Part shown: positions 1 through 64,000 of the stretch, in pieces
How the letters are laid out: every line of letters starts with the position of its first letter
How positions within the stretch are numbered: position 1 is the first letter of the stretch
Source of the DNA: Leucobacter sp. OLIS6
Lineage (GTDB): Bacteria; Actinomycetota; Actinomycetes; Actinomycetales; Microbacteriaceae
Reading direction: 5' to 3'
Assembly: GCF_002752355.1 (NCBI RefSeq)
Contig: NZ_MRAV01000008.1
Span: forward strand, 62,001-126,000
Length of the DNA: 64,000 nucleotides
Program-made: the position numbers and the translations under genes
Notes under the pieces: model-generated
Told to the model about the DNA's origin: nothing
What the model saw: only the letters and a program-made list of their open reading frames with translations
The model's database searches: none

Positions 1-1146
1 GAGATCGGGATCTGTGCCGCCCGCGGCCAGCAGGCGCAGGAAGTGCGACTTGCCCGAGCCGTTCGCGCCGAGCACCGCGATGCGATCGCCGTACCAGGCC
101 TCGGCGTCGAACGGGAACATGAGATTCGTGAGCTCGAGCTGCTCGCAGACGACCGCGCGCTTGCCGGTGCGTCCGCCCGCGAGCCGCATGTCGAGCCGCT
201 GCTCGCGCGGCTGCTCGTGCGGGGGTCCCGCCGCCTCGAAGCGCGCGAGCCGCGTCTGCGCCGCCCGGTAGCGCGAGGTCATGTCGGAGTTGTACGCGGC
301 CTTCTCCTTGTACATGAGCACGAGCGCCCGGAGCTTGGCGTGATCCTCGTCCCAGCGTTTGCGCAGCTCATCGAGTCGGGCGAATCGGGCTTCGCGCGCC
401 GCGTGGTAGCTCGCGAAGCTGCCCGGATGGATCCAGGCGGTGCTGCCGAGCGCTCCGAGCTCGAGCGTCGCGATCGCGGTGGCCGAACGCGCCAGGAGTT
501 CGCGGTCGTGGCTCACGAACAGCACGCTCTTGTCGGAGGCGCGCAGCTGGTCCTCGAGCCAGCGCTTGCCGGGCACGTCGAGGAAGTTGTCGGGCTCGTC
601 GAGCACGATCAGCTCGTCGGGCCCGCGCAGCAGCGCCTCGAGCACGAGCCGCTTCTGCTCGCCGCCCGAGAGCGTCTCGATCGGTCGCGCCGCGGCCCGA
701 TCGTAGGGGATTCCGAGCGCCGCGGTCGTGCAGACGTCCCAGAACACCTCGGCGTCGTAGCCGCCGGCCTCGCCCCAGGCGGCGAGCGCGTTCGCGTAGG
801 TCATCTGCGAGGTCTCGGTGCCCTTCTCGAGCATGTTCCGCTCGGCGCGGTCCACTCGGTCGGCGGCTTCGCGGACGCGCGGGGAGGAGACGCCGAGCAG
901 GAGCTCGCGGACCGAGGAGCCGGTGATGAACTGGCGCATCACGCCGAGGCCGCCGGATCGCGCGACGGCACCCTCGTCGGGTTCGAGTTCGCCCAGGGCG
1001 ATGCGCAGCAGGGTCGACTTGCCCGCGCCGTTCGCGCCGATGAGCGCGACGCGCTGACCGGCGCCGACGCGCAGCGAGACGTCGTTGAGCAGCGGGCGGC
1101 CGTCGGGGAGTCCGTAGCTGATGCCGGAGAGATCGAGATGGGCCAT
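1..1146 (-). CDS. ABC-F family ATPase (3' part cut by window edge)
   Basis: This is a soluble ABC-F protein: two fused ABC ATPase domains and no membrane segments. The family works on ribosomes, in translation rescue or antibiotic protection. The visible 382 residues hold the first complete ATPase domain (Walker A GANGAGKS near residue 36, signature LSGGEQKRL, Walker B LIVLDEPDNFLD), a charged helical linker (about 240-300) and the start of the second domain with Walker A GANGSGKS. The second signature and Walker B lie off the left edge. The start is the ATG whose complement ends at 1146; an upstream in-frame extension looks like non-coding antisense. Members of this family are hard to separate without a tree, so no specific Ettore or resistance role is claimed. 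It stands alone here, divergent from the ATPase gene at 1336. Confidence 0.93.
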   Translation of the reverse strand, partial: MAHLDLSGISYGLPDGRPLLNDVSLRVGAGQRVALIGANGAGKSTLLRIALGELEPDEGAVARSGGLGVMRQFITGSSVRELLLGVSSPRVREAADRVDRAERNMLEKGTETSQMTYANALAAWGEAGGYDAEVFWDVCTTAALGIPYDRAAARPIETLSGGEQKRLVLEALLRGPDELIVLDEPDNFLDVPGKRWLEDQLRASDKSVLFVSHDRELLARSATAIATLELGALGSTAWIHPGSFASYHAAREARFARLDELRKRWDEDHAKLRALVLMYKEKAAYNSDMTSRYRAAQTRLARFEAAGPPHEQPREQRLDMRLAGGRTGKRAVVCEQLELTNLMFPFDAEAWYGDRIAVLGANGSGKSHFLRLLAAGGTDPDL

Positions 1147-1335
1147 CCGACCACGCTAGCAAGCGGGACGGGATCGCGGATCGTGGATCGCGACAACATC
1201 GCACCGGTGGGACGTCGCAGGACGACGAAGCCGGGCGCCTCCCGCGGCCTACTCCTCAGAGAAGGTGAGGACTTCCCGTGATTCGATGCTAGCGTGGGAG
1301 ATCTTGCGCGTCGGCGTGAGGGGAGGAGCACCGCA

Positions 1336-2166
1336 ATGTCGCACGACCGAGGTCGGGAACCGGATCCGCACGCGGTGCTCGACCTGCACGACGTCACGTT
1401 CCGCCGCGAGGGCACCGAGATCCTGCACGGCATCGACCTGCGGGTCGACCCGGGTGAGCGCTGGGCGCTGCTCGGCCCGAACGGGGCGGGCAAGAGCACG
1501 ATCCTCGGCTTCTGCGGCGCGGTCGAGCACCCGACGAGCGGCACGGTCGACGTGCTGGGGAGGCGGATCGGCCGGGTCGAGCTGCAGGCGCTGCGTCGGG
1601 AGATCGGCCACGTGAATCCTCGGCACGCGGTCCGCTCGGCGATCACCGCGCGCGAGGTCGTGCTGACGGGGATCACTGGGACGGTCGAGCGCGTCATGCG
1701 GTGGACTCCGGAGCCCGACCAGGTCGAGCGCGCCGACGAGATGCTGGAGCTCGTCGGGCTCGAGAACCGCCGCGAGGTGGTCTGGCCCACGATGTCGCAG
1801 GGCGAGCGGGGTCGTGCGCTGATCGCGCGCGCACTCGTGTCGGATCCGCGGCTGCTGCTGCTCGACGAGCCCACCACGGGCCTCGATGTCGCGGCGCGGG
1901 AGCAGTTCCTCGAAACGCTCGACGATCTCTCCGAGCACCATCCCGAGCTCACGACGGTGCTCGTCACCCACCACCTCGAGGAGCTCCCGGCATCGACCAC
2001 TCACGCGGTGGTGATCGCGCACGGGGCGATCGTCTCGGCCGGTGCTGCTGCGGAGGTCGTCACGACGGAGGTCATCTCGCGGGCGTTCGAGCACCCGATC
2101 GAGGTGACGCGCGAGGGCGGGCGCTGGGGTGCGCGCGCCAGGCGGCGGGAACGCGCCGCGAGCTGA
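1336..2166 (+). CDS. ABC transporter ATP-binding protein, YlmA/ModF-like
   Basis: Single ATPase subunit of 276 residues. It has Walker A GPNGAGKST near residue 50, an atypical signature MSQGERGRA, Walker B LLLLDEPTTGLD and a switch His in VTHHLEEL. The start is the ATG at 1336, eight bases after a strong GGGAGGAG; a GTG at 1294 is in frame but has no ribosome site. No permease or binding protein is adjacent, so its membrane partner is unknown, or it may act without one as YlmA-type proteins may. The gene before it (ABC-F) points the other way and the gene after it is convergent. Confidence 0.88.
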   Translation: MSHDRGREPDPHAVLDLHDVTFRREGTEILHGIDLRVDPGERWALLGPNGAGKSTILGFCGAVEHPTSGTVDVLGRRIGRVELQALRREIGHVNPRHAVRSAITAREVVLTGITGTVERVMRWTPEPDQVERADEMLELVGLENRREVVWPTMSQGERGRALIARALVSDPRLLLLDEPTTGLDVAAREQFLETLDDLSEHHPELTTVLVTHHLEELPASTTHAVVIAHGAIVSAGAAAEVVTTEVISRAFEHPIEVTREGGRWGARARRRERAAS

Positions 2167-2193
2167 TCGCGGCGGCAGGCGGGGACGCGCGGA

Positions 2194-3027
2194 TCAGTCG
2201 GTGCAGCTGCGGTACGCGTAGTCGGCCGAGCCCGGCGTCGTGAGGTCGTGGTCGCGCAGGATCATGGTCGGCGGCCGGTCGGCGCTCGCGCACGCGTCGT
2301 CGAAGCCGGCCTCGCCGAGCTCGTCGGTGTATTCGATGTCGAGCACGGCGTCGTAGACCGCGGTGTACGCGCCGCACTCGTCGAACTCCGCGCACGACTC
2401 CGTTACCGCGAAGTCGTAGCCGAGCTCGCGCAGGCGCCTCGACTGATCCGCAGTGTTCTTCTGGCCGATGGCGAGACCTGCGTCGTGCGCGATGCGCGCG
2501 TACTCGGCCGCGAGTGCGAGGTTGTCGTCCTGCCGCAGGGCGCCCTCCGATCGGGTGTACGAGTCGAGGTTATCGATCTCCACGGCGTCGTAGCCGGCGT
2601 CGGCGCAGCCGACGATCCACGCGCCCACGAGGTCCGAGAGCGCCTGACGCTTCGCCGCGGTCGACGTGTCGAAGAGGTACTCGTCGGGCCAGCCCGGGTC
2701 GGCGAGCGGGCCGCCGCCGTGCTGCACCAGCAGCTCCGGGTGCTCGGCGGCGAACCGCTGCGACGCATCGGGCTGGGTCTGGAAGCCGTTCACGTAGCAG
2801 ATGTCGTAGCCCGCGCCGGCGGGCTCCGCCGTGCGGTCGCGGGCGATCGTGGTCGCCCCGGACGGCGGGTCGTAGGGGCCGCCGAGCTGGTAGTCGAATC
2901 CCGCCGACGGATCGGGCGGGCGCACCTCATGGGCGGTCGCGGCGCATCCGACCGCGCCCAGCACCGCGGCCGTCGCAACGACCGCGAGTGCGATCCGGGG
3001 CGCGCTCGCGAAGCGCCGTCCGAGCAT
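2194..3027 (-). CDS. GH114-like (endo-alpha-1,4-polygalactosaminidase type) lipoprotein
   Basis: A 277-residue exported protein. Residues 1-28 are a signal peptide ending in the lipobox VGC, so it should be lipid-anchored on the outer face of the membrane. The body matches the TIM-barrel family once annotated as TM1410/GH114: FDYQLGGPYDP near the start, DICYVNGFQTQP, and the YDAVEIDNLDSY segment that carries the likely acidic catalytic residue. Family members cleave alpha-1,4-galactosamine polymers or have unknown glycan substrates. The substrate here is inferred only. It lies downstream of and close to the dehydrogenase-propeller gene (8-base gap), so co-transcription is likely. Confidence 0.8.
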   Translation of the reverse strand: MLGRRFASAPRIALAVVATAAVLGAVGCAATAHEVRPPDPSAGFDYQLGGPYDPPSGATTIARDRTAEPAGAGYDICYVNGFQTQPDASQRFAAEHPELLVQHGGGPLADPGWPDEYLFDTSTAAKRQALSDLVGAWIVGCADAGYDAVEIDNLDSYTRSEGALRQDDNLALAAEYARIAHDAGLAIGQKNTADQSRRLRELGYDFAVTESCAEFDECGAYTAVYDAVLDIEYTDELGEAGFDDACASADRPPTMILRDHDLTTPGSADYAYRSCTD

Positions 3028-3035
3028 CGGGACTC

Positions 3036-4796
3036 CTACTGCTCGGCGAGCGCGATGCCGGTCACGGGGCCCGGCAGCACCGCGACCTCGTCGACCGCAC
3101 CGCTCGCGAGATCGACGGCGCTGATCCGACCCGACAGGTCGGCGACGTACACGACCGCGCGGGCGCGGTCGACGGCGAGTCCGATCGCCTCCTGGAACCC
3201 GCGCGCGAGGATCTGCGGGGCTTCACCGTGCTGTCCGACCGCCGGGATCGGTGCCCGGTTCAGCGTGTTTCCGTCGGGTGCTGCGCCGCGATCGGTCCAG
3301 TAGAGCATGCCGGCGGCGAGGTCCAGCTCGAGGTCGATGGGCTCGGGCAGGTGATGCCAGAGCGTCTCGATGTCGGTGCGGGAGCCCGCATCCGCGCCGT
3401 CGGGGAGTTCGAGTCCCGCACGGAGGATCCGACCGAGCCCGCCCTTCGCCGGGCCCTTCTGCGTCCAGTAGAGGAAGCCGCCGACCGGATCGACGGCGAT
3501 GCCGACGCAGGGCTCCTCCGCGGCGGACGGACCGGTGCCGTCCGTGCGCACGAGCGCGGTGAGACCCGATCCATCGGCCTCGCAGCGGGAGATGCCACGG
3601 CCCTCGCGATCCGACCAGTAGAGGCGGCCGGTGCCCGGATCCCGCGTCAGCTGCTTGCCGGTGGTGAACGCTCCGCGGGCGACGAGCTCCCGCGGGGTTC
3701 CGCCCGACAGCGGGACCGCGTGCAGCGAACCGTTGCGCTGCTCGAAGCTCGGCTCGCGACCGGGCGCGGAGTCCGGATCAGGGCGTCCCATGAGCGTCAC
3801 CGCGACCTCGTCCTGCCCGGGGATCACGACGATGCCGTCCGGGCACTCGTCGGCGAGGTCGGCGATGCTCGTGACCTCGCCCGAGGCCGGATCGACGCGG
3901 TGGACGCCGCCCGGCTGCAGCGTCAGAGCGAGCAGCTCGGGAGCCCGTTGCTCGTGCTCCACCGTCTCCGCGACGGCGGCGGTGATGCGATCCCGGCGCG
4001 CTGCGCGGGCCGCATAGGTGTCGGCCGAGCCGTAGCTCGCTTCGACGGCTTCGACCAGTCGGGAGAGGTCGGCGGGATCGCCGCTCGGCCGCTCGAGCGC
4101 GATGTCGTTCAGGGCGGTGCCGACGTGCTCCATGATGTGGCGGAGCCCGCCGGGTCCGCCACCGAGGTGACTCGCCTCGAACACGCCGATGGACGCCCAG
4201 CGCAGGCCGAGCGAGTGCTGCACGATCGTGTCGAAGTCGGCAGGGTCGACGATGCCCTGCTGCACGAGCCACATGGCCTCGTCGAGCACCGCTTTCTGTA
4301 CCCGGTTGCCGACGAAGCCGGGGATCTCGCGCGCGAGGGCGACGGGGCGCTTGCCGAGCGCCCGGTAGACCTCGACCGCGCGCCGTACGATCTCGGGCCG
4401 GGTGGCCGGTGCCGGGACGACCTCGACCAGGGGCATGATCGCCGGCGGGTTGTAGGGGTGCCCGACGACGATCTGCTCGGCCCGCGCATTGCCCTCGGCG
4501 AGCAGGGACGGCAGCAGGGAGGAGGTGGAGGAGGAGATCACGGCGTCGTCGTTCGCGGCCGCGGCGATCTCGGCGAGCAGCGAACGCTTGACCTCCAGGC
4601 ACTCGGGGCCGTTTTCCTGCACGAAGGCGGCGCCGCGCACGGCGTCCGCGATGTCGTGCGCCACGCGGTAGGGCGCGTCCTGCGGCACGGCGTCGGGGGA
4701 GACGTCGAAGATGGCGACCTCCCAGCCTGCTCGATGGAACAGCTCGGCCCAGGACAGGCCGATGACTCCGGCTCCGATGATCGCTGCGCGTGCCAT
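3036..4796 (-). CDS. 3-hydroxyacyl-CoA dehydrogenase-type protein fused to YWTD/NHL-like beta-propeller
   Basis: A 586-residue two-part protein in one uninterrupted frame. Residues 1 to about 155 are a Rossmann NAD-binding domain (IIGAGVIGLSW). About 160-285 is the helical C-terminal dehydrogenase domain, with GHPYNPP supplying the family His and EIPGFVGNRVQ. From about 290 to the end it becomes a beta-propeller with repeated blade motifs GRLYWSDREG, GFLYWTQKG, GMLYWTDRG and AVVYVADLSG, like LDL-receptor YWTD or SMP-30-type propellers. The dehydrogenase half resembles L-carnitine/L-gulonate/3-hydroxybutyryl dehydrogenases. The propeller half may be a lactonase-like or scaffold domain. There is no signal peptide, so it is cytoplasmic. 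AAGGAG precedes the ATG at 4796. It is probably co-transcribed with the upstream TetR gene (21-base gap). Confidence 0.85.
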   Translation of the reverse strand: MARAAIIGAGVIGLSWAELFHRAGWEVAIFDVSPDAVPQDAPYRVAHDIADAVRGAAFVQENGPECLEVKRSLLAEIAAAANDDAVISSSTSSLLPSLLAEGNARAEQIVVGHPYNPPAIMPLVEVVPAPATRPEIVRRAVEVYRALGKRPVALAREIPGFVGNRVQKAVLDEAMWLVQQGIVDPADFDTIVQHSLGLRWASIGVFEASHLGGGPGGLRHIMEHVGTALNDIALERPSGDPADLSRLVEAVEASYGSADTYAARAARRDRITAAVAETVEHEQRAPELLALTLQPGGVHRVDPASGEVTSIADLADECPDGIVVIPGQDEVAVTLMGRPDPDSAPGREPSFEQRNGSLHAVPLSGGTPRELVARGAFTTGKQLTRDPGTGRLYWSDREGRGISRCEADGSGLTALVRTDGTGPSAAEEPCVGIAVDPVGGFLYWTQKGPAKGGLGRILRAGLELPDGADAGSRTDIETLWHHLPEPIDLELDLAAGMLYWTDRGAAPDGNTLNRAPIPAVGQHGEAPQILARGFQEAIGLAVDRARAVVYVADLSGRISAVDLASGAVDEVAVLPGPVTGIALAEQ

Positions 4797-4817
4797 GTTC
4801 GCTCCTTCTTCAATGGG

Positions 4818-5429
4818 TCAGTGGGCTCGACCTTCGGGCCCTCCGCCTGCTCGGCGGGGGAGGCCCCGCACCGCGGCGAGCACGGTGTCGCGGCGCAGCC
4901 GATCCGGGTCGTCGACGAGGGCGCCCTGCAGCACGCTGCCGACGTGCGCGGCGATGACCACGCGGGTCGCCTCGTCGGCGTCGACGAGCTCGCCGTCGGG
5001 GCCGGCCATCCGGACGACGTAGGGGGTCAGGCGCCGGCGCATGTCTTCGGCGTGCTCGTGCAGCGCGTCGGCCACGGCGCCGTCGTGCGGCGCGCGCAGG
5101 GCGAAGGCCGCGCGCAGAGAGTACCAGTGGGCGTCGGCCGGCACCGCGGTGAGGAATCGGTCGACCGCGTCCTCGACGCCCTCGTCGACGGGCGCCGGGT
5201 CCAGCGTTCCGATGGCGGCCAGCAGCTCCTCCGTCTTCGCTTCGTACAGCGCGAAGAGCAGCTCGTCGATCGACGCGAAGTTCGAGTAGAAGGCGCCGCG
5301 GGTGAAGCTCGCCCTGCGGCAGACCTCGTCGATCGCGAGGCGGGTCGTGCCGGTCTCGGCGGTGAGCTCGGCGGCCGCCTCGATGAGGCGCGCTCGGGTG
5401 TTCACGCGCCGTCGCAGCTGCTCGCTCAT
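4818..5429 (-). CDS. TetR-family transcriptional regulator
   Basis: 203 residues with an N-terminal helix-turn-helix (TTRLAIDEVCRRASFTRGAFYSNF, given here as the 24-48 region) and a divergent ligand-binding C-terminus. GGAGG precedes the ATG. It is the first gene of a leftward unit with the dehydrogenase-propeller fusion and is divergent from another 3-hydroxyacyl-CoA dehydrogenase family gene. The 89-base divergent gap contains an imperfect palindrome that is the likely operator for both directions. The inducer is unknown; a substrate or CoA ester of the linked dehydrogenases is the natural guess. Confidence 0.9.
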   Translation of the reverse strand: MSEQLRRRVNTRARLIEAAAELTAETGTTRLAIDEVCRRASFTRGAFYSNFASIDELLFALYEAKTEELLAAIGTLDPAPVDEGVEDAVDRFLTAVPADAHWYSLRAAFALRAPHDGAVADALHEHAEDMRRRLTPYVVRMAGPDGELVDADEATRVVIAAHVGSVLQGALVDDPDRLRRDTVLAAVRGLPRRAGGGPEGRAH

Positions 5430-5475
5430 CTTCGCCTCCGTCGCCCTCGCGCACCGTCGGAATCGGTGTCATACT

Positions 5476-5497
5476 GGGTTCAATACATAATGTACCC
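5476..5497. promoter_or_regulatory. Imperfect 22-bp palindrome, likely TetR operator
   Basis: Outer arms GGGT/ACCC with inner CA/TG and TA/TA pairs: 8 of 11 positions are symmetric around an AT-rich core (ATACATAATGTAC). It overlaps plausible -10 sequences for the rightward gene at 5519 and lies about 47 bases before the TetR gene at 5429, so one bound dimer pair could repress both directions. Binding is inferred. Confidence 0.55.
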
Positions 5498-5518
5498 GAT
5501 TTGAGTGGAGTAGGCATC

Positions 5519-6400
5519 ATGAGTTTCGCGCTTCCGTCCGGCATCGCCGACCGTCCCGTCGTCGTGATCGGGGGCGGTACCCTGGGGCGCCGCATCGCCG
5601 CGGTGTTCCGCAGCGGCGGCGCGCCCGTCCGGCTCGTCGATCTCTCGCCCGAGCAGCGCTCCGCCGCCGCCGAGTACGTCGAGGCCACGACCGAGGAGCT
5701 GCGGGCGAAGCTCGATCCCGCCGCGGTGCGCGCGGTACGCCCGTTCGAGACCTTCGCGACGGCCGAGGACGCCGTGCCCGGAGCCTGGCTCGTGATCGAA
5801 GCGGTGCCCGAGCGGCTCGACATCAAGGTGCCGCTGTTCGGCCGGCTCGACCGCATCGCCGATGCTGACGCGCTCCTCGCGACGAACTCCTCTTCGTACG
5901 CGTCGAGCGAGCTGCTCGCCGAGGTCGATCACCCGGAGCGCGTGCTCAACATGCACTTCGCGATGCCGCCCGCGAGCATGGCGGTCGAGCTCATGGGCGA
6001 CGGTGCGACGGCTGACGGAGTGCTGGACCTGCTCGATCGCGAGCTGCGAGTGTTCGGACTGCTGCCGTTCATCGCGCAGCGCGAGAGCGTCGGCTTCATC
6101 TTCAACCGCATCTGGGCGGCGATCAAGCGCGGGTCGCTGGCGGTCGTCGCCGAAGGCGTCAGCACCCCGGAGGACGTCGACGGCATCATGCGAGCGAACA
6201 TGGGCCTGGCCGCCGGGCCGTTCCAACTCATGGATCAGGTCGGCCTCGACGTGGTGCTCGACATCGAGGAGCACTACCTCGCGGCCTATCCCTGGCTGCC
6301 GACGGAGTCGCGGGATCTCGTGAAGTCGTACGTCGACGCGGGCAAGCTGGGGCGCAAGAGCGGCGAGGGCTTCTACTCGTACGGAGCGGACGCGGCCTAG
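5519..6400 (+). CDS. 3-hydroxyacyl-CoA dehydrogenase family NAD-binding protein
   Basis: 293 residues. The N-terminal Rossmann fold has VVVIGGGTLGRRIA; the central LLATNSSSYASSELL and LNMHFAMPP (family His) lead into the C-terminal dimerisation domain (VGFIFNRIWAAIKRG, then GRKSGEGFYSY at the end). This is the standard single-protein layout of bacterial 3-hydroxybutyryl-CoA or related beta-hydroxyacid dehydrogenases. The start is the ATG at 5519, nine bases after GTGGAG; a TTG at 5501 is less likely. It is divergent from the TetR and shares its operator. With the fusion at 3036 it gives the locus two enzymes of one superfamily, perhaps for different steps of a hydroxyacid or carnitine-type catabolic route (inference). 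Confidence 0.88.
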   Translation: MSFALPSGIADRPVVVIGGGTLGRRIAAVFRSGGAPVRLVDLSPEQRSAAAEYVEATTEELRAKLDPAAVRAVRPFETFATAEDAVPGAWLVIEAVPERLDIKVPLFGRLDRIADADALLATNSSSYASSELLAEVDHPERVLNMHFAMPPASMAVELMGDGATADGVLDLLDRELRVFGLLPFIAQRESVGFIFNRIWAAIKRGSLAVVAEGVSTPEDVDGIMRANMGLAAGPFQLMDQVGLDVVLDIEEHYLAAYPWLPTESRDLVKSYVDAGKLGRKSGEGFYSYGADAA

Positions 6401-6424
6401 CTCGCACCGTTCGGGTCGCGCCGC

Positions 6425-7306
6425 TCAGACGGCGACGCCGCCCAGGAGATCCGCGAGCGCATCGAGTGCGGGAGACCGCCATCGCTTCGCGTGGTGCACG
6501 AAGGAGATCCGCCAGGCCGGGAGCTCGGGATCGACGGCGACGCGCACGACGCCCTCCTCCGCGGGCACGGCCGGCCTGGGGAGCAGTGCCACGCCGAGGC
6601 CGGCTCGGACGAACGAGACCGCCATTCCGGCGGTCGTGGTCTCCGTCGAGACGCGCCTCGTGAAACCCGCGGATCGGAACGCCTCGTCGGAATCGCTCCG
6701 TTGTCCGAAGCCCGTCGCGAAGTCGACGAACGGTTCGTCCGCGATCTCGGCCAGCGAGACGGAGGCGCGCGAGGCCAGCCGGTGGGAAGCGGCCACGACG
6801 AGGTCGACCGGGGCGCCCGGGAGCTGCAGTTCCCGCAGCTCGGGGTGACCCGAAGCGGTCGAGGTGAACGTCGCGTCGAGCCGATCCTCGAGGAGATCGC
6901 GCAGCAGCCCCTCCGAACCGGTCGGGGAGGTGAGCAGGCGCAGATCCACCGCCGGATGCTCGTATCGGAACCGGCCGAGCAGCTCCGGAAGGTCGAACGG
7001 CAGCTCGGCCGCGAGGATCCCGACGCGCAGCAGGCCGCCGACGGCGCCGGTCGCCGCCCGAACCGCCGCAACCGCCGCTCGTTCGGCCGCCAGCAGTTCC
7101 CTTCCGCGAGCGAGCAGCTCCACGCCCGCCGCGGTGAGCTGCGATCGTCGGGTGGTGCGCACGATGAGCGGGGCGCCGAGTTCGCGTTCGAGCGATCGCA
7201 CTCCCGCCGAGACGGTCGATTGCACGACGTGGAGCTTTTCGGAGGCTCGGGTGAAGCCGCCGAGCTCGGCGACGGCGATGAAGTACTCGAGCTGACGCAG
7301 GTCCAT
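6425..7306 (-). CDS. LysR-family transcriptional regulator
   Basis: 293 residues: N-terminal winged helix (LRQLEYFIAVAELGGFTRAS) and a periplasmic-binding-protein-like effector domain with the usual substrate-pocket segments (LLRVGILAAELP, DLRLLTSPTGSEGLL, GLGVALLPRPAVP). Two starts six bases apart are possible. The ATG at 7306 is preferred because GATAAT lies exactly six bases before it, the leaderless spacing seen at many other genes here. It is divergent from the MFS gene at 7410, its probable target. It ends 24 bases from the convergent dehydrogenase gene. Confidence 0.92.
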   Translation of the reverse strand: MDLRQLEYFIAVAELGGFTRASEKLHVVQSTVSAGVRSLERELGAPLIVRTTRRSQLTAAGVELLARGRELLAAERAAVAAVRAATGAVGGLLRVGILAAELPFDLPELLGRFRYEHPAVDLRLLTSPTGSEGLLRDLLEDRLDATFTSTASGHPELRELQLPGAPVDLVVAASHRLASRASVSLAEIADEPFVDFATGFGQRSDSDEAFRSAGFTRRVSTETTTAGMAVSFVRAGLGVALLPRPAVPAEEGVVRVAVDPELPAWRISFVHHAKRWRSPALDALADLLGGVAV

Positions 7307-7313
7307 ATTCATA

Positions 7314-7332
7314 TTATCGGTGATCCCGATAA
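7314..7332. promoter_or_regulatory. LysR box, perfect 7-bp inverted repeat
   Basis: TTATCGG, five bases, CCGATAA. This contains the T-N11-A pattern typical of LysR-family sites. It overlaps the -10 (GATAAT on the minus strand) of the lysR gene and sits about 80 bases before the MFS gene, as expected for autorepression with activation of the divergent target. Confidence 0.65.
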
Positions 7333-7409
7333 GAATTATGCAGATTAGTCGTTGGACACGATGAGTGCGCGGCGTCGAGAGTGGAGGCGTTCAACGAAAC
7401 GGAGTCCCG

Positions 7410-8651
7410 ATGACCGCGCCCCTCGCACTTCCGACCGACCAGAACACCGGATCCCGCCGACACGGGGCCGGGTTCTGGCTCGTCGCGTTCGCCTTCCTCG
7501 TCGGAATGGCCTTCTCGACCGTGCCGACCCCGCTGTACCCCCTGTACGCGCAGCGGGATGGGTTCTCGCCGTTCGTCATCACCGTGGTCTTCGCGGTCTA
7601 CTCGCTCGGTGTGGTCGTCAGCCTCGTGCTCGCCGGGCACATCTCCGACTGGGTCGGCCGCAAGCGGATCATGATCCCCGCGCTCGCCGTCGAAGCGCTC
7701 GCCGCGGTGATCTTCCTGCTCTGGCCGGATCTGCCGGGACTGCTGCTCGGCCGCTTCGTCAACGGGCTCGGCGTCGGCATGCTGACCGCGACAGCGACCG
7801 CCCATCTGCACGAGCTCCATCGACGGCACCGCCCCGAGAGCGGCCCGGGCAGGTTCGAGGCGGTCTCCACCGCGGCCAACATCGGCGGCCTCGGCATCGG
7901 ACCCCTCGTCGCAGGGGCGCTCGCGGAGACGGTGCACGCACCGCTCGTCGTGCCCTACGCGGTGTTCCTCGTCCTGCTCCTGCTCGCCATCGCCGCAGTC
8001 GCCGCGACCCCCGAAACGGTCGAACTGCGCCCCGTACGTCCCGCCTATCGGCCTCAGCGCCCGGGATCCGCCGGCGCGGGGCGCCCCTTCTGGACGGCGG
8101 TCGGTGCGGCGTTCGCGGCCTTCTCGATCTTCGGCGTGTTCACCTCCGTAGCCCCCGGGTTCGTCGCGGGGGAGCTGGGAGAGACGAGCCGACTGCTCGC
8201 GGGAGCCGTGGTGTTCGCGGTGTTCGGCGCCGCGGCGATCGCTCAGACGGCGACGGGTCGGCTCGGCGCGAACACACGCCTTCGTCTGGGGATCGCGGGG
8301 GAGATGCTCGGACTCGTCGTCCTGGTCGCTGGGATGGCGCTCGGCAGCCTGCCCGGTTTCTTGATCGGCGGAGTCCTCGCGGGCGCCGCGGCCGGGATCC
8401 TCTTCAAGACGGCGGTGGGCACCGTCGTCGCCTCCACCCCGGAGGACGGGCGGGGTGCCGCGCTCGCGGGACTGTTCCTCCTGTCCTACGTCGGGCTGAT
8501 CGTGCCCGCGCTCGCGATCGGACTCGCAGTGACCTTCATGCCCGCGACGATCGCGATGACCGGACTCTCCGCGGTGCTCATCGTGCTCCTGCTCCGGGTC
8601 GGTTCGACCGCGCGTGGTTCGGCCGCACCCGTCCGGGCCGCACGCTGTTAG
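7410..8651 (+). CDS. MFS transporter, 12-TM
   Basis: 413 residues of almost continuous hydrophobic segments. The first is GFWLVAFAFLVGMAFSTVPTP; the conserved loop 2-3 motif is GHISDWVGRKRIM, near residues 80-92. It resembles sugar- or drug-efflux DHA1-type permeases. GGAG five bases before the ATG at 7410 sets the start. The LysR gene is divergent and shares a LysR box, so export or import is probably induced by the LysR ligand. The stop codon TAG forms part of the -10 hexamer of the next gene (TAGCGT). Substrate unknown. Confidence 0.88.
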   Translation: MTAPLALPTDQNTGSRRHGAGFWLVAFAFLVGMAFSTVPTPLYPLYAQRDGFSPFVITVVFAVYSLGVVVSLVLAGHISDWVGRKRIMIPALAVEALAAVIFLLWPDLPGLLLGRFVNGLGVGMLTATATAHLHELHRRHRPESGPGRFEAVSTAANIGGLGIGPLVAGALAETVHAPLVVPYAVFLVLLLLAIAAVAATPETVELRPVRPAYRPQRPGSAGAGRPFWTAVGAAFAAFSIFGVFTSVAPGFVAGELGETSRLLAGAVVFAVFGAAAIAQTATGRLGANTRLRLGIAGEMLGLVVLVAGMALGSLPGFLIGGVLAGAAAGILFKTAVGTVVASTPEDGRGAALAGLFLLSYVGLIVPALAIGLAVTFMPATIAMTGLSAVLIVLLLRVGSTARGSAAPVRAARC

Positions 8652-8660
8652 CGTTGGCGC

Positions 8661-9602
8661 ATGGAGCAGAGCGAGTACCGCACGCAGCACGTCGAGGGGC
8701 CGCTGACACTGAACGCGATCTTCCTCGTGGCGCGCGTGGGCGACGGCCGCGCAGCGGTGGACACCGTGCGCGCCGTGCTCGCCGGGCTCGAGGACCTCGT
8801 CAAGACGGTCGGGTTCCGAGCCCCGCGGGCGCGGCTCTCGTGCACGGTCGGGATCGGTGCCCGCGTCTGGGCCGCGGTGGTCGGCGAGGATCGGCCCGCC
8901 GAGCTGCGTCCGTTCCGCGAGATCGCCGGCGCCGTGCACACGGCGGTCGCGACACCGGGCGACCTGCTGTTCCACATCCGGGCGGATCGCGAGGATCTGG
9001 CGGTCGAGTTCGCGCGTCTCCTGCTTACGCGGCTCGGCTCGGCCGTCTCAGTCGTCGACGAGGTGTCGGGGTTCCGGTACTTCGACTCGCGGGACCTGCT
9101 CGGATTCGTCGACGGCACCGCGAACCCGATCGGGCCGGACCTGCCCGCTTCGGCGCTGGTGGGGGACGAGGATCCCGGCTTCGCCGGAGGCAGCTACGTC
9201 GTCGTGCAGAAGTACCTGCACGACCTGGACGCCTGGCAGGGGCTGAGCACCGGAGACCAGGAGGCGATCATCGGGCGGACCAAGTCCGACAACATCGAGC
9301 TCGACGACGCGCCGGACGGCGAGCAGCAGGCGCACAAGTCGCTCGCGACAATCGAGGACGAGCACGGCGAGCACGACATCGTTCGGGACAACATGCCGTT
9401 CGCACGCCCGGGTGCGGGTGAGTACGGCACCTACTTCATCGGCTACTCGCGGCACCTCTGGGTGATCGAGCGCATGCTGGAGCGCATGTTCGTCGGAGAG
9501 CCCGCGGGTAAGCACGACCGGCTGCTGGATTTCTCGACCGCCGCGACGGGCAGCGCGTACTTCGTGCCGACCCCCGAGATGCTGGCCGCGCTCGGCGACT
9601 GA
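8661..9602 (+). CDS. Dyp-type peroxidase (YfeX/DypB-like)
   Basis: 313-residue haem peroxidase. The family hallmark GFVDGTANP lies near residue 150, followed by GGSYVVVQKYLHDLDAW. The C-terminal haem region is EHDIVRDNMPFARP and YFIGYSRHLWVIERML. There is no Tat or Sec signal, so it is cytoplasmic, and no encapsulin cargo tail can be recognised. Such enzymes oxidise dyes and porphyrinogens with peroxide. The transcript is probably leaderless: TAGCGT lies exactly six bases before the ATG and there is no ribosome site. Confidence 0.93.
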   Translation: MEQSEYRTQHVEGPLTLNAIFLVARVGDGRAAVDTVRAVLAGLEDLVKTVGFRAPRARLSCTVGIGARVWAAVVGEDRPAELRPFREIAGAVHTAVATPGDLLFHIRADREDLAVEFARLLLTRLGSAVSVVDEVSGFRYFDSRDLLGFVDGTANPIGPDLPASALVGDEDPGFAGGSYVVVQKYLHDLDAWQGLSTGDQEAIIGRTKSDNIELDDAPDGEQQAHKSLATIEDEHGEHDIVRDNMPFARPGAGEYGTYFIGYSRHLWVIERMLERMFVGEPAGKHDRLLDFSTAATGSAYFVPTPEMLAALGD

Positions 9603-9662
9603 GAGGCGCACGGGTCGACGCGATCCGTCCCGCTGGGCGGCTCAAGCGCCGTCCGGATCGGT

Positions 9663-10226
9663 TCAGCCGCGCGGCGCTCGAGCGCCGGGCCGCCGTTCGA
9701 GCCGACGCAGCAGGAGCCGGTAGGCGAGCGCGCACGTGGTCAGTACGAGCGCGCCGGCGAGGACGGGCGTGAACAGGTACTCCCATCCCTCGTGCGTCAT
9801 CAGGATGGCGATCGGGGTGCCTCCGGCGGGCGGATGCACGACCCGTGCTGCGGCCATCACCGCCATCGCCATGCCGACCGAGAGGCCGAAGCTCCACCAT
9901 GCAGTCGGCAGCACCGAGTGGATCGCGAGCCCGCAGAGCGCCGAGAGGAAGTGCCCGCCGATCACGTTGATCGGCCGCGAGAGCGGGGCGTCGGGTAGCA
10001 GGAACACGAGCACGCACGAGGAGCCGAACGCAGTGATCAGGATCGGGGTGCCCGCGAGGTCCCCGGTCATCCCGAGCACGGCGATCGTCAGCGCCCCGGC
10101 GACCGAGGCGCCGGCGATGGTGTGCCAGGGGATCGACGGCTGAGTGGGGCGGATCCGGGACCAGAGCGAAGGGCGGTGGCGCCGGGTTCGGGCGGGTGCG
10201 ATCGGGAGAGACGCGGTGTCGGTCAC
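9663..10226 (-). CDS. HPP-family integral membrane protein
   Basis: 187 residues with four to five hydrophobic helices and the family signature ARVVHPPAGGTPIAILM at about 130-147. HPP proteins are small membrane proteins; a plant member moves nitrite, and bacterial roles are mostly unknown. The start is chosen at the GTG at 10226, with AAAGGA seven bases upstream; a far longer open frame running to 13253 is antisense to the siderophore genes and is not real. It is divergent from the LysR gene at 10365, its likely regulator. Confidence 0.82.
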   Translation of the reverse strand: MTDTASLPIAPARTRRHRPSLWSRIRPTQPSIPWHTIAGASVAGALTIAVLGMTGDLAGTPILITAFGSSCVLVFLLPDAPLSRPINVIGGHFLSALCGLAIHSVLPTAWWSFGLSVGMAMAVMAAARVVHPPAGGTPIAILMTHEGWEYLFTPVLAGALVLTTCALAYRLLLRRLERRPGARAPRG

Positions 10227-10334
10227 GGGATCCTTTGGTCGGTGCGCGGACGGGGTGCGGCCGCTCGCGGCGCCCCCCTCGACTACGCTACGGCCGCAGG
10301 ATGCCGCGGACCACGAACCAGGGATTGCCGCAAT

Positions 10335-10349
10335 ACAACGCCTGGTTGT
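10335..10349. promoter_or_regulatory. LysR-type operator in the HPP/LysR divergent region
   Basis: ACAAC, five bases, GTTGT: a perfect 5-bp inverted repeat of 15 bp. It lies just upstream of the -10 hexamer TACACT (10353-10358) of the LysR gene, well placed for autoregulation and for control of the divergent HPP gene. Confidence 0.5.
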
Positions 10350-10364
10350 GCGTACACTGGCGAC

Positions 10365-11288
10365 GTGTACAGTCCCCGCCTGCCCGACCTGCGGGCGCTC
10401 GAGCTGCTCGAAGCGATCGCCCGCACCGGATCGATCACGCTCGCGGCGGCCGAGCTCGGCGTCACCCAGCAGGCCGCGTCGCTGCGCCTGCGGCGGCTCG
10501 AGCAGCGGGTCGGACGCGAGCTCGTGGTGCGGTCGTCGCGCTCGTCGCGCCTCACGGGGGACGGGTCGGCCATCCTCGGTATCGCGCAGCCGGTGATCGC
10601 GGCGGCCGCCGCGATGGACGAGGCGCTGGGACTCCTGCTCGATGTCGAGGAGCGGGTCGCGGTCGCGGCCAGCCTGACGGTCGCCGAGCACTTCCTCCCG
10701 CAGTGGATCATGTCCTACGTGCGCAACGGCAACGAGGTCGGCTCCGTGCGAGTGCGCGCGACGAACACGCGCGAGGTCGTGCGCCTGGTGTCGGACGGCG
10801 AGGCCGACCTGGGATTCGTCGAGGGCAGCGAGCCGCCGCCCGGGCTGCGTCACGCGTTCCTCGCCGCTGACGAGCTGGCCGTCTATGTGTCGCCCGCGCA
10901 CGAGTGGGCCCGCGGCCGCCGGGTGAGTCCCTGGACGCTGGCGTCGACCCCGCTCGTCACGCGGGAGGCCGGGTCGGGATGCCGGTCGGTGCTGCTCGCG
11001 ACGCTGCTCGCGCACGGCGTCGAACGTGAGCGATTCGCGGCCCCGGCGCTTGAACTGCCGAGCAACACCGCGGTGCTCGAGGCGGCCGCGGCGAACGTCG
11101 CGCCCGCGGTCATCAGCACCCGGCCGGCGCAGCCCTACCTCGACGACGGCCGGCTGGTGCGGATCGGGGTGGGGCGCATCGCGTTCCACCGGGAGCTGAG
11201 CGCGGTCTGGAAAGCGGGACAGGAACCCGCTTCGCGGCCGGCCCGCGAGCTGCTGCGCGCGGCCCGCGAGTCGCGGTCCCGCGCCTGA
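10365..11288 (+). CDS. LysR-family transcriptional regulator
   Basis: 307 residues. N-terminal helix-turn-helix LPDLRALELLEAIARTGSI with TLAAAELGVTQQAASLRLRRLE, then an effector domain (VAASLTVAEHFLPQWI, EADLGFVEGSEPPPG). This arrangement resembles the CysL/ArgP-like LysR branch. The start is the GTG at 10365: TACACT ends six bases before it, so the mRNA should be leaderless, and no upstream ribosome site exists. It is divergent from the HPP-family gene and followed by a strong terminator. Confidence 0.9.
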   Translation: MYSPRLPDLRALELLEAIARTGSITLAAAELGVTQQAASLRLRRLEQRVGRELVVRSSRSSRLTGDGSAILGIAQPVIAAAAAMDEALGLLLDVEERVAVAASLTVAEHFLPQWIMSYVRNGNEVGSVRVRATNTREVVRLVSDGEADLGFVEGSEPPPGLRHAFLAADELAVYVSPAHEWARGRRVSPWTLASTPLVTREAGSGCRSVLLATLLAHGVERERFAAPALELPSNTAVLEAAAANVAPAVISTRPAQPYLDDGRLVRIGVGRIAFHRELSAVWKAGQEPASRPARELLRAARESRSRA

Positions 11289-11325
11289 ACCGGGTCGGCT
11301 CTGCGTCGTCCCGAATCTTCTGCAT

Positions 11326-11358
11326 ATCCCTGGAAAGCCGCGCCTCCAGGGATTTTTT
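11326..11358 (+). terminator. Rho-independent terminator
   Basis: Perfect 9-bp stem ATCCCTGGA/TCCAGGGAT with a 10-base loop, followed by a run of Ts on the plus strand. This is one of the few hairpins in the window with a real T-tract. It ends the LysR transcript and insulates the iron operon. Confidence 0.85.
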
Positions 11359-11437
11359 GTGCGCATGATGCGGTTCTCGCGTGCTCGGAAGCGGCGTGGG
11401 CTGGAGAGGGAAAACGTGTGTGCTAGGTTGATCTGAC

Positions 11438-11456
11438 GTAGGTAAGGGTCGCCTAA
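11438..11456. promoter_or_regulatory. DtxR/IdeR-type iron box
   Basis: The 19-base site GTAGGTAAGGGTCGCCTAA matches the DtxR consensus TTAGGTTAGGCTAACCTAA at 14 positions, including both outer half-sites. It lies about 73 bases before the ATG of the siderophore-binding lipoprotein. This predicts repression of the whole ABC operon when iron is plentiful. Confidence 0.75.
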
Positions 11457-11528
11457 TATTGGCGCCGACCTGCGCGCCGGCCACGCCGGCCGGCGCCCGC
11501 GCACCGCACCCGAACAAGGAGCCTCACC

Positions 11529-12524
11529 ATGTCCGTGCCCCGTCTGCTCGCCGTCTCGACCCTGGGCGTCGCCGCCGTTCTCGCGATCACCGGATGCTCC
11601 GGCGCGAAACCCGCCGCCGAGGCCGAGAAGCCCGCGGCCCAGAGCGTGACGGTCGAGGACAACACCGGCAAGCACACCGTCCAGACCCCGCCGAAGTCGG
11701 TCGTCGCGACCGACAACCGCACCTTCCAGACGCTGAGCGACTGGGGCGTCGAACTCTCGGCCGCCGCCGTTTCGCTGATGCCCGACACGGTGTCGTACAA
11801 GACGCAGAAGGGCCTCGTCGATCTCGGCACCCACCGCGAACCGAACCTCGAGCTGCTGGTCGCCGCGAAGCCCGATCTGATCATCAACGGGCAGCGCTAC
11901 CAGAGCTTCCACGACGAGATCGTGAAGCTCGCGCCCGACGCCACCGTGCTGGAGCTCGACCCGCGCGACGGCGAGCCCTTCGACAGCGAGCTGAAGCGCC
12001 AGGTCACCGTGCTCGGCGAGGTGTTCGGCAAGCAGGCCGAGGCGAAGCAGCTCGTCGCCGACTTCGACAAGGCGGCCGATCGTGCCAAGAAGGCCTACAA
12101 GAGCTCCGACACGGTGCTCGCGGTGAACACCTCGGGCGGTGCCATCGGCAACATCGCGCCCACCGTGGGCCGCACGCTCGGCCCCGTCTACGACCTGATC
12201 GGTCTGACCCCGGCGCTCAAGGTGGACAAGTCCTCCGAGGGGCACAAGGGCGATGAGATCTCGGTCGAGGCGATCGCCTCCGCGAACCCCGACTGGATCC
12301 TCGTCATGGATCGCGATTCGTCGTTCGACAAGGCCGAGCGCGGTGCGGACTACAAGCCGGCGGCCGAGATCCTCGAGAAGAACGATGCGCTCAAGAACGT
12401 GAAGGCCGTCGCCAACCAGCACATCGTCTACATGCCCACCGACACCTACCTGAACGAGGGCATCCAGACCTACACCGAGTTCCTGAACGACTTCGCCGAT
12501 GCCCTGGAGAAGTCGAAGGCCTGA
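11529..12524 (+). CDS. Iron-siderophore ABC transporter, substrate-binding lipoprotein
   Basis: 331 residues. Signal peptide with lipobox ITGC at about 20-23, then a two-lobed TroA/FhuD-type binding domain (VVATDNRTFQTLSDWGVELSA start, DWILVMDRDSSF near the second lobe). Closest in layout to YclQ/CeuE-type catecholate or petrobactin binders; the true ligand cannot be read from sequence. AAGGAG sits nine bases before the ATG. It is the first gene of a four-gene uptake operon (binding protein, two permeases, ATPase) behind a DtxR-like box. A large hairpin follows its stop and probably raises its level above the permeases. Confidence 0.92.
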   Translation: MSVPRLLAVSTLGVAAVLAITGCSGAKPAAEAEKPAAQSVTVEDNTGKHTVQTPPKSVVATDNRTFQTLSDWGVELSAAAVSLMPDTVSYKTQKGLVDLGTHREPNLELLVAAKPDLIINGQRYQSFHDEIVKLAPDATVLELDPRDGEPFDSELKRQVTVLGEVFGKQAEAKQLVADFDKAADRAKKAYKSSDTVLAVNTSGGAIGNIAPTVGRTLGPVYDLIGLTPALKVDKSSEGHKGDEISVEAIASANPDWILVMDRDSSFDKAERGADYKPAAEILEKNDALKNVKAVANQHIVYMPTDTYLNEGIQTYTEFLNDFADALEKSKA

Positions 12525-12537
12525 TCGAGATCGGGAC

Positions 12538-12572
12538 GGGCGGGCCGCGACTCCCGGAGTCGCGGCCCGCCC
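12538..12572. terminator. 16-bp perfect hairpin between binding-protein and permease genes
   Basis: The arms start GGGCGGGCCGCGACTC and pair perfectly around a 3-base loop, with no T-tract. It lies inside the operon, so it is more likely an mRNA-stabilising or partial-termination element giving excess binding protein over membrane subunits than a full stop. Confidence 0.6.
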
Positions 12573-12582
12573 CATCCGCACC

Positions 12583-13569
12583 ATGACCACCACCACCGCC
12601 CAGACGTCCGCCCGCTCGCGCGGACGCCTGATCGACCCCGCCCTCGCGATCGGCGTGCTCGTCGTCGCGGGGCTGCTCGTCCTGTCGCTCTTCACCGGGG
12701 TGTACGACATCGCGGGCGGCGCGGACGGCGCCGAGATGTTCGCGATCACGCGGGTCCCGCGCACCGCGGCGCTCATGCTCGCCGGCGCCGCCATGGCGAT
12801 GTCGGGGCTCGTGATGCAGCTGCTCACCCAGAACCGCTTCGTCGAGCCCACGACCACCGGCACCACCGAGTGGGCCGGACTCGGGCTGCTCCTCACCATG
12901 ATCGTCGCGCCGCAGGCGCCCATCGCCGTGCGCATGCTCGTCGCGGTCGTCGCCGCCTTCGCGGGCACGATGGTGTTCTTCCTCTTCCTGCGACGGGTCT
13001 CGCTGCGGTCCTCGCTCATCGTGCCGATCGTCGGCATCATGCTCGGCGCCGTCGTCGGCGCAGTCACGACCTTCATCGCGCTGCAGACCGACACCCTGCA
13101 GAACCTCGGCGTCTGGTTCGCCGGCAGCTTCACCACGGTGCTGCGGGGGCAGTACGAACTGCTCTGGATCGTCGCGATCGTCGCCGTCGCCGTCTTCATC
13201 GCCGCGGACCGCTTCACGGTCGCGGGCCTGGGGCAGGAGGTCGCGACCGGCATCGGCGTCGACTACCAGCGCGTGATGCTCCTCGGCACGGTGCTCATCG
13301 CGGTCGCCACGGGCGTGGTGACCGTGGTCGTGGGCAACCTGCCCTTCCTCGGACTCATCGTGCCGAACCTCGTGTCGCTGATCCGCGGCGACGACCTGCG
13401 CAGCAACCTGCCGTGGGTGTGCCTCACGGGCATCGGGATCGTCACGGCGTGCGACCTCATCGGGCGCACGATCATCATGCCCTTCGAGGTCCCGGTATCG
13501 CTGATCCTCGGGGTCGTCGGCGCGGTCGCCTTCGTGCTGCTGCTCGTCGGACGGAGGCGCCGTGCTTGA
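12583..13569 (+). CDS. Iron-siderophore ABC transporter permease 1 (FecCD family)
   Basis: 328 residues with about nine hydrophobic helices. FecCD features include ITRVPRTAALMLAGAAMAMSG near residue 60 and the ATPase-contact loop around GNLPFLGLIVPNLVSLIRGDD near 260. It corresponds to YclN/CeuB in the matching four-gene set. The start is the ATG at 12583; the only in-frame upstream codon lies in the hairpin region. It overlaps the second permease by eight bases, so the two are translationally coupled and form the heterodimeric membrane channel. Confidence 0.92.
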   Translation: MTTTTAQTSARSRGRLIDPALAIGVLVVAGLLVLSLFTGVYDIAGGADGAEMFAITRVPRTAALMLAGAAMAMSGLVMQLLTQNRFVEPTTTGTTEWAGLGLLLTMIVAPQAPIAVRMLVAVVAAFAGTMVFFLFLRRVSLRSSLIVPIVGIMLGAVVGAVTTFIALQTDTLQNLGVWFAGSFTTVLRGQYELLWIVAIVAVAVFIAADRFTVAGLGQEVATGIGVDYQRVMLLGTVLIAVATGVVTVVVGNLPFLGLIVPNLVSLIRGDDLRSNLPWVCLTGIGIVTACDLIGRTIIMPFEVPVSLILGVVGAVAFVLLLVGRRRRA

Positions 13570-14629
13570 GTCCGCGCAGCGCCGGACCCCGCTCCGCGGC
13601 GGCGCACGACGGCTGCCGGGAACCGCCCCGCGCAGTTCGGGCCCGTTCGCCGGGCACGGATCCTCCCGGCGCACCGTCGTGGTGATCTCGGCGCTCCTGC
13701 TGCTCTCGGGACTCATCGTCTTCGGGCTGCTCGCCCACGGCAACCCGATGCCGCCGGGCAGCGAGGGCTTCTGGCTCATCGCCGAGCGGCGGCAGCAGAG
13801 CGTGCTCGTGATCGCGGTCGTCGCCGTCGCGCAGGCCACCGCCACCGTCGCGTTCCAGACCGTCGCGAACAACCGGATCATCACCCCGTCGATCATGGGC
13901 TTCGACGCGCTCTACACCGCGGTGCACACCACCTCGGTATACCTCTTCGGCATCGCCGGGATCGCGCTCCTCGCCGGTCCCGTGCAGTTCCTGCTGCAGA
14001 TCGGGCTCATGGTCGGGCTCGCCGTGCTGCTCTACGGCTGGCTGCTCAGCGGCAAGCGGGGCAATCTGCAGATCATGCTGCTCGTCGGCATCGTGATCGG
14101 CGGGGGACTCGGGGCCGTCTCCACCTTCATGCAGCGCATGCTCACGCCGAGCGAGTTCGACGTGCTCGCGGCACGGCTCTTCGGGAGCATCTCGAACGCC
14201 TCGGCCGACAGTCTGCCCTACGCGATCCCGCTGGTCGTGATCTCGACGGCGGTGCTCTGGAGCGGGTCGCGCCGCCTCAACGTGATGGCGATGGGGCGGG
14301 ACGTCGCGAACAGCCTCGGCCTGCAGCACCGGCGGGAGCTGATGCGCACGCTGTTCTTCGTCGCGATCCTGATCGCGACCTCGACCGCCCTCGTCGGGCC
14401 GATGGTGTTCCTCGGCTTCCTCGTCGCGGCGCTGGCCTACCAGCTCGCCGACACCTACGACCACCGGGTCGTGCTCCCGATCGCGGCGCTCACCGCCTTC
14501 GTCGTGCTCGGCGGCGCCTACTTCATCATGAAGCACGTCTTCAGCGCGCAGGGCGTCGTGTCGATCATCATCGAGGTCGTCGGCGGCACGCTCTTCCTGA
14601 TCGTCATCCTGAGAAAGGGACGCCTGTGA
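13562..14629 (+). CDS. Iron-siderophore ABC transporter permease 2 (FecCD family)
   Basis: 355 residues; the first 40 or so are a basic cytoplasmic tail and the rest about nine membrane helices. Motifs include ERRQQSVLVIAVVAVAQATA, GFDALYTAVHTTSVYLFG and LVGPMVFLGFLVAALAYQL. It corresponds to YclO/CeuC. GGAGG precedes the GTG start at 13562, and its stop overlaps the ATPase start. Some members of this pair have short N-tails, so the long Arg/Pro-rich tail here is slightly unusual; an internal start would shorten it but has no better ribosome site. Confidence 0.9.
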   Translation: MLESAQRRTPLRGGARRLPGTAPRSSGPFAGHGSSRRTVVVISALLLLSGLIVFGLLAHGNPMPPGSEGFWLIAERRQQSVLVIAVVAVAQATATVAFQTVANNRIITPSIMGFDALYTAVHTTSVYLFGIAGIALLAGPVQFLLQIGLMVGLAVLLYGWLLSGKRGNLQIMLLVGIVIGGGLGAVSTFMQRMLTPSEFDVLAARLFGSISNASADSLPYAIPLVVISTAVLWSGSRRLNVMAMGRDVANSLGLQHRRELMRTLFFVAILIATSTALVGPMVFLGFLVAALAYQLADTYDHRVVLPIAALTAFVVLGGAYFIMKHVFSAQGVVSIIIEVVGGTLFLIVILRKGRL

Positions 14630-15399
14630 CCCGCAAGACTCCGGCCGTGCTCGTGAGGGGCGTCCGCAAGCAGTACTCGGACGAGGTCGCGATCGGTCCG
14701 CTCGACCTCAGCGTCCCGGGGGGAGGGATCACCGCGCTCGTCGGGCCGAACGGCGCCGGCAAGTCGACCCTGCTCACCATGATGGGGCGGCTGCTCGGGA
14801 TGGACGACGGGACGATCGAGGTGGCCGGGTTCGACGTCGCGCGGACGAAGTCCAGGGATCTCGCGAAGGTCGTCTCCGTGCTGCGGCAGGAGAACCACTT
14901 CGTGACCCGCCTGACGGTGCGGCAGCTGGTCGGGTTCGGACGCTTCCCGCACTCGCGGGGCCGGCTCACGACCGCCGATGAGGAGATCGTGAGCCGGGCG
15001 ATCGACTTCCTCGAGCTCGGCGAGCTCGAGGGCCGATACCTCGACGAGCTCTCGGGAGGGCAGCGGCAGCGCGCGTACGTCGCGATGGTGCTCGCGCAGG
15101 ACACCGAGGTGGTGCTGCTCGACGAGCCGCTCAACAACCTCGACATGAAGCACTCGGTGCAGATGATGAAGCACCTGCACCGCGCGGCGGAGGAGCTGGG
15201 GCGGACGATCGTGATCGTGCTGCACGACATCAACTTCGCCGGCCACTACGCCGACCGGATCTGCGCGATGAAGAACGGCGCGGTGATCGAGTTCGGGACG
15301 CCTGCGGAGATCATGACCGACGAAGTGCTGAGCCGAGTGTTCGACACCGAGGTGCGCGTGATCGAGGGCCCGGCGGGGCCGCTCGCCGTCTACTACTGA
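14626..15399 (+). CDS. Iron-siderophore ABC transporter ATP-binding protein
   Basis: 257 residues. Walker A GPNGAGKST near 40, Q-loop VLRQENHF, signature LSGGQRQRAYVAM near 145, Walker B VVLLDEPLNNLD, switch His in IVIVLHDINFAGHYAD. This is a typical FepC/YclP ATPase that powers the two permeases upstream. The GTG start overlaps the preceding TGA (GTGA). It is the last gene of the iron-regulated operon; there is no separate terminator before the next promoter at about 15445. Confidence 0.93.
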   Translation: MTRKTPAVLVRGVRKQYSDEVAIGPLDLSVPGGGITALVGPNGAGKSTLLTMMGRLLGMDDGTIEVAGFDVARTKSRDLAKVVSVLRQENHFVTRLTVRQLVGFGRFPHSRGRLTTADEEIVSRAIDFLELGELEGRYLDELSGGQRQRAYVAMVLAQDTEVVLLDEPLNNLDMKHSVQMMKHLHRAAEELGRTIVIVLHDINFAGHYADRICAMKNGAVIEFGTPAEIMTDEVLSRVFDTEVRVIEGPAGPLAVYY

Positions 15400-15460
15400 G
15401 TGTCCTGGGGCGCTGCGCAATTACCGGAACTGGATCGCGAATCGGTAGCATGGGCCTCCC

Positions 15461-16060
15461 ATGCGAGCTCCCACCGCGCGATCCGATCGGATGAACCCGC
15501 GCAGGATGCTGCCGATCGCGGCGATCTCCGCGATCATCGGCACGCTGGTGTGGCTGCTCTGGGCGCTGCCGATCAGCGGCTCAGTCCGCGACGCGCACCC
15601 GCAGGTGCTGGGCGAGCCCATCGCGGTGACGCTCGAATCGGGGGAGCGCGCCGGGATCTGGACCGACAGCGCAGCCGCTGCGCTCGAGACCCTCGAGTGC
15701 ACGGCGATCGACGAGCGCGGGGGTGAGATCGGCCTGCGCCGTGCGCCGGCGCTCTCGTGGGACGACGCCCTCTGGTGGGCGACGCCGCGCAGCGGATTCG
15801 AGCAGGTGCGTGCGTTCACCGCTCCGAGTGCGGGTGCGGTCGAGGTACGTTGCGTCGACCGGATGGGCGTGTACGGCGGCGGCTTCCTGATCGCCGGGGA
15901 CAGCTTCGGATCCGGATCGATCGGTCTCGGGCGCACCGGCGGGAACGACTTCGCGGTGGGCACCATCCTGGTCTTCTGCGCGGTGGTCTGCCCGTTGCTC
16001 GCGGCGTTCCTGCTCGTGCTGTCGGTGATCGGCGCAGTGACGCGGCGGGCCGGGCGCTGA
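15461..16060 (+). CDS. Predicted membrane protein of unknown function, two TM
   Basis: 199 residues. An N-terminal helix (AAISAIIGTLVWLLWALP, about 18-36) and a C-terminal helix (VGTILVFCAVVCPLLAAFLLVLSVIGAV, given as residues 168-192) flank an extracytoplasmic domain with three Cys (ECTAID, EVRCVD, FCAVVC). I do not recognise a family. The promoter hexamer TAGCAT lies nine bases before the ATG within a small palindrome (GCATGGG/CCCATGC), so a leaderless or very short leader is likely. A second ATG ten codons on would also preserve the first helix. Confidence 0.6.
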   Translation: MRAPTARSDRMNPRRMLPIAAISAIIGTLVWLLWALPISGSVRDAHPQVLGEPIAVTLESGERAGIWTDSAAAALETLECTAIDERGGEIGLRRAPALSWDDALWWATPRSGFEQVRAFTAPSAGAVEVRCVDRMGVYGGGFLIAGDSFGSGSIGLGRTGGNDFAVGTILVFCAVVCPLLAAFLLVLSVIGAVTRRAGR

Positions 16061-16074
16061 CGCCCGGCCCGCCG
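16043..16074. terminator. GC-rich hairpin spanning the stop codon
   Basis: A perfect 14-bp stem, CGGCGGGCCGGGCG with its complement, around loop CTGA. It covers the end of the gene at 15461-16060 and serves both convergent transcripts. No T-tract. Confidence 0.6.
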
Positions 16075-16094
16075 AGACTGATCCGCACGCCGAT

Positions 16095-16850
16095 CTAGCC
16101 GCGGCTCCGCTCGAGCTTCGCGAGCTCCGTGCCTTTGGCATCGAGCACCGTCAGGGTGTCGCCCGAGACCTTCGCGGAGGCGAGCTGCCCGAGCTTCGCG
16201 TCGATCCCGGGGCATGCCATGAGTGTGCTCACGGCCTCCGAGAACGTGATCGCGTCGGCGTGCTCAGACTTCCAGCTGCCGCTGAGTCCGTTGCAGCCGT
16301 CGTTCCCCGTGAAGCGGCCGTCGCCCGAGATCGACAGGTTCGGCTTTCCCTGGTCGGTCGATCCCCAGGAACCGAGGAAGGCCTCGGAGGCGGGATCCTT
16401 CGTGTCCGTGCTCGCTCGGTCGAGCGTGCCGAGCTCCGCTCCGCCCTCGCCGAGCACGGTCATGGTGGAACCGGAGACGGTCGCGGTCCGCGCGCCGGAG
16501 AGCCAGGTGTCGACGCCGATGCAGGCCATCTTCGTCGACGCGAGTTCTCCGAATGCGATGGTGTCCCCTTCGAGCTTCCAACTGCCGGTGAGCCGATTGC
16601 AGCCGTCGGTGCCGGTCAGCGTGCCGTCCCCGGCGAGCTCGATGGCGGGGGCGGACTCCTTCGCGGCGTCGCCCCAGGATCCGGTCACGTCCGAGGGCTT
16701 CGACGTGGCGGTCGGCTTCGGCGTCTGGTCCGTGCTGGATGAGCCGGCGCAGCCGGCGAGGAGCAGGGCTGCGCTCGCCATGGCGGCGACCGCAGCGGCG
16801 AGCCCGATGCGCCGACCGGTCGAGTGCGGGGCGGGGGTGGGTCGGGTCAT
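16095..16850 (-). CDS. META-domain (HslJ-like) lipoprotein with two repeats
   Basis: 251 residues. A signal peptide with lipobox LAGC near residue 34 and a Ser/Thr/Pro linker precede two META domains of about 95 residues each (VTGSWGD...TGTDGCNRLTGSW...KMACIG and LGSWGST...TGNDGCNGLSGSW...LMACPG). Each carries the DGCN...GSW...MAC pattern, with Cys spaced as in HslJ. META proteins are linked to heat, envelope stress or novobiocin tolerance; the molecular role is unclear. Its ATG overlaps the stop of the upstream MFS gene (ATGA), so it is the third gene of the glutaminase operon. Confidence 0.88.
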   Translation of the reverse strand: MTRPTPAPHSTGRRIGLAAAVAAMASAALLLAGCAGSSSTDQTPKPTATSKPSDVTGSWGDAAKESAPAIELAGDGTLTGTDGCNRLTGSWKLEGDTIAFGELASTKMACIGVDTWLSGARTATVSGSTMTVLGEGGAELGTLDRASTDTKDPASEAFLGSWGSTDQGKPNLSISGDGRFTGNDGCNGLSGSWKSEHADAITFSEAVSTLMACPGIDAKLGQLASAKVSGDTLTVLDAKGTELAKLERSRG

Positions 16851-18517
16851 GATGCGGTTCCTTCGATGTTCGCGGGGGCGGGGATCTCTTCAGGACGATA
16901 GCGGGGCAGGCGGGATGCCGGGAGCGCGGCGATCGCGCTCAGCCCGGCGAGCACGAGGAAGCCGATCTTGAGGGTGCGCAGGCGCTGCTCCTCGTTGATC
17001 GCGACCGCTGCGTCGATCTGCGCGGGGGTCGCGCTCGTCTCCTCGAACTTGGTGCGCAGCTCGTCGTTGCTGATGAAGTTCACCTGGTCGAGCTGCACCT
17101 CCTCCGCGAGGGACTTCGGAAGATCGTCGTGCTCGGTGACCGCCTGGGTGAACCCGAGGCTCAGTACGGTGACGAGCAGTGCGCCCATGACCGCGGTACC
17201 GACGGCGCTCGCGAGGTTCTGCGTGGTGCCGCGGATCGAGCCGACGTCGCCCGCGAGCTCCTTCGGGGCGGCGGTGACGAGCACGTTGAACACGAGGGTG
17301 ACGAGGGCGCCCTGACCGATGCCGAAGACCACGAGACCGAGGATCGTGGGCAGCGTCTCCCAGTTGTTGGTCACGACGAACGCGAGCCAGACGAGCGCTG
17401 CCGTGGTGAGGGCGAAGGAGAAGAGCGCGATCGTGCGCGGGCTGTACCGGTTGTAGAACCGGACGATGAGCGTCGCGGTCACGAACACCGTGAGGTTGAA
17501 CGGCATCATCGCGAGCGAGGTATCGAACGGGGTGCGGCCCTGCACGACCTGGATGTAGGTCGGCACGGTGAAGTTCACGGCGGCCTCCATCGAGACGATG
17601 ATGAACATCGCGTAGATCGCGGCGCGTTCGGTCGGCTGCGCGAGCACGCCGAGGTCGACGAGGGGGACCTTGCCGAGGCGCATGCGGCGGCGGGTCCACA
17701 TGAAGAAGGCCTGGCCGAACACGACGCCGAGCACCACGAACACGGGTGCGGGGGAGAGCCCGAGCACCGAGAACGGGGCTCCGGGCTCGGCGAGCAGGAT
17801 TCCCCAGGCGTTCAGATTGTTGAAGCCGAGGGTCAGCAGCACGATCGCGGCGCCGATGAGGGCGGAGGCGACCAGATCGATGCGGATGCTCGGGTTGCCC
17901 CGGTCGCTGCGGAGCCGGAAGCTCAGCGCGAAGACGATGGCGGCGAGCCCCAGGGTGATGAAGAAGATGGGGCGCCACCCGACCAGCGTGCCGAGCGTGC
18001 CGCCGATGAGGAACGCGCTGATGCCCGAGAAGGCGCGTGCCGAACCGAGGGAGCCCACGGCGGTGGCCTGCTGCGCGCCGCGGTAATTCTCGGCGATGAG
18101 CGCGACGAGCGCCGGCACGATGATGGCGGCCGAGGCGCCGGCGAGGACCTGCCCGCCGATCGCCCAGCCGATGCTGCGGGAGAGGATCATCATCAGCGAG
18201 GACACGGCGAACACCGCGATCACGATCCGGAAGATCAGCACCCAGCCGATGCGTTGGCCGAGCTTGGCGCCGGTCATGACGAGCGCGGCCACCGCCAGGC
18301 CGTAGACCACGATGGTCGTGCTCGCCGTCGTCGGCGGGACGCCGAAGTCCTCGACCATGCCGCCGAGCGAGATCGGCAGGGCCGCGACGTTGAACGACAT
18401 GAGGACCTGGGCGAGGAACAGGCCGATCATCGGCGCCCAGGACCGGCGCTCCTCGGCGCCGGCCGAGGGCGCCTTGGCGGAGCCGTCGCTCCGTCCGGAA
18501 TCCGTGCGTGTGGTCAT
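16847..18517 (-). CDS. MFS transporter, DHA2-like 14-TM
   Basis: 556 residues. About 30 charged N-terminal residues, then 14 predicted membrane helices with AKLGQRIGWVLIFRI in the 2-3 loop. A hydrophilic segment at about 455-514, between the last helices, should face outside and is rich in acidic and Gln residues. DHA2 members are usually proton-driven exporters of drugs or metabolites. AAGGAG lies eight bases before the ATG. The gene overlaps glsA upstream and the META gene downstream by four bases each. The operon context suggests exchange or export linked to glutamine or glutamate (inference), whereas enteric glutaminases are usually paired with APC-type antiporters. Confidence 0.88.
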   Translation of the reverse strand: MTTRTDSGRSDGSAKAPSAGAEERRSWAPMIGLFLAQVLMSFNVAALPISLGGMVEDFGVPPTTASTTIVVYGLAVAALVMTGAKLGQRIGWVLIFRIVIAVFAVSSLMMILSRSIGWAIGGQVLAGASAAIIVPALVALIAENYRGAQQATAVGSLGSARAFSGISAFLIGGTLGTLVGWRPIFFITLGLAAIVFALSFRLRSDRGNPSIRIDLVASALIGAAIVLLTLGFNNLNAWGILLAEPGAPFSVLGLSPAPVFVVLGVVFGQAFFMWTRRRMRLGKVPLVDLGVLAQPTERAAIYAMFIIVSMEAAVNFTVPTYIQVVQGRTPFDTSLAMMPFNLTVFVTATLIVRFYNRYSPRTIALFSFALTTAALVWLAFVVTNNWETLPTILGLVVFGIGQGALVTLVFNVLVTAAPKELAGDVGSIRGTTQNLASAVGTAVMGALLVTVLSLGFTQAVTEHDDLPKSLAEEVQLDQVNFISNDELRTKFEETSATPAQIDAAVAINEEQRLRTLKIGFLVLAGLSAIAALPASRLPRYRPEEIPAPANIEGTAS

Positions 18518-19551
18518 CGGAGGACTCCTTCGGTGGTTGTATCGATGTCGGAGCCGACCCCGTGCGGGGCCGACGCGAAGAGGTTGAGGCCGAGCGCCCG
18601 CGACAGGTAGGCGCAGGCCCGCTGCCCGCGGACGCTGTTGCCCGCGCTGTCGAGCCGGGGCGAGAACGCTCCGACCGCGCCCTTGCCCGGGGCGATGGCG
18701 ACGATGCCGCCCGCGACACCGGACTTCGCGGGGATCCCGATCTCGAAGAGCCACTCGCCCGAGCGTTCGTACATGCCGCAAGCGGCGAGCAGAGCGAGCG
18801 TGTCGCGGCTCGTCTCCGCCGAGACGACCTGCTCGCCCGTGATCGGGTTGACGCCGCCGTCGGCCAGGGTGGCTCCCATCACGGCGAGGTCGTCCGCGGT
18901 CACCGAGAGCGAGCACTGCCGCGTGTAGATGTCGACGGCCTCCCTCGGGCCGATGGCGAGCCGGTCGTAGCTCTGCAGCAGGCGGGCGAGCGCCTGGTTC
19001 CGGTGGTTCGTGAACGATTCCGAGCGGTACACCTCGCCGTCGAGCAGGAGCGGGCGGCCGGCGAAGCGGCTCAGACCGTCGCGGATCCGCGCCCACCGCT
19101 CGTCCGCGCTCGTGGCGGGCATGAGCGCGGTGGTCGCGATCGCACCCGCGTTGACCATCGAGTTCATCGGGCTGCCGCCGTTGAGCTCGATCGCGACGAC
19201 CGAGTTGAACGCCATGCCGGTGTTGTCGACGCCGACGACCCTGCGGATCTCGTCGTGCCCGATGGCGTCGCAGACGAGGGCGAAGACGAACGCCTTCGAG
19301 ATCGACTGGATCGAGAATCCGATTCCGGTGTCGCCGGCCGAGTGGCATCGGCCGTCGATGCTCGTGAGCGAGAGCCCGAACCAGGCGGGATCGGCCTCCG
19401 CGAGCACGGGGATGTAGTCCGCCACCGTGCCGTCGTCGATGCCCGCGTAGCGCCCGTGCGCATGGGCGACGAGGTCGCCGACGCGGTCGTGCTGCGGCAG
19501 CGCTCCCGTCGAGCTGCGCTGCGCGATGTCTTTCACGTCTGCTTCGAACAT
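18514..19551 (-). CDS. glsA: Glutaminase A
   Basis: 345 residues, slightly longer than the roughly 310 of typical bacterial glutaminases. Serine-dependent beta-lactamase-fold enzyme that hydrolyses L-glutamine to glutamate and ammonia. The catalytic SxxK is visible in GFSIQSISKAFVFALV near 80-95, then GMAFNSVVAIELN, NPMVNAGAI-type SPMNSMVNAGAIAT, and the C-terminal SGVAGGIVAIAPGKGAVG that lines the active site. A GAGGA lies a few bases before the ATG. It is the first gene of a three-gene overlapping unit with an MFS transporter and a META lipoprotein. The ammonia released may serve acid resistance or nitrogen supply. Confidence 0.95.
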   Translation of the reverse strand: MFEADVKDIAQRSSTGALPQHDRVGDLVAHAHGRYAGIDDGTVADYIPVLAEADPAWFGLSLTSIDGRCHSAGDTGIGFSIQSISKAFVFALVCDAIGHDEIRRVVGVDNTGMAFNSVVAIELNGGSPMNSMVNAGAIATTALMPATSADERWARIRDGLSRFAGRPLLLDGEVYRSESFTNHRNQALARLLQSYDRLAIGPREAVDIYTRQCSLSVTADDLAVMGATLADGGVNPITGEQVVSAETSRDTLALLAACGMYERSGEWLFEIGIPAKSGVAGGIVAIAPGKGAVGAFSPRLDSAGNSVRGQRACAYLSRALGLNLFASAPHGVGSDIDTTTEGVLR

Positions 19552-19646
19552 GTCCTCATCATCCCGCTTCCCGGGACGATGTTCGAGTGATTGGGGACGG
19601 AGAATTCACAAACTCCCTATCGTGGGGGCATAGCGAAGGAGCCCGA

Positions 19647-19757
19647 ATGCCGTCCGAACTGCACGCCCTGACCTTCGACGCGGCCGATCTCGGGACCGAG
19701 CCGGTGTTCGGGCGGATCCTGCTCGATCCGGATGGCGACGAGTTCTCGCTGATCTGA
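19647..19757 (+). pseudogene. 36-codon remnant of a VOC/glyoxalase-like gene (internal deletion)
   Basis: The frame has a good ribosome site (GAAGGAG) and an ATG. It begins HALTFDAAD, which matches the first strand of actinobacterial glyoxalase-like (VOC) proteins, and ends LLDPDGDEFSLI, which matches their last strand and C-terminal metal-site region. The 80-100 residues that normally separate these are missing. The simplest reading is an in-frame internal deletion that left promoter, start and stop intact. The product is unlikely to fold. Confidence 0.6.
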
Positions 19758-19775
19758 GCCCCGCCGCGGTACCGC

Positions 19776-20135
19776 TCAGCGCCAGAGCACCGCGATGCCG
19801 GCGTTCAGCAGCGACAGCGCTCCGATGGTCCAGAACGGCGCCTTCGTCGGACGGCCGGCGCGTTCGCGCGTGATGACGACGCCGAAGGCGCCGCCGATCG
19901 TGAAGGCGATCACGAGCTTGACGGCGAGTTTGACGTAGTCCAGCTCGATGCCCGCGGGGAAGGGGATCGCGAGCACGAGTCCGGAGATGATCATGATGCC
20001 GAGGCCGGTGCGGAACAGCGTGGTCGTGGTAGTGCGCCCGCGGGCCGCCTGCGCGGCCCAGCCGCCGAAGAGCAGGGCGAAACCGACGAGGTGCACGAGC
20101 ACGACGAGTTCGCGGAGGACGAGCACGGGATCCAT
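19776..20135 (-). CDS. Small integral membrane protein, three to four TM
   Basis: 119 residues. Helices at about 5-24 (VLRELVVLVHLVGFALLFGG), 40-58 (TGLGIMIISGLVLAIPFP), 66-86 and 100-117. Function unknown; similar small proteins are common in Actinobacteria. GAGGGG just before the ATG overlaps the end of the upstream gene, only five bases away, so it is translated with the DUF4386-like gene under the same MarR-linked promoter. Confidence 0.78.
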   Translation of the reverse strand: MDPVLVLRELVVLVHLVGFALLFGGWAAQAARGRTTTTTLFRTGLGIMIISGLVLAIPFPAGIELDYVKLAVKLVIAFTIGGAFGVVITRERAGRPTKAPFWTIGALSLLNAGIAVLWR

Positions 20136-20140
20136 GGCGA

Positions 20141-20866
20141 TCACCCCTCGGCTCGGTGCTCGTGACGGGGCTCGCCCGGATCCCGGCGTGGGCGGGAGCG
20201 GGGCAGCAGGGCCGCGGCGGCGATGAGCCAGACCCCGCCGCCGAAGCGCACGATCGGGAGCAGCGCCTGCAACGGTTCGAGCGCGAGCGAGAGGAACGAG
20301 AGTTCGCCTGCGGCACCGAGCACGAGGCCGGCGACGGCGAGCCAGCGCGGCACGAACCGGAGGATCAGGGCCGGCACGGCGATGCCGGCGATGAGCAGGC
20401 CGAGACCGGTGGCGTAGGCGACACCGCCGAGACCGAAGGAGAAGCGGGCGATCAGGGCCGCCGCGTCGGGCGAGCCGAGCGCATCGGGGAAGCTCAGCGC
20501 CCAGGTGACCAGGGCGGAGGTCGCGAGCGCGATGGAGGCCGCGATGCCTCCGAAGAGGCCGATCGCGGGGCCGGGGACCCGCACTCCGAGACGGAGCTGG
20601 CGTGCGTACACCGACGCCGTGAGGATCCCGAGGGGGACCGCGGACCCGAACTGGAGCATGGCTCCGACGCGGACGGCGACGGGGTTCGCGGCGTACCACG
20701 CGGAGACTTCCGCGGGAGACGCGAACGGCGCAGGAGTCGAACCGGAGCCGGCGATGAGCGTCGAGACCGCTGCGACGGTCAGCGCGAACGAGACGAATGC
20801 GAGCGGCGCGAGAGGTGGGCCGCCGGCACGGCGGTGCGGGCGAGGGGCGGAGGCGTAATCAGTCAT
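20141..20866 (-). CDS. DUF4386-like six-TM membrane protein
   Basis: 241 residues with about six hydrophobic helices (first APLAFVSFALTVAAVSTLIAG) and a periplasmic SAWYAANPVAVR segment after helix 1, which resembles DUF4386 proteins. Function unknown. Two starts are possible, 20866 and 20878. The inner one is preferred because the outer lies inside the MarR-type palindrome. It is divergent from the MarR gene at 20922, which probably represses it together with the small membrane protein that follows. Confidence 0.75.
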   Translation of the reverse strand: MTDYASAPRPHRRAGGPPLAPLAFVSFALTVAAVSTLIAGSGSTPAPFASPAEVSAWYAANPVAVRVGAMLQFGSAVPLGILTASVYARQLRLGVRVPGPAIGLFGGIAASIALATSALVTWALSFPDALGSPDAAALIARFSFGLGGVAYATGLGLLIAGIAVPALILRFVPRWLAVAGLVLGAAGELSFLSLALEPLQALLPIVRFGGGVWLIAAAALLPRSRPRRDPGEPRHEHRAEG

Positions 20867-20872
20867 GGCGTT

Positions 20873-20895
20873 AATCATGCATAGTGTGAATGATT
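20873..20895. promoter_or_regulatory. MarR-type operator
   Basis: AATCAT, eleven bases, ATGATT: a perfect 6-bp inverted repeat within 23 bp, between the divergent membrane-protein and MarR genes and just upstream of the MarR -10 hexamer TATGAT (20910-20915). Confidence 0.5.
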
Positions 20896-20921
20896 CTGTC
20901 AACGAGGGATATGATGGTTCC

Positions 20922-21410
20922 GTGATCCCATCCCGACGCCCGCCCCGAACCGGGTTCCTCGTCTCGCAGCTGGGCGGTTTCGCGGCCGCCCGATTCGCCG
21001 AGTTGATCAAGCCGGTCGGGCTCACCCCGGCCACCGCGGGCGTGCTCCGCATCATCGCGACGGACCCCGGACTCAGCCAGCGCGAACTCGCCACTCGCCT
21101 CGGATCGGTCCCCAGCCGGGTGGTGGTCCTGGTCGACTCGCTCGAGGGCGCGGGTCTCGTCTCCCGCACTCGAGACCCTGCGGATCGCCGCCACCACCGA
21201 CTGGATGCGACCGACGCCGGACGACGGGTGCTCGGCACCCTGCGCACGGCCGCCGAGACGCAGAGCCGCGACATCCTCGAACCGCTCGAACCCGAGGAGC
21301 GCGAAGCGTTCTCGGCGCTCGTGGCAAAACTCGCCGCGGCCCACGGCCTGGATCCCGACGTGCACGTCGGATACGGCGGGAAGGGTTCGGGCGATGCCGC
21401 TCGCGGATGA
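20922..21410 (+). CDS. MarR-family transcriptional regulator
   Basis: 162 residues with a winged helix: LTPATAGVLRIIATDPGLSQ, RELATRLGSVPSRVVVLVDSLE, and the wing VSRTRDPADRRHHRLDATDAG. The start is the GTG at 20922: TATGAT lies exactly six bases upstream (leaderless), and the longer frame from 20865 would run through the operator. It overlaps the AlkD-like gene by 17 bases, so the two are co-expressed. Probably represses the divergent membrane proteins. Confidence 0.88.
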   Translation: MIPSRRPPRTGFLVSQLGGFAAARFAELIKPVGLTPATAGVLRIIATDPGLSQRELATRLGSVPSRVVVLVDSLEGAGLVSRTRDPADRRHHRLDATDAGRRVLGTLRTAAETQSRDILEPLEPEEREAFSALVAKLAAAHGLDPDVHVGYGGKGSGDAARG

Positions 21411-22506
21411 ACTGCTCGGTGCCGAAGACGCGGAGGCGCTGATCGCGGCGCTCGCCGCAGTCGAACCCGCCGTGGAATTCGCGGAGCTGCGTGCGGTAGC
21501 GGCGCGACTGGGTGAACTGACGCTCAGCGCCCGGGCTCGCGCGCTCGCGGATGCGCTGGACGCGGATCTCGACGGAGGAGCGGACCGGCTCAACGCGGTG
21601 GTCCGCAGCGCCCTGGCGGATCCGGGATTCGCCGGCTGGATGCTCTGGGGCGTCGGCCTCGCGGTCGGACGCCGAGCGATCGACGACGGGAGCGACGCGG
21701 CGTTCGACGACGGGCTCGCACTGCTGCGCGAGCTGACGCCGCGCATGACCTCGGAGTTCTCGGTACGGCTGATGCTGCGGCACGACCTGCGCCGGGCGCT
21801 CCGAACGATGGCGGACTGGACCTCCGACCCCGACCCGCACGTGCGGAGGCTCGCCTCCGAGGGCACCCGGCCGCTGCTGCCCTGGGGCGAACGCGTGCCG
21901 GGCCTCGTCGAGGATCCGGGCCTCACCCGCGGGATCCTCGACGCCCTGCACGACGACCCGGACGAGGTGGTGCGGCGCTCGGTGGCGAATCACCTCAACG
22001 ACCACAGCCGGGCGCACCCGGGGTACGCGGTCGAGGTCGTCCGCGGCTGGCAGCAGCGCGGCGGCCCGCACGTCGCCCGCACCGCGAGCCACGCGCTGCG
22101 CACCCTGGTCAAGCGCGGCGACGGGGACGCCCTCGCGCTGCTGGGGTTCCGCGCCGCCGAGGTCGAAGTCTCGCCCATCGAGTTCGTCTCGGCGGAGATC
22201 GAGCTGGGCGGTGCGGTGAGCTTCGGCGTCGAGATCGAGAACGTCGGCGCGGAGCGCGCCGAGCTCGTGATCGACTATGCGCTGTTCTTCCCGGACGCGC
22301 GCGGGAGGGAGCGCACGAAGGTGTTCAAGCTCGGGCGGCGGACGCTCGCGCCGGGCGAACGAACCCGCGTCGACGCGTCGCGGTCGTTCCGAGCGCTGAC
22401 CACCCGGAGCTACTACCCGGGCGACTACGCGGTCGCGCTGCAGGTCAACGGCGTCGCCTTCGAGCGGGCGGCGTTCGCGGTGCGGGAGGCGCCCGCGCCG
22501 GCCTGA
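21394..22506 (+). CDS. DNA alkylation repair protein, AlkC/AlkD-like
   Basis: 370 residues. HEAT-like helical repeats cover about 1-260 (SVRLMLRHDLRRAL, DPHVRRLASEGTRPLLPWG, DPDEVVRRSVANHLND, HVARTASHALRTL). This is the superhelix that grips DNA and excises N3- and N7-alkyl purines in AlkC/AlkD. The remaining 100 residues form a beta-rich immunoglobulin-like tail (SFGVEIENVGAERAELVIDY), found in many actinobacterial members. The ATG overlaps the marR end. Confidence 0.88.
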   Translation: MPLADELLGAEDAEALIAALAAVEPAVEFAELRAVAARLGELTLSARARALADALDADLDGGADRLNAVVRSALADPGFAGWMLWGVGLAVGRRAIDDGSDAAFDDGLALLRELTPRMTSEFSVRLMLRHDLRRALRTMADWTSDPDPHVRRLASEGTRPLLPWGERVPGLVEDPGLTRGILDALHDDPDEVVRRSVANHLNDHSRAHPGYAVEVVRGWQQRGGPHVARTASHALRTLVKRGDGDALALLGFRAAEVEVSPIEFVSAEIELGGAVSFGVEIENVGAERAELVIDYALFFPDARGRERTKVFKLGRRTLAPGERTRVDASRSFRALTTRSYYPGDYAVALQVNGVAFERAAFAVREAPAPA

Positions 22507-22510
22507 CGGC

Positions 22511-23095
22511 TCAGGCTCGGGCCAGGTCCTCCAGCTCGCGGCGCAGCATCGCGATGGCCCAGGAGCGATCGGCGCCGGCCGGAGCGTGCAGCAGGTGCAG
22601 CGCGATCCCGTCCGTCAGCGCGTGCAGCCGGGCTGCGGCCCGCGCGGTCTCGTCGGTGGTGAGGTCGGGCGCGACCCGCTCGACCGCCCGAAGGCAGCCC
22701 TCGGCGAGCGCGCGGTGGGCTTCGTCCCGGACCTTTTCGAGCTGGGGGAGCGCGCGGCTCTCGGCGATGAGCGCGACGTTGACGTCCATCTCGACTCGGC
22801 TCTCGGGCGTGAGCGGCAGCAGGTGGGCGAAGATGCGAAGCGTCGCGTCGATCGGGTCGCCGCCGTGGTCCTCCGCGGCGATGCGTCGGACCACGCGGTC
22901 GATCATGAGTTCGGCCGAGTAGATGAGCAGGTCGGCGCGAGTGGGGAAGATGTGCTGGAGGGAGCCGACCGAGACCTGTGCCTCGCCTGCGACACTGCGT
23001 ACCGATACCGCGCTGAGTCCGCGCTCGGACATGACGGCCCAGACGGCCTGCGCGATGTGCTCGCGCCTCTCCTCGGGTGTCGAACGGCGGCTCAC
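22511..23095 (-). CDS. TetR-family transcriptional regulator
   Basis: 194 residues. Helix-turn-helix RREHIAQAVWAVMSERGLSAV followed by SVRSVAGEAQVSVGSLQHIF; the C-terminal domain resembles BetI-type TetR_C_6. The start is the GTG at 23095, with AAGGAG five bases upstream. It is divergent from the membrane protein at 23165, and a clear inverted repeat lies between them. Confidence 0.9.
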   Translation of the reverse strand: MSRRSTPEERREHIAQAVWAVMSERGLSAVSVRSVAGEAQVSVGSLQHIFPTRADLLIYSAELMIDRVVRRIAAEDHGGDPIDATLRIFAHLLPLTPESRVEMDVNVALIAESRALPQLEKVRDEAHRALAEGCLRAVERVAPDLTTDETARAAARLHALTDGIALHLLHAPAGADRSWAIAMLRRELEDLARA

Positions 23096-23113
23096 GGGAC
23101 TCCTTGTCCAGAT

Positions 23114-23129
23114 TAATACGAGTGTATTA
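23114..23129. promoter_or_regulatory. TetR operator, TAATAC-N4-GTATTA
   Basis: A perfect 6-bp inverted repeat in an AT-rich patch between divergent starts at 23095 and 23165. It overlaps plausible -10 hexamers in both directions. Confidence 0.6.
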
Positions 23130-23164
23130 GGATTGCGGAGATTCAGACCAAGGGAGTCTTCCGC

Positions 23165-23713
23165 ATGATCTATGCAATCATCATCGGCTGCGAAATCGCG
23201 TTCTGGGTGCTCATCGCCGCGGGCCTCGCCGCTCGGTATCTGCTGCGCCGGCCGCGCCTCGGCGCCGCGCTGCTCGTGCTCACCCCGGTGGTCGATCTCA
23301 TCCTGCTCGCGGCCGCCGCGATCGATCTGCGCGGCGGCGGACGTGCGGACTTCGCCCACACCCTGGCCGCGATCTACCTGGGGTTCTCCGTCGCCTACGG
23401 GCACCGCATGGTCAAGTGGGCCGACATCCGCTTCGCGCACCGCTTCGCCGGAGGCCCCGCACCGGTCCGGCTGAGCGGCTCGGCCTACACGCTCAAGTGC
23501 TGGAAGGACGTCCCGTTCACGCTGCTCGCGGTCGGCATCGCCGCTGGGCTCCTCTGGCTGCTCACGGCGATCGCCCCGGACCCCGCCCAGGTCGCCGCGC
23601 TCGGCGACACCTACCGGATCCTCGGCATCATCCTGGGCATCGATGTGATCTGGGCGATCAGCTACACGATCTGGCCGAAGCAGGCTCCGGCGGAGGCCGT
23701 GCAGCGCGCCTGA
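23165..23713 (+). CDS. Integral membrane protein of unknown function, about five TM
   Basis: 182 residues; helices at about 2-22, 33-50, 65-80, 112-135 and 150-172. Acidic and basic residues flank the fourth (KCWKDVPFTL). I see no catalytic or transport motif. AAGGGAG precedes the ATG by about nine bases. It is the likely target of the divergent TetR and abuts the convergent gene at 23714 with no gap. Confidence 0.75.
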   Translation: MIYAIIIGCEIAFWVLIAAGLAARYLLRRPRLGAALLVLTPVVDLILLAAAAIDLRGGGRADFAHTLAAIYLGFSVAYGHRMVKWADIRFAHRFAGGPAPVRLSGSAYTLKCWKDVPFTLLAVGIAAGLLWLLTAIAPDPAQVAALGDTYRILGIILGIDVIWAISYTIWPKQAPAEAVQRA

Positions 23714-24304
23714 TCAGTCGTCGACGCGCGTCGGATCGAGCACGTCGACGACGAGCCTCGGCGATCCCGGTGCGCGCCAGACGAGCACTCGGGATCCGAC
23801 CCCCGGCAGCTGCGGTTGGAGCAGCTTCCGCAGACCGGCGAGGGGTTCCCACTGGGCCGACGCCGCAGCGGAGCCCGCGATCTCGACCGTCACCTCGAAC
23901 GCGGCCACGTCGCCGTCGTCGCCGAGATTCACGAAGCGGTCGACGATGCGGCCGTCCTCGGCGATCACGCTCCCGAGCTCCCGCAGCCACCGGGCCGAAG
24001 CGTCCCGTTCCCGCCGCGCCCGCCGGAACGCGGTCGCGAACGCGAACCAGGCGGCCGCGACGAGCGCCGCGATGAACACCGTGAAGAGGACCGAGAACCA
24101 GGTGCCGGGCGTCGGCATCGTCCACAGCTCGACGGCGCCGACGGTGCCGAGCGCGGTCGCCGCGGCGAACACGAGTGCCAGGATCGCGCGTCCGAGGCCG
24201 CCCAGCCGGCGGGGCAGCGGGAGTTCCTGCGGCGGCGCGGCCGGATCGAGCGCGGCGACGAAACGCACGACGCACAGGCCGCTCGGCTCGTCCCCGGGAT
24301 TCAT
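23714..24304 (-). CDS. Hypothetical membrane protein, two TM
   Basis: 196 residues. A cytoplasmic N-terminus, two helices at about 38-60 and 68-92 (AILALVFAAATALGTVGAVE, WFSVLFTVFIAALVAAAWFA), then a soluble domain ending LVVDVLDPTRVDD. Family not recognised. The ATG overlaps the stop of the upstream YjbR gene (ATGA), so the two form one unit. Confidence 0.72.
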   Translation of the reverse strand: MNPGDEPSGLCVVRFVAALDPAAPPQELPLPRRLGGLGRAILALVFAAATALGTVGAVELWTMPTPGTWFSVLFTVFIAALVAAAWFAFATAFRRARRERDASARWLRELGSVIAEDGRIVDRFVNLGDDGDVAAFEVTVEIAGSAAASAQWEPLAGLRKLLQPQLPGVGSRVLVWRAPGSPRLVVDVLDPTRVDD

Positions 24305-24687
24305 GCGGGACGCTGCCCGAAAGTCGCGGGGTCGACGGGCCGCTGGGCACGGGGCAGCTTCTCGACGACGAGGAGGTAGGACTCGGTCACGAGGTCCTCG
24401 ACGAGCTGCCGTTCGAGCCGGCCGCCCGGGTTGAGGGTGATCCAGTGCTTCTTGTTCATGTGATACCCCGGCGTGATCTCGGCGAACACCTCGCGCAGCA
24501 CCTCGGCGTCGGCGGGCCTCGCCTTGAGGATCACGATCGGAGCGCCGGTTCTGACGGTGTGCGCCATGAACATGAGGTCGCGCACGCGGTACACCTCGAA
24601 GTCGGGGCCGAACGGGTACTCGACGTGCGCACCGGGAAGCTCCTCGGCGCGGTCGCTCGCCCACTGCTGCAGTACGTCGTCGCGCAT
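24301..24687 (-). CDS. MmcQ/YjbR-family protein
   Basis: 128 residues of the CyaY-like, double-wing DNA-binding fold. Conserved segments: PGAHVEYPFGPDFEVYRVRD, IVILKARPADAEVLRE, ITPGYHMNKKHWITL. Role in the cell is not settled. GGAGGAGG lies four bases before the ATG, and TACACT is a plausible -10 about 40 bases up. Confidence 0.9.
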   Translation of the reverse strand: MRDDVLQQWASDRAEELPGAHVEYPFGPDFEVYRVRDLMFMAHTVRTGAPIVILKARPADAEVLREVFAEITPGYHMNKKHWITLNPGGRLERQLVEDLVTESYLLVVEKLPRAQRPVDPATFGQRPA

Positions 24688-24744
24688 CGCGCCTCCTCCC
24701 GGATCAGGATCCGGGCTCAGTGTATTGCGGCCCGGACCCCTGCG

Positions 24745-24771
24745 GGAGGCCGCCCGCGGCGGGCGGCCTCC
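24745..24771. terminator. 12-bp hairpin after the SDR gene
   Basis: Stem GGAGGCCGCCCG with its complement around a 3-base loop, eleven bases past the stop of the leftward SDR gene. No T-tract. Confidence 0.55.
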
Positions 24772-24781
24772 TCGGAGTCGT

Positions 24782-25783
24782 CTACTGCACCGACCAGCCG
24801 CCGTCGGAGGCCAGGATCGCGCCGTTGATGTTGACGGCGTCGTCGGACAGGAGGAACGAGATCGACGCCGCGAGGTGCTCGGCGGTCGCGATGGTGGGGA
24901 TCGACTGCTGGAACGGCCCGAGGCGGCCCGAGCCGTACTCCGACATGTGCGGCGGCATCGGGATCCCCGTGGCGACGCCGCCCGGTGCGACCGAGTTCAC
25001 GCGGATGCCGAGCGGCCCGTACATGAACGCCGCCGACTTCGTGACCCCGACGATGCCGTGCTTGCTCGCGGTGTAGGCGTTGCCCGAGGCGTTGCCACGC
25101 AGACCCGCCTCGCTCGACACGTTGAGGATCGCGCCGCGTCCGGACACGACCATCGCCGGGATCACGGCGCGCATGAGCTTGAACGGCGCCGTCAGGTTGA
25201 TGGCGATCACGCGATCCCACACCGCGTCGGGGGTTTCTCCGGCGGGGGAGAAGTCGTCGTTGATGCCGGCGATGTTCGCCAGACCGTCGATCCGCTCGCC
25301 GGCCGCGGCGACGACCCGGTCGATCGCGTCCTGCTGCGTGAGGTCGCCTGCCACCGTGACGATGTCGGCGTCCGGGAGCTCCGCGCGGAAGGCGTCGAGC
25401 TTGTCCGCTGCGATGTCGCAGGCGACGACCCGGCCGCCCTCGCGGGCGATGCGGGAGGCGGTGGCGCGTCCGATGCCGGACGCGGCGCCCGTCACGATCA
25501 CGGTCCTGCCCGCGAAGCGGCCGGGCGTGATCCGCTCCGCCCAGCCGACGGGGGCGTCGTCCTCGGGGATTCGGCCGTCGTTCGCGGCGCGCACGAGGTC
25601 GTCGACGACCGACTGCGGCATGGCGCCCTGACTCATCGCCACGAGCTGCTGCAGCGGGAGTCCGAGGACGGGGGTCAGGCTGCTGGGGTCGGCGCCCGAC
25701 TGCGTGAGCAGCCCGCGGATCAGATCGCCGCCGACCGGATCCTCGAGCCAGGTGCCGATGGTGGATTGCGCGGTGAGTGACAT
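24782..25783 (-). CDS. Short-chain dehydrogenase/reductase with an 80-residue N-terminal extension
   Basis: 333 residues. A classical SDR occupies about 88-333: cofactor site TVIVTGAASGIGRAT, NIAG, catalytic NVSS, YTASKHG and the C-terminal INGAILASDGGWSVQ that fits 3-oxoacyl-ACP-reductase-like members. The first 80 residues (STIGTWLEDPVGGDLIRGLL, then LPLQQLVAMSQGAMPQSVVD) are not part of a normal SDR and look like a small helical domain that I cannot name. AAGGAG precedes the ATG. It is divergent from the TetR gene at 25894, its probable regulator. Confidence 0.88.
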   Translation of the reverse strand: MSLTAQSTIGTWLEDPVGGDLIRGLLTQSGADPSSLTPVLGLPLQQLVAMSQGAMPQSVVDDLVRAANDGRIPEDDAPVGWAERITPGRFAGRTVIVTGAASGIGRATASRIAREGGRVVACDIAADKLDAFRAELPDADIVTVAGDLTQQDAIDRVVAAAGERIDGLANIAGINDDFSPAGETPDAVWDRVIAINLTAPFKLMRAVIPAMVVSGRGAILNVSSEAGLRGNASGNAYTASKHGIVGVTKSAAFMYGPLGIRVNSVAPGGVATGIPMPPHMSEYGSGRLGPFQQSIPTIATAEHLAASISFLLSDDAVNINGAILASDGGWSVQ

Positions 25784-25893
25784 GAGTGCTCCTTCGTCTC
25801 GACGGACGCCGATGCTCGGTCCAACACGTTTCGCAACGGTGCGTCCATGTATTCGGGATCATACGCCCCGAAGCGCCCCGATACGCTGAACGC

Positions 25894-26475
25894 ATGCCGA
25901 GACCCCGCAGCGAACAGGCGCGCAGAGCCGTGCTCGAGGCGATGCGCCGTGCCATCGCGGCGGAGGGGTACGAGGCGCTGACCATCGAGGGGCTCGCGGA
26001 GGCCGCGGGCACCTCGAAGCAGACCATCTACCGCTGGTGGCCCTCCAAAGCAGCGATCCTCGGTGAAGCGCTGCTCGACGAGGAACTGCCGAACGCGCTC
26101 CCCGAACTGCCGGAGACGGCGGGTGGAACGGATCTCGCCGACGAGCTGACGGCCTGGCTCGACCGCGCGGCGGAGCACCTGGCGGGCTCGGAAGGGCTCG
26201 GTCTCACCCGTGCGCTGATCGCCGTGACGGCGAGCGACCCCGAGGTCGGGGCGGCGCTCAACGAACGGCTCGCCGGGCCGATCCGCGCGGGGATCTCCGC
26301 GCGGGTCGAGCAGGCGAAGCGTGCGGGGCGCGTCCGTGCGGACGTGGACGGAGCCCTGCTGGCGGACCAGCTCATCGCGGTCTCCGCGTACGCGGCGCTC
26401 TCGGGCCGGGTCCTCGGGCGTGCTGAGGTGCGTGCGACGGTCCGCACCGTGCTGCGCGGCATCGCTGCCGACTGA
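25894..26475 (+). CDS. TetR-family transcriptional regulator
   Basis: 193 residues. HTH in ALTIEGLAEAAGTSKQTIYRWW near 28-49; the C-terminus resembles TetR_C_11-type repressors. Leaderless start: TACGCT is exactly six bases before the ATG. Divergent from the extended SDR gene; the 110-base gap between them should hold the operator, but I find no convincing perfect repeat there. Confidence 0.9.
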   Translation: MPRPRSEQARRAVLEAMRRAIAAEGYEALTIEGLAEAAGTSKQTIYRWWPSKAAILGEALLDEELPNALPELPETAGGTDLADELTAWLDRAAEHLAGSEGLGLTRALIAVTASDPEVGAALNERLAGPIRAGISARVEQAKRAGRVRADVDGALLADQLIAVSAYAALSGRVLGRAEVRATVRTVLRGIAAD

Positions 26476-26572
26476 CCGCGCGGAGCCGGGATCCCGCCGA
26501 CGGGACGACCGGTTCGCGGCGCGGAGATTCCGGCACTATGCTCAACGGGCAGTCCTCGCAAGGGAGTCGGAG

Positions 26573-26665
26573 TTGTTGGGCATCATCGAGATCGTCGCCG
26601 TGATCATCGGCGTCGCGGCGCTCGTCTATCTGGTGTACGCCCTGCTCAAAGCGGACCGCTTCTGA
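26573..26665 (+). CDS. kdpF: KdpF, small subunit of the potassium-importing ATPase
   Basis: 30 residues forming a single membrane helix (IIEIVAVIIGVAALVYLVYA) and ending LLKADRF, the classic KdpF sequence. It stabilises the KdpABC complex. The start is a TTG at 26573, six bases after AGGGAG; the next codon is also TTG and could serve. Its TGA overlaps the kdpA ATG. A TATGCT -10 lies at 26537-26542. Too short for routine gene finders. Confidence 0.88.
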   Translation: MLGIIEIVAVIIGVAALVYLVYALLKADRF

Positions 26666-28338
26666 TGGAGTGGATCCTCGCGGCGGTCGCGCTACTCACC
26701 GTCATCGTCGTTCTCGGTCTGCTCTACCGTCCCCTCGGCGACTACATGGCCTGGGTGTTCACCTCCGATCGGCACTGGGGGGTCGAACGGCTCGTCTACC
26801 GCTTGTCGGGTATCGATCCCGACCGTCAGCAGACCTGGCGGCGGTACCTCGCCGCGGTGCTGCTGTTCTCGGCCATCGGCTTCGCGCTGCTCTACCTCAT
26901 CCTGCGGTTGCAGCCGGTGCTGCCGTTCTCGCTCGGGCTGCCGCCCATGAGTCCGGACCTCGCGTTCAACACGGCGATCTCATTCGTGGGCAACACCAAC
27001 TGGCAGTCCTACTCGCCCGAGCACACGCTCGGCTACGCCGCCCAGATGGGCGGACTCGCCGTGCAGAACTTCGTCTCGGCCGGGGTGAGCATGGCCGTGG
27101 CCGTCGCGCTCATCCGCGGCTTCGCTTCGCGCGGACGGCGCAGCGGGCTCGGCAACTTCTGGGTCGACCTCGTGCGGGCCAACATCCGCATCCTGCTACC
27201 CCTCTCGATCGTCGCGGCGGTCGTGCTGATCGCCGGCGGCGTGATCCAGAACTTCGCGGGCTTCACCGACATCACGACTGTCGCCGGGGCCGGGCAGACG
27301 ATCCCGGGCGGGCCCGTCGCCTCGCAGGAGGCGATCAAGATGATCGGCACCAACGGCGGCGGCTTCTTCAACGCGAACTCCGCGCACCCCTTCGAGAACC
27401 CGACCCCCTGGACCAACATCCTCCAGACGATCCTCCTACTGCTGATCCCGTTCGCGATGCCGCGGACCTTCGGCACCATGGTCGGCGACCAGCGGGCCGG
27501 CTACGCGCTCCTGCTCACGATGGCCGTGCTGTTCGTGCTCGTCTACATTCCGCTGACGGCATTCGAGTTCGCAGGCGTCGGTACGGCCCCCGAACTCGCC
27601 GGCGGCGCGATGGAGGGCAAGGAGCAGCGCTTCGGGATCATCGGGTCGACGCTGTTCGCGACCGCGACGACCGGCACCACCGGCGGCGCGGTGAACTCGA
27701 TGCACGGCTCCTACACCGCGCTCGGCGGCCTCATGCTCATGTTCGACATGATGCTCGGCGAGGTCGCGCCGGGCGGAGCGGGCTCGGGCCTCTATGCGAT
27801 ACTCGTGCTGCTCGTCATCGCGGTGTTCCTCACCACGCTGCTGCTCGGGCGCTCGCCCGTCTACCTCGGCAAACGCCTCGGGGTGCGGGAGCTCAAGATC
27901 GTGAGCATCTCGATCCTCGTGATGCCGACGCTCGCGATCGGCGGCATGGCGGTCGGGTTCGCGATCCCCGCCGTGCACGACGAGATCATCGCGAGCACCG
28001 GCAACGCGGGATCGCACGGCCTCTCCGAGGTGCTCTACGCCTTCATCTCGGCGGCCATCAACAACGGATCGGCGTTCGCCGGCCTCTACGCGAACACCCC
28101 GCTGCTGAACATCACCCTCGGCGTCGTGATCATGCTCGGCAGGTTCCTCCCCATCGTGCTCGTGCTCGCCCTCGCCGGGTCGCTCGCGGCGCAGGGCAAG
28201 GTCGCCACCACCGTCGAGATGCCCCTGCATCGGCCGCAGTTCATCGTGCTGCTCGTGAGCCTCATCATCTTCATCACCGTGCCGATGTTCGTCCCGATCA
28301 TGCTCGCCGGCCCGCTCGCCGAGGGGCTGAACGGATGA
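26665..28338 (+). CDS. kdpA: KdpA, potassium-transporting ATPase K+-channel subunit
   Basis: 557 residues, normal length. Ten or so helices with four selectivity-filter loops: SFVGNTNWQSY, MIGTNGGGFFNANSAHPFENP, ATTGTTGGAVNSMH and INNGSAFAGL. It conducts K+ to KdpB within the high-affinity pump used at low external potassium. Overlaps kdpF by one base and kdpB by four. Confidence 0.97.
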   Translation: MEWILAAVALLTVIVVLGLLYRPLGDYMAWVFTSDRHWGVERLVYRLSGIDPDRQQTWRRYLAAVLLFSAIGFALLYLILRLQPVLPFSLGLPPMSPDLAFNTAISFVGNTNWQSYSPEHTLGYAAQMGGLAVQNFVSAGVSMAVAVALIRGFASRGRRSGLGNFWVDLVRANIRILLPLSIVAAVVLIAGGVIQNFAGFTDITTVAGAGQTIPGGPVASQEAIKMIGTNGGGFFNANSAHPFENPTPWTNILQTILLLLIPFAMPRTFGTMVGDQRAGYALLLTMAVLFVLVYIPLTAFEFAGVGTAPELAGGAMEGKEQRFGIIGSTLFATATTGTTGGAVNSMHGSYTALGGLMLMFDMMLGEVAPGGAGSGLYAILVLLVIAVFLTTLLLGRSPVYLGKRLGVRELKIVSISILVMPTLAIGGMAVGFAIPAVHDEIIASTGNAGSHGLSEVLYAFISAAINNGSAFAGLYANTPLLNITLGVVIMLGRFLPIVLVLALAGSLAAQGKVATTVEMPLHRPQFIVLLVSLIIFITVPMFVPIMLAGPLAEGLNG

Positions 28339-30470
28339 GTTCCCAACTCGCCCGCGAGAAGCGGCGGAACGCGGTCATCGCCCTGCGCACGCTCGGGCCG
28401 GTGCTGCTCGACGCCCTGCGCAAGTTCGACCCGCGCTATCTCTGGCACAATCCCGTGCTGCTCCTCACGGAAGTGGGTGCCGCGCTCACCACGGTGATCG
28501 CGGTCCTCGACTCCATCGCGGGCACCGAGCAGGCCTCCGGCGGCACGCAGATGCCCTTCGGGTTCACCTGGGCGCTCGCCGGCGGATTCTGGGCCTGCCT
28601 GTTCACGGCGACCCTGGCGGAATCGATCGCCGAGGGGCACGGCCGTCAGCAGACGGAGTCGCTCCGCCGATCGAACGCGACCGATACGGCGCGCCGGGTC
28701 GCCGGCTACAGCCGGTCGAAGGATCCGGCGGTCCGGCGCACCGGGGTCGAGCTGGTCGACTCGCGAGCGCTCCGCACGGGCGACGTCGTGGTCGTCGAGG
28801 CGGGCGAGACGATCCCCTCCGATGGGGAGGTGCTGTGGGGTGCGGCCGAGGTCGACGAATCCGAGATCACCGGGCGTCCGGGCGCGGTGATCCGCGAGGC
28901 AGGCGGAGACCGCACGTCGGTCATGGGCGGCAGCCGCGGGCTGTCGGATCGGCTGGTGGTCCGGATCAGCGCGCCGCGCGACGACAGCGCGGCGGCTCGC
29001 ACCATCAGCCTGGCCAGCAAGTCGCGGCGCAAGAAGTCGCCGATCGAGGTGGCCTTCAGCACGTTGCTCGCCTCGTTCTCCATCTCGTTCGTCCTGCTCG
29101 TGCTCACGCTCAACTCGGTCGTCTCGCCGGTCGCCGAGCCGGTCTCGATCCCGGTCCTCGTCGCCCTCGTCGTCTGCCTGATCCCGACCGAGATCGCCGC
29201 GCTCATGTCGGTGACCGGCATCGCCGGGATGTCGCAGCTGCTCCAGCGCGGCGTGCTCGTCACCTCTGCGAAATCGCTCGAGACCGCGGGCGACATCACG
29301 ACCGTGCTGCTCGACAAGACCGGAACCGTGACCCGGGGCAGCCGCAGCGCGATCGCGTTCGTGCCGGTCGGCGGCACCGACCTCGAGCAGCTGATGCGCG
29401 CCGCCGCCCTCGCCTCGATCGGCGACCCGACTCCCGAGGGTGCCTCGACCGTGCGCCTGGCCGAGGAGGAGGGGGTGCGGATCGCCGCCGACGAGGCTGC
29501 CGGAGGGCGCACCGTGCACTTCAGTGCGGCGACGCGGATCTCGGGCATCGACCTGCCCGACGGGACGAGCATCCGCAAGGGCGCGGTCTCGGCGGTCGTG
29601 GCGTGGCTGAAGCAGCAGGGGACCCAGCCGCAGCGGCAGATCATCCTCGATCTGAAGGCGGGTACGAAGCGCATCGCGCAGTCGGGCGGCACGCCGCTCG
29701 TCGTCGCGGTCAAGCCGGCGTCGGGCATCGGCCACGCGCTCGGGCTCATCCACCTGCAGGACGTGGTCAAGGACTCGGTGCCGAAGAAGATCTCGACGCT
29801 GCACGCCCTCGGGGTCCGCACCGTGATGGTGACGGGCGACCATCGGCTCACGGCGAAGGCGATCGCCGCCGAGGCGGGGATCGACGAGTACGTCGGGGAT
29901 TCCACGCCGGAGGACAAGCTCGCCCTCATCCAGCGGGAGCAGGAGGACGGGCACGTCGTCGCGATGAGCGGCGACGGCATCAACGACGCGCCCGCGCTGG
30001 CCCAGGCCGACATCGGGATCGCGATGAACACCGCGACGGCCGCCGCGAAGTCCTCGGCCAACATGGTGATCCTCGACGACGACCCCACGCACCTCGTCGA
30101 CATCATCAAGGTGGGACGCCGACAGATGGCGACCCGCGGCGCGCTCATGACCTTCAACTTCGCGAACGACGCGGTGCGGTACTTCACGCTCTTCCCGGCG
30201 CTCTTCGTCGGCACCTTCCCGGGCCTCGACGCGCTCAACATCCTGCGCCTCCACTCGCCGGCATCGGCGATCCTGTCGACCGTGATCTTCAGCAGTCTCG
30301 TCATGGGCGTCCTGATCCCGCTCGCGCTCATCGGTGTGCCGTACCGCACCGAGAACCTGCGTTCCGCACTGACCCGCAACCTGATCTACTGCGGGCTCAG
30401 CGGCCTGCTGGTGCCGATCATCGGCATCAAGCTCATCGACCTCGTCGTCAGCCTGCTGCCGGGATACTGA
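28335..30470 (+). CDS. kdpB: KdpB, potassium-transporting P-type ATPase catalytic subunit
   Basis: 711 residues. Phosphorylation motif LLDKTGTVTRG with the acceptor Asp near 326, the TGES-equivalent loop VDESEITGRPGAVI, hinge VMVTGDHRLTAKAIA and MSGDGINDAPALAQADIG. It energises K+ import through KdpA. The ATG at 28335 overlaps the kdpA stop; the longer frame upstream is antisense to nothing and simply reads kdpA out of frame. Confidence 0.97.
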   Translation: MSSQLAREKRRNAVIALRTLGPVLLDALRKFDPRYLWHNPVLLLTEVGAALTTVIAVLDSIAGTEQASGGTQMPFGFTWALAGGFWACLFTATLAESIAEGHGRQQTESLRRSNATDTARRVAGYSRSKDPAVRRTGVELVDSRALRTGDVVVVEAGETIPSDGEVLWGAAEVDESEITGRPGAVIREAGGDRTSVMGGSRGLSDRLVVRISAPRDDSAAARTISLASKSRRKKSPIEVAFSTLLASFSISFVLLVLTLNSVVSPVAEPVSIPVLVALVVCLIPTEIAALMSVTGIAGMSQLLQRGVLVTSAKSLETAGDITTVLLDKTGTVTRGSRSAIAFVPVGGTDLEQLMRAAALASIGDPTPEGASTVRLAEEEGVRIAADEAAGGRTVHFSAATRISGIDLPDGTSIRKGAVSAVVAWLKQQGTQPQRQIILDLKAGTKRIAQSGGTPLVVAVKPASGIGHALGLIHLQDVVKDSVPKKISTLHALGVRTVMVTGDHRLTAKAIAAEAGIDEYVGDSTPEDKLALIQREQEDGHVVAMSGDGINDAPALAQADIGIAMNTATAAAKSSANMVILDDDPTHLVDIIKVGRRQMATRGALMTFNFANDAVRYFTLFPALFVGTFPGLDALNILRLHSPASAILSTVIFSSLVMGVLIPLALIGVPYRTENLRSALTRNLIYCGLSGLLVPIIGIKLIDLVVSLLPGY

Positions 30471-30483
30471 GAGGGGACCGGAT

Positions 30484-31104
30484 ATGCCACGACCGATCAA
30501 CCGCGCCGCGCGCGGCACCTGGATCGCGCTGCGCCTCATGCTGATCTTCACGGTGCTGCTCGGCGTCGCCTACCCGCTCCTCGTCACGGGGATCGGCCAG
30601 CTCGCATTCCCGTGGCAGGCGAACGGCTCGCCGTTGCGCGGCGGCGAGGACGACCGCGTCGTCGGCTCGGCGCTGCTCGGACAGAGCTTCTCGGACGCCG
30701 ACGGGAAACCGCTGCGGCAGTACTTCCAACCGCGCCCCTCCGCGGCGGGGAACGGCTACGATGCCGCTCAGTCGGGCGGCTCGAACCTCGGACCCGAGAG
30801 TCCGGAGCTGGTGCAGCTGATCGGCGAGCGGAAGGCGCAGGTGGCGGAGTTCAACGGCGTACCGGAATCCCGGGTGCCCGTCGACGCGGTCACGGCATCG
30901 GGTTCCGGTCTCGACCCGGACATCAGCTCCGCGTACGCGCGATTGCAGGTGCGGCGCGTGGCCGAGGCCCGCGGGCTGCCGCAGGCCGAGGTGGAGCGGC
31001 TGGTCGCCCGGCACACGTCCGGGCCCGACCTCGGGTTCATCGGCGAGGCGCGAGTCCACGTGGTCGAGCTCAACCTCGCGCTCGACGAGGCCGAGCAGCC
31101 GTAG
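30484..31104 (+). CDS. kdpC: KdpC, potassium-transporting ATPase C subunit
   Basis: 206 residues. One N-terminal helix (LMLIFTVLLGVAYPLLVTGIGQ) and an extracytoplasmic domain with RGGEDDRVVGSALLGQSF, YFQPRPSAAGNGYDAAQSGGSNLGP and VTASGSGLDPDIS, all standard KdpC segments. It is the last gene of kdpFABC; the usual kdpD/kdpE sensor pair is not next to it. Confidence 0.96.
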   Translation: MPRPINRAARGTWIALRLMLIFTVLLGVAYPLLVTGIGQLAFPWQANGSPLRGGEDDRVVGSALLGQSFSDADGKPLRQYFQPRPSAAGNGYDAAQSGGSNLGPESPELVQLIGERKAQVAEFNGVPESRVPVDAVTASGSGLDPDISSAYARLQVRRVAEARGLPQAEVERLVARHTSGPDLGFIGEARVHVVELNLALDEAEQP

Positions 31105-31137
31105 CGGGAGCGCGGGGACGACGACCCGGGCCGTGGG

Positions 31138-32061
31138 TCACGGCTCGGCGAGGCGCTCCCGGTACCAGGCGACCGCGTCGGGACTCGCGTCGGTGGCCGG
31201 ACCGGGATCCTCGCCCAGAGCCGCCCAGATGGCCGAGGATTCGTACCAGTGATCGTCGGTGAGCAGGCGCGTCTGGTGCGGACTGAGACCCAGCCCTTCC
31301 ACTCCACGCGCGAACGCTTCGGACGAGACACGGGGCACTTCGATCCCGGTCAAACGCTCGCAGAGCTCGATCAGGTTCACGGGATCCGGGTGGGCGAGGT
31401 GGAAGGTCCGCGCGCGGAACGCCCCATCGGGTTCCTCGGCGAACCGGATGGCGGCTCCCGCCGCGGCCCGGGCGAGCGCGGGTGCCGCGATCACGGAGCT
31501 GCGCACGGCGCGCAGTTCGTCGGGTGCGCCGAGCCGCGACGCGACCCTCGACAGGGTCGGGACCACCCAGCGGTCGCCCGCGCCCGTGGTGAGCGCGGTG
31601 CGCAGCACCGCGCCGCCGGACGCGCGCACGATCTCCTCCGCCGCGACCCGGGTGCGCGAGGCGACGGACTCCGGATGCGGTTCGAGCGCGCCCTCGGCCT
31701 GGCCCCGGTGGGGTCCCGATCCGTAGATCGAGAGCGTGCTGAGCGCGACGACGGGGGCGCCGTGCGTCCGCGCGGCCCGTACCAGCCGCTCGGCACCGCC
31801 GGCATTCACCGCTTCGGCGGTGCGTGCGTCGGCGCCGACGTACGCGGCGCAGAGCAGGTAGACGTCGGCTCCCATGCGCGCGACCGGGAGCTCGCCGGAG
31901 AGATCGGCCGAGACGTGCTCGACCCTGTCGTCGCCGGCGGCCGTGCGGGGGTGGGCGGCGTCGGATCGCGATAGCGAGACGACCTCGTGCCCGCGTGCCG
32001 AGAGCTCCGCGACGGCGTGGGAACCGAGGAAACCCGTGCCCCCGGTGACAAGAATCCTCAT
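31138..32061 (-). CDS. NAD-dependent epimerase/dehydratase-family (extended SDR) protein, butyrolactone-locus associated
   Basis: 307 residues. Extended SDR: ILVTGGTGFLGSHAV at 3-17, LSTLSIYGSG as the active-site strand, and TALTTGAGDRWVVP. The usual YxxxK is degenerate, so catalysis may be altered. It is divergent from the ArpA/ScbR-type receptor and shares its promoter palindrome. Epimerase-type genes of this kind accompany the AfsA/receptor pair in other actinobacteria (I recall gblE with gblA/gblR in Rhodococcus), where they are thought to modify the lactone. A role in autoregulator synthesis is therefore inferred from context. Confidence 0.8.
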   Translation of the reverse strand: MRILVTGGTGFLGSHAVAELSARGHEVVSLSRSDAAHPRTAAGDDRVEHVSADLSGELPVARMGADVYLLCAAYVGADARTAEAVNAGGAERLVRAARTHGAPVVALSTLSIYGSGPHRGQAEGALEPHPESVASRTRVAAEEIVRASGGAVLRTALTTGAGDRWVVPTLSRVASRLGAPDELRAVRSSVIAAPALARAAAGAAIRFAEEPDGAFRARTFHLAHPDPVNLIELCERLTGIEVPRVSSEAFARGVEGLGLSPHQTRLLTDDHWYESSAIWAALGEDPGPATDASPDAVAWYRERLAEP

Positions 32062-32111
32062 ACTCGTTCCTTTTCCGGCTGTGATGGATAGACTCGTCTG
32101 GATTGCATCAC

Positions 32112-32131
32112 GCGGTTCCGATCGGAACCGC
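32112..32131. promoter_or_regulatory. Perfect 20-bp palindrome, candidate autoregulatory element
   Basis: GCGGTTCCGA followed at once by its exact complement TCGGAACCGC. It lies 51 bases before the epimerase-type gene (leftward) and 23 bases before the receptor gene (rightward), the expected position for the autoregulatory element bound by butyrolactone receptors. The half-site GCGGTTC recurs at 33705 in front of the AfsA gene. Confidence 0.7.
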
Positions 32132-32153
32132 CTGGACCCCTGGGAAGGAACCC

Positions 32154-32852
32154 GTGGCACGACAGCAGCGCGCGATCAGGACTCGCGCCCGTATCATCGC
32201 CGCGGCCGGCGAGTGTTTCTCCGAGAGCGGCTACCGGGCGACCCGTGTCGCCGACGTCGCCGAACGTGCCGGGGCCGCGCTCGGCACCCTGCTCTTCCAC
32301 TTCCCGGCGAAGACCGATATCGCGAACGCGGTCATCGAGCAGCAGCATCGCATCGTCATGGAGGCGGCCACCGCGGTCGAAGAGATGAACTCGCCCAGCG
32401 GTATCGACGACATCATCGTGGTGTCGGCGAAGCTGGCGAATCTCATCTCGACGAACCCCACGGTGCGGGCCGGGCTCCGACTGAGCACCGAGTCCGTCGA
32501 CGATCTCGGCATCAGCTCGGCCCAGCCCTACCTCGACTGGACACGGCAGTGCATCCATCTGCTCGAGAAGGCGCGGGCGGCCGGCGAGGTCGCCGAGGGC
32601 GTGAACCTCGAGCACTTCGCAGAGGTCATCAACTCGGCCTTCACCGGGACCCAGTTCATGTCGTCCGCGGTCTCGGGCAGCCAGGACCTGCCCGAGCGGC
32701 TGGCGAAGCTGTGGCCGATCCTGTTCTCGCAGGTGGTCGACGCCGACTACAGCACGCCGGTGGTGCAGGAACTGCTCGATCGTCATGCCGGCCTCATCGT
32801 CGCCGAGACTCCTGCGGAGGCCGAATCGTCCTCCGTCATCGAAGGGGCATAG
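32154..32852 (+). CDS. Gamma-butyrolactone receptor-type TetR regulator (ArpA/ScbR family)
   Basis: 232 residues. The N-terminus is the ArpA/ScbR pattern: RAIRTRARIIAAAGECFSE, GYRATRVADVAERAGAALG, then LLFHFPAKTDIANAVIEQQH, which is much more specific than a general TetR. Such receptors repress targets until a butyrolactone releases them. The start is the GTG at 32154 right after GGGAAGGAA; an ATG at 32103 is in frame but would run through the palindrome. Its 3' end overlaps the convergent AfsA gene by 70 bases. Confidence 0.88.
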   Translation: MARQQRAIRTRARIIAAAGECFSESGYRATRVADVAERAGAALGTLLFHFPAKTDIANAVIEQQHRIVMEAATAVEEMNSPSGIDDIIVVSAKLANLISTNPTVRAGLRLSTESVDDLGISSAQPYLDWTRQCIHLLEKARAAGEVAEGVNLEHFAEVINSAFTGTQFMSSAVSGSQDLPERLAKLWPILFSQVVDADYSTPVVQELLDRHAGLIVAETPAEAESSSVIEGA

Positions 32853-33676
32853 AGCTCGATCACTGCCGCGGGGTCGGCCTCCGCACCGAATTCGGTGCGG
32901 AGGCCGCCCCCGCGGTGCGTTTCGTCCTCGACGACGCGCATGAAGACCGTGCGCGACTCGTCCAGGTCGAGGAACCCGCCGAATCTCGCGTCGATGCGGA
33001 ACCGTTCCCCGGCAGCTCGGTCGTCCGCGAAGTAGGTGCGGAGCCCGGCAGCGATGAGCAGCATGCCGGGCACGTGATCCACCGGGTGATCGAAGAACAG
33101 CGGATCCACGGTGCCGTAGCGGAGCAGGCTCGTGCGCTCGCTCGCGGGCACGACCTCGAAACCGCGGGGGAGTGAAACCCGTGGGAGCGCATCGGAACGT
33201 GCGCGGTCGCGGCGCATCCGCTGGTAGACCGACTCCTGGACCACGCGCAGATGCCCCTCGCCGACCGTGAGTTCCTCGCCTTCGGGCCCGATGAATCTGA
33301 CTTCGGCGATCAGCGAGGAGAGGCGTTCGCCGCGAGCCTGCAGCGTTCGAGTGATGACCTCGACGGACGAGGCGGATCGGACACGGCCCAGTCCCGCTTC
33401 GAGCACCATCCGATCCATGATGAAGGCCGTGCCGTGCGGAACGGCGTGAGCGAGATGCGCGTAGGCGATCACCGCCTGGCGAAGCGCCTCGGCCGTGTGC
33501 AGCCCCGCGTCGGCGCGCGAGGTCCAGTGCTCGTCCGCGTCCCACCGTCGGTGCGGGGTCAGGCTCAGCGGATCACCATCCGGCGGGAGGCGGTATTCCG
33601 AGAAGAGGACGCCATCGGGTCTGTGCTTGTGGACCAGGTCTGGCGAGACGGGGCCGGATCGGGAAGCGAAAGACAT
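32783..33676 (-). CDS. AfsA-family gamma-butyrolactone biosynthesis protein
   Basis: 297 residues with two AfsA hot-dog repeats. The first has LVHKHRPDGVLFSEYR near 12-27 and ADEHWTSRADAG; the second has DPLFFDHPVDHVPGMLLIAAGLR around 190-212, the hallmark segment. AfsA joins a beta-ketoacyl chain from ACP to dihydroxyacetone phosphate, the committed step of A-factor-type signals. GAGGA sits about nine bases before the ATG. It lies tail-to-tail with the receptor rather than in the usual divergent order, and 85 bases downstream of a phosphatase gene on the same strand. Confidence 0.88.
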   Translation of the reverse strand: MSFASRSGPVSPDLVHKHRPDGVLFSEYRLPPDGDPLSLTPHRRWDADEHWTSRADAGLHTAEALRQAVIAYAHLAHAVPHGTAFIMDRMVLEAGLGRVRSASSVEVITRTLQARGERLSSLIAEVRFIGPEGEELTVGEGHLRVVQESVYQRMRRDRARSDALPRVSLPRGFEVVPASERTSLLRYGTVDPLFFDHPVDHVPGMLLIAAGLRTYFADDRAAGERFRIDARFGGFLDLDESRTVFMRVVEDETHRGGGLRTEFGAEADPAAVIELYAPSMTEDDSASAGVSATMRPA

Positions 33677-33761
33677 GAGTGCCGTCCTCGGTGAATGGGT
33701 TCCCGCGGTTCGTCTGGCTCGAGATGGTGCGTGGGAACCACCGGATCTCCGGTGCGATGAA

Positions 33762-34577
33762 TCAGGAAGTCGCGACGAGCGCACCGCGGAGCCGCAGCAG
33801 CTCGTCCTCCGAGAGCCCACCGGACCGCAGGTACGCTCCGGCGTCGCCGTGCTCGTGCTCGATCCAATCGAGGGCAGCGGTGATCGCGCGCTCGGGTGAT
33901 TTCGTGGCGAGCTCCTCGAGCTTCGGAGTCAGCGGGATCCCGGTGGCGGAGATGTATCCCAGCAGCGTCTGAGCGAACGGCCCGGCGAGATTGTGCTCGG
34001 TGAGCACGTAATCGGCCACGATCGTCTCGCGCGAAGCGCCCGCGACCGAGAGCAGCAGCGCCGCGGCGAGGCCCGTGCGGTCCTTGCCTGCCGTGCAGTG
34101 GAAGAGCACGCCCGGCCGGTCGGTGCCCGCGGCATCGACGACGGCGCGGGCCAGGGTCGCGAACTGCGCGGGGCTGCTGGTGAGGATCGATAGATAGAGC
34201 TCGTCGAGCGTCGGGACCGCGTCGAGCAGCGCGGTCAGCCGCTCGGGATCGATGCCCGCGCCGTTCGGCAGTCCCTCGGCGGGCATCAGGCTCTTGGCCA
34301 TCTCGTCCATGGCGCCGCCGAGCACCGGGAGCGCGACGAACGCGACGCTGCCGTCGTCCGGCAGCGTATCGGCCGAGCGGGCGCGCTCATGGTCGGTACG
34401 CAGATCGACGACGGTGCCGATGCCGAGCTCCGCGAGACCGATGAGGCCGGTGTCGGTGAGCCCGGCGAGTGCGTCGGCGCGAAAGATGACCGGGGCGATC
34501 CGTCCGCCGTGCTCGGTCGAGAGACCACCGAGGCCGCGGGCATTGTGGGTGACCGGAAGAACGTCTGTGAGGTTCAT
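33762..34577 (-). CDS. Tyrosine-phosphatase-fold (Y_phosphatase3/DSP-like) protein
   Basis: 271 residues. Active-site loop FHCTAGKDRTGLAAALLL near 145-160 (Cys nucleophile, Arg) and an upstream VVDLRTDHERAR segment; this is the bacterial PF13350 type that acts on phosphotyrosine, phosphoinositides or small phosphate esters. The ATG at 34577 is chosen over a GTG two codons earlier; both have weak ribosome sites. It lies directly upstream of the AfsA gene. Because the AfsA product carries a phosphate that must be removed, it may be the pathway phosphatase, as MmfP is in furan signalling (inference). Confidence 0.85.
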   Translation of the reverse strand: MNLTDVLPVTHNARGLGGLSTEHGGRIAPVIFRADALAGLTDTGLIGLAELGIGTVVDLRTDHERARSADTLPDDGSVAFVALPVLGGAMDEMAKSLMPAEGLPNGAGIDPERLTALLDAVPTLDELYLSILTSSPAQFATLARAVVDAAGTDRPGVLFHCTAGKDRTGLAAALLLSVAGASRETIVADYVLTEHNLAGPFAQTLLGYISATGIPLTPKLEELATKSPERAITAALDWIEHEHGDAGAYLRSGGLSEDELLRLRGALVATS

Positions 34578-34656
34578 GTGCACCAGCTTTCGTCGCTGAA
34601 CTCAGCCTATCGATTGAGGCTCGAGCCGCGGGGGATCGGAGATACTTGAGCCCATC

Positions 34657-35826
34657 ATGACCGAAACCAAGCGGCCGGGGTACCGAACAGTCGAACCGTT
34701 GCCCGTTCAACGGAGGGGCGTCGATCGCGCGGTCGACGTCGGCTTCGCACTGCTCCTCCTGGTCTGCGGCCTGCGCTACTTCTCCCGGCACGAGCTCGCC
34801 GGTGAGGGGACCTTCGTGCTGCTGCTCGCGATCGGCACCGGCGTGAGCTACGCGGCCGCGGTCCTCGGGCGCGGAGGCACCGGGGCGCGCCAGTCAGCGG
34901 GGCTCCTGCTCGCCACGGGCTTCTGGCTGCCGCTGACGATCGTCGCCCCGTCGTTCGGCTGGTGCGCGTTCGCACTGTTCGTCGCGGTCCATCGTGTGCT
35001 GCGGGGCCGGGCGGCGCGGTGGCTCTCGGCAGTGATCGTCATCGCGGTGAGTCTCGGCCTGCTCATCATGTCGAACGGGCAGGATCCGGGTCTCGTGCTC
35101 GGCCCGTTCTTCGGCGGGCTCGTGCTCGCATCGGCCTACGCCGCGCTCGATCGCGCGCTGTCGGAGCAGCGCCGCCTCAACCGCGAACTGATCGAGGCTC
35201 GCGAAAGACTCGCGCGCAGCGAGCGCGAGGCCGGCGCGCTGGCCGAGCGCGGAAGGGTCGCGAGCGAGCTGCACGACACCGTCGTGCAGCGGACCGCGAG
35301 CGCCCTCCTGCTGCTCGAGACCGACGGGTTGCGGCCCGAGGGCTCATCTTCATCGGTCGAGGAGGCTCGGGAGACGCTGCGCGAGGCGCTGGTCGAGACC
35401 CGGCAGCTGCTGCATGGGCTGGCGGACCCCCGCGAGACCGCGGCCTCGCTCACTGCCGCGTTGAGCGCGCAGGCGAACGCCTCGGGCGCCGGATTCGGAG
35501 TCGTCGGGGACGAACGGGCGGTGCCGGAGGCGGTGGCGCACGCGCTGCAGCGGATCGTTCAGGAAGCGCTGATCAACGCGAGGAAGCATGCATCCGCGCG
35601 CACCGTGCGGGTGACGCTCACCTACTTCGCCGGCGAGGTCGGCGTGGACGTTTCGGACGACGGTGAAGGCTTCGACGCGGGCGGGGGCGGCGACGGCTTC
35701 GGGCTCCGCGCGATGACCTGGCGCGCGGAGAGCCTCGGCGGAACGCTCACGATCGAATCCGGGCCCGAGCGGGGAACGGTCGTCGCCGCGATCCTGCCGA
35801 CCCCGTCCGGAGGAACTCCATCATGA
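34657..35826 (+). CDS. Two-component sensor histidine kinase, NarL/DesK-type
   Basis: 389 residues. Four to five membrane helices (about 25-165), a coiled linker (ALSEQRRLNRELIEARERLA), HisKA_3 with the phospho-acceptor His in VASELHDTVVQ near residue 205, and HATPase_c (LINARKHASA, VSDDGEGFDA, GFGLRAM). The membrane part has no large outer loop, so the signal is probably sensed in the membrane. The response regulator follows with ATGA overlap. Adjacent to, but divergent from, the butyrolactone block; a link between them is not shown. Confidence 0.92.
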   Translation: MTETKRPGYRTVEPLPVQRRGVDRAVDVGFALLLLVCGLRYFSRHELAGEGTFVLLLAIGTGVSYAAAVLGRGGTGARQSAGLLLATGFWLPLTIVAPSFGWCAFALFVAVHRVLRGRAARWLSAVIVIAVSLGLLIMSNGQDPGLVLGPFFGGLVLASAYAALDRALSEQRRLNRELIEARERLARSEREAGALAERGRVASELHDTVVQRTASALLLLETDGLRPEGSSSSVEEARETLREALVETRQLLHGLADPRETAASLTAALSAQANASGAGFGVVGDERAVPEAVAHALQRIVQEALINARKHASARTVRVTLTYFAGEVGVDVSDDGEGFDAGGGGDGFGLRAMTWRAESLGGTLTIESGPERGTVVAAILPTPSGGTPS

Positions 35827-36449
35827 TCCGGATCCTGCTGCTCGACGATCATCCGGTGCTCCGCCACGGACTGAGCGCGCTGCTCGGCACGCAGCCCGAC
35901 TTCGAGATCGCTGCGGACGCGGGCTCGGCGGACGAGGCCGTCGACCTCGCGGGCCGAGCCGAGATCGATGTCGCGCTCGTCGACCTCGACCTCGGCGATG
36001 ACCTCCCCGACGGGATCGCGGCCACCCGCGGCATTCTGCGCGCGAGTCCGGGGACGCACGTGCTCGTGTTCACCGCGTACGACTCCGACGCCGACATCGT
36101 GCGCGCGATCGACGCGGGAGCCGCCGGCTATCTGGTCAAGGACAGCCGTCCGGCCGAACTCTTCCGGGCGATCCGATCCGCGGCCGCCGGGGAAGGCGCG
36201 CTCGCGGGCCGGATCTCGGAGCGGCTGCGCGATCGCAGCAGGCACCCCGACGACATCCTCACCGCGCGCGAGCTCGAAGTGCTCGCGCTCGCGGCGTCGG
36301 GGCTCTCGAACCGGGAGCTCGCGCAGGCGCTGGTGGTCAGCGAGGCGACGGTCAAGACCCACCTGCACCATGCCTTCACGAAGCTCGGAGCCGAGAACCG
36401 GCAGGCCGCGATCGCCACGGCCGTGAAGCGCGGGCTGATCCGGATCTGA
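35823..36449 (+). CDS. LuxR/NarL-type response regulator
   Basis: 208 residues. Receiver domain with acceptor Asp54 (VALVDLDLGD), switch Thr in VLVFTAYDSD and the conserved Lys in YLVKDSRPAEL. C-terminal helix-turn-helix LTARELEVLALAASGLSNRE, then LVVSEATVKTHLHHAFTKLG. Partner of the kinase just upstream; targets unknown. Confidence 0.94.
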   Translation: MIRILLLDDHPVLRHGLSALLGTQPDFEIAADAGSADEAVDLAGRAEIDVALVDLDLGDDLPDGIAATRGILRASPGTHVLVFTAYDSDADIVRAIDAGAAGYLVKDSRPAELFRAIRSAAAGEGALAGRISERLRDRSRHPDDILTARELEVLALAASGLSNRELAQALVVSEATVKTHLHHAFTKLGAENRQAAIATAVKRGLIRI

Positions 36450-36486
36450 GCCGGTTCCGGCCCCGGGCGTCTGGCTCCGGCGAGGG

Positions 36487-37767
36487 TCACACTCCGGCGG
36501 AGGGCACCACCGGGGTTCGTCGCCGGGACCGCAGCGCCGTGCGGGTGATGTGCGCGAGGTCCGCCGTGAGGGCGCCGACCTTGGTCCCGATGCAGAGGCT
36601 GAGGAAGATCATCGGCGCGGATGCGAGAGCCGACGCGTCGAAGCTCGCCAGCGCCACGAGGCCCACGGTCCCCGGTACGAGCAGCAAGAAGGCGGACTGG
36701 AACGACACGGTGGCGGGAATCGCGAGGGTGAGGCGCTCGAGCGCTCGAGCCGCGACGAACAGTAACGCTGCGGTGAATCCGGTCGCGACGGCGTTTCCGA
36801 GGACCGGAGTGAGGAGCACGAGCACCGCGTAGGTCCCCGTCATCACCGCGGCGCTCACGAGCGTCAGGCGGAGCCCGGCACCGAACGCGAGACCGATGCC
36901 GACGGCGAGGAGGACGACCCCGATCCAGGAGAGCCAGAGCGGCGGCAGCGCCTCCCACCCGGATCGTTCGCTCACGGAATGAGCGGCTTCGGCGACGAGC
37001 GCAGCGGATCCGGAATCGATCCGGAGCCCGGTGAGGTGCGCGCCGGCGAAGACGCCCGCGGCCATGAACGCGAGCATGATCAGGCCGTACACGAGACGCG
37101 AGGCGCCCGTGACGATGTCGGTGGAGGTCAGCTCGAGGAGACCGTTGGTGATGATCGCCCCCGGCACGAGGATGGCGATGGGGGCGCAGACCGCGAACAA
37201 GGGGACCGGGCCGAGCCCCAGCCAGCCGGCGAATGCGCCGACGGCGACCGTCGAGACGAGCGCCGAGACGAACGGGGCGATGGCTGCGGCGGACCGGACC
37301 CGCGACATGGCGTTGGTGATCGTGCCGACGAGTGCGCCGACGAAGAACGCCAGCAGGATCGCCCACCACGGGCAGCGCACGAGAGCTGCGAGACCCATCG
37401 AGAGGATCGCGATCCCGACGATGTTCGCCGCGGCGGGCAGACGCTCGCGGATCGAACGGATCTCGGCGATGCGTCGCGGCGCGTCCGAGAGCGCCTGGCG
37501 TCCGGCCTCCAGATCCCGGGCGAACCGGTTGGCGTGGGCGGACTGCCGGAAGGTGAGCGGTTTCGCCCCGGCGTACGCGATGCTCGTGGACGCCGAGATG
37601 CCCGCGCGGCTGACGAGCACGAGTTCGGGCAGCACCGCGAAGCGGAGATCCGAGCCGGTGCCGCTGCGTCGCTGCACCTGTTCGAGCGAACCGCGCACGT
37701 CGGTCACGGAGGATCCTCCGTCGAGGAGGAGCGCACCGAGCTCGCCCAGCACGATGTCTTCAGCCAC
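36487..37767 (-). CDS. ThrE-type threonine/serine exporter (DUF1212 + DUF3815)
   Basis: 426 residues. A soluble N-terminal region of the ThrE family (GSSVTDVRGSLEQVQRRSG, VLPELVLVSR) precedes about ten helices in two halves, including the characteristic amphipathic ARDLEAGRQALSDAPRRIAEI section. Corynebacterial ThrE uses the proton gradient to export threonine and serine. GTG start at 37767; TAGAAT about 50 bases upstream is a possible -10. Single gene, convergent with the response regulator. Confidence 0.88.
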   Translation of the reverse strand: MAEDIVLGELGALLLDGGSSVTDVRGSLEQVQRRSGTGSDLRFAVLPELVLVSRAGISASTSIAYAGAKPLTFRQSAHANRFARDLEAGRQALSDAPRRIAEIRSIRERLPAAANIVGIAILSMGLAALVRCPWWAILLAFFVGALVGTITNAMSRVRSAAAIAPFVSALVSTVAVGAFAGWLGLGPVPLFAVCAPIAILVPGAIITNGLLELTSTDIVTGASRLVYGLIMLAFMAAGVFAGAHLTGLRIDSGSAALVAEAAHSVSERSGWEALPPLWLSWIGVVLLAVGIGLAFGAGLRLTLVSAAVMTGTYAVLVLLTPVLGNAVATGFTAALLFVAARALERLTLAIPATVSFQSAFLLLVPGTVGLVALASFDASALASAPMIFLSLCIGTKVGALTADLAHITRTALRSRRRTPVVPSAGV

Positions 37768-37949
37768 CTTCAGCCCTGTTCTCCCGGAGCCGCAGCGGCT
37801 CTGCCGATGCTGCGATTCTAGCGGTGCGGGCGAGCTTCAACCGATCGGTTGATGCCCGGTCGGTGTGCCGATTCCTAGCGTGGAAGGTGTCGCAGAGCCC
37901 TCCCTGGCTCCGACCCGCTCCCGGACCGAATCTGCAAAGGAACCCGCAT

Positions 37950-39530
37950 ATGACCGCTCGTATTTCGACCTCACGCGGATGGATGCTCGCCGCTACGACC
38001 GCGACCGTCGCCGCGGCCTGCCTGCTGCCCGCGGGCGCGGCGCTCGCCGTCGGCGGCCCGGCGCCGACGGCCGCGGTGTCGGAGCTCGCTCCCGCCGCCT
38101 CGACGCCCTCCGACGTGCTGGCCTCGACCCCGTGGGTGACCTCGGCCGCGGTGGATCAGGACGGCGTCGCGGTGGCACTCGACGATCCGCGCGCGGCGAA
38201 CTTCGTCGGCAACGCGTACTTCAAGGCCGACGGCACGTACACGATGTTCAACCTGGACGACTCGCCCAAGCTCCGCGGCGACTGGACCGTCGCGGCCGAC
38301 GGCTCGTCGCGCTGGATCAACGCCAAGGACGCTGCGGGCAACGTGCTGTTCGAGCGCACCGTGCCGATCGTCACCCTCACCGGCACCGACTTCACCTACC
38401 GGGTCGTCGATGCGGCGGACGCGAGCAAGTGGGTCGACATCGTCCACACGCCCACCACTCATATCGAGCCGGGCACGGAGGCGGCCACGATCTCCGCGGC
38501 GACCGCGGCGCTCGCCGCCACCCCGTGGGAGACCACGAGCTCTGTGGATCAGGACGGCGCCGCGGTGGCACTCGACGACCCGCGCGCGGCGAACTTCGTC
38601 GGCAACGCGTACTTCAAGGCCGACGGCACGTACACCATGTTCAACCTGGACGACTCGCCCAAGCTCCGCGGCGACTGGGAGATGCGCGTCGTCGGCGGGC
38701 AGCTGGTGCGCTGGATCAACGCGAAGGACGCCGACGGCAACGTGCTGTTCGAGCGTGAGGTCCCGATCGTGAAGCTCGACGGTGCCGAGTTCACCTACCG
38801 CGTCGCCGGCGCCGGAGGTGCGTACGTGGACATCGTGCACACGCCGACCGACCACGCGGAGCCCGGAACGGTCGATCTCGCGGCCGCTGCCGCAGCGCTC
38901 GCAGCGACCCCGTGGGAGACGACGGGTGCCGTCGACCAGGACGGGAAGCCCGTCGCGCTCGACGACGCTCGGGCCGCGAACTTCGTCGGCAACGCCTACT
39001 TCAAGTCCGACGGCACGTTCACGATGTTCAACCTGGACGACAGCCCGAAGATGCACGGCGACTGGGAAATGCGCGTCGTCGACGGCAAGCTCGCGCGCTG
39101 GATCGCGGCGAAGAACGACGCGGGTGCGGTGCTGTTCGAGCGGATCGTTCCGATCGTCGCGCTCACCGATGCCGAGTTCACCTACCGGGTGGTGGACGCG
39201 ACGGACGCGAGCAAGTGGGTCGACATCGTGCACACTCCGACCGCGCACCCCGAGCCCGGCACCGGGACCGGCGGTTCGAACGGCGGGAGCAACGGTGGTG
39301 CGAACGGCGGTTCGAACGGCGGTGCGAACGGCGGCGCCAATGGCGGTGCGAACGGCGGGTCGAACGGCGGCGGCAACGGACAGGGCGGGAGCGCGCAGGG
39401 TGCGAAGGATCGCCTCGCCGTGACCGGCGGCCAGTCGGGGGGCGCCGGTATCGTGGCGGCGGCGATCGCAGCGATCACGGGCGGCGGGCTGCTCGGCGGT
39501 CGCGTCCTGATGCGGCGCCTCCGCGGCTGA
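37950..39530 (+). CDS. Cell-wall-anchored protein with three DUF4822 repeats and LAxTG sorting signal
   Basis: 526 residues. Signal peptide 1-34 (LAATTATVAAACLLPAGAALA). Three DUF4822 domains of about 120 residues at roughly 58-175, 189-305 and 318-430, each with VDQDG, ARAANFVGNAYFK, MFNLDDSPK, GDW and FTYRV. A Gly/Ser/Asn linker of about 40 residues follows, then LAVTG at 489-493, a hydrophobic helix and the basic tail RRLRG. This is the sortase-E-type LAxTG signal. The function of DUF4822 is unknown. AAAGGAA precedes the ATG. Nearly identical repeats 1 and 2 point to recent duplication or gene conversion. Confidence 0.9.
   Translation: MTARISTSRGWMLAATTATVAAACLLPAGAALAVGGPAPTAAVSELAPAASTPSDVLASTPWVTSAAVDQDGVAVALDDPRAANFVGNAYFKADGTYTMFNLDDSPKLRGDWTVAADGSSRWINAKDAAGNVLFERTVPIVTLTGTDFTYRVVDAADASKWVDIVHTPTTHIEPGTEAATISAATAALAATPWETTSSVDQDGAAVALDDPRAANFVGNAYFKADGTYTMFNLDDSPKLRGDWEMRVVGGQLVRWINAKDADGNVLFEREVPIVKLDGAEFTYRVAGAGGAYVDIVHTPTDHAEPGTVDLAAAAAALAATPWETTGAVDQDGKPVALDDARAANFVGNAYFKSDGTFTMFNLDDSPKMHGDWEMRVVDGKLARWIAAKNDAGAVLFERIVPIVALTDAEFTYRVVDATDASKWVDIVHTPTAHPEPGTGTGGSNGGSNGGANGGSNGGANGGANGGANGGSNGGGNGQGGSAQGAKDRLAVTGGQSGGAGIVAAAIAAITGGGLLGGRVLMRRLRG
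38122..39235 (+). repeat. Three tandem ~390-bp coding repeats
   Basis: Units begin near 38122, 38516 and 38904 (spacing about 394 and 388). Units 1 and 2 are almost base-identical across their first 130 bases, including third codon positions; unit 3 has drifted. Each encodes one DUF4822 domain. Confidence 0.85.
39271..39376 (+). repeat. Degenerate 12-bp Gly-Gly-Ala/Ser-Asn repeats
   Basis: About nine copies of a GGCGGTGCGAAC-like unit encode a flexible spacer between the third DUF4822 domain and the wall-sorting signal. Copy number is likely to vary by slippage. Confidence 0.85.
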
Positions 39531-39595
39531 TCGCGGTGCTCGGCCCGCTCCTCCGGTATCGCGTCCGTGGGGAGCGGGCCGAGGCGTTCGCCCGG

Positions 39596-40669
39596 CTACG
39601 CTTCCGGCCGCCGAGCTGCCCGACGGTCGAGGATCCAGCCGGGGAGCATGACCAGCAGGCCGGCGATCGAACCGATGACCGTCTCGACGAACCGCTCGAC
39701 GAGGATCGGTCCGTCGAGGGGGATCACGAACGAGAGGCTGGCGAACACCATGACGGTGATGAAGACCAGTCCCGCGGCGTAGGCCCGTACGACGAACAGC
39801 TGGGTGAAGAACTGGCAGACGACGATGATCGCGATCACGACGGGAGCTCCGAGCTGCAGCGGCTCGAGCAGCCAGACGATGACCAGCCCGACGGCGGTGC
39901 CGATCACTCGTTCGATCGCGTGTCCGGCCGATGGTCGGGCGCGCGCGGGCGCGATCACGCACACGACCGTGAGCACCGCCCAGTAGGGTCGTGAACCGCC
40001 GAACGCCGACGCGAGGGCGTAGGCGAGGACCGCGCCGGTCAGATTCTCGGCGACGCTGCGCCACACTCGGGAGTCGCGCAGCGCCGAGAAGTCGATGCGG
40101 GGAGTGCGGCTCAGGTCCTTGAAGAACGGACGGGCCAGCGCGTGCGATACGCGCGCGTGCCCCGGCCACGCGCGCCGGACCGCCCAGCCCGAGAGGCTGA
40201 TCAGCCAGGCGAGCACCGTGGCTCCCGCCGCGACCGCGATGCGGAGCAGGATCTCGGACTCCGGAACCGGGATCGCCGTGCAGACGAGCAAGGCGATGAT
40301 GTGGAAGAACGGGGGAGCGGGGATCATCCCGATCACCACGTTCGCGGGCACCGCGACCGCCAGCACGATCAGCGTGGCGGCACCGACCGCCGCGATCGGT
40401 GCGTCGGTTGCGGAGAGCAGGATTCCCGTGCTGATCGCAGCGAGGATTCCGATCCCCGCGAGACCGACGGTCCGGGCTCGCACCCGATACGGCTCGTTGA
40501 ACCCGAAGACCGCGCAGAACGACCCGAACATCGCGTACGAGGCGAGGTCGAGTCGCCCGAAGAGCGCGAGGGCGCAGAGCGCGATGCCGAGCGAGAGCGC
40601 GGTGCGCAGGGCGACCTCCGCGCCGTGCGCGCGAGGGAGCCACCTCTGGACCTTCTGACGCGTACTCAC
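39596..40669 (-). CDS. FUSC-family (aromatic acid exporter-like) membrane protein
   Basis: 357 residues. Two sets of helices separated by a cytoplasmic stretch with RPFFKDLSRTPRIDFSAL; the second half has SRPYWAVLTVVCVIAP and the FUSC_2 motif SAGHAIERVIGTAVGLVI. Family members include AaeB and YccS-type exporters. The GTG start at 40669 is chosen because the frame upstream runs through repeat-like non-coding DNA. A palindrome GTAACCGGTTAC 65 bases upstream may be its operator. Confidence 0.85.
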   Translation of the reverse strand: MSTRQKVQRWLPRAHGAEVALRTALSLGIALCALALFGRLDLASYAMFGSFCAVFGFNEPYRVRARTVGLAGIGILAAISTGILLSATDAPIAAVGAATLIVLAVAVPANVVIGMIPAPPFFHIIALLVCTAIPVPESEILLRIAVAAGATVLAWLISLSGWAVRRAWPGHARVSHALARPFFKDLSRTPRIDFSALRDSRVWRSVAENLTGAVLAYALASAFGGSRPYWAVLTVVCVIAPARARPSAGHAIERVIGTAVGLVIVWLLEPLQLGAPVVIAIIVVCQFFTQLFVVRAYAAGLVFITVMVFASLSFVIPLDGPILVERFVETVIGSIAGLLVMLPGWILDRRAARRPEA

Positions 40670-40734
40670 CCGTCCATTCTTCCGTGAACGCGCGGACGAG
40701 AAGACCGGACGGGGAACGACTTGCGTCGTAGGCG

Positions 40735-40746
40735 GTAACCGGTTAC
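40735..40746. promoter_or_regulatory. Perfect 12-bp palindrome upstream of the FUSC gene
   Basis: GTAACCGGTTAC, 65 bases before the leftward FUSC start. Candidate repressor site, perhaps for the neighbouring GntR regulator; not tested. Confidence 0.4.
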
Positions 40747-40753
40747 AGTGGAT

Positions 40754-40869
40754 CTGGGATCGCGGTTCGGCGATCTCCAGTCGTGAGGCCTCAACCCCCC
40801 CTGGGGCTCCGGCAGGGTGGCCCATGCGTGGCGACGAGGACCCCAGTCTGCATATCCGCATGGGCCACC
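40754..40869. other. Gap between GntR and FUSC genes with two strong hairpins and a possible pseudoknot
   Basis: Hairpin A (40754-40780): CTGG plus GATCGC paired with GCGATC and CCAG, with one bulged base and loop GGTTCG. Hairpin B (40816-40869): a perfect 13-bp stem GGTGGCCCATGCG with its complement around a 28-base loop. CCCCAG inside that loop (40841) is complementary to CTGGGG (40801) outside it, which would make a pseudoknot. No T-tract and no open frame. I do not recognise a known riboswitch. Confidence 0.45.
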
Positions 40870-40881
40870 ACTCTTCGAGAG

Positions 40882-41565
40882 CTATTTCCCCGTGGTGCCT
40901 TCGAGCGTCTCGGCCAGGGCTCGCAGGTGCGCGCGGCTGAGGGCTCGTGCGCGGTCCGGATCGCGGTCGGCGATCGCCTCGACGAGGCGGGCGTGCGCTT
41001 CGTGGTCCGCGTCGTCTCCGAACGCTCCTCGGGTGCGCAGCATCTCGATCATCGCGTCCCGCAGACGGGGCGTGAATCCGTCGAAGAGTTCGGCGAGGAT
41101 GGGATTCTGGGCGGCGGCGACCACGCTGCGGTGGAACCCGGTGTCGGCGTCGACGTGCGCGGCGAGCTCGCTGCGACGCTCCGCGCGCAGGCCGAGGGCC
41201 CGGCGGATCGCGCGGAGCTCGCCCGGGGTGCGGCGTTCGGCGGCGAGTGCCGCCGCCTCGCCCTCGATCGCGATCCGTGCTTCGATCACCGCGATGATGT
41301 CGCTGCGGCGGACGACGGCGTCCCAGCCCTCGGGGGCGTCGAGGGCGGTGACGAACACGCCCGATCCCTGGCGGGAGGCGAGGACGCCGCGGCCGGCGAG
41401 CTGGCGGATCGCCTCGCGGACGGTCGATCGACCGACGCCCAGCTGCGGAGCGAGCGTCGTCTCGCCGGGGAGCTTCTCACCGAGGGCCCATTCGCCCGAG
41501 CGGATCCGTTCGAGCAGCAGTTCCGCCGCCTGATCGGCCAGGGGTGTGCGTTTCACCTGGGCCAT
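40882..41565 (-). CDS. GntR-family regulator, FadR subfamily
   Basis: 227 residues. Winged helix LADQAAELLLERIRSGEWAL with LGVGRSTVREAIRQLAGRGVL, then an FCD all-helical effector domain with the metal-site pattern DADTGFHRSVVAAAQNP and HEAHARLVEAIADRD. FadR-type regulators sense organic acids. It is divergent from the leuA leader (50-base gap), so it might touch leuA expression, or it may act on the FUSC exporter downstream on the same strand. Confidence 0.9.
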   Translation of the reverse strand: MAQVKRTPLADQAAELLLERIRSGEWALGEKLPGETTLAPQLGVGRSTVREAIRQLAGRGVLASRQGSGVFVTALDAPEGWDAVVRRSDIIAVIEARIAIEGEAAALAAERRTPGELRAIRRALGLRAERRSELAAHVDADTGFHRSVVAAAQNPILAELFDGFTPRLRDAMIEMLRTRGAFGDDADHEAHARLVEAIADRDPDRARALSRAHLRALAETLEGTTGK

Positions 41566-41615
41566 GATCTTCTCATCTCTTCTGCTTGTCTGAGGAGTTG
41601 TGCTACTCTCGGCAC

Positions 41616-41690
41616 ATGACGTTCCACGGGTTCCTCCTTCTTCGCCGCCGCGGCGGGGACCTGTGCGATCGGCACCCCGCTGCGGAGTGA
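41616..41690 (+). CDS. leuA leader peptide
   Basis: 24 codons beginning MTFHGFLLLRRRGGDLCD, with three adjacent Leu codons (CTC CTT CTT) followed by three Arg codons, then a stop 49 bases before leuA. Regulatory Leu runs of this kind let ribosome stalling report leucine shortage. An AGGAG lies about 19 bases upstream, which is far for a ribosome site, so initiation may be near-leaderless. Confidence 0.8.
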   Translation: MTFHGFLLLRRRGGDLCDRHPAAE

Positions 41691-41719
41691 TGCGCTGCGC
41701 CGATCGACCAGACCGATCG
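41666..41719 (+). promoter_or_regulatory. Candidate leucine attenuator before leuA
   Basis: Three mutually complementary blocks: CGATCGGC (41666-41673), GCCGATCG (41699-41706) and CGATCG (41714-41719). Block 2 can pair with block 1 or with block 3. The second pairing forms a hairpin that ends one base before the leuA ribosome site (AGAAGGAAG). A ribosome stalled on the leader Leu codons would shift the balance. This looks like control of leuA translation or transcription by leucine supply. Confidence 0.55.
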
Positions 41720-41739
41720 AAGAAGGAAGCCCAGACGCC

Positions 41740-43521
41740 ATGTCCACGTCAACATTCAACCGCATCGATACGCCCGCCGGGCCCGTACCCGCCGATGCGC
41801 CCCACTGGAATCGGCAGCGCCGTTCCCAGATGCCCTCGCATCGGTACCGCGACGCCTATTCCAGGGTCGAGGTTCCCGAGCTCGAGCGCGAATGGCCGGG
41901 CCGCCGGCTCACCCGCGCGCCCCTGTGGGTGCCGGTGGATCTGCGCGACGGGAACCAAGCGCTCGCCGAGCCCATGGATCCGGAGCGCAAGCGCCGGTTC
42001 TTCGAGCTGATGGTGGCGATGGGGTACACCGAGATCGAGGTCGGATACCCCTCGGCGTCCCAGACGGACTTCGACTTCGTGCGGCTGATCGCCGATGCGG
42101 ATATCGCGCCCGCCGATGTGACCGTCGTGGTGTTCACGCCGGCGCGGCGCGACCTCATCGAGCGCACTGTCGAGTCGATCCGTGGGATCTCGAACCCGAT
42201 CGTGATCCATATGTACGCGGCGACGGCGCCGACCTGGCGGGAGTCCGTGCTGCGGAAGGGGCGCACGGAGTTGAAGCGCATGATCCTCGACGGCGCGCGC
42301 GATCTGCTGGAGCTCGCGGGCGAGCTGCCGAACGTGCGGTTCCAATTCTCTCCCGAGGTGTTCAACCTCACGGAACCCGACTACGTGCTGGAGATCTGCG
42401 ACGCGGTGACCGAGCTGTGGGGCGCGACGGCCGAGCGGCCCGTGATCCTGAACCTGCCGGCCACGGTCGAGATCGCCTCGCCGAATGTGTACGCGGATCA
42501 GATCGAGTACATGCATCGGAACCTCGCACGCCGGGACGGCGTGATCCTGTCGGTGCACCCGCACAACGATCGCGGCACGGGCATCGCCTGCGCGGAGCTC
42601 GCGGTGCTGGCCGGGGCGCAGCGCGTCGAGGGGTGCATCTTCGGGAACGGCGAGCGCACGGGGAACGTCGACATCGCGACCCTCGCGCTGAACCTCCACG
42701 CCCAGGGTGTGGATCCGATGATCGACTTCTCGGATATCGACGAGATCAGGCGGACGGTGGAGTACTGCAACCGGATCGAGGTGCATCCGCGGCACCCCTA
42801 CGTCGGGGACCTGGTGCACACGGCGTTCAGCGGAACCCACCAGGACGCGATCCGGAAGGGGTTCGCGGAGCACCGATCCCGGGCCGCGGCCGAGGGGCGG
42901 GCCGAGCGCGAGATCGCGTGGCGGGTGCCCTACCTGCCGATCGACCCGGCCGACATCGGACGCAGTTACGATGCGGTCATCCGGGTCAACTCGCAGTCCG
43001 GCAAGGGCGGGATCGCCCACCTGCTCGAGTCCGAGTTCGGGATCGAGCTGCCGCGACGGATGCAGATCGACCTGGCGCGGTACGTGCAGCTGCACGCCGA
43101 CGCGACCGGCACCGAGGTGACCGCGGCCGAGGTCCACCGGATCTTCCAACGGGTCTATCTCGGTACGGGAGCGGCGGACCGGGGCATCGAACTGGAGGAG
43201 TACGAGGTCGCAGAGGTCGCGGGAGCGGCGCGAGCCCGGATGTCGATCCGCGTGGGGGAGACCCGCTCCGTTCACGAACGGACTGCCGAGGGTCCGGTCG
43301 AGGCGCTCGTATCCGCGCTCGCCGAGCGGGGAACCGCGCTAGAGGTGCTGGAATTGCACCAGGCCAGCGTGCGCTCGGGGACCGACAGCGAGGCGCTCAC
43401 GCTCATCGAGTATCGGCACGCCGGAGGGGCCGGCTGGGCCGGTGGGCGGGCGGAATCGGTTCTCTCGGCGAGCCTTGCGGCGGTGATCGCAGCGGCGAAT
43501 GCGGTCGGCTCCGGATCCTGA
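41740..43521 (+). CDS. leuA: 2-isopropylmalate synthase
   Basis: 593 residues, the long LeuA type 2 form of Actinobacteria. It condenses acetyl-CoA with 2-oxoisovalerate, the first committed step of leucine synthesis. The TIM barrel shows VPVDLRDGNQAL (metal Asp), VHPHNDRGTG (metal His pair region) and EGCIFGNGERTGNVD; NSQSGKGGIAHLL marks the linker, and the last 130 residues are the regulatory LeuA dimer domain that binds leucine for feedback inhibition. It follows the leader peptide and attenuator. Confidence 0.97.
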   Translation: MSTSTFNRIDTPAGPVPADAPHWNRQRRSQMPSHRYRDAYSRVEVPELEREWPGRRLTRAPLWVPVDLRDGNQALAEPMDPERKRRFFELMVAMGYTEIEVGYPSASQTDFDFVRLIADADIAPADVTVVVFTPARRDLIERTVESIRGISNPIVIHMYAATAPTWRESVLRKGRTELKRMILDGARDLLELAGELPNVRFQFSPEVFNLTEPDYVLEICDAVTELWGATAERPVILNLPATVEIASPNVYADQIEYMHRNLARRDGVILSVHPHNDRGTGIACAELAVLAGAQRVEGCIFGNGERTGNVDIATLALNLHAQGVDPMIDFSDIDEIRRTVEYCNRIEVHPRHPYVGDLVHTAFSGTHQDAIRKGFAEHRSRAAAEGRAEREIAWRVPYLPIDPADIGRSYDAVIRVNSQSGKGGIAHLLESEFGIELPRRMQIDLARYVQLHADATGTEVTAAEVHRIFQRVYLGTGAADRGIELEEYEVAEVAGAARARMSIRVGETRSVHERTAEGPVEALVSALAERGTALEVLELHQASVRSGTDSEALTLIEYRHAGGAGWAGGRAESVLSASLAAVIAAANAVGSGS

Positions 43522-43590
43522 GCGCACTCACCGGACGCGCAGCTTCGTCTGGTGGGCTGAAGACCCGAACACCGACAGAGAGGGGCGAAC

Positions 43591-43785
43591 ATGGGAATTC
43601 TCGATGACGCCAAGGAGACCATCGGCGAGGCGGCCAAGCAGGCCGGACGCGCGGTGGAGGACACCGTCGACAAGGTGAAGGACAAGGCCGAGGAACTGAA
43701 GGCCGAGGCCGAGGTGAAGAAGGCGGAGGCCGAGCGCGATTCGGTGAAGGCCCGCAACGAGGCCAAGGATCAGCTCCGCGACTGA
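43591..43785 (+). CDS. Small charged coiled-coil protein, CsbD/LEA-like
   Basis: 64 residues, almost all Ala, Lys, Glu and Asp (DDAKETIGEAAKQAGRAVED, then repeated AEAEVKKAEAER). It resembles CsbD-like or late-embryogenesis-type stress proteins. GAGGGG precedes the ATG and a strong terminator follows. No specific function assignable. Confidence 0.8.
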   Translation: MGILDDAKETIGEAAKQAGRAVEDTVDKVKDKAEELKAEAEVKKAEAERDSVKARNEAKDQLRD

Positions 43786-43797
43786 ACCTGATCGTGC

Positions 43798-43835
43798 GAA
43801 CACCCCCGCTCCCGTTTTCGGGAGCGGGGGTGTTC
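43798..43835. terminator. 16-bp perfect hairpin terminator
   Basis: Stem starting GAACACCCCCGCTCCC, loop GTTTTC. Twelve bases past the stop of the small coiled-coil gene. No long T-tract follows. Confidence 0.7.
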
Positions 43836-43892
43836 TGCGTTCTCGGGTCGTGCCGGGGATTTCGCCCATCGCCATTCTTTTGCGCGAATCGC

Positions 43893-43920
43893 TTGACAGC
43901 CGGAGCGATCATTCAATAGT
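43893..43920 (+). promoter_or_regulatory. Consensus sigma-A-type promoter
   Basis: Perfect -35 TTGACA at 43893-43898, 16-base spacer, -10 AATAGT at 43915-43920, in a stretch of roughly half GC. It points to the small peptide gene at 43959. It is the clearest -35/-10 pair in the window besides 47641. Confidence 0.65.
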
Positions 43921-43958
43921 GTCTGTATGAATCAAGTCACGAGAGGGAGGTGCGTAAG

Positions 43959-44048
43959 ATGCCTAAGTTTGATATCAAAGTTCCATTCGTCGGGAACTCC
44001 TTCGGCTCCGCCGCTCCCTGTGGCTCCTTCTGCCGCATGGCAGATTAG
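43959..44048 (+). CDS. 29-residue Cys/Ser-rich peptide, possible RiPP precursor
   Basis: A 29-codon frame with a strong GGGAGG eight bases before its ATG and a consensus promoter about 40 bases up. The first 13 residues (MPKFDIKVPFVGN) would be the leader. The end, SFGSAAPCGSFCRMAD, has two Cys, three Ser and the spacings SxxSxxxC and CGSxC, which suit lanthionine/labionin-type or Cys-heterocycle modification. Codons are AT-richer than in neighbouring genes. No recognisable modifying enzyme or transporter dedicated to it lies alongside. Function is unproven; it may be a remnant of a cluster or be processed by a remote enzyme. Confidence 0.5.
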   Translation: MPKFDIKVPFVGNSFGSAAPCGSFCRMAD

Positions 44049-44417
44049 GTCGGCCGCCGCTCCGCTTCCGGGGCCGCGAGGCGACTCGTCACCGAGATCG
44101 GCTGGGAACCGTCGGGTTCCGTGATCCCGGACCTTCCGGTGCGCGCCGCACTCCTCGTCCGCATGCGCGCGGGGTGCAGGTGGCGCCGGACCGGGCGGCG
44201 GTGAGCTCTTGCTCCCGCTGACCGCGCGGGCGTCCCGCTCGATCGGGGCGTCCGCGCCGGGAACCTGACCCGGCTCGCCGGGTCCCCGGATCGAATCTCG
44301 AATCGATGATCCGTTCCGGCGAATTCGCTGCTGCGCGATATCGCCGACCCGAAAAGGGTCTATTCGTCGCGCCGATTTCCAAATACTCCACGCATTCTTC
44401 GAAAGAAAGTCACGATC
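44049..44417. other. Gap of about 370 bp without a convincing gene
   Basis: After the peptide stop the same frame stays open for about 55 codons with no start of its own (through WEPSGSVIPDLPVRAALLV) to a stop near 44200, then nothing persuasive. The last 140 bases are AT-richer (AATCTCGAATCGATGATCC around 44290) like the peptide promoter. It could be decayed coding sequence. Confidence 0.4.
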
Positions 44418-44657
44418 GTGAATTCCACTCTTCTCACCACCGATCGACCCGCTGAGCCGCAATCGGCTGCGCGAGCGGTCGAACCCGATCGCGCCCCGCC
44501 TCGGCAGGGCGCCGCGACACCGGAGGTCTGTTCGGGCGCTGAGTCCGCGCGGCGCCGGGCGCTCGAGCGCCGGGAGGCTCAGCTCGCGGCGCAGCGGGCG
44601 CGGGCCGAGCACGAGGCGCTCCGCGACGGCTACGCGCCGAGCCTGCACCTCTTCTGA
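44418..44657 (+). CDS. Small hypothetical protein, Arg/Ala/Glu-rich
   Basis: 79 residues from a GTG. The first 45 are Pro- and Ala-rich and disordered; 46-70 form a charged helix (RRRALERREAQLAAQRARAE), and it ends GYAPSLHLF. Only a weak GAAAG-type ribosome site. It shares the AT-richer pocket with the peptide gene, and a very strong hairpin follows. Family not recognised; it could belong with the peptide. Confidence 0.45.
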   Translation: MNSTLLTTDRPAEPQSAARAVEPDRAPPRQGAATPEVCSGAESARRRALERREAQLAAQRARAEHEALRDGYAPSLHLF

Positions 44658-44696
44658 TCCGAACGGTCCGACGGCGCGACGCCGAGGATCGTCGCC

Positions 44697-44753
44697 GGAA
44701 CGGCGAAGGCCCGTCCGGGAACCCGAGGGTCCCGGACGGGCCTTCGCCGTTCC
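44697..44753. terminator. 24-bp perfect hairpin, bidirectional terminator
   Basis: Left arm 44697-44720 (starting GGAACGGCGAAGGCCCGTCC), 9-base loop, exact complement 44730-44753. It separates the convergent genes ending at 44657 and 44781. No T-tract on either side. Confidence 0.75.
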
Positions 44754-44780
44754 CGTCCGGGGGCCCGGTGCGTGTCGGTT

Positions 44781-45245
44781 TCAGCGCGATCCGCCGGGCG
44801 GGCCGGCGGTGAGGAGGATCGCGTAGAGGGCGACGACCGCGAGCAGGATCAGCGCCGCGAGCACCCACGGGCGGTGCAGGAACCAGCGCATGAGACGGTC
44901 GTACCAGCGATCGTCCCGAGGATCGTCGGTCTGCTCCAGGCGCCAGGAGCCGGCGAGGCGGCCCGAACGGTGCAGCCAGATCTCCGTGGGGATCGTCGCG
45001 TAGGGGATCACTGCGCTCGCGATCGCGAGGATCGCGACGCCCGGGTTCCAGCGCTGATGGATCGCGACGAGGATCGCCATCGCGCCGTAGGACAGGAAGA
45101 CGAAACCGTGGATGCCACCGGCGATCGTCACCACCACCGGGTTGACGCCCGAGGCCCGGGAGATCAGCGCCCCGATCAGCAGGGTCCAGGTGATCGCCTC
45201 GGCGATCGCGAGCGAGCGGAACAGGCGGGCTGGTGCGGTGAACAA
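44781..45245 (-). CDS. DUF3817-domain membrane protein
   Basis: 154 residues. Four helices; ARLFRSLAIAEAITWTLLIG and GGIHGFVFLSYGAMAILV carry the DUF3817 Glu and His positions. Function unknown; common in Actinobacteria. The start is a TTG at 45245 with GAGGAG six bases upstream. A TAGCGT -10 lies further up. Confidence 0.85.
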   Translation of the reverse strand: MFTAPARLFRSLAIAEAITWTLLIGALISRASGVNPVVVTIAGGIHGFVFLSYGAMAILVAIHQRWNPGVAILAIASAVIPYATIPTEIWLHRSGRLAGSWRLEQTDDPRDDRWYDRLMRWFLHRPWVLAALILLAVVALYAILLTAGPPGGSR

Positions 45246-45337
45246 CGGGGCTCCTCGAGTCTCGGCAGTGTCCCAACGCTATCCCGCCGAACCGCCCGAT
45301 CCTCACGAACCGCTGGGAAGCTCGACACGCGATTGAT

Positions 45338-45353
45338 TGACACTTGACAACCA
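45338..45353 (+). promoter_or_regulatory. Doubled TTGACA upstream of the DHA2 transporter
   Basis: TTGACA, one base, TTGACA followed by ACC. The string TTGACAACC is identical to the -35 region of the PACE gene at 47641, which suggests shared regulation. The -10 is not clear. Confidence 0.45.
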
Positions 45354-45471
45354 TTTACCGCGGTGTCACTATTGATCGCTCGCAAGCAATTGCACGCCAG
45401 TGTCGGCGCCCGTCCCGCGCCAGCGGTGCCGGGCGCCGACCGTTTCCGCACCCCCATCAGAAGGACTGGCA

Positions 45472-47550
45472 ATGTCAGAAACCTCAGCGCAGGCACCGGC
45501 CGCTCAGGCCGGCGCGGCCGATGCGCCGAAGCCGATCATGTCGCACCGGCAGATCCTGTTCGTCATCTACGGCCTCATGGCCGGCATGTTCCTGTCGTCG
45601 CTCGACCAGACCATCGTCGGTACGGCCATCCGCACCATCGGCGACGACCTGCACGGGCTCGATCAGCAGGCCTGGGTGACCACGGCCTACCTGATCACCT
45701 CGACCATCTCCGTGCCGATCTACGGCAAGCTCTCCGACATCTTCGGACGCCGGCCGCTCTTCATCTTCGGCATCTCGGTGTTCATCCTCGGCTCGGTGCT
45801 GTCGACGTTCTCGACCTCGATGATCATGCTCGCCGGGTTCCGAGCCTTCCAGGGCATCGGGGCGGGCGCCCTCATGTCGCTGCCGCTCGCGATCATGGCC
45901 GACATCCTGGCTCCGCGCGAGCGGGCCAAGTACCAGGGCTACTTCTTCGCCGTGTTCGGCGTCTCCTCGCTCATCGGCCCGCTGGTCGGCGGCCTCTTCG
46001 CGGGAGCCGACCAGATCCTCTGGATCGCCGGTTGGCGCTGGGTGTTCCTCATCAACCTGCCGATCGGCATCATCGCGCTCGCGATGGTCATCGCCTTCCT
46101 GCACCTGCCCAAGGTCGCGAAGCACGACAATCCGCGGATCGACTGGTGGGGCGCGACCGCGGTCATCGTCGCGCTCGTGCCGCTGCTGCTCGTCGCCGAG
46201 CAGGGGCGCGAGTGGGGCTGGGCATCCGCGGGTGCGATCGCCTGCTACGTGATCGGCGGCGTCGGCGCGATCGCCTTCGTCCTCATCGAGATCGCGATGA
46301 AGAACGACGCGATCATCCCGATGCGGCTGTTCCGTTCCAGCCCGTTCTCGATGGCGACCGTCATCGGCGTGCTCGTCGGCTTCGGCATGTTCGGCGCCAT
46401 GATGACGATCCCGCTCTACATGCAGATCGTCATCGGGCTGAACCCGACCGAGTCGGGCCTCGCGATGCTGCCGATGGTGCTGGGCCTCATGATCTCCTCG
46501 ATGGCCGCCGGCCAGATCACGGCGCGCACGGGGAAGTACGGCTTCTTCCCGCGCACCGGCACGATCGTCACGGCGGCGGGCTTCCTGGTGCTCGCGTTCG
46601 TCACCGACACGACTCCGGTCTGGTACCTCATGACGGGCATGTTTGTGGTCGGCCTCGGCCTCGGCCAGCTCATGCAGTCGCTGACCATGGCGAGCCAGAA
46701 CGCGGTGGAGGCGCCCGACATGGGCGTCGCGACCAGCGCCGCGACCTTCTTCCGTCAGATCGGCGGCACGCTCGGCACCGCGATCATGCTGTCGGTGCTG
46801 TTCACGCTGCTGCCGACCAATATCCAGCACGCGACCGCCGACCGGCACACGCTCGACGCCGGACTCAATGCCGCCCTGAACCCCACGGTGGCGAGCGCCC
46901 CGGCGAACCGGGCGATCATGGACCAGATGTGGAACCCGATCGTCGACCCGATCAAGAAGAACGTGCAGGCGCAGCTCGATGAGGGCTCCGCGAAGGCGAA
47001 GGCCGCCGCGGGCGAGGCCGTGACGAAGGCGGTCACCGAGAAGGTGCAGCAGGGCGTCTCCGCCGGAGCGATCCCCGCGGAGGCCGCGCAGACGGTCATC
47101 GATCAGCAGGTCGCAGCGGCCACCCCGGCCGCGGAAGAGCAGGCGCTGCAGGCGGTCGCCGACAAGGCGCACGCCAGCGTGGCCGACGGCAAGGTGTCGG
47201 TCGACTGGAGCAATGCCTCGCAGCGCGACTACTGGAGCGCGCAGCTCTCGAAGACCCTCTCGAAGGAGATCGACAAGAAGGCCTCCGGCGGGTCGAACGG
47301 GTCCAGCGCCTCGACGAGCGACACCTCGTTCCTCAACGGCGCCGACCCGCGGCTGAGCAAGCCCTTCATGGTCGGCTTCACCGAGGCGATCGTCGTGATC
47401 TACTGGATCGGTTTCGGCGTGCTGCTGCTGGCGTTCGTGCTCAGCTGGTTCTTCAAGGCCCCGCCGCTGCGGCGCACCTCGGCTCTGCAGGAGCAGGCCG
47501 ACGCCGCGGGGAGGACCGAGACCGGGACCATCCGGGTGCAGGGCGTCTGA
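45472..47550 (+). CDS. MFS multidrug transporter, DHA2 family, with large outer loop
   Basis: 692 residues, about 180 longer than standard DHA2 proteins. Fourteen helices; motif A at GKLSDIFGRRPLFIFG, motif C-like FRAFQGIGAGALMSLPLA and the DHA2 LDQTIVGTA start. Between the last two helices (about 450-632) lies a 180-residue hydrophilic, Ala/Gln/Lys-rich helical segment with a GGSNGSSAS linker that should face outside. AAGGAC precedes the ATG. Its promoter shares TTGACAACC with the downstream PACE gene, so both pumps may answer the same stress. Confidence 0.92.
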   Translation: MSETSAQAPAAQAGAADAPKPIMSHRQILFVIYGLMAGMFLSSLDQTIVGTAIRTIGDDLHGLDQQAWVTTAYLITSTISVPIYGKLSDIFGRRPLFIFGISVFILGSVLSTFSTSMIMLAGFRAFQGIGAGALMSLPLAIMADILAPRERAKYQGYFFAVFGVSSLIGPLVGGLFAGADQILWIAGWRWVFLINLPIGIIALAMVIAFLHLPKVAKHDNPRIDWWGATAVIVALVPLLLVAEQGREWGWASAGAIACYVIGGVGAIAFVLIEIAMKNDAIIPMRLFRSSPFSMATVIGVLVGFGMFGAMMTIPLYMQIVIGLNPTESGLAMLPMVLGLMISSMAAGQITARTGKYGFFPRTGTIVTAAGFLVLAFVTDTTPVWYLMTGMFVVGLGLGQLMQSLTMASQNAVEAPDMGVATSAATFFRQIGGTLGTAIMLSVLFTLLPTNIQHATADRHTLDAGLNAALNPTVASAPANRAIMDQMWNPIVDPIKKNVQAQLDEGSAKAKAAAGEAVTKAVTEKVQQGVSAGAIPAEAAQTVIDQQVAAATPAAEEQALQAVADKAHASVADGKVSVDWSNASQRDYWSAQLSKTLSKEIDKKASGGSNGSSASTSDTSFLNGADPRLSKPFMVGFTEAIVVIYWIGFGVLLLAFVLSWFFKAPPLRRTSALQEQADAAGRTETGTIRVQGV

Positions 47551-47623
47551 ACCCGGCTCCGGTTCGCACCGAGGGGCAGTGGATCGCGGATCCACTGCCC
47601 CTCGGCGCATCGTCTTCGATATT

Positions 47624-47668
47624 GGTTGCGAATCCATCGTTTGACAACCGGATCGGTTGCGATATGCT
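47624..47668 (+). promoter_or_regulatory. PACE promoter with operator in the spacer
   Basis: TTGACA (47641-47646), 16-base spacer, TATGCT (47663-47668). The spacer holds the inverted repeat CAACCG-GAT-CGGTTG (47645-47659). The octamer GGTTGCGA occurs twice, at 47624 and 47655. This is the layout of a TetR- or MerR-type repressed efflux promoter. No regulator gene is adjacent. Confidence 0.65.
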
Positions 47669-47750
47669 CGAATGGCTGGCGTAACCGCGTGCAACGAGGC
47701 GGGTCCGAAGCGACTTCTCAGCGGGCCGGCAATCATTTGGAGTGATACCC

Positions 47751-48257
47751 GTGACCGCGACCGGCCACATCTCCGACGCCCCGGCGTCGACCCGTCCCAC
47801 CCGTCGGCTGCGCTACTTCCAGCAGCGTCCGCGGCTGCGCCGCTTCGTCTACGTCGCGGGTTACGAGGGCCTCAGCGTGCTCTGCACGGTGCTCGTGCTG
47901 AACGGCCTGCTCGGCCACGGCGGCGGGCAGTCCACGTTCACCGCGATCCTGCTGTCGACCACGGCGACCGTGTGGAACTACATCTGGAACACGATCTTCG
48001 AGAGCCTCGAGCGCCGCGTCGGCACCGAGGGACGCGGACCTGCCGCACGCGCGATCCACGCGATCGGCTACGAGGGCGGTGCGCTGCTGTTCACGGTGCC
48101 CATCGTGACGATCGTGCTGGGCGTGACCCTGCTCGAGGCCGTCGTCATCGAGGCCAGCATGCTGGTCTTCTTCCTCGTGTTCACGGTCGTGTACGCCTGG
48201 GCGTTCGACCGGGTCTTCGGTCTGCCCGCCTCCGCGCTCGGCGGCGAAGCCGCGTGA
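47751..48257 (+). CDS. PACE-family (AceI-like, chlorhexidine/biguanide) efflux protein
   Basis: 168 residues, four helices, made of two bacterial transmembrane pair (BTP) domains. Each half carries the family pattern: RRFVYVAGYEG, then TATVWNYIWNTIFE, and RAIHAIGYEGG, then VYAWAFDRVFG. AceI exports chlorhexidine and short diamines. The start is the GTG at 47751, eight bases after GGAG. Its promoter contains a likely repressor site. PACE proteins are best known in Proteobacteria, so an actinobacterial copy is worth noting. Confidence 0.85.
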   Translation: MTATGHISDAPASTRPTRRLRYFQQRPRLRRFVYVAGYEGLSVLCTVLVLNGLLGHGGGQSTFTAILLSTTATVWNYIWNTIFESLERRVGTEGRGPAARAIHAIGYEGGALLFTVPIVTIVLGVTLLEAVVIEASMLVFFLVFTVVYAWAFDRVFGLPASALGGEAA

Positions 48258-48273
48258 ACTACGATGGGTCGGC

Positions 48274-48879
48274 GTGACGCCGACCCCACTGGAGCTGCCC
48301 GCGCCCTGGACGGACCGCGGAGACGATTTCGTCCTGCGGATCAGCGCGGTGGACCTCGGGGTGCTGCGCGCCCCGCGCCGTCTCGCGACCTGGGCCGGGG
48401 TGCTCCTCGCGACGCTGCTGCTCGCGCTCGTGATCGGCCTCCCCGGCGGGGACTGGGCGGTGGCGTTCGGAACCGCCGTGTTCATCGGGGCGTCGACCGG
48501 CATCGTGCTCTACCTGGCGACGTTGCGGACCCAGAGGCGCATCCTCGAGCTCGCGTTCGGTCCCGACGCGGTGCGCGTCGGAACCGAACACGAGGGCGAG
48601 TCCGGCGGCGCGAGGAGCGGCACGACCGCGATCCCGTACCGGGAACTGCGCCGGCTGCTCATCGCCCACGACGGCGCACCGACGCGGATCCGCATCGCGA
48701 CCGACGCGGGGACCCGCCGCTGGACGATCGGCCAGCTCTATCGGCACAACCGCGTCGAACCGTTCATCGACGAGCTGCCTGGGCCGCTCGTCGAACGCCT
48801 GCGGAACGCGGGGCTCGTCGGCGGAACCGCGGTGCGGCGCGGGGTCCGCGTCACGGATTGGCGTCCGCGGCGCCGGTGA
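48274..48879 (+). CDS. Hypothetical membrane protein, two TM
   Basis: 201 residues. Soluble N-terminus of about 38, helices at about 39-57 and 62-82 (WAGVLLATLLLALVIGLPGG, VFIGASTGIVLYLATL), then a PH-like cytoplasmic domain (IPYRELRRLLIAHDG). GTG start at 48274; TACGAT lies eight bases upstream, so a leaderless or near-leaderless mRNA. Family not recognised. Confidence 0.68.
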   Translation: MTPTPLELPAPWTDRGDDFVLRISAVDLGVLRAPRRLATWAGVLLATLLLALVIGLPGGDWAVAFGTAVFIGASTGIVLYLATLRTQRRILELAFGPDAVRVGTEHEGESGGARSGTTAIPYRELRRLLIAHDGAPTRIRIATDAGTRRWTIGQLYRHNRVEPFIDELPGPLVERLRNAGLVGGTAVRRGVRVTDWRPRRR

Positions 48880-48929
48880 CGCGAGGCCTCGGCCGGGCGG
48901 ATGTCGGTGGTCCCGCATACCCTGCGCTC

Positions 48930-49493
48930 ATGGGACGAATCATCTTCGACACGGCGACCGCACTCAACGGCTGGATCGCGGACCGCGACAACTCGCTCGA
49001 CTGGCTCTTCGCGGTCGAGAACGGCGATGCACCCGCCGACGGGCTCTGGCCCGCCAGTGCGCAGGTGCTCGTCGAGGGCTCGACCACCTACGAGTGGGTG
49101 CTCGAGCACGAACGGCTGCTCGAGCAGCCCGAACGCTGGGCGGAGCTCTACGGCGACAAGGTCACCTTCGTGTTCACCTCGCGCGAGCTCCCCGTGCCCG
49201 CGGGCGCCGATGTGCGCTTCCTCTCGGGCGACGTCTCCGCGGCGCTACCCGAGATCCGCGCGGCCGCGGGCGACGGCGACATCTGGGTGGTGGGTGGCGG
49301 CGAGCTCGCCGGCCAGTTCCTCGATGCGGGCGCGCTCGACGAGATCGCGCTCTCGGTCGCGCCGGTCGCACTCGACGGCGGTGCCCCGCTGCTGCCGCGA
49401 CGGCTCGACTCCGACCGCCTGCGCCTGCGTTCGGCGCGCGCGGTCGGCCAGTTCGCCCGGCTCGTCTACGACGTGCGGCCGATCACGGGCTGA
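48930..49493 (+). CDS. Dihydrofolate reductase-family (RibD C-terminal-like) protein
   Basis: 187 residues. RibD_C/DHFR fold: IIFDTATALNGWIADRDNSLDWLF at the start, VLVEGSTTYEWVL, then DIWVVGGGELAGQFLDAGALDEI, the NADPH-binding stretch. The substrate of this subfamily is generally unknown; it is not the housekeeping DHFR. Leaderless: TACCCT is exactly six bases before the ATG. Confidence 0.9.
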   Translation: MGRIIFDTATALNGWIADRDNSLDWLFAVENGDAPADGLWPASAQVLVEGSTTYEWVLEHERLLEQPERWAELYGDKVTFVFTSRELPVPAGADVRFLSGDVSAALPEIRAAAGDGDIWVVGGGELAGQFLDAGALDEIALSVAPVALDGGAPLLPRRLDSDRLRLRSARAVGQFARLVYDVRPITG

Positions 49494-49567
49494 CCGCCTC
49501 GGGCGGGTTCGCCGTGAGCGTGCGCACGGCGGTTCCCAGCTCCGCGCGGCGAGCGTAGGGTGAGGGC

Positions 49568-50218
49568 ATGGCACGCATCGTGATTTTCGGAGGACACGGC
49601 AAGATCGCGCTGCTCGCGGCGCCCCTGCTGACCGCGCGCGGCGACACGGTCACCGCGGTGATCCGCAATCCGCAGCACGCGACGGAGGTCGCGGCGACGG
49701 GGGCGATCCCGCACGTGGCCGACGTGGAACAGCTCGACGCGCACGGCATCGCCGAGATCCTCGTGGGGAACGACGCCGTCGTGTGGTCCGCGGGTGCGGG
49801 CGGGGGCGATCCCCGACGCACGCTCGCGGTCGACCGCGACGCGGCGATCCGTTCGATGGAGGCGGCGCAGCTCGCGGGGGTGCCCCGCTACGTCATGGTG
49901 TCGTACTTCCGGTCCTCACCCGAGCACGGGGTCCCTCCCGAGAACTCCTTCTTCCACTACGCGGAGGCCAAGGCCGCGGCCGACGAGCACCTGTGCGCGT
50001 CAGCTCTCGACTGGACGATCCTCGGCCCCAGCGCGCTCACGCTCGGCGAGGCGACCGGGCACATCGACGTCCGCGCCACCGAGTCCGGCGACGTCTCCCG
50101 CGCCGATGTCGCCGCCGTGATCGCGGCGACTCTCACCGATCCGTCCACGGTGCGCAAGACGATCCGCTTCAACTCCGGGCAGACGCCGATCGCGGAAGCG
50201 CTCGGCGCGGCCGAATAG
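49568..50218 (+). CDS. NAD(P)-binding SDR (SDR_a5-like) oxidoreductase
   Basis: 216 residues. Atypical SDR: IVIFGGHGKIALLAAPLL cofactor loop, YVMVSYFRSS, and the YAEAKAAADEHL segment with Tyr and Lys. Similar to YwnB/YhfK-type proteins that bind NAD(P); role unknown. TAGGGT is exactly six bases before the ATG (leaderless). Confidence 0.88.
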   Translation: MARIVIFGGHGKIALLAAPLLTARGDTVTAVIRNPQHATEVAATGAIPHVADVEQLDAHGIAEILVGNDAVVWSAGAGGGDPRRTLAVDRDAAIRSMEAAQLAGVPRYVMVSYFRSSPEHGVPPENSFFHYAEAKAAADEHLCASALDWTILGPSALTLGEATGHIDVRATESGDVSRADVAAVIAATLTDPSTVRKTIRFNSGQTPIAEALGAAE

Positions 50219-50273
50219 CGAGGGCGTTCCGCCTGCGGGCGCTACACCCGGCAATCACCGGGCGCCGGGCGCT

Positions 50274-51722
50274 CTACTCAGCGGGCCAGTCCACCGCATC
50301 GTCGTACTCCGGATGCTTGCGCAGCCAGGCGGCGACGTAGGGGCACAGCGGCACGATCCGTTTGCCCGAGGCACGCACCTCGGCGAGCGCCTCCGAGACG
50401 AGGCGCGAGGCGAGGCCCTGTCCCGCGAACTGCGAGAACGTCTCGGTGTGCACGAAGAGCAGCCGCTGCCCGGCGTCCCGGGGCAGGTACTCGGTGAAGC
50501 CGGCGAGCTCTCCGCCGACGGTGACCGCGTAGCGGCGCTGCTCGGGCTGGTGCACGACGCGGACCTCGGCGGCGGACGCTTCGGGGTCTGCGCGCTGCGG
50601 TTCGGGCGCGGTGTTCGGATCCTGGACCATTGCGGCTCCCTTCGAGACGATACTGCCGGCGGGCGCACCCGGCTGAGCCCGTGGAACCAAGCGGGTGAGC
50701 GGCAGCACCGGAGCGGGGAGCGGCGGCTCCGGCTCTCCGTCGGGCAGCCCGAACGGGTCGTCCGGCGCAGCGCCCTCGATCGTGCGCTGCCAGTCGGCGC
50801 GCGCCCGCTCCACCTCCTCGTGGGTGCGCCCCACGAAGTTCCACCACATGACGATCCGCTCGGCGAACGGCTCGCCGCCGATCAACAGGATCCGTGCGCC
50901 CGAGTCTCCCGCGCGCACCCGCAGGACGGCCTCGCCGACGGGGGAGAACCCGAGCTCGTGCGCCTCCAGCGGATGCTCCGGATCCGATGCGGGGTCGGGA
51001 TCCGATGCGGGGCCCGCAGCGGATCCGTCCGTGCCGGTGCCGTCCGAGGCGCCGCGCGTGATGCGCACGGAGCCCTGATCCACGAGCACGCCGTGCTCGT
51101 GCGCCGGGTCGACCGGCAGCTCGACCGAAGCGCCCGGGTCGAGGGTGATCTCCGCACCGACCAGCGGCGTGTGCGTGGGGACGGGGGACGTCTCGCCGAG
51201 CAGGGAGCCGAGGAACACGCTCGCCCGCCATCCCTCGCCCGCGCGCACGGGTGGGGCGTAATGGTCGAACCGCCGTTCGCCGTGCCGGGCGGACTCGGGG
51301 AGCGCGATCCAAAGCTGCGCCCCGTGCAGGATCGAGGTGTCCGGGGTCGAGCGTTCGGAGTGGCTGATGCCGCTGCCCGCGGTCATGAGGTTCAGTTCGC
51401 CGGGACGCACCATCGCGTGGGCGCCCGAGCTGTCGCGGTGCTCGATCTCGCCCGTGAACAGCCAGCTCGCGGTCTGCAGCCCGGTGTGCGGATGCGCGGG
51501 CACGTTCATGCCGCCCGTCGCATCGACCGCGTCGGGGCCGTAGTGGTCGAGGAAGCACCAGGCGCCGATCAGCGAGCGCTGCCGCTGGGGCAGCGTGCGG
51601 CGCACGGTCATCGCGCGGACGCCGCCGAGCGGGACCGCGCGCGGCTCGAGCACCTCGATTCCCGCGGGAGCGGGCCCCGCCGTGCAGACCCGCTCCAGGG
51701 GCTCGGGATCCTGGTCGCTCAT
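50274..51722 (-). CDS. Pirin fused to a GNAT-like (YidJ-type) acetyltransferase domain
   Basis: 482 residues in one frame. Residues about 20-320 are a pirin bicupin: metal ligands HPHTGLQTASW and GISHSERS, second cupin ILLIGGEPF, end VMWWNFVGRTHEEV. From about 390 comes an N-acetyltransferase-like domain of the COG2388 type: RRYAVTVGGELAGFTEYLP, TETFSQFAGQGLASRLV and PLCPYVAAWLRKHPEY. At the junction, codon 365 is an ATG (50630) with its own AAGGGAG ribosome site, so the acetyltransferase may also be made alone. This suggests a recent fusion by loss of the pirin stop codon. GGAG precedes the first ATG. Confidence 0.85.
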   Translation of the reverse strand: MSDQDPEPLERVCTAGPAPAGIEVLEPRAVPLGGVRAMTVRRTLPQRQRSLIGAWCFLDHYGPDAVDATGGMNVPAHPHTGLQTASWLFTGEIEHRDSSGAHAMVRPGELNLMTAGSGISHSERSTPDTSILHGAQLWIALPESARHGERRFDHYAPPVRAGEGWRASVFLGSLLGETSPVPTHTPLVGAEITLDPGASVELPVDPAHEHGVLVDQGSVRITRGASDGTGTDGSAAGPASDPDPASDPEHPLEAHELGFSPVGEAVLRVRAGDSGARILLIGGEPFAERIVMWWNFVGRTHEEVERARADWQRTIEGAAPDDPFGLPDGEPEPPLPAPVLPLTRLVPRAQPGAPAGSIVSKGAAMVQDPNTAPEPQRADPEASAAEVRVVHQPEQRRYAVTVGGELAGFTEYLPRDAGQRLLFVHTETFSQFAGQGLASRLVSEALAEVRASGKRIVPLCPYVAAWLRKHPEYDDAVDWPAE

Positions 51723-51813
51723 GCGGTGCTCCGTTCTGCTCCTACGCGCGCTGCCGCGCCGTCGTCCGTTGCGTTCGAACCGGTCGGCCGGGGATCGACC
51801 CTGCCCGAACCGG

Positions 51814-53502
51814 TCATGACCGGGCCGCGATGTCGCGACCCGCCGCTCTTCCCGAGAACAGGCAGCCGCCCAGAAATGTTCCCTCGAGCGCGTTGAACCC
51901 GTGCACGCCGCCCCCGCCGAAGCCCGCGGCCTCGCCGACCGCGTACAGGCCGGGCACGACGGAACCGTCCGCGCCGACCGCGCGCGAACCGAGATCCGTC
52001 TGGATCCCGCCGAGCGACTTGCGGGTGAGCACGTGCAGCTTCACGCCGACGAGCGGCCCGGCCGCGGGGTCGAGGATCCGGTGCGGCGCCGTCGTGCGGG
52101 TCAGCCGGTCGCCGAGGTAGCTGCGCGAGTTCCGGATGCTCATCACCTGAGCGTCCTTCGAGAACCGGTTCTCGATCTCGGCGTCGCGTTCCCGCACGAC
52201 GCGCGCGACGGCATCGGGATCGAGCAGCGGTTCGTCGGTGAGCCCGTTCATCAGCCCGACCAGTTCGGGCAGGGTCTCGGCGACGACGAAGTCGGGACCG
52301 CGGTCGAGGAACGCCTGTACGGGCCCCGGGGCTCCGCGCCCGACGCGGGTCTTGATCAGCAGTTTGCGGTCGCGATTGGTCACATCCGGGTTCTGCTCGG
52401 ACCCGGACAGCGCGAACTCCTTCGCGGCCATGCGGCTCGTCACGATGAACCAGGAATGATCGTGCGGGGCGATCGCGGGATCCGTGCGGAGCATCCGCAG
52501 GGTGCCGAGTGTGTCGTGGCCGGGGAGCGCCGGAGGAGGCAGCCGTCGCCCGATCGCGTCGAGCCAGAGGGGCGATGGGCCGGGCAGGATGCGGATCGCG
52601 TGCCCCGGCCAGACCGGAGCCCAGTTGCGGACGCCCTCCGTGTAGTGCCACATGCGGTCGCGGTTCACGAGCCGGGCACCGGCGTCCTCGGCGATGCCGA
52701 GCATGCGCCCGTCGACGTACGCGGGAACCCCGGTCACCATCTCGCGAGGCGGGGTGCCGAGTCGTTCGGGCCAGTACCGGCGCACGAGGTCGTGGTCGCC
52801 GCCGATGCCGCCGCTCGCCACGACGACGGCCCCGGCGCGCAGTTCGAAGTCGCCGATGCGGTCGCGATTGGATGCGGTGCCGCGGGCTCCCGCGTGCGGG
52901 GCGAGGATCGTGCCGGCGACGCCCACGACCGTGCCGTCCTCGACGAGGAGCCGGTCGACCCGGTGGCGGTGGCGGATCTCGGTCGTCCCGTGCTCCACGG
53001 CTTCGAGCGCGGCCGCGACGAAGGGATTCACGACGCCGGTGCCGGTGCCCCAGGAGACGTGGAACCGGGGCACAGAATTACCGTGCCCGCCCGCGCGCAG
53101 GTCGCCGCGTTCGGCCCAGCCGACCATGGGGGTGAGATCGATCCCCGCTTCCCGAATCCAGTCGCGCTTCTCGCTCGCCGCGAACTCGACGTAGGCTCGT
53201 CCCCATTTCGACGCCCAGTCGTCCTCGGCCGCGGAGCCGTCGTCGCCGGGGGCGAAGCGGTCCCACTGCGCGCTGCCCTGCCAGTCCTGCCAGGCGAGGT
53301 CGAAGGAATCGCGCACGCCGAGGCGGCGCTGCTCGGGGGAATCGACGAGGAAGAGTCCGCCGAAGGACCACCAGGCCTGTCCGCCGAGGTCCTGCGCCCC
53401 CTCCTGGTCGAGGATGAGCGTGCGCAGTCCCGCCCGCGCGGTCTCCCGCGCCGCGACCAGGCCGGAGAGCCCGGCCCCGATGATGATGACGTCAGCGTCC
53501 AT
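51814..53502 (-). CDS. FAD-binding dehydrogenase (fumarate reductase/KstD-like)
   Basis: 562 residues. N-terminal FAD site VIIIGAGLSGLVAARETARA, LGGQAWWSFGGLF, then VVVASGGIGGDHDLVRRYWP and the C-terminal GLYAVGEAAGFGGGGVHGFNAL. This is the orphan FAD-binding dehydrogenase subgroup near ketosteroid dehydrogenases; substrate unknown. Leaderless: TAGACT lies exactly six bases before the ATG on the minus strand. A strong hairpin separates it from the flavoprotein gene upstream. Confidence 0.88.
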   Translation of the reverse strand: MDADVIIIGAGLSGLVAARETARAGLRTLILDQEGAQDLGGQAWWSFGGLFLVDSPEQRRLGVRDSFDLAWQDWQGSAQWDRFAPGDDGSAAEDDWASKWGRAYVEFAASEKRDWIREAGIDLTPMVGWAERGDLRAGGHGNSVPRFHVSWGTGTGVVNPFVAAALEAVEHGTTEIRHRHRVDRLLVEDGTVVGVAGTILAPHAGARGTASNRDRIGDFELRAGAVVVASGGIGGDHDLVRRYWPERLGTPPREMVTGVPAYVDGRMLGIAEDAGARLVNRDRMWHYTEGVRNWAPVWPGHAIRILPGPSPLWLDAIGRRLPPPALPGHDTLGTLRMLRTDPAIAPHDHSWFIVTSRMAAKEFALSGSEQNPDVTNRDRKLLIKTRVGRGAPGPVQAFLDRGPDFVVAETLPELVGLMNGLTDEPLLDPDAVARVVRERDAEIENRFSKDAQVMSIRNSRSYLGDRLTRTTAPHRILDPAAGPLVGVKLHVLTRKSLGGIQTDLGSRAVGADGSVVPGLYAVGEAAGFGGGGVHGFNALEGTFLGGCLFSGRAAGRDIAARS

Positions 53503-53523
53503 GGCCCGAGTCTAGGAGCAAAG

Positions 53524-53562
53524 CGTGGGCGGTGGGCGATCGAGGATCGCCCACCGCCCACG
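53524..53562. terminator. 18-bp perfect hairpin
   Basis: Stem starting CGTGGGCGGTGGGCGATC around loop GAG, between the two leftward flavoprotein genes. No T-tract, but very stable. Confidence 0.7.
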
Positions 53563-53578
53563 GTACGGAATGGTCCGG

Positions 53579-55372
53579 TTACTCGACGAGCTTGCCCTGC
53601 ACCGAGTCGTCGGCGTCGGCGTACGCGAGCTCACGGAACGAGTCGGGGGCCTCGGGCAGCGCTTCGAAGACCGGGCCGCCCTCGGGGGTCCAGACGAAAT
53701 TGCCGCGCAGCGCCTCGCTCTGCTCCGGGAAGTCGGAGCGGTTGTGGCAGCCGCGGGTTTCGCGGCGCTCGACCGCGCACTCGAGGGTGGCGCGGGCGGC
53801 GAGGAGGGAACCGGCCAGGTCGAACGCGTGGGCGAGGTCGTCGAAGCCGGCGATGTCGGGGTGCGCGGTGACCCGGGAAGCGCGGTCCTCGAGCTCGGCC
53901 AGCTTCGCGAGCCCGGCGTTCAGACCTGCCTCGCTGCGGACGACGCCCGCGTGCTCGGTCATGAGGTCGCGCACGGCGCGCTGGAGCAGGCGCGGGCTCT
54001 CGGCCGCGGCGTCGGCGGCCTTCGCGGTGCGGCCCGAGGCGTCCTGGCCGAGCAGGCGCTGCATCTCGGTCCGGGCCTCGGCGACGGCGGCGGGGTCGCG
54101 GTGCACGTCGGTGATGCCCGAGACGTACTCGGCGGCGTCGGTGCCGGTGATGCGGCCGTAGACGAGCAGCTCGATGAGGGAGTTGCCGCCGAGGCGGTTC
54201 GCGCCGTGCAGGCCACTCGACGCCTCGCCGATCGCGTAGAGGCCGTCGACGCCCGTGCCGTGATCCTCGGGGCGCACCCAGACGCCGCCCATCGAGTAGT
54301 GCGCGGTCGGGGCGATCTCGATCGGCTGTTCGGTGATGTCGAGCATCTGCAGGTCGATGAGGTTGCGGTAGACGCGGGGCAGCTTCGAGAGGATCTGCTC
54401 GCGGGGGAGGTGCGAGACGTCGAGGTAGACGCCGCCCTTCTCGGTGCCCCGCCCCTCGGTGATCTCGGTGTAGCTCGCGAGCGCGACGCGATCGCGCGTC
54501 GAGAGCTCCATGCGCTCGGGGTCGTAGCGTTCCATGAACCGCTCGCCGAGGGCGTTGCGCAGGATCCCGCCCTCGCCGCGGGCGGCCTCGGAGACGAGCA
54601 GGCCGGCCGCGTCCGCGGGCTCGAGGATCCCGGACGGGTGGAACTGCACGAGCTCGGCGTCGCGGATCCTGCCGCCCGCGAGAGCGGCGAGGCGGAACGA
54701 GTCGCCCGTGTTCTCGTCGCGGCGGGAGGAGGTGTTGCGCCAGATCCGGGTGTGACCGCCGGCGGCGAGGATCACGGCGTCGGCGTGGATCACCACGGGC
54801 GAGCCGTCGACGATGTCGAAGCCGTACGCGCCGAAGATGCGACCGTCGCTGACGAGCAGGCGGGTGATGTAGACGGTGTCGATGATGGGGACGTTCAGCT
54901 CCCGTGCGCGGCGCATGAGGGTGCGCTGGATCTCGAGGCCGGTGTAGTCGCCGGCGTACGCGGTGCGGCGGTACTTGTGCGCACCGAAGAAGCGCTGGCT
55001 GATGCGTCCGTCCGCCTCGCGCGCGAAGGGCATCCCCCAGCGCTCGAGGTCCTCGATGCCGCGGGCAGCGTTGCGCGTGACCACCTCGACGATGGCCGGA
55101 TCGGCGAGGAAGTACGACTCGCGGAGCGTGTCGGCGGCATGCTGCTCCCAGCTGTCCTCGGGGTCCATAGTGCCGAGTGCGGCGTTGATGCCGCCCGCTG
55201 CGAGCGTGGTGTGCGCGTCGTGCGCGCGGCGCTTGCCGACGGCGAGCACCTGCACGCCGCGCTCGGCGAGTTCGATCGATGCGCGGAGGCCGGCTCCGCC
55301 GGTGCCGATGACGAGGACGGAGGTGGCGAGGATGCGCTCGGTGCGGGTGCCGGAGGCGGGTGTCGTGTTCAT
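53579..55372 (-). CDS. Succinate dehydrogenase/fumarate reductase flavoprotein-like protein
   Basis: 597 residues. FAD-binding LVIGTGGAGLRASIELAERG, HTTLAAGGINAALG, substrate/FAD residues in LVQFHPSGILEPADAAGLL and TAHYSMGGVWV, then GLYAIGEASSGLHGANRLGGNSL and the C-terminal helical domain (ERRETRGCHNRSDFP). The family reduces fumarate, oxidises succinate or aspartate. No iron-sulphur or membrane subunit gene is adjacent, so its partner is unknown; it is closer to SdhA/FrdA than to NadB by length. The start at 55372 is chosen because the earlier ATG at 55423 lies within the LysR box. Confidence 0.87.
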   Translation of the reverse strand: MNTTPASGTRTERILATSVLVIGTGGAGLRASIELAERGVQVLAVGKRRAHDAHTTLAAGGINAALGTMDPEDSWEQHAADTLRESYFLADPAIVEVVTRNAARGIEDLERWGMPFAREADGRISQRFFGAHKYRRTAYAGDYTGLEIQRTLMRRARELNVPIIDTVYITRLLVSDGRIFGAYGFDIVDGSPVVIHADAVILAAGGHTRIWRNTSSRRDENTGDSFRLAALAGGRIRDAELVQFHPSGILEPADAAGLLVSEAARGEGGILRNALGERFMERYDPERMELSTRDRVALASYTEITEGRGTEKGGVYLDVSHLPREQILSKLPRVYRNLIDLQMLDITEQPIEIAPTAHYSMGGVWVRPEDHGTGVDGLYAIGEASSGLHGANRLGGNSLIELLVYGRITGTDAAEYVSGITDVHRDPAAVAEARTEMQRLLGQDASGRTAKAADAAAESPRLLQRAVRDLMTEHAGVVRSEAGLNAGLAKLAELEDRASRVTAHPDIAGFDDLAHAFDLAGSLLAARATLECAVERRETRGCHNRSDFPEQSEALRGNFVWTPEGGPVFEALPEAPDSFRELAYADADDSVQGKLVE

Positions 55373-55408
55373 GGAACTCACGCTAGATTCGCCCAGGCGA
55401 TTACTCCA

Positions 55409-55423
55409 ATGAATAGATTTCAT
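55409..55423. promoter_or_regulatory. LysR box ATGAA-N5-TTCAT
   Basis: Perfect 5-bp inverted repeat with T-N11-A, 15 bases upstream of the LysR -10 hexamer (TAGGCT, 55438) and 37 before the flavoprotein gene. Fits control of both divergent genes. Confidence 0.6.
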
Positions 55424-55449
55424 GATGATGATGCACGTAGGCTATCGCC

Positions 55450-56403
55450 ATGAATCTGGAGCAGTTGCGCGGTTTCGCCGAGGTCGCGCTGACGGGGCAT
55501 TTCACGCGCGCGGCGGAGCACCTGCATCTGGCGCAGCCGTCGCTGAGCCGTCAGATCGCGACGCTCGAGTCCGATCTCGGTGTGGAGCTGTTCCATCGGG
55601 CCCGAGGGAACGTGACGTTGACGGCCGCGGGGGAGCGGCTGCTGCCGATCGCGAAGCGGATGCTCGCGGATGCGGAGGCGGCGCGCGGAGAGATGGCCGA
55701 GCTCGCGGGGCTGCGTCGGGGCCGGATCCGGCTGGGGGCGACGCCGACGCTCTGCACGAGCCTGGTGGTGGAGGTGCTGGTGGAGTTCCGGGAGCGGTAT
55801 CCCGGGGTGGACGTCGAGATCCTGGAGCGGGGTTCGCGGAGTCTGATCGAGGCGCTTCTCGAGGGGACGCTCGATCTCGCTCTGATCGTGACGAGCGTCG
55901 GTTCGGGTGCGGCGCGCGCGGTGCTCGAGCGCGAGGCGGTGCTGAGCGAGCGGCTCGTGCTCGTGTCGTCCGCCGCGGAGCCTTCGCCGGTGCGGGGAGT
56001 GACCGCGACGCTCGAGGAGGTCGCGGCGTTGCCTCAGGTCGGGTTCCCCGAGAACTACGATCTGCACGCGTCGATGACCGCCGCGTTCCGCGCCGCGGAG
56101 TTGGAGCCGGTCACCGCGGTCTCGGGGGCGGAGATGGACGCTTCGCTGCGCTTCGTCGAGCGGGGCCTGGGTGTCGCGGTGGTGCCCGCGATGGTGGCGA
56201 TCGAGCGCCCTGGACTGCGCGCGATCCCGCTGGCCGGAGCGGAGTTCTCGCGCACGGTCAGCCTGGCGCGCCGCGCCGATATGGCGCCGACGCACGCGGC
56301 CGATGCGATGCAGCGCATGATCGAGGAGGTGGCGGTCTCGATCACGGCTCCCGGTGCGCCGGCCGCGCCGTTCGTCGCGCTGGAGGCGCGCAGACGGGGG
56401 TGA
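55450..56403 (+). CDS. LysR-family transcriptional regulator
   Basis: 317 residues. HTH LEQLRGFAEVALTGHFTRAA, LHLAQPSLSRQIATLESDLG, and an effector domain (RIRLGATPTLCTSLVVEVLV, LDLALIVTSVGSG, GLGVAVVPAMVAI). Similar to CynR/GltC-like members. Leaderless: TAGGCT is exactly six bases before the ATG. Divergent from the fumarate reductase-like flavoprotein, its probable target. Confidence 0.93.
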   Translation: MNLEQLRGFAEVALTGHFTRAAEHLHLAQPSLSRQIATLESDLGVELFHRARGNVTLTAAGERLLPIAKRMLADAEAARGEMAELAGLRRGRIRLGATPTLCTSLVVEVLVEFRERYPGVDVEILERGSRSLIEALLEGTLDLALIVTSVGSGAARAVLEREAVLSERLVLVSSAAEPSPVRGVTATLEEVAALPQVGFPENYDLHASMTAAFRAAELEPVTAVSGAEMDASLRFVERGLGVAVVPAMVAIERPGLRAIPLAGAEFSRTVSLARRADMAPTHAADAMQRMIEEVAVSITAPGAPAAPFVALEARRRG

Positions 56404-56542
56404 ACGGTGCCCGCGTGTCGCCGTGTTCGCGCGCGGAGAAACCCCCAGGATTCGTTTGGTTCAGTACGGTTTCGGGCTCCCTCGGTTGGTTGCAGCTTCA
56501 CGTTGAATCGGCGTCCGGCGAGTTTGGCATTAGCCTGGATCG

Positions 56543-56761
56543 GTGAGTACATCGTCTTTCTCTGCCCTGCCGCTGGCCGTACAGCGAATCGTGACCACGG
56601 GACTCGAGGGTGAAATCGACCAGATCAGGGGTCGCATCCGTTCCGAGGAGCAGGCCTCCGCTCCGGACCGTGAGGCGATCGAAGCCTGGCAGAACGACAT
56701 CAAGCGCGTCGACGAACTGTTGGGATCCTTCCAGGTCAGCACCGGAGCGCACCGCCGCTGA
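56543..56761 (+). CDS. Small hypothetical protein, helical
   Basis: 72 residues from a GTG. Predicted helical, acidic centre (EIDQIRGRIRSEEQ, DREAIEAWQNDIKRVDELLG). TAGCCT lies exactly six bases upstream, which supports the start and a leaderless mRNA. Family not recognised. Confidence 0.65.
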   Translation: MSTSSFSALPLAVQRIVTTGLEGEIDQIRGRIRSEEQASAPDREAIEAWQNDIKRVDELLGSFQVSTGAHRR

Positions 56762-56935
56762 CGGAGTGCTGCTGACAGCGTGCTGCTGGCGTGCTGATGG
56801 CGGCTGCGTGTGTTGATCCGCGCCCATGTCGCCGGCGCGTTGAGGCGTCCCCTGCGGTGAGCCGCAGAAGGTAGCGCTGGCGGCGTCTCTCGCAAAGCCG
56901 CTTCGGCAGCGCGAGCCGGGGAGACCTCTCGGGCG

Positions 56936-58222
56936 CTAGCGTTGGAGCACGCGGAGGACCGCGTCCGCGGCTGCGCCGACGATGCCCGAAGCGAGTACGA
57001 CCGCCCACGGCGGGATCCGCCGTGAAACGATACCCGCGAGTGCGAGCATCGAGACCGCGATCGCCAGCGGGTCTGGTGTCCCGTGCGGGAACCAGGATGA
57101 TCCGATCGCGCTGTACAGGGCGGAGGCGAGCAAGCCGACGACGGCCGCATTCACGCCGCGAAGCGCACGGTGGACGGCGGCGATGTCGCGCACTCGAGCC
57201 CAGAACGGCAGCACTCCGATGAGGAGCAGTGCGCCCGGGAGGAAGATCGCGACGGTCGCCAGTATCGCGGTCAGCGTCCCGCCCGGAGAGATCGCCCCGG
57301 ACGCCCCGAGGTAGCTCGCGAAGGTGAACAGCGGTCCCGGCATCGCTTGCGCTGCTCCGTAACCGGCGAAGAAGTCCGAAGACGAGACGGTCCCGCTGTC
57401 GAGGAACGCGGCTTCGAGCGCGGGGAGGACCGTGTGTCCACCGCCGAAGACGAGCGCGCCTGCGCGATAGGTCGCGTCGATCCCGGAGAGCATCGCGCTG
57501 CCGGAGACCGAGGCCAGTACCGGGAGGCCTGCCAGGAGCGCAGTGAAGACGGCGAGAGCCGCGATCGCGACGCCTGGCCGGATGGTGACTCGGAGCGGAG
57601 CGCTGCCCGACGCGACGGCAGGCGGCTCTGACGCGTGGGTTGAGGGAGCCTGCTCGTTCCGCACGCACGCGCCGATGGCGGCTGCGAGCGCGATCACCGC
57701 AGCGGGAACGAACGGGTTCGACACGAGCACAGCGCAGAGGAACGCCAGCACCGCAAACGCGAAGCCGAGCCGATCGGGCGAGAAGGTGCGGGCCATGCCG
57801 GACACCGCGTGCACGACGACCGCCACGGCTGCCGCCACGAGTCCGACCAGCCAGCCTGAGCCGAGCACCGCCGCGATCGTCGGAGCCCCTGCGGCGAAGA
57901 GCCCCATGAGCACCGCCGAGGGAAGGGTGAAACCGAGCCAGGCCGCGACGAAGCCGGGGAGCCCCGCCCGGTGCAGTCCGATTCCCATGCCGAGCTGGCT
58001 CGACGCTGGACCGGGCAAGAACTGGCAGATCGCCAGCAGCTCGCCGAAGGCGCGGTCGTCGAGCCATCGCTTTCGCGTGACGAATGCCGTGCGAAAGTAG
58101 CCGATATGAGCGGTCGGCCCACCGAACGAGGTGAGCCCGAGCAGCAGAAAGATGCGGAACACCTCGAACACGGCACCAGTCTGCCCCGAATCGGGGTTCC
58201 GGAGTGACCGGCCAGCGCGCAT
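56936..58222 (-). CDS. chrA: Chromate transporter, ChrA family (two-domain)
   Basis: 428 residues. Two homologous CHR halves: the first has LLGLTSFGGPTAHIGYFR and ICQFLPGPASSQLGMGIG, the second has LVFGGGHTVLPALEA and YGAAQAMPGPLFTFASYLG. Long-chain ChrA expels chromate, or acts as a chromate/sulphate antiporter. The first ATG (58222) is used; a GTG at 58171 is also possible, and neither has a clear ribosome site. No chrB regulator is adjacent. Confidence 0.9.
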   Translation of the reverse strand: MRAGRSLRNPDSGQTGAVFEVFRIFLLLGLTSFGGPTAHIGYFRTAFVTRKRWLDDRAFGELLAICQFLPGPASSQLGMGIGLHRAGLPGFVAAWLGFTLPSAVLMGLFAAGAPTIAAVLGSGWLVGLVAAAVAVVVHAVSGMARTFSPDRLGFAFAVLAFLCAVLVSNPFVPAAVIALAAAIGACVRNEQAPSTHASEPPAVASGSAPLRVTIRPGVAIAALAVFTALLAGLPVLASVSGSAMLSGIDATYRAGALVFGGGHTVLPALEAAFLDSGTVSSSDFFAGYGAAQAMPGPLFTFASYLGASGAISPGGTLTAILATVAIFLPGALLLIGVLPFWARVRDIAAVHRALRGVNAAVVGLLASALYSAIGSSWFPHGTPDPLAIAVSMLALAGIVSRRIPPWAVVLASGIVGAAADAVLRVLQR

Positions 58223-58276
58223 TCACCGTGCGTTCATGCGGTCGAGCACGATCGGGCCTCGACAACGGCGAGCTCC

Positions 58277-59434
58277 TCATGCTGCGAGCCTGGAGGGTTG
58301 CGATCGGACCGCCCACTCGGCGACCGGATCGAGCGTGAGGAATCGTCGGGCGAGGAGGGCGAGGGCGTGCGCGGGATCGAGGTCCAGCGCCTCGCCGATG
58401 CGCCGCTCGGCGACCGACGGCATCCCGCAGAGCCACCAGAACCATCCGATGAGTGATAGCGGACCTGCGCGCCACTCCGCCGGAAGTTGCGACGCCGCAT
58501 CGCTGAGGATCGGAAGCAGAGTTCGAAGACGAGCGCGCATGCGCGGGGTCGAGACGATGTCGCTGAAGAGGTGCCAGATCGATACCGCTTCGCCCTCGCT
58601 GCGTTCTGCGGCAGATGTGCGATCGACGCAGGTGGCCGCGAGTGCGGTCGCGCCGTACGTCTCCACGACGGAATCGATGAGCACCCGGTCCGAGACGGCG
58701 ACCATCGCGAAGACGAACCATCCCTGCGGAGTCGAGACGGCCTGGGCGAATCGCGCGCACCATTCCGCGGTCGGCGCGAACCCCGGCGCCTCGGCGGTTT
58801 CGAGCAGATCGATGGTCTCGTACGGCCAGGTCTCGGAGGCAGCCGGCGGCCATGGCGCTCCGAGTGCGAGTTCGGAGCAACGAGCCGTGATCTCGGCGGC
58901 GAGGCCGGGGCGGCGCACGGGAAGGTCGCTGGGGTCGGCGGGGATATCGGCGGGGTCGAGGCCCAGCGCGTCGCGCGCAGTTTCGATCTGACTCAACGGC
59001 CGTTTGGTGCGTGCCGGGGAACGATCGAGAAACCCGATCCAACCGTCTGCCGCCATGCAGGCGAGCTCACGGGGGTGCCACCCCGAGCGTCGCAGCCGAC
59101 GCAGGAGCTGCTCGGCGAGCGCGCGGAACGGCGCCTCGCCACGCGGCCCGAAAGGCTGATCCGTCGTGATGACGACCGCGGGCTCGCGGTCGCTCGAACC
59201 GGAACGTTCGAGCAGGGAGAGCACTGACTCGATAAGAGCCGTCGCGATGCCCGGAGCAGGCTGCCGTGGGAGCGGGATTCGCGCTGCAACACCGGCGCGG
59301 GACTGCGCGAAGTCGACGATGAGCAGGCAGTTGCGCGGTGCCTCACCGATGAGCCAGGGCAGGGTGGCGAGGAAGTCGGCGGTGGTGCGGCAGCGGGTGA
59401 TCTGCAGCGCTTCGGGAGGGGAATCGGTGTGCAT
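58277..59434 (-). CDS. DUF4192-family protein
   Basis: 385 residues. Matches the DUF4192 pattern found across Actinobacteria: LPWLIGEAPRNCLLIVDFAQ near 25-44, then LIESVLSLLERSG, and the C-terminal WWLCGMPSVAERRIGEALDLD with PAHALALLARRFLT. Cytoplasmic, function unknown. Single gene. Confidence 0.85.
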   Translation of the reverse strand: MHTDSPPEALQITRCRTTADFLATLPWLIGEAPRNCLLIVDFAQSRAGVAARIPLPRQPAPGIATALIESVLSLLERSGSSDREPAVVITTDQPFGPRGEAPFRALAEQLLRRLRRSGWHPRELACMAADGWIGFLDRSPARTKRPLSQIETARDALGLDPADIPADPSDLPVRRPGLAAEITARCSELALGAPWPPAASETWPYETIDLLETAEAPGFAPTAEWCARFAQAVSTPQGWFVFAMVAVSDRVLIDSVVETYGATALAATCVDRTSAAERSEGEAVSIWHLFSDIVSTPRMRARLRTLLPILSDAASQLPAEWRAGPLSLIGWFWWLCGMPSVAERRIGEALDLDPAHALALLARRFLTLDPVAEWAVRSQPSRLAA

Positions 59435-59523
59435 GCCCTCGATCCTGGATGCGCGGGACCCGACGGACTTGCCGATCCACAGGCCGTTCCCGGGAGGACA
59501 CGCTCGATCCGGATCAGATGCCT

Positions 59524-59555
59524 GGTGTGGAGGACGATTGGTGCGGAGGACGGTT
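59524..59555 (+). repeat. Two 16-bp tandem repeats
   Basis: GGTGTGGAGGACGATT directly followed by GGTGCGGAGGACGGTT; two differences. Confidence 0.75.
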
Positions 59556-59731
59556 GGGGTGGAGCGGCCGGGGCGCGGAGGTCAGCAGCGAAAGCACCTC
59601 GCGCGGGCCGGCCTCGCATCTCGCCTTTGCCGACCTCGTTTCCGCTGTCGCCCGGCTGCGTCCACCCCATTCAGCCCTGACGCAGGCGCGCGCCGCAGGC
59701 GTCGCGTCGCTGACCGAACCCGGCCAGTCGC

Positions 59732-59787
59732 CGAGTGAACGCGTGTACACGAAAAGCGGCCGCATTACGTGTACACGCGTTCACTCG
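59732..59787. repeat. Perfect 20-bp inverted repeat with 16-bp spacer
   Basis: The left arm ends GCGTGTACACG and the right arm is its exact complement. The 16-base spacer contains GCGGCCGC and each arm contains the internal palindrome GTGTACAC. No T-tract on either strand. Could be a cruciform, a two-operator element, or a mobile-element footprint. Confidence 0.7.
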
Positions 59788-59892
59788 AGGGGCGCAGCGG
59801 GAAGGGGAGGGCAGGGCGAAAGGGGCGGGTCACGTCGTCACGTCGCCACGTCGCCGGCCCGCCACCGAGCGAGCGACCTGAAACCGAGCAAC

Positions 59893-59916
59893 GCACGAAC
59901 GCACGAACGCACGAAC
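59893..59916 (+). repeat. Three 8-bp GCACGAAC repeats
   Basis: Three exact adjacent units with degenerate copies on both sides. Confidence 0.7.
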
Positions 59917-59955
59917 GGACGAGCGCCCGACCGCCCGAGCCCGCGCCCCGCACAG

Positions 59956-59973
59956 GAGTGCGGGCCCGCACTC
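59956..59973. terminator. 18-bp perfect palindrome after sufU
   Basis: GAGTGCGGG followed by CCCGCACTC, eleven bases past the sufU stop; a second half-copy follows. Likely transcription end for the leftward sufS-sufU unit, without T-tract. Confidence 0.5.
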
Positions 59974-59983
59974 AGGCCCGCAC

Positions 59984-60457
59984 TCAGGCCTGCTGCTGGG
60001 CTTCGACCTGCCGGAGGTCGGCCTCCAGGGCGACCCAGGCGAGCATCGCGCACTTCACGCGCATCACGAACTTCGAGACGCCCTGGAACGCGACCGCGTC
60101 GCCGAGCAGGTCCTCGTCGGGCTCCGATTCGCCCCGGGACTGGATCATCTCACGGAACGCGTCGATGCGCTGCTGCGCCGTCTCGAGCGTCAGCCCCTCG
60201 TCGCGCGCCATCTGCGAGAGCACGGACGCCGACGCGGTCGAGATGGAGCAGCCCTGGCCCTCCCACGCGAGCGAGTCGATCCGGCCCGATGCCGGATCGA
60301 CGGCGATGCGCAGCGTGATCTCGTCGCCGCAGCTCGGGTTGAACTCGTGGTGCGAGGCGGTGAGGTCGCCGTCACCGCCCGCGAGCTCGCCGCGACCGAT
60401 CGGCCGCTTCGAATGATCCAGGATCAGCTCCTGGTACAGCCCGTCGAGTCCGCTCAT
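59984..60457 (-). CDS. sufU: SufU, zinc-containing sulphur acceptor for SufS
   Basis: 157 residues. IscU-like fold with three Cys: NPSCGDEITLRI, WEGQGCSISTAS and VKCAMLAWVALE, plus the SufU-type insertion before the last Cys. It takes persulphide sulphur from SufS for Fe-S assembly. Its ATG overlaps the sufS stop (ATGA), so both are made together. Confidence 0.95.
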   Translation of the reverse strand: MSGLDGLYQELILDHSKRPIGRGELAGGDGDLTASHHEFNPSCGDEITLRIAVDPASGRIDSLAWEGQGCSISTASASVLSQMARDEGLTLETAQQRIDAFREMIQSRGESEPDEDLLGDAVAFQGVSKFVMRVKCAMLAWVALEADLRQVEAQQQA

Positions 60458-61752
60458 CGGGAGACCTCCACTCCGAAGTACCGCTGGGCGCCGCGGAGCG
60501 CGTCGAGGAAGCGATCGATCTCGTCTTCCGTCGTGGTGACGTGCACGCTCGCTCGAGTCGAAGAAGCGATGCCGAGCGCCCGGTGCAGCGGCTGCGCGCA
60601 GTGGTGGCCCACGCGCACCAGGATGCCCTGCTCGTCGAGGAACTGGCCCACGTCGTGCGCGTGCAGGCCCTCGACCGATACCGAGGCGAGTGCCACGCGA
60701 TCCTGCGTGCCCTGCGGGCCGAGCAGGCGCACGCCAGGGATCTCGAGCACGCCGGCGACGAGACGCTCCACCAGCTCGTGCTCGCGCGCGGCGGACCGCT
60801 CCATGCCGATCGCTGCGGCGAAGTCGAGCGCGGCACCGAGCCCCACGGCCTGCGACACCGGCTGGGTGCCGGCCTCGAAGCGGTGCGGTGCGGGCAGGAA
60901 GTCGGCGCTCTCCATCGTGACCCGCGTGATCGTGGATCCGCCGGTGCGCGCCGGGGGCAGTGCGGCGAGCATCTCGGGGCGTCCGTAGAGCACGCCGATG
61001 CCGTTGGGGCCGAGCGCCTTGTGGCCGGAGAACGCGGCGAAGTCGACGCCGAGCGCATCGAAGTCGACCGGGATGTGCGGCACCGACTGGCAGGCGTCGA
61101 GCACGGTGACGGCGCCGACCTCGCGTGCGAGTGCGGCGAGCTCGGCGACGGGGGCGACGAGGCCCGTCACGTTCGAGACGTGGCCGAAGGCGAAGACGCG
61201 CGTGCGCGGGTTCAGCGCGGCGCGCGCGTCGTCGAGGGTCCAGGTGCCGTCCTCCCGCGCGGGGATCCAGCGCAGGCTCGCGCCGGTCTTGGCAGCGAGC
61301 CGCTGCCAGGGGATGAGGTTCGCGTGGTGCTCGGCCTCGGTCACGAGGATCTCGTCGCCGGCGCTCAGCGCGAAGCGCTCGGAGCCGGCGACATCGAGCC
61401 CGGCGTTCGCCTCGCCGATGCCGAGCGCGACGATGTTGAGCGCGTCGGTGGCGTTCTCGGCCCAGACGATCTGCTCGGCGGAAGCCGCGCCGACGAAGCG
61501 GGCGACGGTCGCCCGTGCCCCCTCGAACGCCTCGGTCGCCGCGCCGACGGCCCCGCTCGTGCCGCGGTGCACCGCCGCGTTCGAGTGCTCGAGGAATGCC
61601 CGTTCCGCGTCCAGCACCGCCGCGGGACGTTGCGACGTCGCCGCGGAGTCGAGATAGGCGACCGGGCGGCCGTCGACTCGGGGGAGGTCTGCGAAGTACG
61701 GGAAGGCCGCGCGGAGTTCGGCGACCCCGTCGGCGGTGAGAGGAGGCAGCAT
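60454..61752 (-). CDS. sufS: SufS cysteine desulphurase
   Basis: 432 residues, PLP-dependent. EAEHHANLIPWQ (His over PLP), LDACQSVPHIPVDF and the Schiff-base Lys in FAAFSGHKALGPNGIGVLYG; the active-site Cys is in VRVGHHCAQPLHRALG near 375. Provides sulphur to SufU. The start is the ATG at 61752 after GGAGGA. The scaffold genes sufB, sufC and sufD are not adjacent, so this pair is split from the main cluster or the rest lies elsewhere. Confidence 0.95.
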   Translation of the reverse strand: MLPPLTADGVAELRAAFPYFADLPRVDGRPVAYLDSAATSQRPAAVLDAERAFLEHSNAAVHRGTSGAVGAATEAFEGARATVARFVGAASAEQIVWAENATDALNIVALGIGEANAGLDVAGSERFALSAGDEILVTEAEHHANLIPWQRLAAKTGASLRWIPAREDGTWTLDDARAALNPRTRVFAFGHVSNVTGLVAPVAELAALAREVGAVTVLDACQSVPHIPVDFDALGVDFAAFSGHKALGPNGIGVLYGRPEMLAALPPARTGGSTITRVTMESADFLPAPHRFEAGTQPVSQAVGLGAALDFAAAIGMERSAAREHELVERLVAGVLEIPGVRLLGPQGTQDRVALASVSVEGLHAHDVGQFLDEQGILVRVGHHCAQPLHRALGIASSTRASVHVTTTEDEIDRFLDALRGAQRYFGVEVSR

Positions 61753-61819
61753 TCCTCCATTGTCCCACCCGCACCGCGGTGTTCCGCTCGAAGCGGAACA
61801 CCGCCCTACACTTGAGCGG

Positions 61820-62458
61820 GTGACCGCTGCCGTGCTGTACGAGATCCTGCAACTCGCGGGGATCCTGGCCTTCGCCATCTCGGGCGCCCTCGTCGGCGTC
61901 CGCAGGGGCCTCGACATCCTCGGCGTGATCGTGGTCGGCAGCTTCACCGGCGTCGGCGGCGGAATCCTGCGCGACATGCTGCTCGGCGTGCACCCGCCGG
62001 TGTCGTTCACGCACTGGCCGAACCTGGCGGTCGCCGTGGCCGGCTCGCTCGCGGTGTTCTTCGTGCACCCGGGGATCACCCGGATCCGCTACTTCGAGGT
62101 CGTGTTCGACGCCTTCGGCCTGGGCCTGTTCACCGCGAACGGCGCGGCGATCGCCTTCGCTTCGGGGCAGACCCCGCTCACGGCGATCCTCGTCGGCACC
62201 ATCACCGCGATCGGCGGCGGCGTGATCCGCGATGTGCTGGTCAACACCGTGCCCGGAGTGCTCACGCGAGAGCTGTACGCGGTCTCCGCGATCCTGGGCG
62301 CGGGGATCGCGGTCGGCGTCGTCGCGCTCGGCGGCAGCGAGACGCTCGCCACGGTGGTCGGTGGCGGGTGCGCGATCGTGCTGCGCCTCGCCTCGCGGAA
62401 GCTGGGCTGGCACCTGCCGAAGCCCCGCCTGCGCGAGACGCCCGCGGACGGCGTCTGA
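61820..62458 (+). CDS. TRIC/YadS-family (UPF0126) membrane channel or glycine-transporter-like protein
   Basis: 212 residues, seven helices in two repeats. Each repeat has the family loop: GVIVVGSFTGVGGGILRDMLLG and AILVGTITAIGGGVIRDVLV, described here as about 37-57 and 122-140. Bacterial members form trimeric cation channels. GTG start at 61820 with TACACT seven bases upstream, so probably leaderless. Divergent from sufS. Confidence 0.92.
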   Translation: MTAAVLYEILQLAGILAFAISGALVGVRRGLDILGVIVVGSFTGVGGGILRDMLLGVHPPVSFTHWPNLAVAVAGSLAVFFVHPGITRIRYFEVVFDAFGLGLFTANGAAIAFASGQTPLTAILVGTITAIGGGVIRDVLVNTVPGVLTRELYAVSAILGAGIAVGVVALGGSETLATVVGGGCAIVLRLASRKLGWHLPKPRLRETPADGV

Positions 62459-62515
62459 TCGAGGGCGCCCGGGTCGCCCGATGCGTTCGGTGCATCCAGG
62501 GTCCGCGAGTCCGGA

Positions 62516-63745
62516 TCAGTGCGCCGATCGGCGCTCCGACTCGGGCGTGAGGAACCAGTTCGCGATGCCCGCGGCGAGCGCCAGTGCCGCGGCGACCAGC
62601 GGCACCACGAGCGCAGCGGAGGTGCCCGCCTGCTCAGCGGCGGTGCCCGTGATCGCGGACGCCGCGGACTGGCCGACGACGATGCCCGATCCGAGCATCG
62701 TCATCACGGTCGCCGAGCGACCCGCGGGGCTGCGCAGCGCACCGAGGCTGTACATGGTGACGAGCAGCGGCCCGATGCCGATGCCCATGAGCGCGAGGCT
62801 GGCGAGCAGCCGGGGGATGTCGTGCGCGGTCTGCAGCAGCAGCGTGCCGGCGAGGATCATGGCCGCGCACACCGGCCAGCGCAGGCGCAGCGTGAAGCTC
62901 GGGGGCAGCATGGCGATGGCGATCGCGAAGATCGCGGATCCCACACCCATGACGCCGTAGAGGATCCCGGCCTGCTCGACCGCGCCCCGATCCTTCATGA
63001 ACGAGGTGAGCCCGGTGAGCGTCGAACCGAAGAGCACGCCGACGGTCGCGATGCCGACGACCACGACGAGGAGGCGGGGCCGCCACAGCTCCGACACCGG
63101 TGCGAGGGTCGCCGCGCGCTCCTCGGCGGACTTGGCGGGCGCGCTCGTGCGGTGCAGAGCGAACAGGGTGATGAAGATCGCCGTGAGCACCGCCGCGCCG
63201 ATGACCGGTGCGCCAGCGCCGAACCAGGTGGCGAGGAGCCCGACGACGACCGGGCCGAAGACGAAGATCGCCTCATCGACCGCGGACTCGTAGGCCATTG
63301 TCGTGCTCATGACCCGGGGGCGGCGCTCGACCGGGAGCTCGCCGACCAGCGCGACGAGGCGCGAACGCGACATGGGCGAGGCCTGCGGCGCCGAGGCGCC
63401 GACGAGGAAGGCGCCGAAGAACATGACCCAGACGGGCAGGTCGCTGTAGGCGAGCCAGGCGAAGAGCAGCAGCGCGACGCTGTTGACGGCCCCGGCGATG
63501 AGCAGGGTGGGTCGCTGGCCGAAGCGGTCGGCGGCGGCGCCGATGAGCGGGCCGACGCAGGCCGTGCCGAGGCCGACCATCGCGGAGTTGATGCCGCCGA
63601 GCTCGACCGACCCGCGCGCCGCGACCACGAGGGTCAGTACGCCGATCACCATCATGGCGAAGGGGAGGCGCGCCACCATGGCGAGCGGGAAGTACCCGAT
63701 CCCTGCGAGGGAGACGAGGGTCGGGGACTGAGGCGATTTGTGCAT
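62516..63745 (-). CDS. MFS transporter, 12-TM
   Basis: 409 residues. Twelve helices; the 2-3 loop reads GAAADRFGQRPTLLIAG. The long central loop has APAKSAEERAATLAP. It resembles actinobacterial sugar-efflux or drug MFS proteins. The start is the ATG at 63745, nine bases after TATACT on the minus strand. Confidence 0.88.
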   Translation of the reverse strand: MHKSPQSPTLVSLAGIGYFPLAMVARLPFAMMVIGVLTLVVAARGSVELGGINSAMVGLGTACVGPLIGAAADRFGQRPTLLIAGAVNSVALLLFAWLAYSDLPVWVMFFGAFLVGASAPQASPMSRSRLVALVGELPVERRPRVMSTTMAYESAVDEAIFVFGPVVVGLLATWFGAGAPVIGAAVLTAIFITLFALHRTSAPAKSAEERAATLAPVSELWRPRLLVVVVGIATVGVLFGSTLTGLTSFMKDRGAVEQAGILYGVMGVGSAIFAIAIAMLPPSFTLRLRWPVCAAMILAGTLLLQTAHDIPRLLASLALMGIGIGPLLVTMYSLGALRSPAGRSATVMTMLGSGIVVGQSAASAITGTAAEQAGTSAALVVPLVAAALALAAGIANWFLTPESERRSAH

Positions 63746-63765
63746 AGCCGACCGAGTATAGCAGC

Positions 63766-63805
63766 GCGGTCCCGTCGTCCATCGGGCGATGGGCGACGGG
63801 ACCGC
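63766..63805. terminator. 19-bp near-perfect hairpin
   Basis: Left arm starting GCGGTCCCGTCG pairs with its complement, with one G-T wobble, around a 2-base loop. It ends the leftward DsbA-like gene. Confidence 0.65.
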
Positions 63806-63830
63806 GACGGGTGCCCGGGGCGGGGGACGC

Positions 63831-64000
63831 CTACTGGGCGGGCAGCGCGATGCCCTGCTGCGTCAGGAACGCCCGGAATGCGGCGGCGTCGTTGGGGGCG
63901 CCCGTGAACGGGACGCCGTTCACGACGGCGAAGGGGGTTCCGGCCACCTGGAGCTGCGGATCCACCGCGTTCGGCACGTGCGTGGACAGCGTGTACTGGT
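63831..64000 (-). CDS. DsbA-family thioredoxin-like protein, C-terminal 55 residues (cut)
   Basis: The visible end reads TLSTHVPNAVDPQLQVAGTP, then FAVVNGVPFTGAPND and stops at LTQQGIALPAQ. The VAGTPFAVVNG strand with its cis-Pro is the hallmark of DsbA/FrnE-like thioredoxin folds. The catalytic CxxC and any signal peptide lie beyond the right edge. Confidence 0.75.
   Translation of the reverse strand, partial: QYTLSTHVPNAVDPQLQVAGTPFAVVNGVPFTGAPNDAAAFRAFLTQQGIALPAQ

Follow-up and report, generated by a model that had tools for sequence, protein, structure and literature searches.

Most of what is known about gamma-butyrolactone (GBL) systems comes from Streptomyces. The locus analyzed here is from Leucobacter, a genus of the same family as Microbacterium. 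The signal of Rhodococcus jostii RHA1 is 6-dehydro SCB2, for which gblA is indispensable, and JadW2 is named as the GblE homolog (PMC5735094). A 2016 review was aware of no quorum-sensing evidence, not even bioinformatic, for Microbacterium (PMC4748050). A Leucobacter isolate and GBLs as annotated metabolites both appear in the accessible text of another article, where the two are not connected (PMC12239160). Among the papers listed in our literature search, we saw none that describes Leucobacter AfsA or GBL genes, and none on a GBL synthase exchange.

The window is a 64,000-nucleotide stretch of the Leucobacter sp. OLIS6 genome (contig NZ_MRAV01000008.1, positions 62,001 to 126,000). We estimate a probability of roughly 0.6 that a synthase, a receptor, and a short-chain dehydrogenase/reductase (SDR) encoded in it form a GBL signaling cassette of the gblA-gblR-gblE kind, with an atypical synthase exchanged beside a retained receptor.

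Organization of the locus

A preliminary description had placed an SDR, a receptor, a synthase, and a phosphatase gene at the positions given below, and all four ORFs are intact there and match the families it named. The epimerase-type SDR (31138–32061, minus strand) scores 68.5 bits with PF01370 and is 88% identical to its counterpart in Leucobacter sp. Ag1; it is GblE/JadW2-like by position and is a putative signal-modifying enzyme. The receptor and SDR genes are divergent. The synthase and receptor genes are convergent, and their ORFs share 70 bases at the 3' ends. The three genes stand in a Rhodococcus-like order, and the same layout was found in Ag1 and, among the loci fetched, at nine further places, six of them within Microbacteriaceae. 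The view of the preliminary description that a GBL-type gene set exists outside Streptomyces is borne out for these three genes by the recurrent order and the Rhodococcus precedent. It counts against the cassette that few genomes of the genus (4 of 54) gave an AfsA match. An epimerase-type SDR also lies near AfsA in many Streptomyces loci. A sigma-70 scan of positions 31050–34800 found no promoter.

The receptor and a candidate operator

The receptor (32154–32852, plus strand) contains TetR_N and TetR_C_45 domains in a profile search and passes the curated NCBIfam ScbR model NF041196 with 178 bits (cut-off 150). Its nearest solved relative is AvaR1 (6wp7, E 4.8e-29). These data identify it as an ScbR/ArpA-type TetR receptor. 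A palindrome to which the preliminary description had alluded is present in the divergent gap between the SDR and receptor genes as a perfect 20 bp sequence, GCGGTTCCGATCGGAACCGC (32112–32131), and is a candidate operator of the receptor. Ag1 retains it with one mismatch. The genome holds this one perfect copy and two more places at three mismatches, so that perfect and near-perfect copies gave no sign of a wide regulon. Two results count against the cassette: we did not detect a palindrome of the same kind upstream of the synthase gene, and the palindromes in other receptor-SDR gaps, judged by eye, gave no single clear consensus for an operator shared across the family.

In the proposed mechanism, the synthase would condense dihydroxyacetone phosphate with a beta-ketoacyl thioester, the SDR would modify the product, and the phosphate would be removed by some phosphatase, either the neighbor or a general one. 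The finished lactone or butenolide would take the receptor off the palindrome, and this release would activate expression of both the receptor gene and the SDR gene.

The synthase belongs to an atypical AfsA branch

The synthase (32783–33676, minus strand) matches Pfam AfsA PF03756 in two stretches with 51.7 bits (gathering cut-off 24). It scores 94 bits with the NCBIfam ScbA/BarX model NF041195, below the cut-off of 200 bits. The preliminary description had named a placement of the hot-dog protein outside AfsA as one result that would speak against it. In a tree of 45 AfsA rows, constructed without an outgroup from other hot-dog families, the synthase fell inside the AfsA rows as the sister of the Ag1 synthase (support 100/98), within a four-member branch supported at 98/98. 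The other three branch members score 104.6, 157.2, and 173.7 bits with NF041195, and six of the seven other Microbacteriaceae AfsA proteins tested pass its cut-off, whereas L188 stays below it with 186.6 bits. The predicted model has the double hot-dog fold; a sequence search found no solved AfsA structure. On the family match, the tree, the residues described below, and the predicted fold, the synthase is an AfsA-family double hot-dog protein of an atypical branch. The family named in the preliminary description stands, and the atypical branch and the strong divergence from the sister species had gone unnoticed there.

Divergence of the synthase from Leucobacter sp. Ag1

OLIS6 and Ag1 share the order of 13 genes, from KdpA to FadR. 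The two synthases are 43.5% identical compared to 88–99% for eleven neighboring genes, and their dS is 1.02 compared to 0.11–0.39 for the same neighbors. Fourfold sites differ at 23 of 47 positions in the synthase and at 309 of 1622 in the neighboring genes; against the receptor alone, the silent-site excess of the synthase is modest (p 0.02). The gap between receptor and synthase identity is 43.6 points in this pair and at most 20.9 points in 200 other pairs. The receptor carries 11 substitutions before residue 195. The identity profile and base alignments show that the divergent segment is about 1 kb long (about 32735–33770, edges approximate), has abrupt edges, and covers the synthase. A search for a donor in 54 genomes of the genus, in sampled genomes of the family (398), order (396), and class (296), and in a genome-contig collection found nothing nearer than Ag1, followed by G639 (37%) and L003 (35%). 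We read these data as an exchange of the synthase alone between the OLIS6 species and Ag1, beside a nearly unchanged receptor, in this one species pair. The exchange could have occurred by recombination or by the sorting of old copies.

It is somewhat unlikely that both synthases instead diverged in place, unusually fast, from one ancestral gene. Their sister position in the tree and a raised dN/dS of 0.53 are what such a history would give, but divergence exceeds that of the neighboring genes at silent sites too, and the abrupt edges of the segment argue against it. Because a single species pair is compared, recombination, copy sorting, and a very fast gene look alike in these data.

Residues lost and kept in the synthase

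The second-half Glu, Arg, and Gln residues matter in ScbA. Among the rows grouped as typical, the second-half Glu and Gln are present in 24 of 24 and the Arg in 20 of 24. The OLIS6 synthase has Ala, Leu, and Arg instead at positions 209, 212, and 213, and its four-member branch lacks the second-half Glu. Nine residues are unchanged in all four branch members: E63, R66, Q67, H74, H197, D200, H201, P203, and G204. All of these except H74 would form a kept site, with E63, R66, and Q67 contributed by the first half and the other five by the second half, and residues 209, 212, and 213 would mark the lost mirrored site. With one mirrored site kept and the other lost, the synthase would work, if at all, with one site. 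Such a loss would help to assign the chemistry to one half of AfsA.

The missing typical residues and the missed NF041195 cut-off mean that the synthase may not make a GBL. The protein could be dead or perform other chemistry, and the receptor could sense foreign lactones or another ligand. A receptor that is well conserved and above its family cut-off would suit a listening-only role, as would the broken-up AfsA beside a receptor in L173 of the same genus, and the raised dN/dS points the same way as the lost Glu, Arg, and Gln. However, the reading frame is open in both OLIS6 and Ag1, the nine residues are constant throughout the branch, and dN/dS is below 1. We regard a synthase that has ceased to make a GBL as unlikely.

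The neighboring phosphatase

The phosphatase (33762–34577, minus strand) matches PF13350 with 168.8 bits (cut-off 22.2), and its translation contains an unbroken HCTAGKDRTG loop. Its nearest solved relative, PtpB (1ywf, E 3e-18), is named a protein phosphatase. The gene runs in the same direction as the synthase gene at a spacing of 85 bp in OLIS6 and 26 bp in Ag1, so the two may be co-transcribed. When the ORFs of every fetched AfsA locus were searched with a hidden Markov model (HMM) of 39 PF13350-type sequences from the genus, Ag1 alone was matched, and the phosphatase was rejected as a conserved AfsA partner. It was found beside AfsA only in OLIS6 and Ag1 and at none of 110 other distinct AfsA places. 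The loci range from 4.2 to 19 kb, with a median of 12.6 kb, and distant phosphatases would be missed in the short ones. Homologs with 67, 60, 60, and 56% identity occur in other gene contexts in four same-genus genomes that have no AfsA match. The gene order common with Ag1 was dropped as functional evidence because it spans all 13 genes from KdpA to FadR, which indicates descent and no functional tie for the phosphatase. On these data the PF13350 phosphatase is unlikely to be dedicated to the GBL pathway, and the preliminary description is not supported where it counted the gene as a pathway member. Its statement that all steps are encoded here is not supported either, and the GblE step is not established even in characterized systems (PMC5735094). 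We consider it very unlikely that the four genes make up a complete signal locus with this enzyme dedicated to dephosphorylating a butenolide or lactone phosphate: the pathway requires a phosphatase step (PMC5735094) and related furan clusters contain MmfP/AhfaP-type phosphatases (PMC7037778), but published pathways assume a non-specific phosphatase (PMC5735094), and the distribution, synteny, and nearest solved relative described above all tell against it.

Discussion

The recurrent cassette in Microbacteriaceae widens the range of GBL systems and bears on how signal and receptor change together. The two sister species combine a near-identical receptor with very different synthases, which makes this change directly testable, and each of the two synthases could be read with either receptor. 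A bolder reading is that exchange of the synthase alone changed the signal naturally in the two species while the receptor stayed nearly the same, and that the enzymes belong to an AfsA branch that has a single catalytic site and makes an undescribed lactone or butenolide; we consider this speculative and quite doubtful.

The phosphatase belongs to the same family as PtpB (1ywf) and other PF13350 phosphatases, a likeness by sequence only. The phosphatase of the methylenomycin-furan clusters (mmfL-mmfH-mmfP, ahfa) is of the HAD type. These clusters resemble the OLIS6 locus, by description, in combining an AfsA-type enzyme, TetR-type receptors, and a phosphatase, but their third enzyme is a flavin-dependent monooxygenase/oxidoreductase where OLIS6 has an epimerase-type SDR (PMC7037778). 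The Streptomyces systems ScbA/ScbR, AfsA/ArpA, and JadW share with OLIS6 an AfsA-family synthase, an ScbR-type receptor over the cut-off, and an epimerase-type SDR. In contrast to them, the OLIS6 synthase falls below the ScbA/BarX cut-off and has lost the second-half Glu, Arg, and Gln, and its gene converges on the receptor gene with overlapping ends. RHA1 is of another genus and its signal is known, whereas the OLIS6 system is known from its genes alone and its synthase is of the atypical branch. The RHA1 set is without a pathway phosphatase, whereas a phosphatase gene adjoins the synthase in OLIS6 (PMC5735094). The two loci are alike in having the same three kinds of genes, with the receptor flanked by gblA and gblE (PMC5735094).

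Gene identities and a candidate operator

The AfsA-family synthase (32783–33676, minus strand), the ScbR-type receptor (32154–32852, plus), the SDR (31138–32061, minus) and the PF13350-type phosphatase (33762–34577, minus) are intact open reading frames in a genome of 3.33 Mb on 22 contigs. Curated models confirmed all four families, as the preliminary description had them. The top solved relatives of the receptor are AvaR1 and γ-butyrolactone (GBL)-receptor entries. A perfect 20 bp palindrome (32112–32131) lies between the SDR and receptor genes, 22 bp ahead of the receptor start and 50 bp ahead of the SDR start. It has no other perfect copy in the genome, and the copy in Leucobacter sp. Ag1, the closest named relative at the GBL locus and of the same listed genus, has one mismatch. 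The palindrome is the natural candidate operator. Upstream of the synthase, no such element was seen beyond GGTTCCC...GGGAACC, a pair whose halves lie 28 bases apart.

The cassette is adjoined by KdpABC genes (26665–31104); a second KdpC, 64% identical, lies on another contig, and Ag1 likewise has two. The protein encoded at 37938–39530 contains three similar repeats and a Gly/Asn/Ser-rich stretch, and it ends in LAVTGG followed by a hydrophobic tail, which we take to resemble a sortase-anchored surface protein.

Divergence of the synthase beside a retained receptor

Eleven neighboring genes are 88 to 99% identical to those of Ag1 (dS 0.11–0.39), whereas the synthase is 43.5% identical (dS 1.02, dN/dS 0.53). 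At codons for unchanged amino acids, 23 of 47 fourfold sites differ in the synthase and 309 of 1622 in the pooled neighbors (p = 5e-6); the excess also appears against the receptor alone (p = 0.02) and the phosphatase (p = 0.016). Identity drops near receptor codon 195 and recovers at about the phosphatase stop. Receptor residues 1–75 are identical, residues 76–194 have 11 substitutions, and the tail that overlaps the synthase gene is divergent. Receptor identity minus synthase identity was calculated for the 201 locus pairs whose receptors share at least 60% identity. The window–Ag1 gap was the widest at 43.6 points (next 20.9, median 7.5). With the receptor threshold raised to 80%, 38 other pairs remained, and their largest gap was 15.5; three of these pairs involve a doubly fetched place. 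In this one species pair, the sequence comparisons favor an exchanged synthase, or the sorting of old gene copies, over rapid evolution in place. The point of interest is that the synthase is atypical and apparently exchanged, with a retained receptor next to it.

Synthase fold and conserved residues

The predicted synthase structure has a double hot-dog fold (mean pLDDT 86.4). Among its structural matches a mitoribosomal protein ranks first, with three rows, ahead of acyl-ACP thioesterases and related hot-dog proteins. In a 45-row tree the synthase is sister to that of Ag1 (support 100/98). The two share a four-member branch (98/98) with Candidatus Lumbricidophila (L003) and L234, which comes from another family of the order. 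The residues of this branch at the second-half Glu position are A, A, A and S; the second-half Arg, too, is missing from three members. The Glu is present in 25 of the 45 rows (24 grouped as typical, and L235), and L173 has a gap there. It is absent from 15 further rows (13 in a deep Microbacteriaceae-rich branch, L174 and L196), so its loss is not unique to the four-member branch. Nine residues (E63, R66, Q67, H74, H197, D200, H201, P203 and G204) are the same in all four members and invariant in the 24 typical rows, except G204 (23/24). In FabZ-type hot-dogs, a His of one half lies opposite an acid of the other half. Because of this pairing, we infer that the synthase would have kept one site and lost one. 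Older ScbA mutagenesis reportedly showed the second-half Glu and Arg to be important. If they are essential, the synthase would be impaired, which is the chief doubt about a working signal.

The deep AfsA-like branch (L179, L181–L187, L189–L191, L193 and L237; 14 rows with L173, support 100/98) comes mostly from Microbacteriaceae (family and order genomes). Its members have H, Q, D or R at the typical Glu position, and in many cases a receptor-type TetR gene is close by; they are possibly a separate AfsA subfamily.

Association of the phosphatase

AfsA-centered loci were collected in 116 rows, 113 with an AfsA HMM match; two duplicates (L002 = L172, L020 = L245) leave 111 distinct places, 110 without Ag1. 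The PF13350-type HMM had no match at these 110 places. The preliminary reading of a complete GBL signalling locus stands for the synthase, receptor and SDR but probably fails for the phosphatase. A role in the pathway would fit its signature loop, which is whole, and its position 85 bp upstream of the synthase in the same direction (26 bp in Ag1); furan clusters carry a phosphatase of their own, according to the available part of PMC7037778. However, homologues of 67, 60, 60 and 56% identity occur in four same-genus genomes without an AfsA match (one, G012, is 89% complete). In their surroundings, none of the locus's other genes was found except a histidine kinase and response regulator, near two of the four at 30 to 35% identity. 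The association in Ag1, moreover, is part of a 13-gene block common to both species by descent, and published GBL pathways presume a non-specific phosphatase, as the accessible text of PMC5735094 has it. A conserved, dedicated role lacks support; opportunistic use by the pathway is possible.

Distribution and order of the cassette

AfsA matches were found in 4/54 genomes of the genus, 21/398 of the family, 8/396 of the order and 27/296 of the class, each count including the own genome. The window order, AfsA> Rec< SDR>, is shared by 11 rows. Two of them are Ag1; the other nine are separate places, of which six belong to the same family, one each to the order and the class, and one to Micromonospora. 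A further 21 kinds of order are each represented by one or more rows, and in 10 rows neither receptor nor SDR is near AfsA. The GBL cassette is uncommon yet recurrent. Within the genus, L173 (6008–8124) holds receptor, AfsA and SDR remnants together; its AfsA match is broken across two pieces with internal stops, its SDR match is partial, and by sequence it looks like a decaying GBL locus. One genome has two AfsA–receptor modules about 6 kb apart (L195, 83–1154 and 7058–9565), and the AfsA of the first is a short piece; therefore, module duplication occurs. In Rhodococcus, the portion of PMC5735094 at hand describes the synthase gene gblA as essential and the step of the SDR gene gblE as unknown, with both genes flanking the receptor gene gblR in divergent orientation. 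The order of synthase, receptor and SDR in the window agrees with this gblA–gblR–gblE set.
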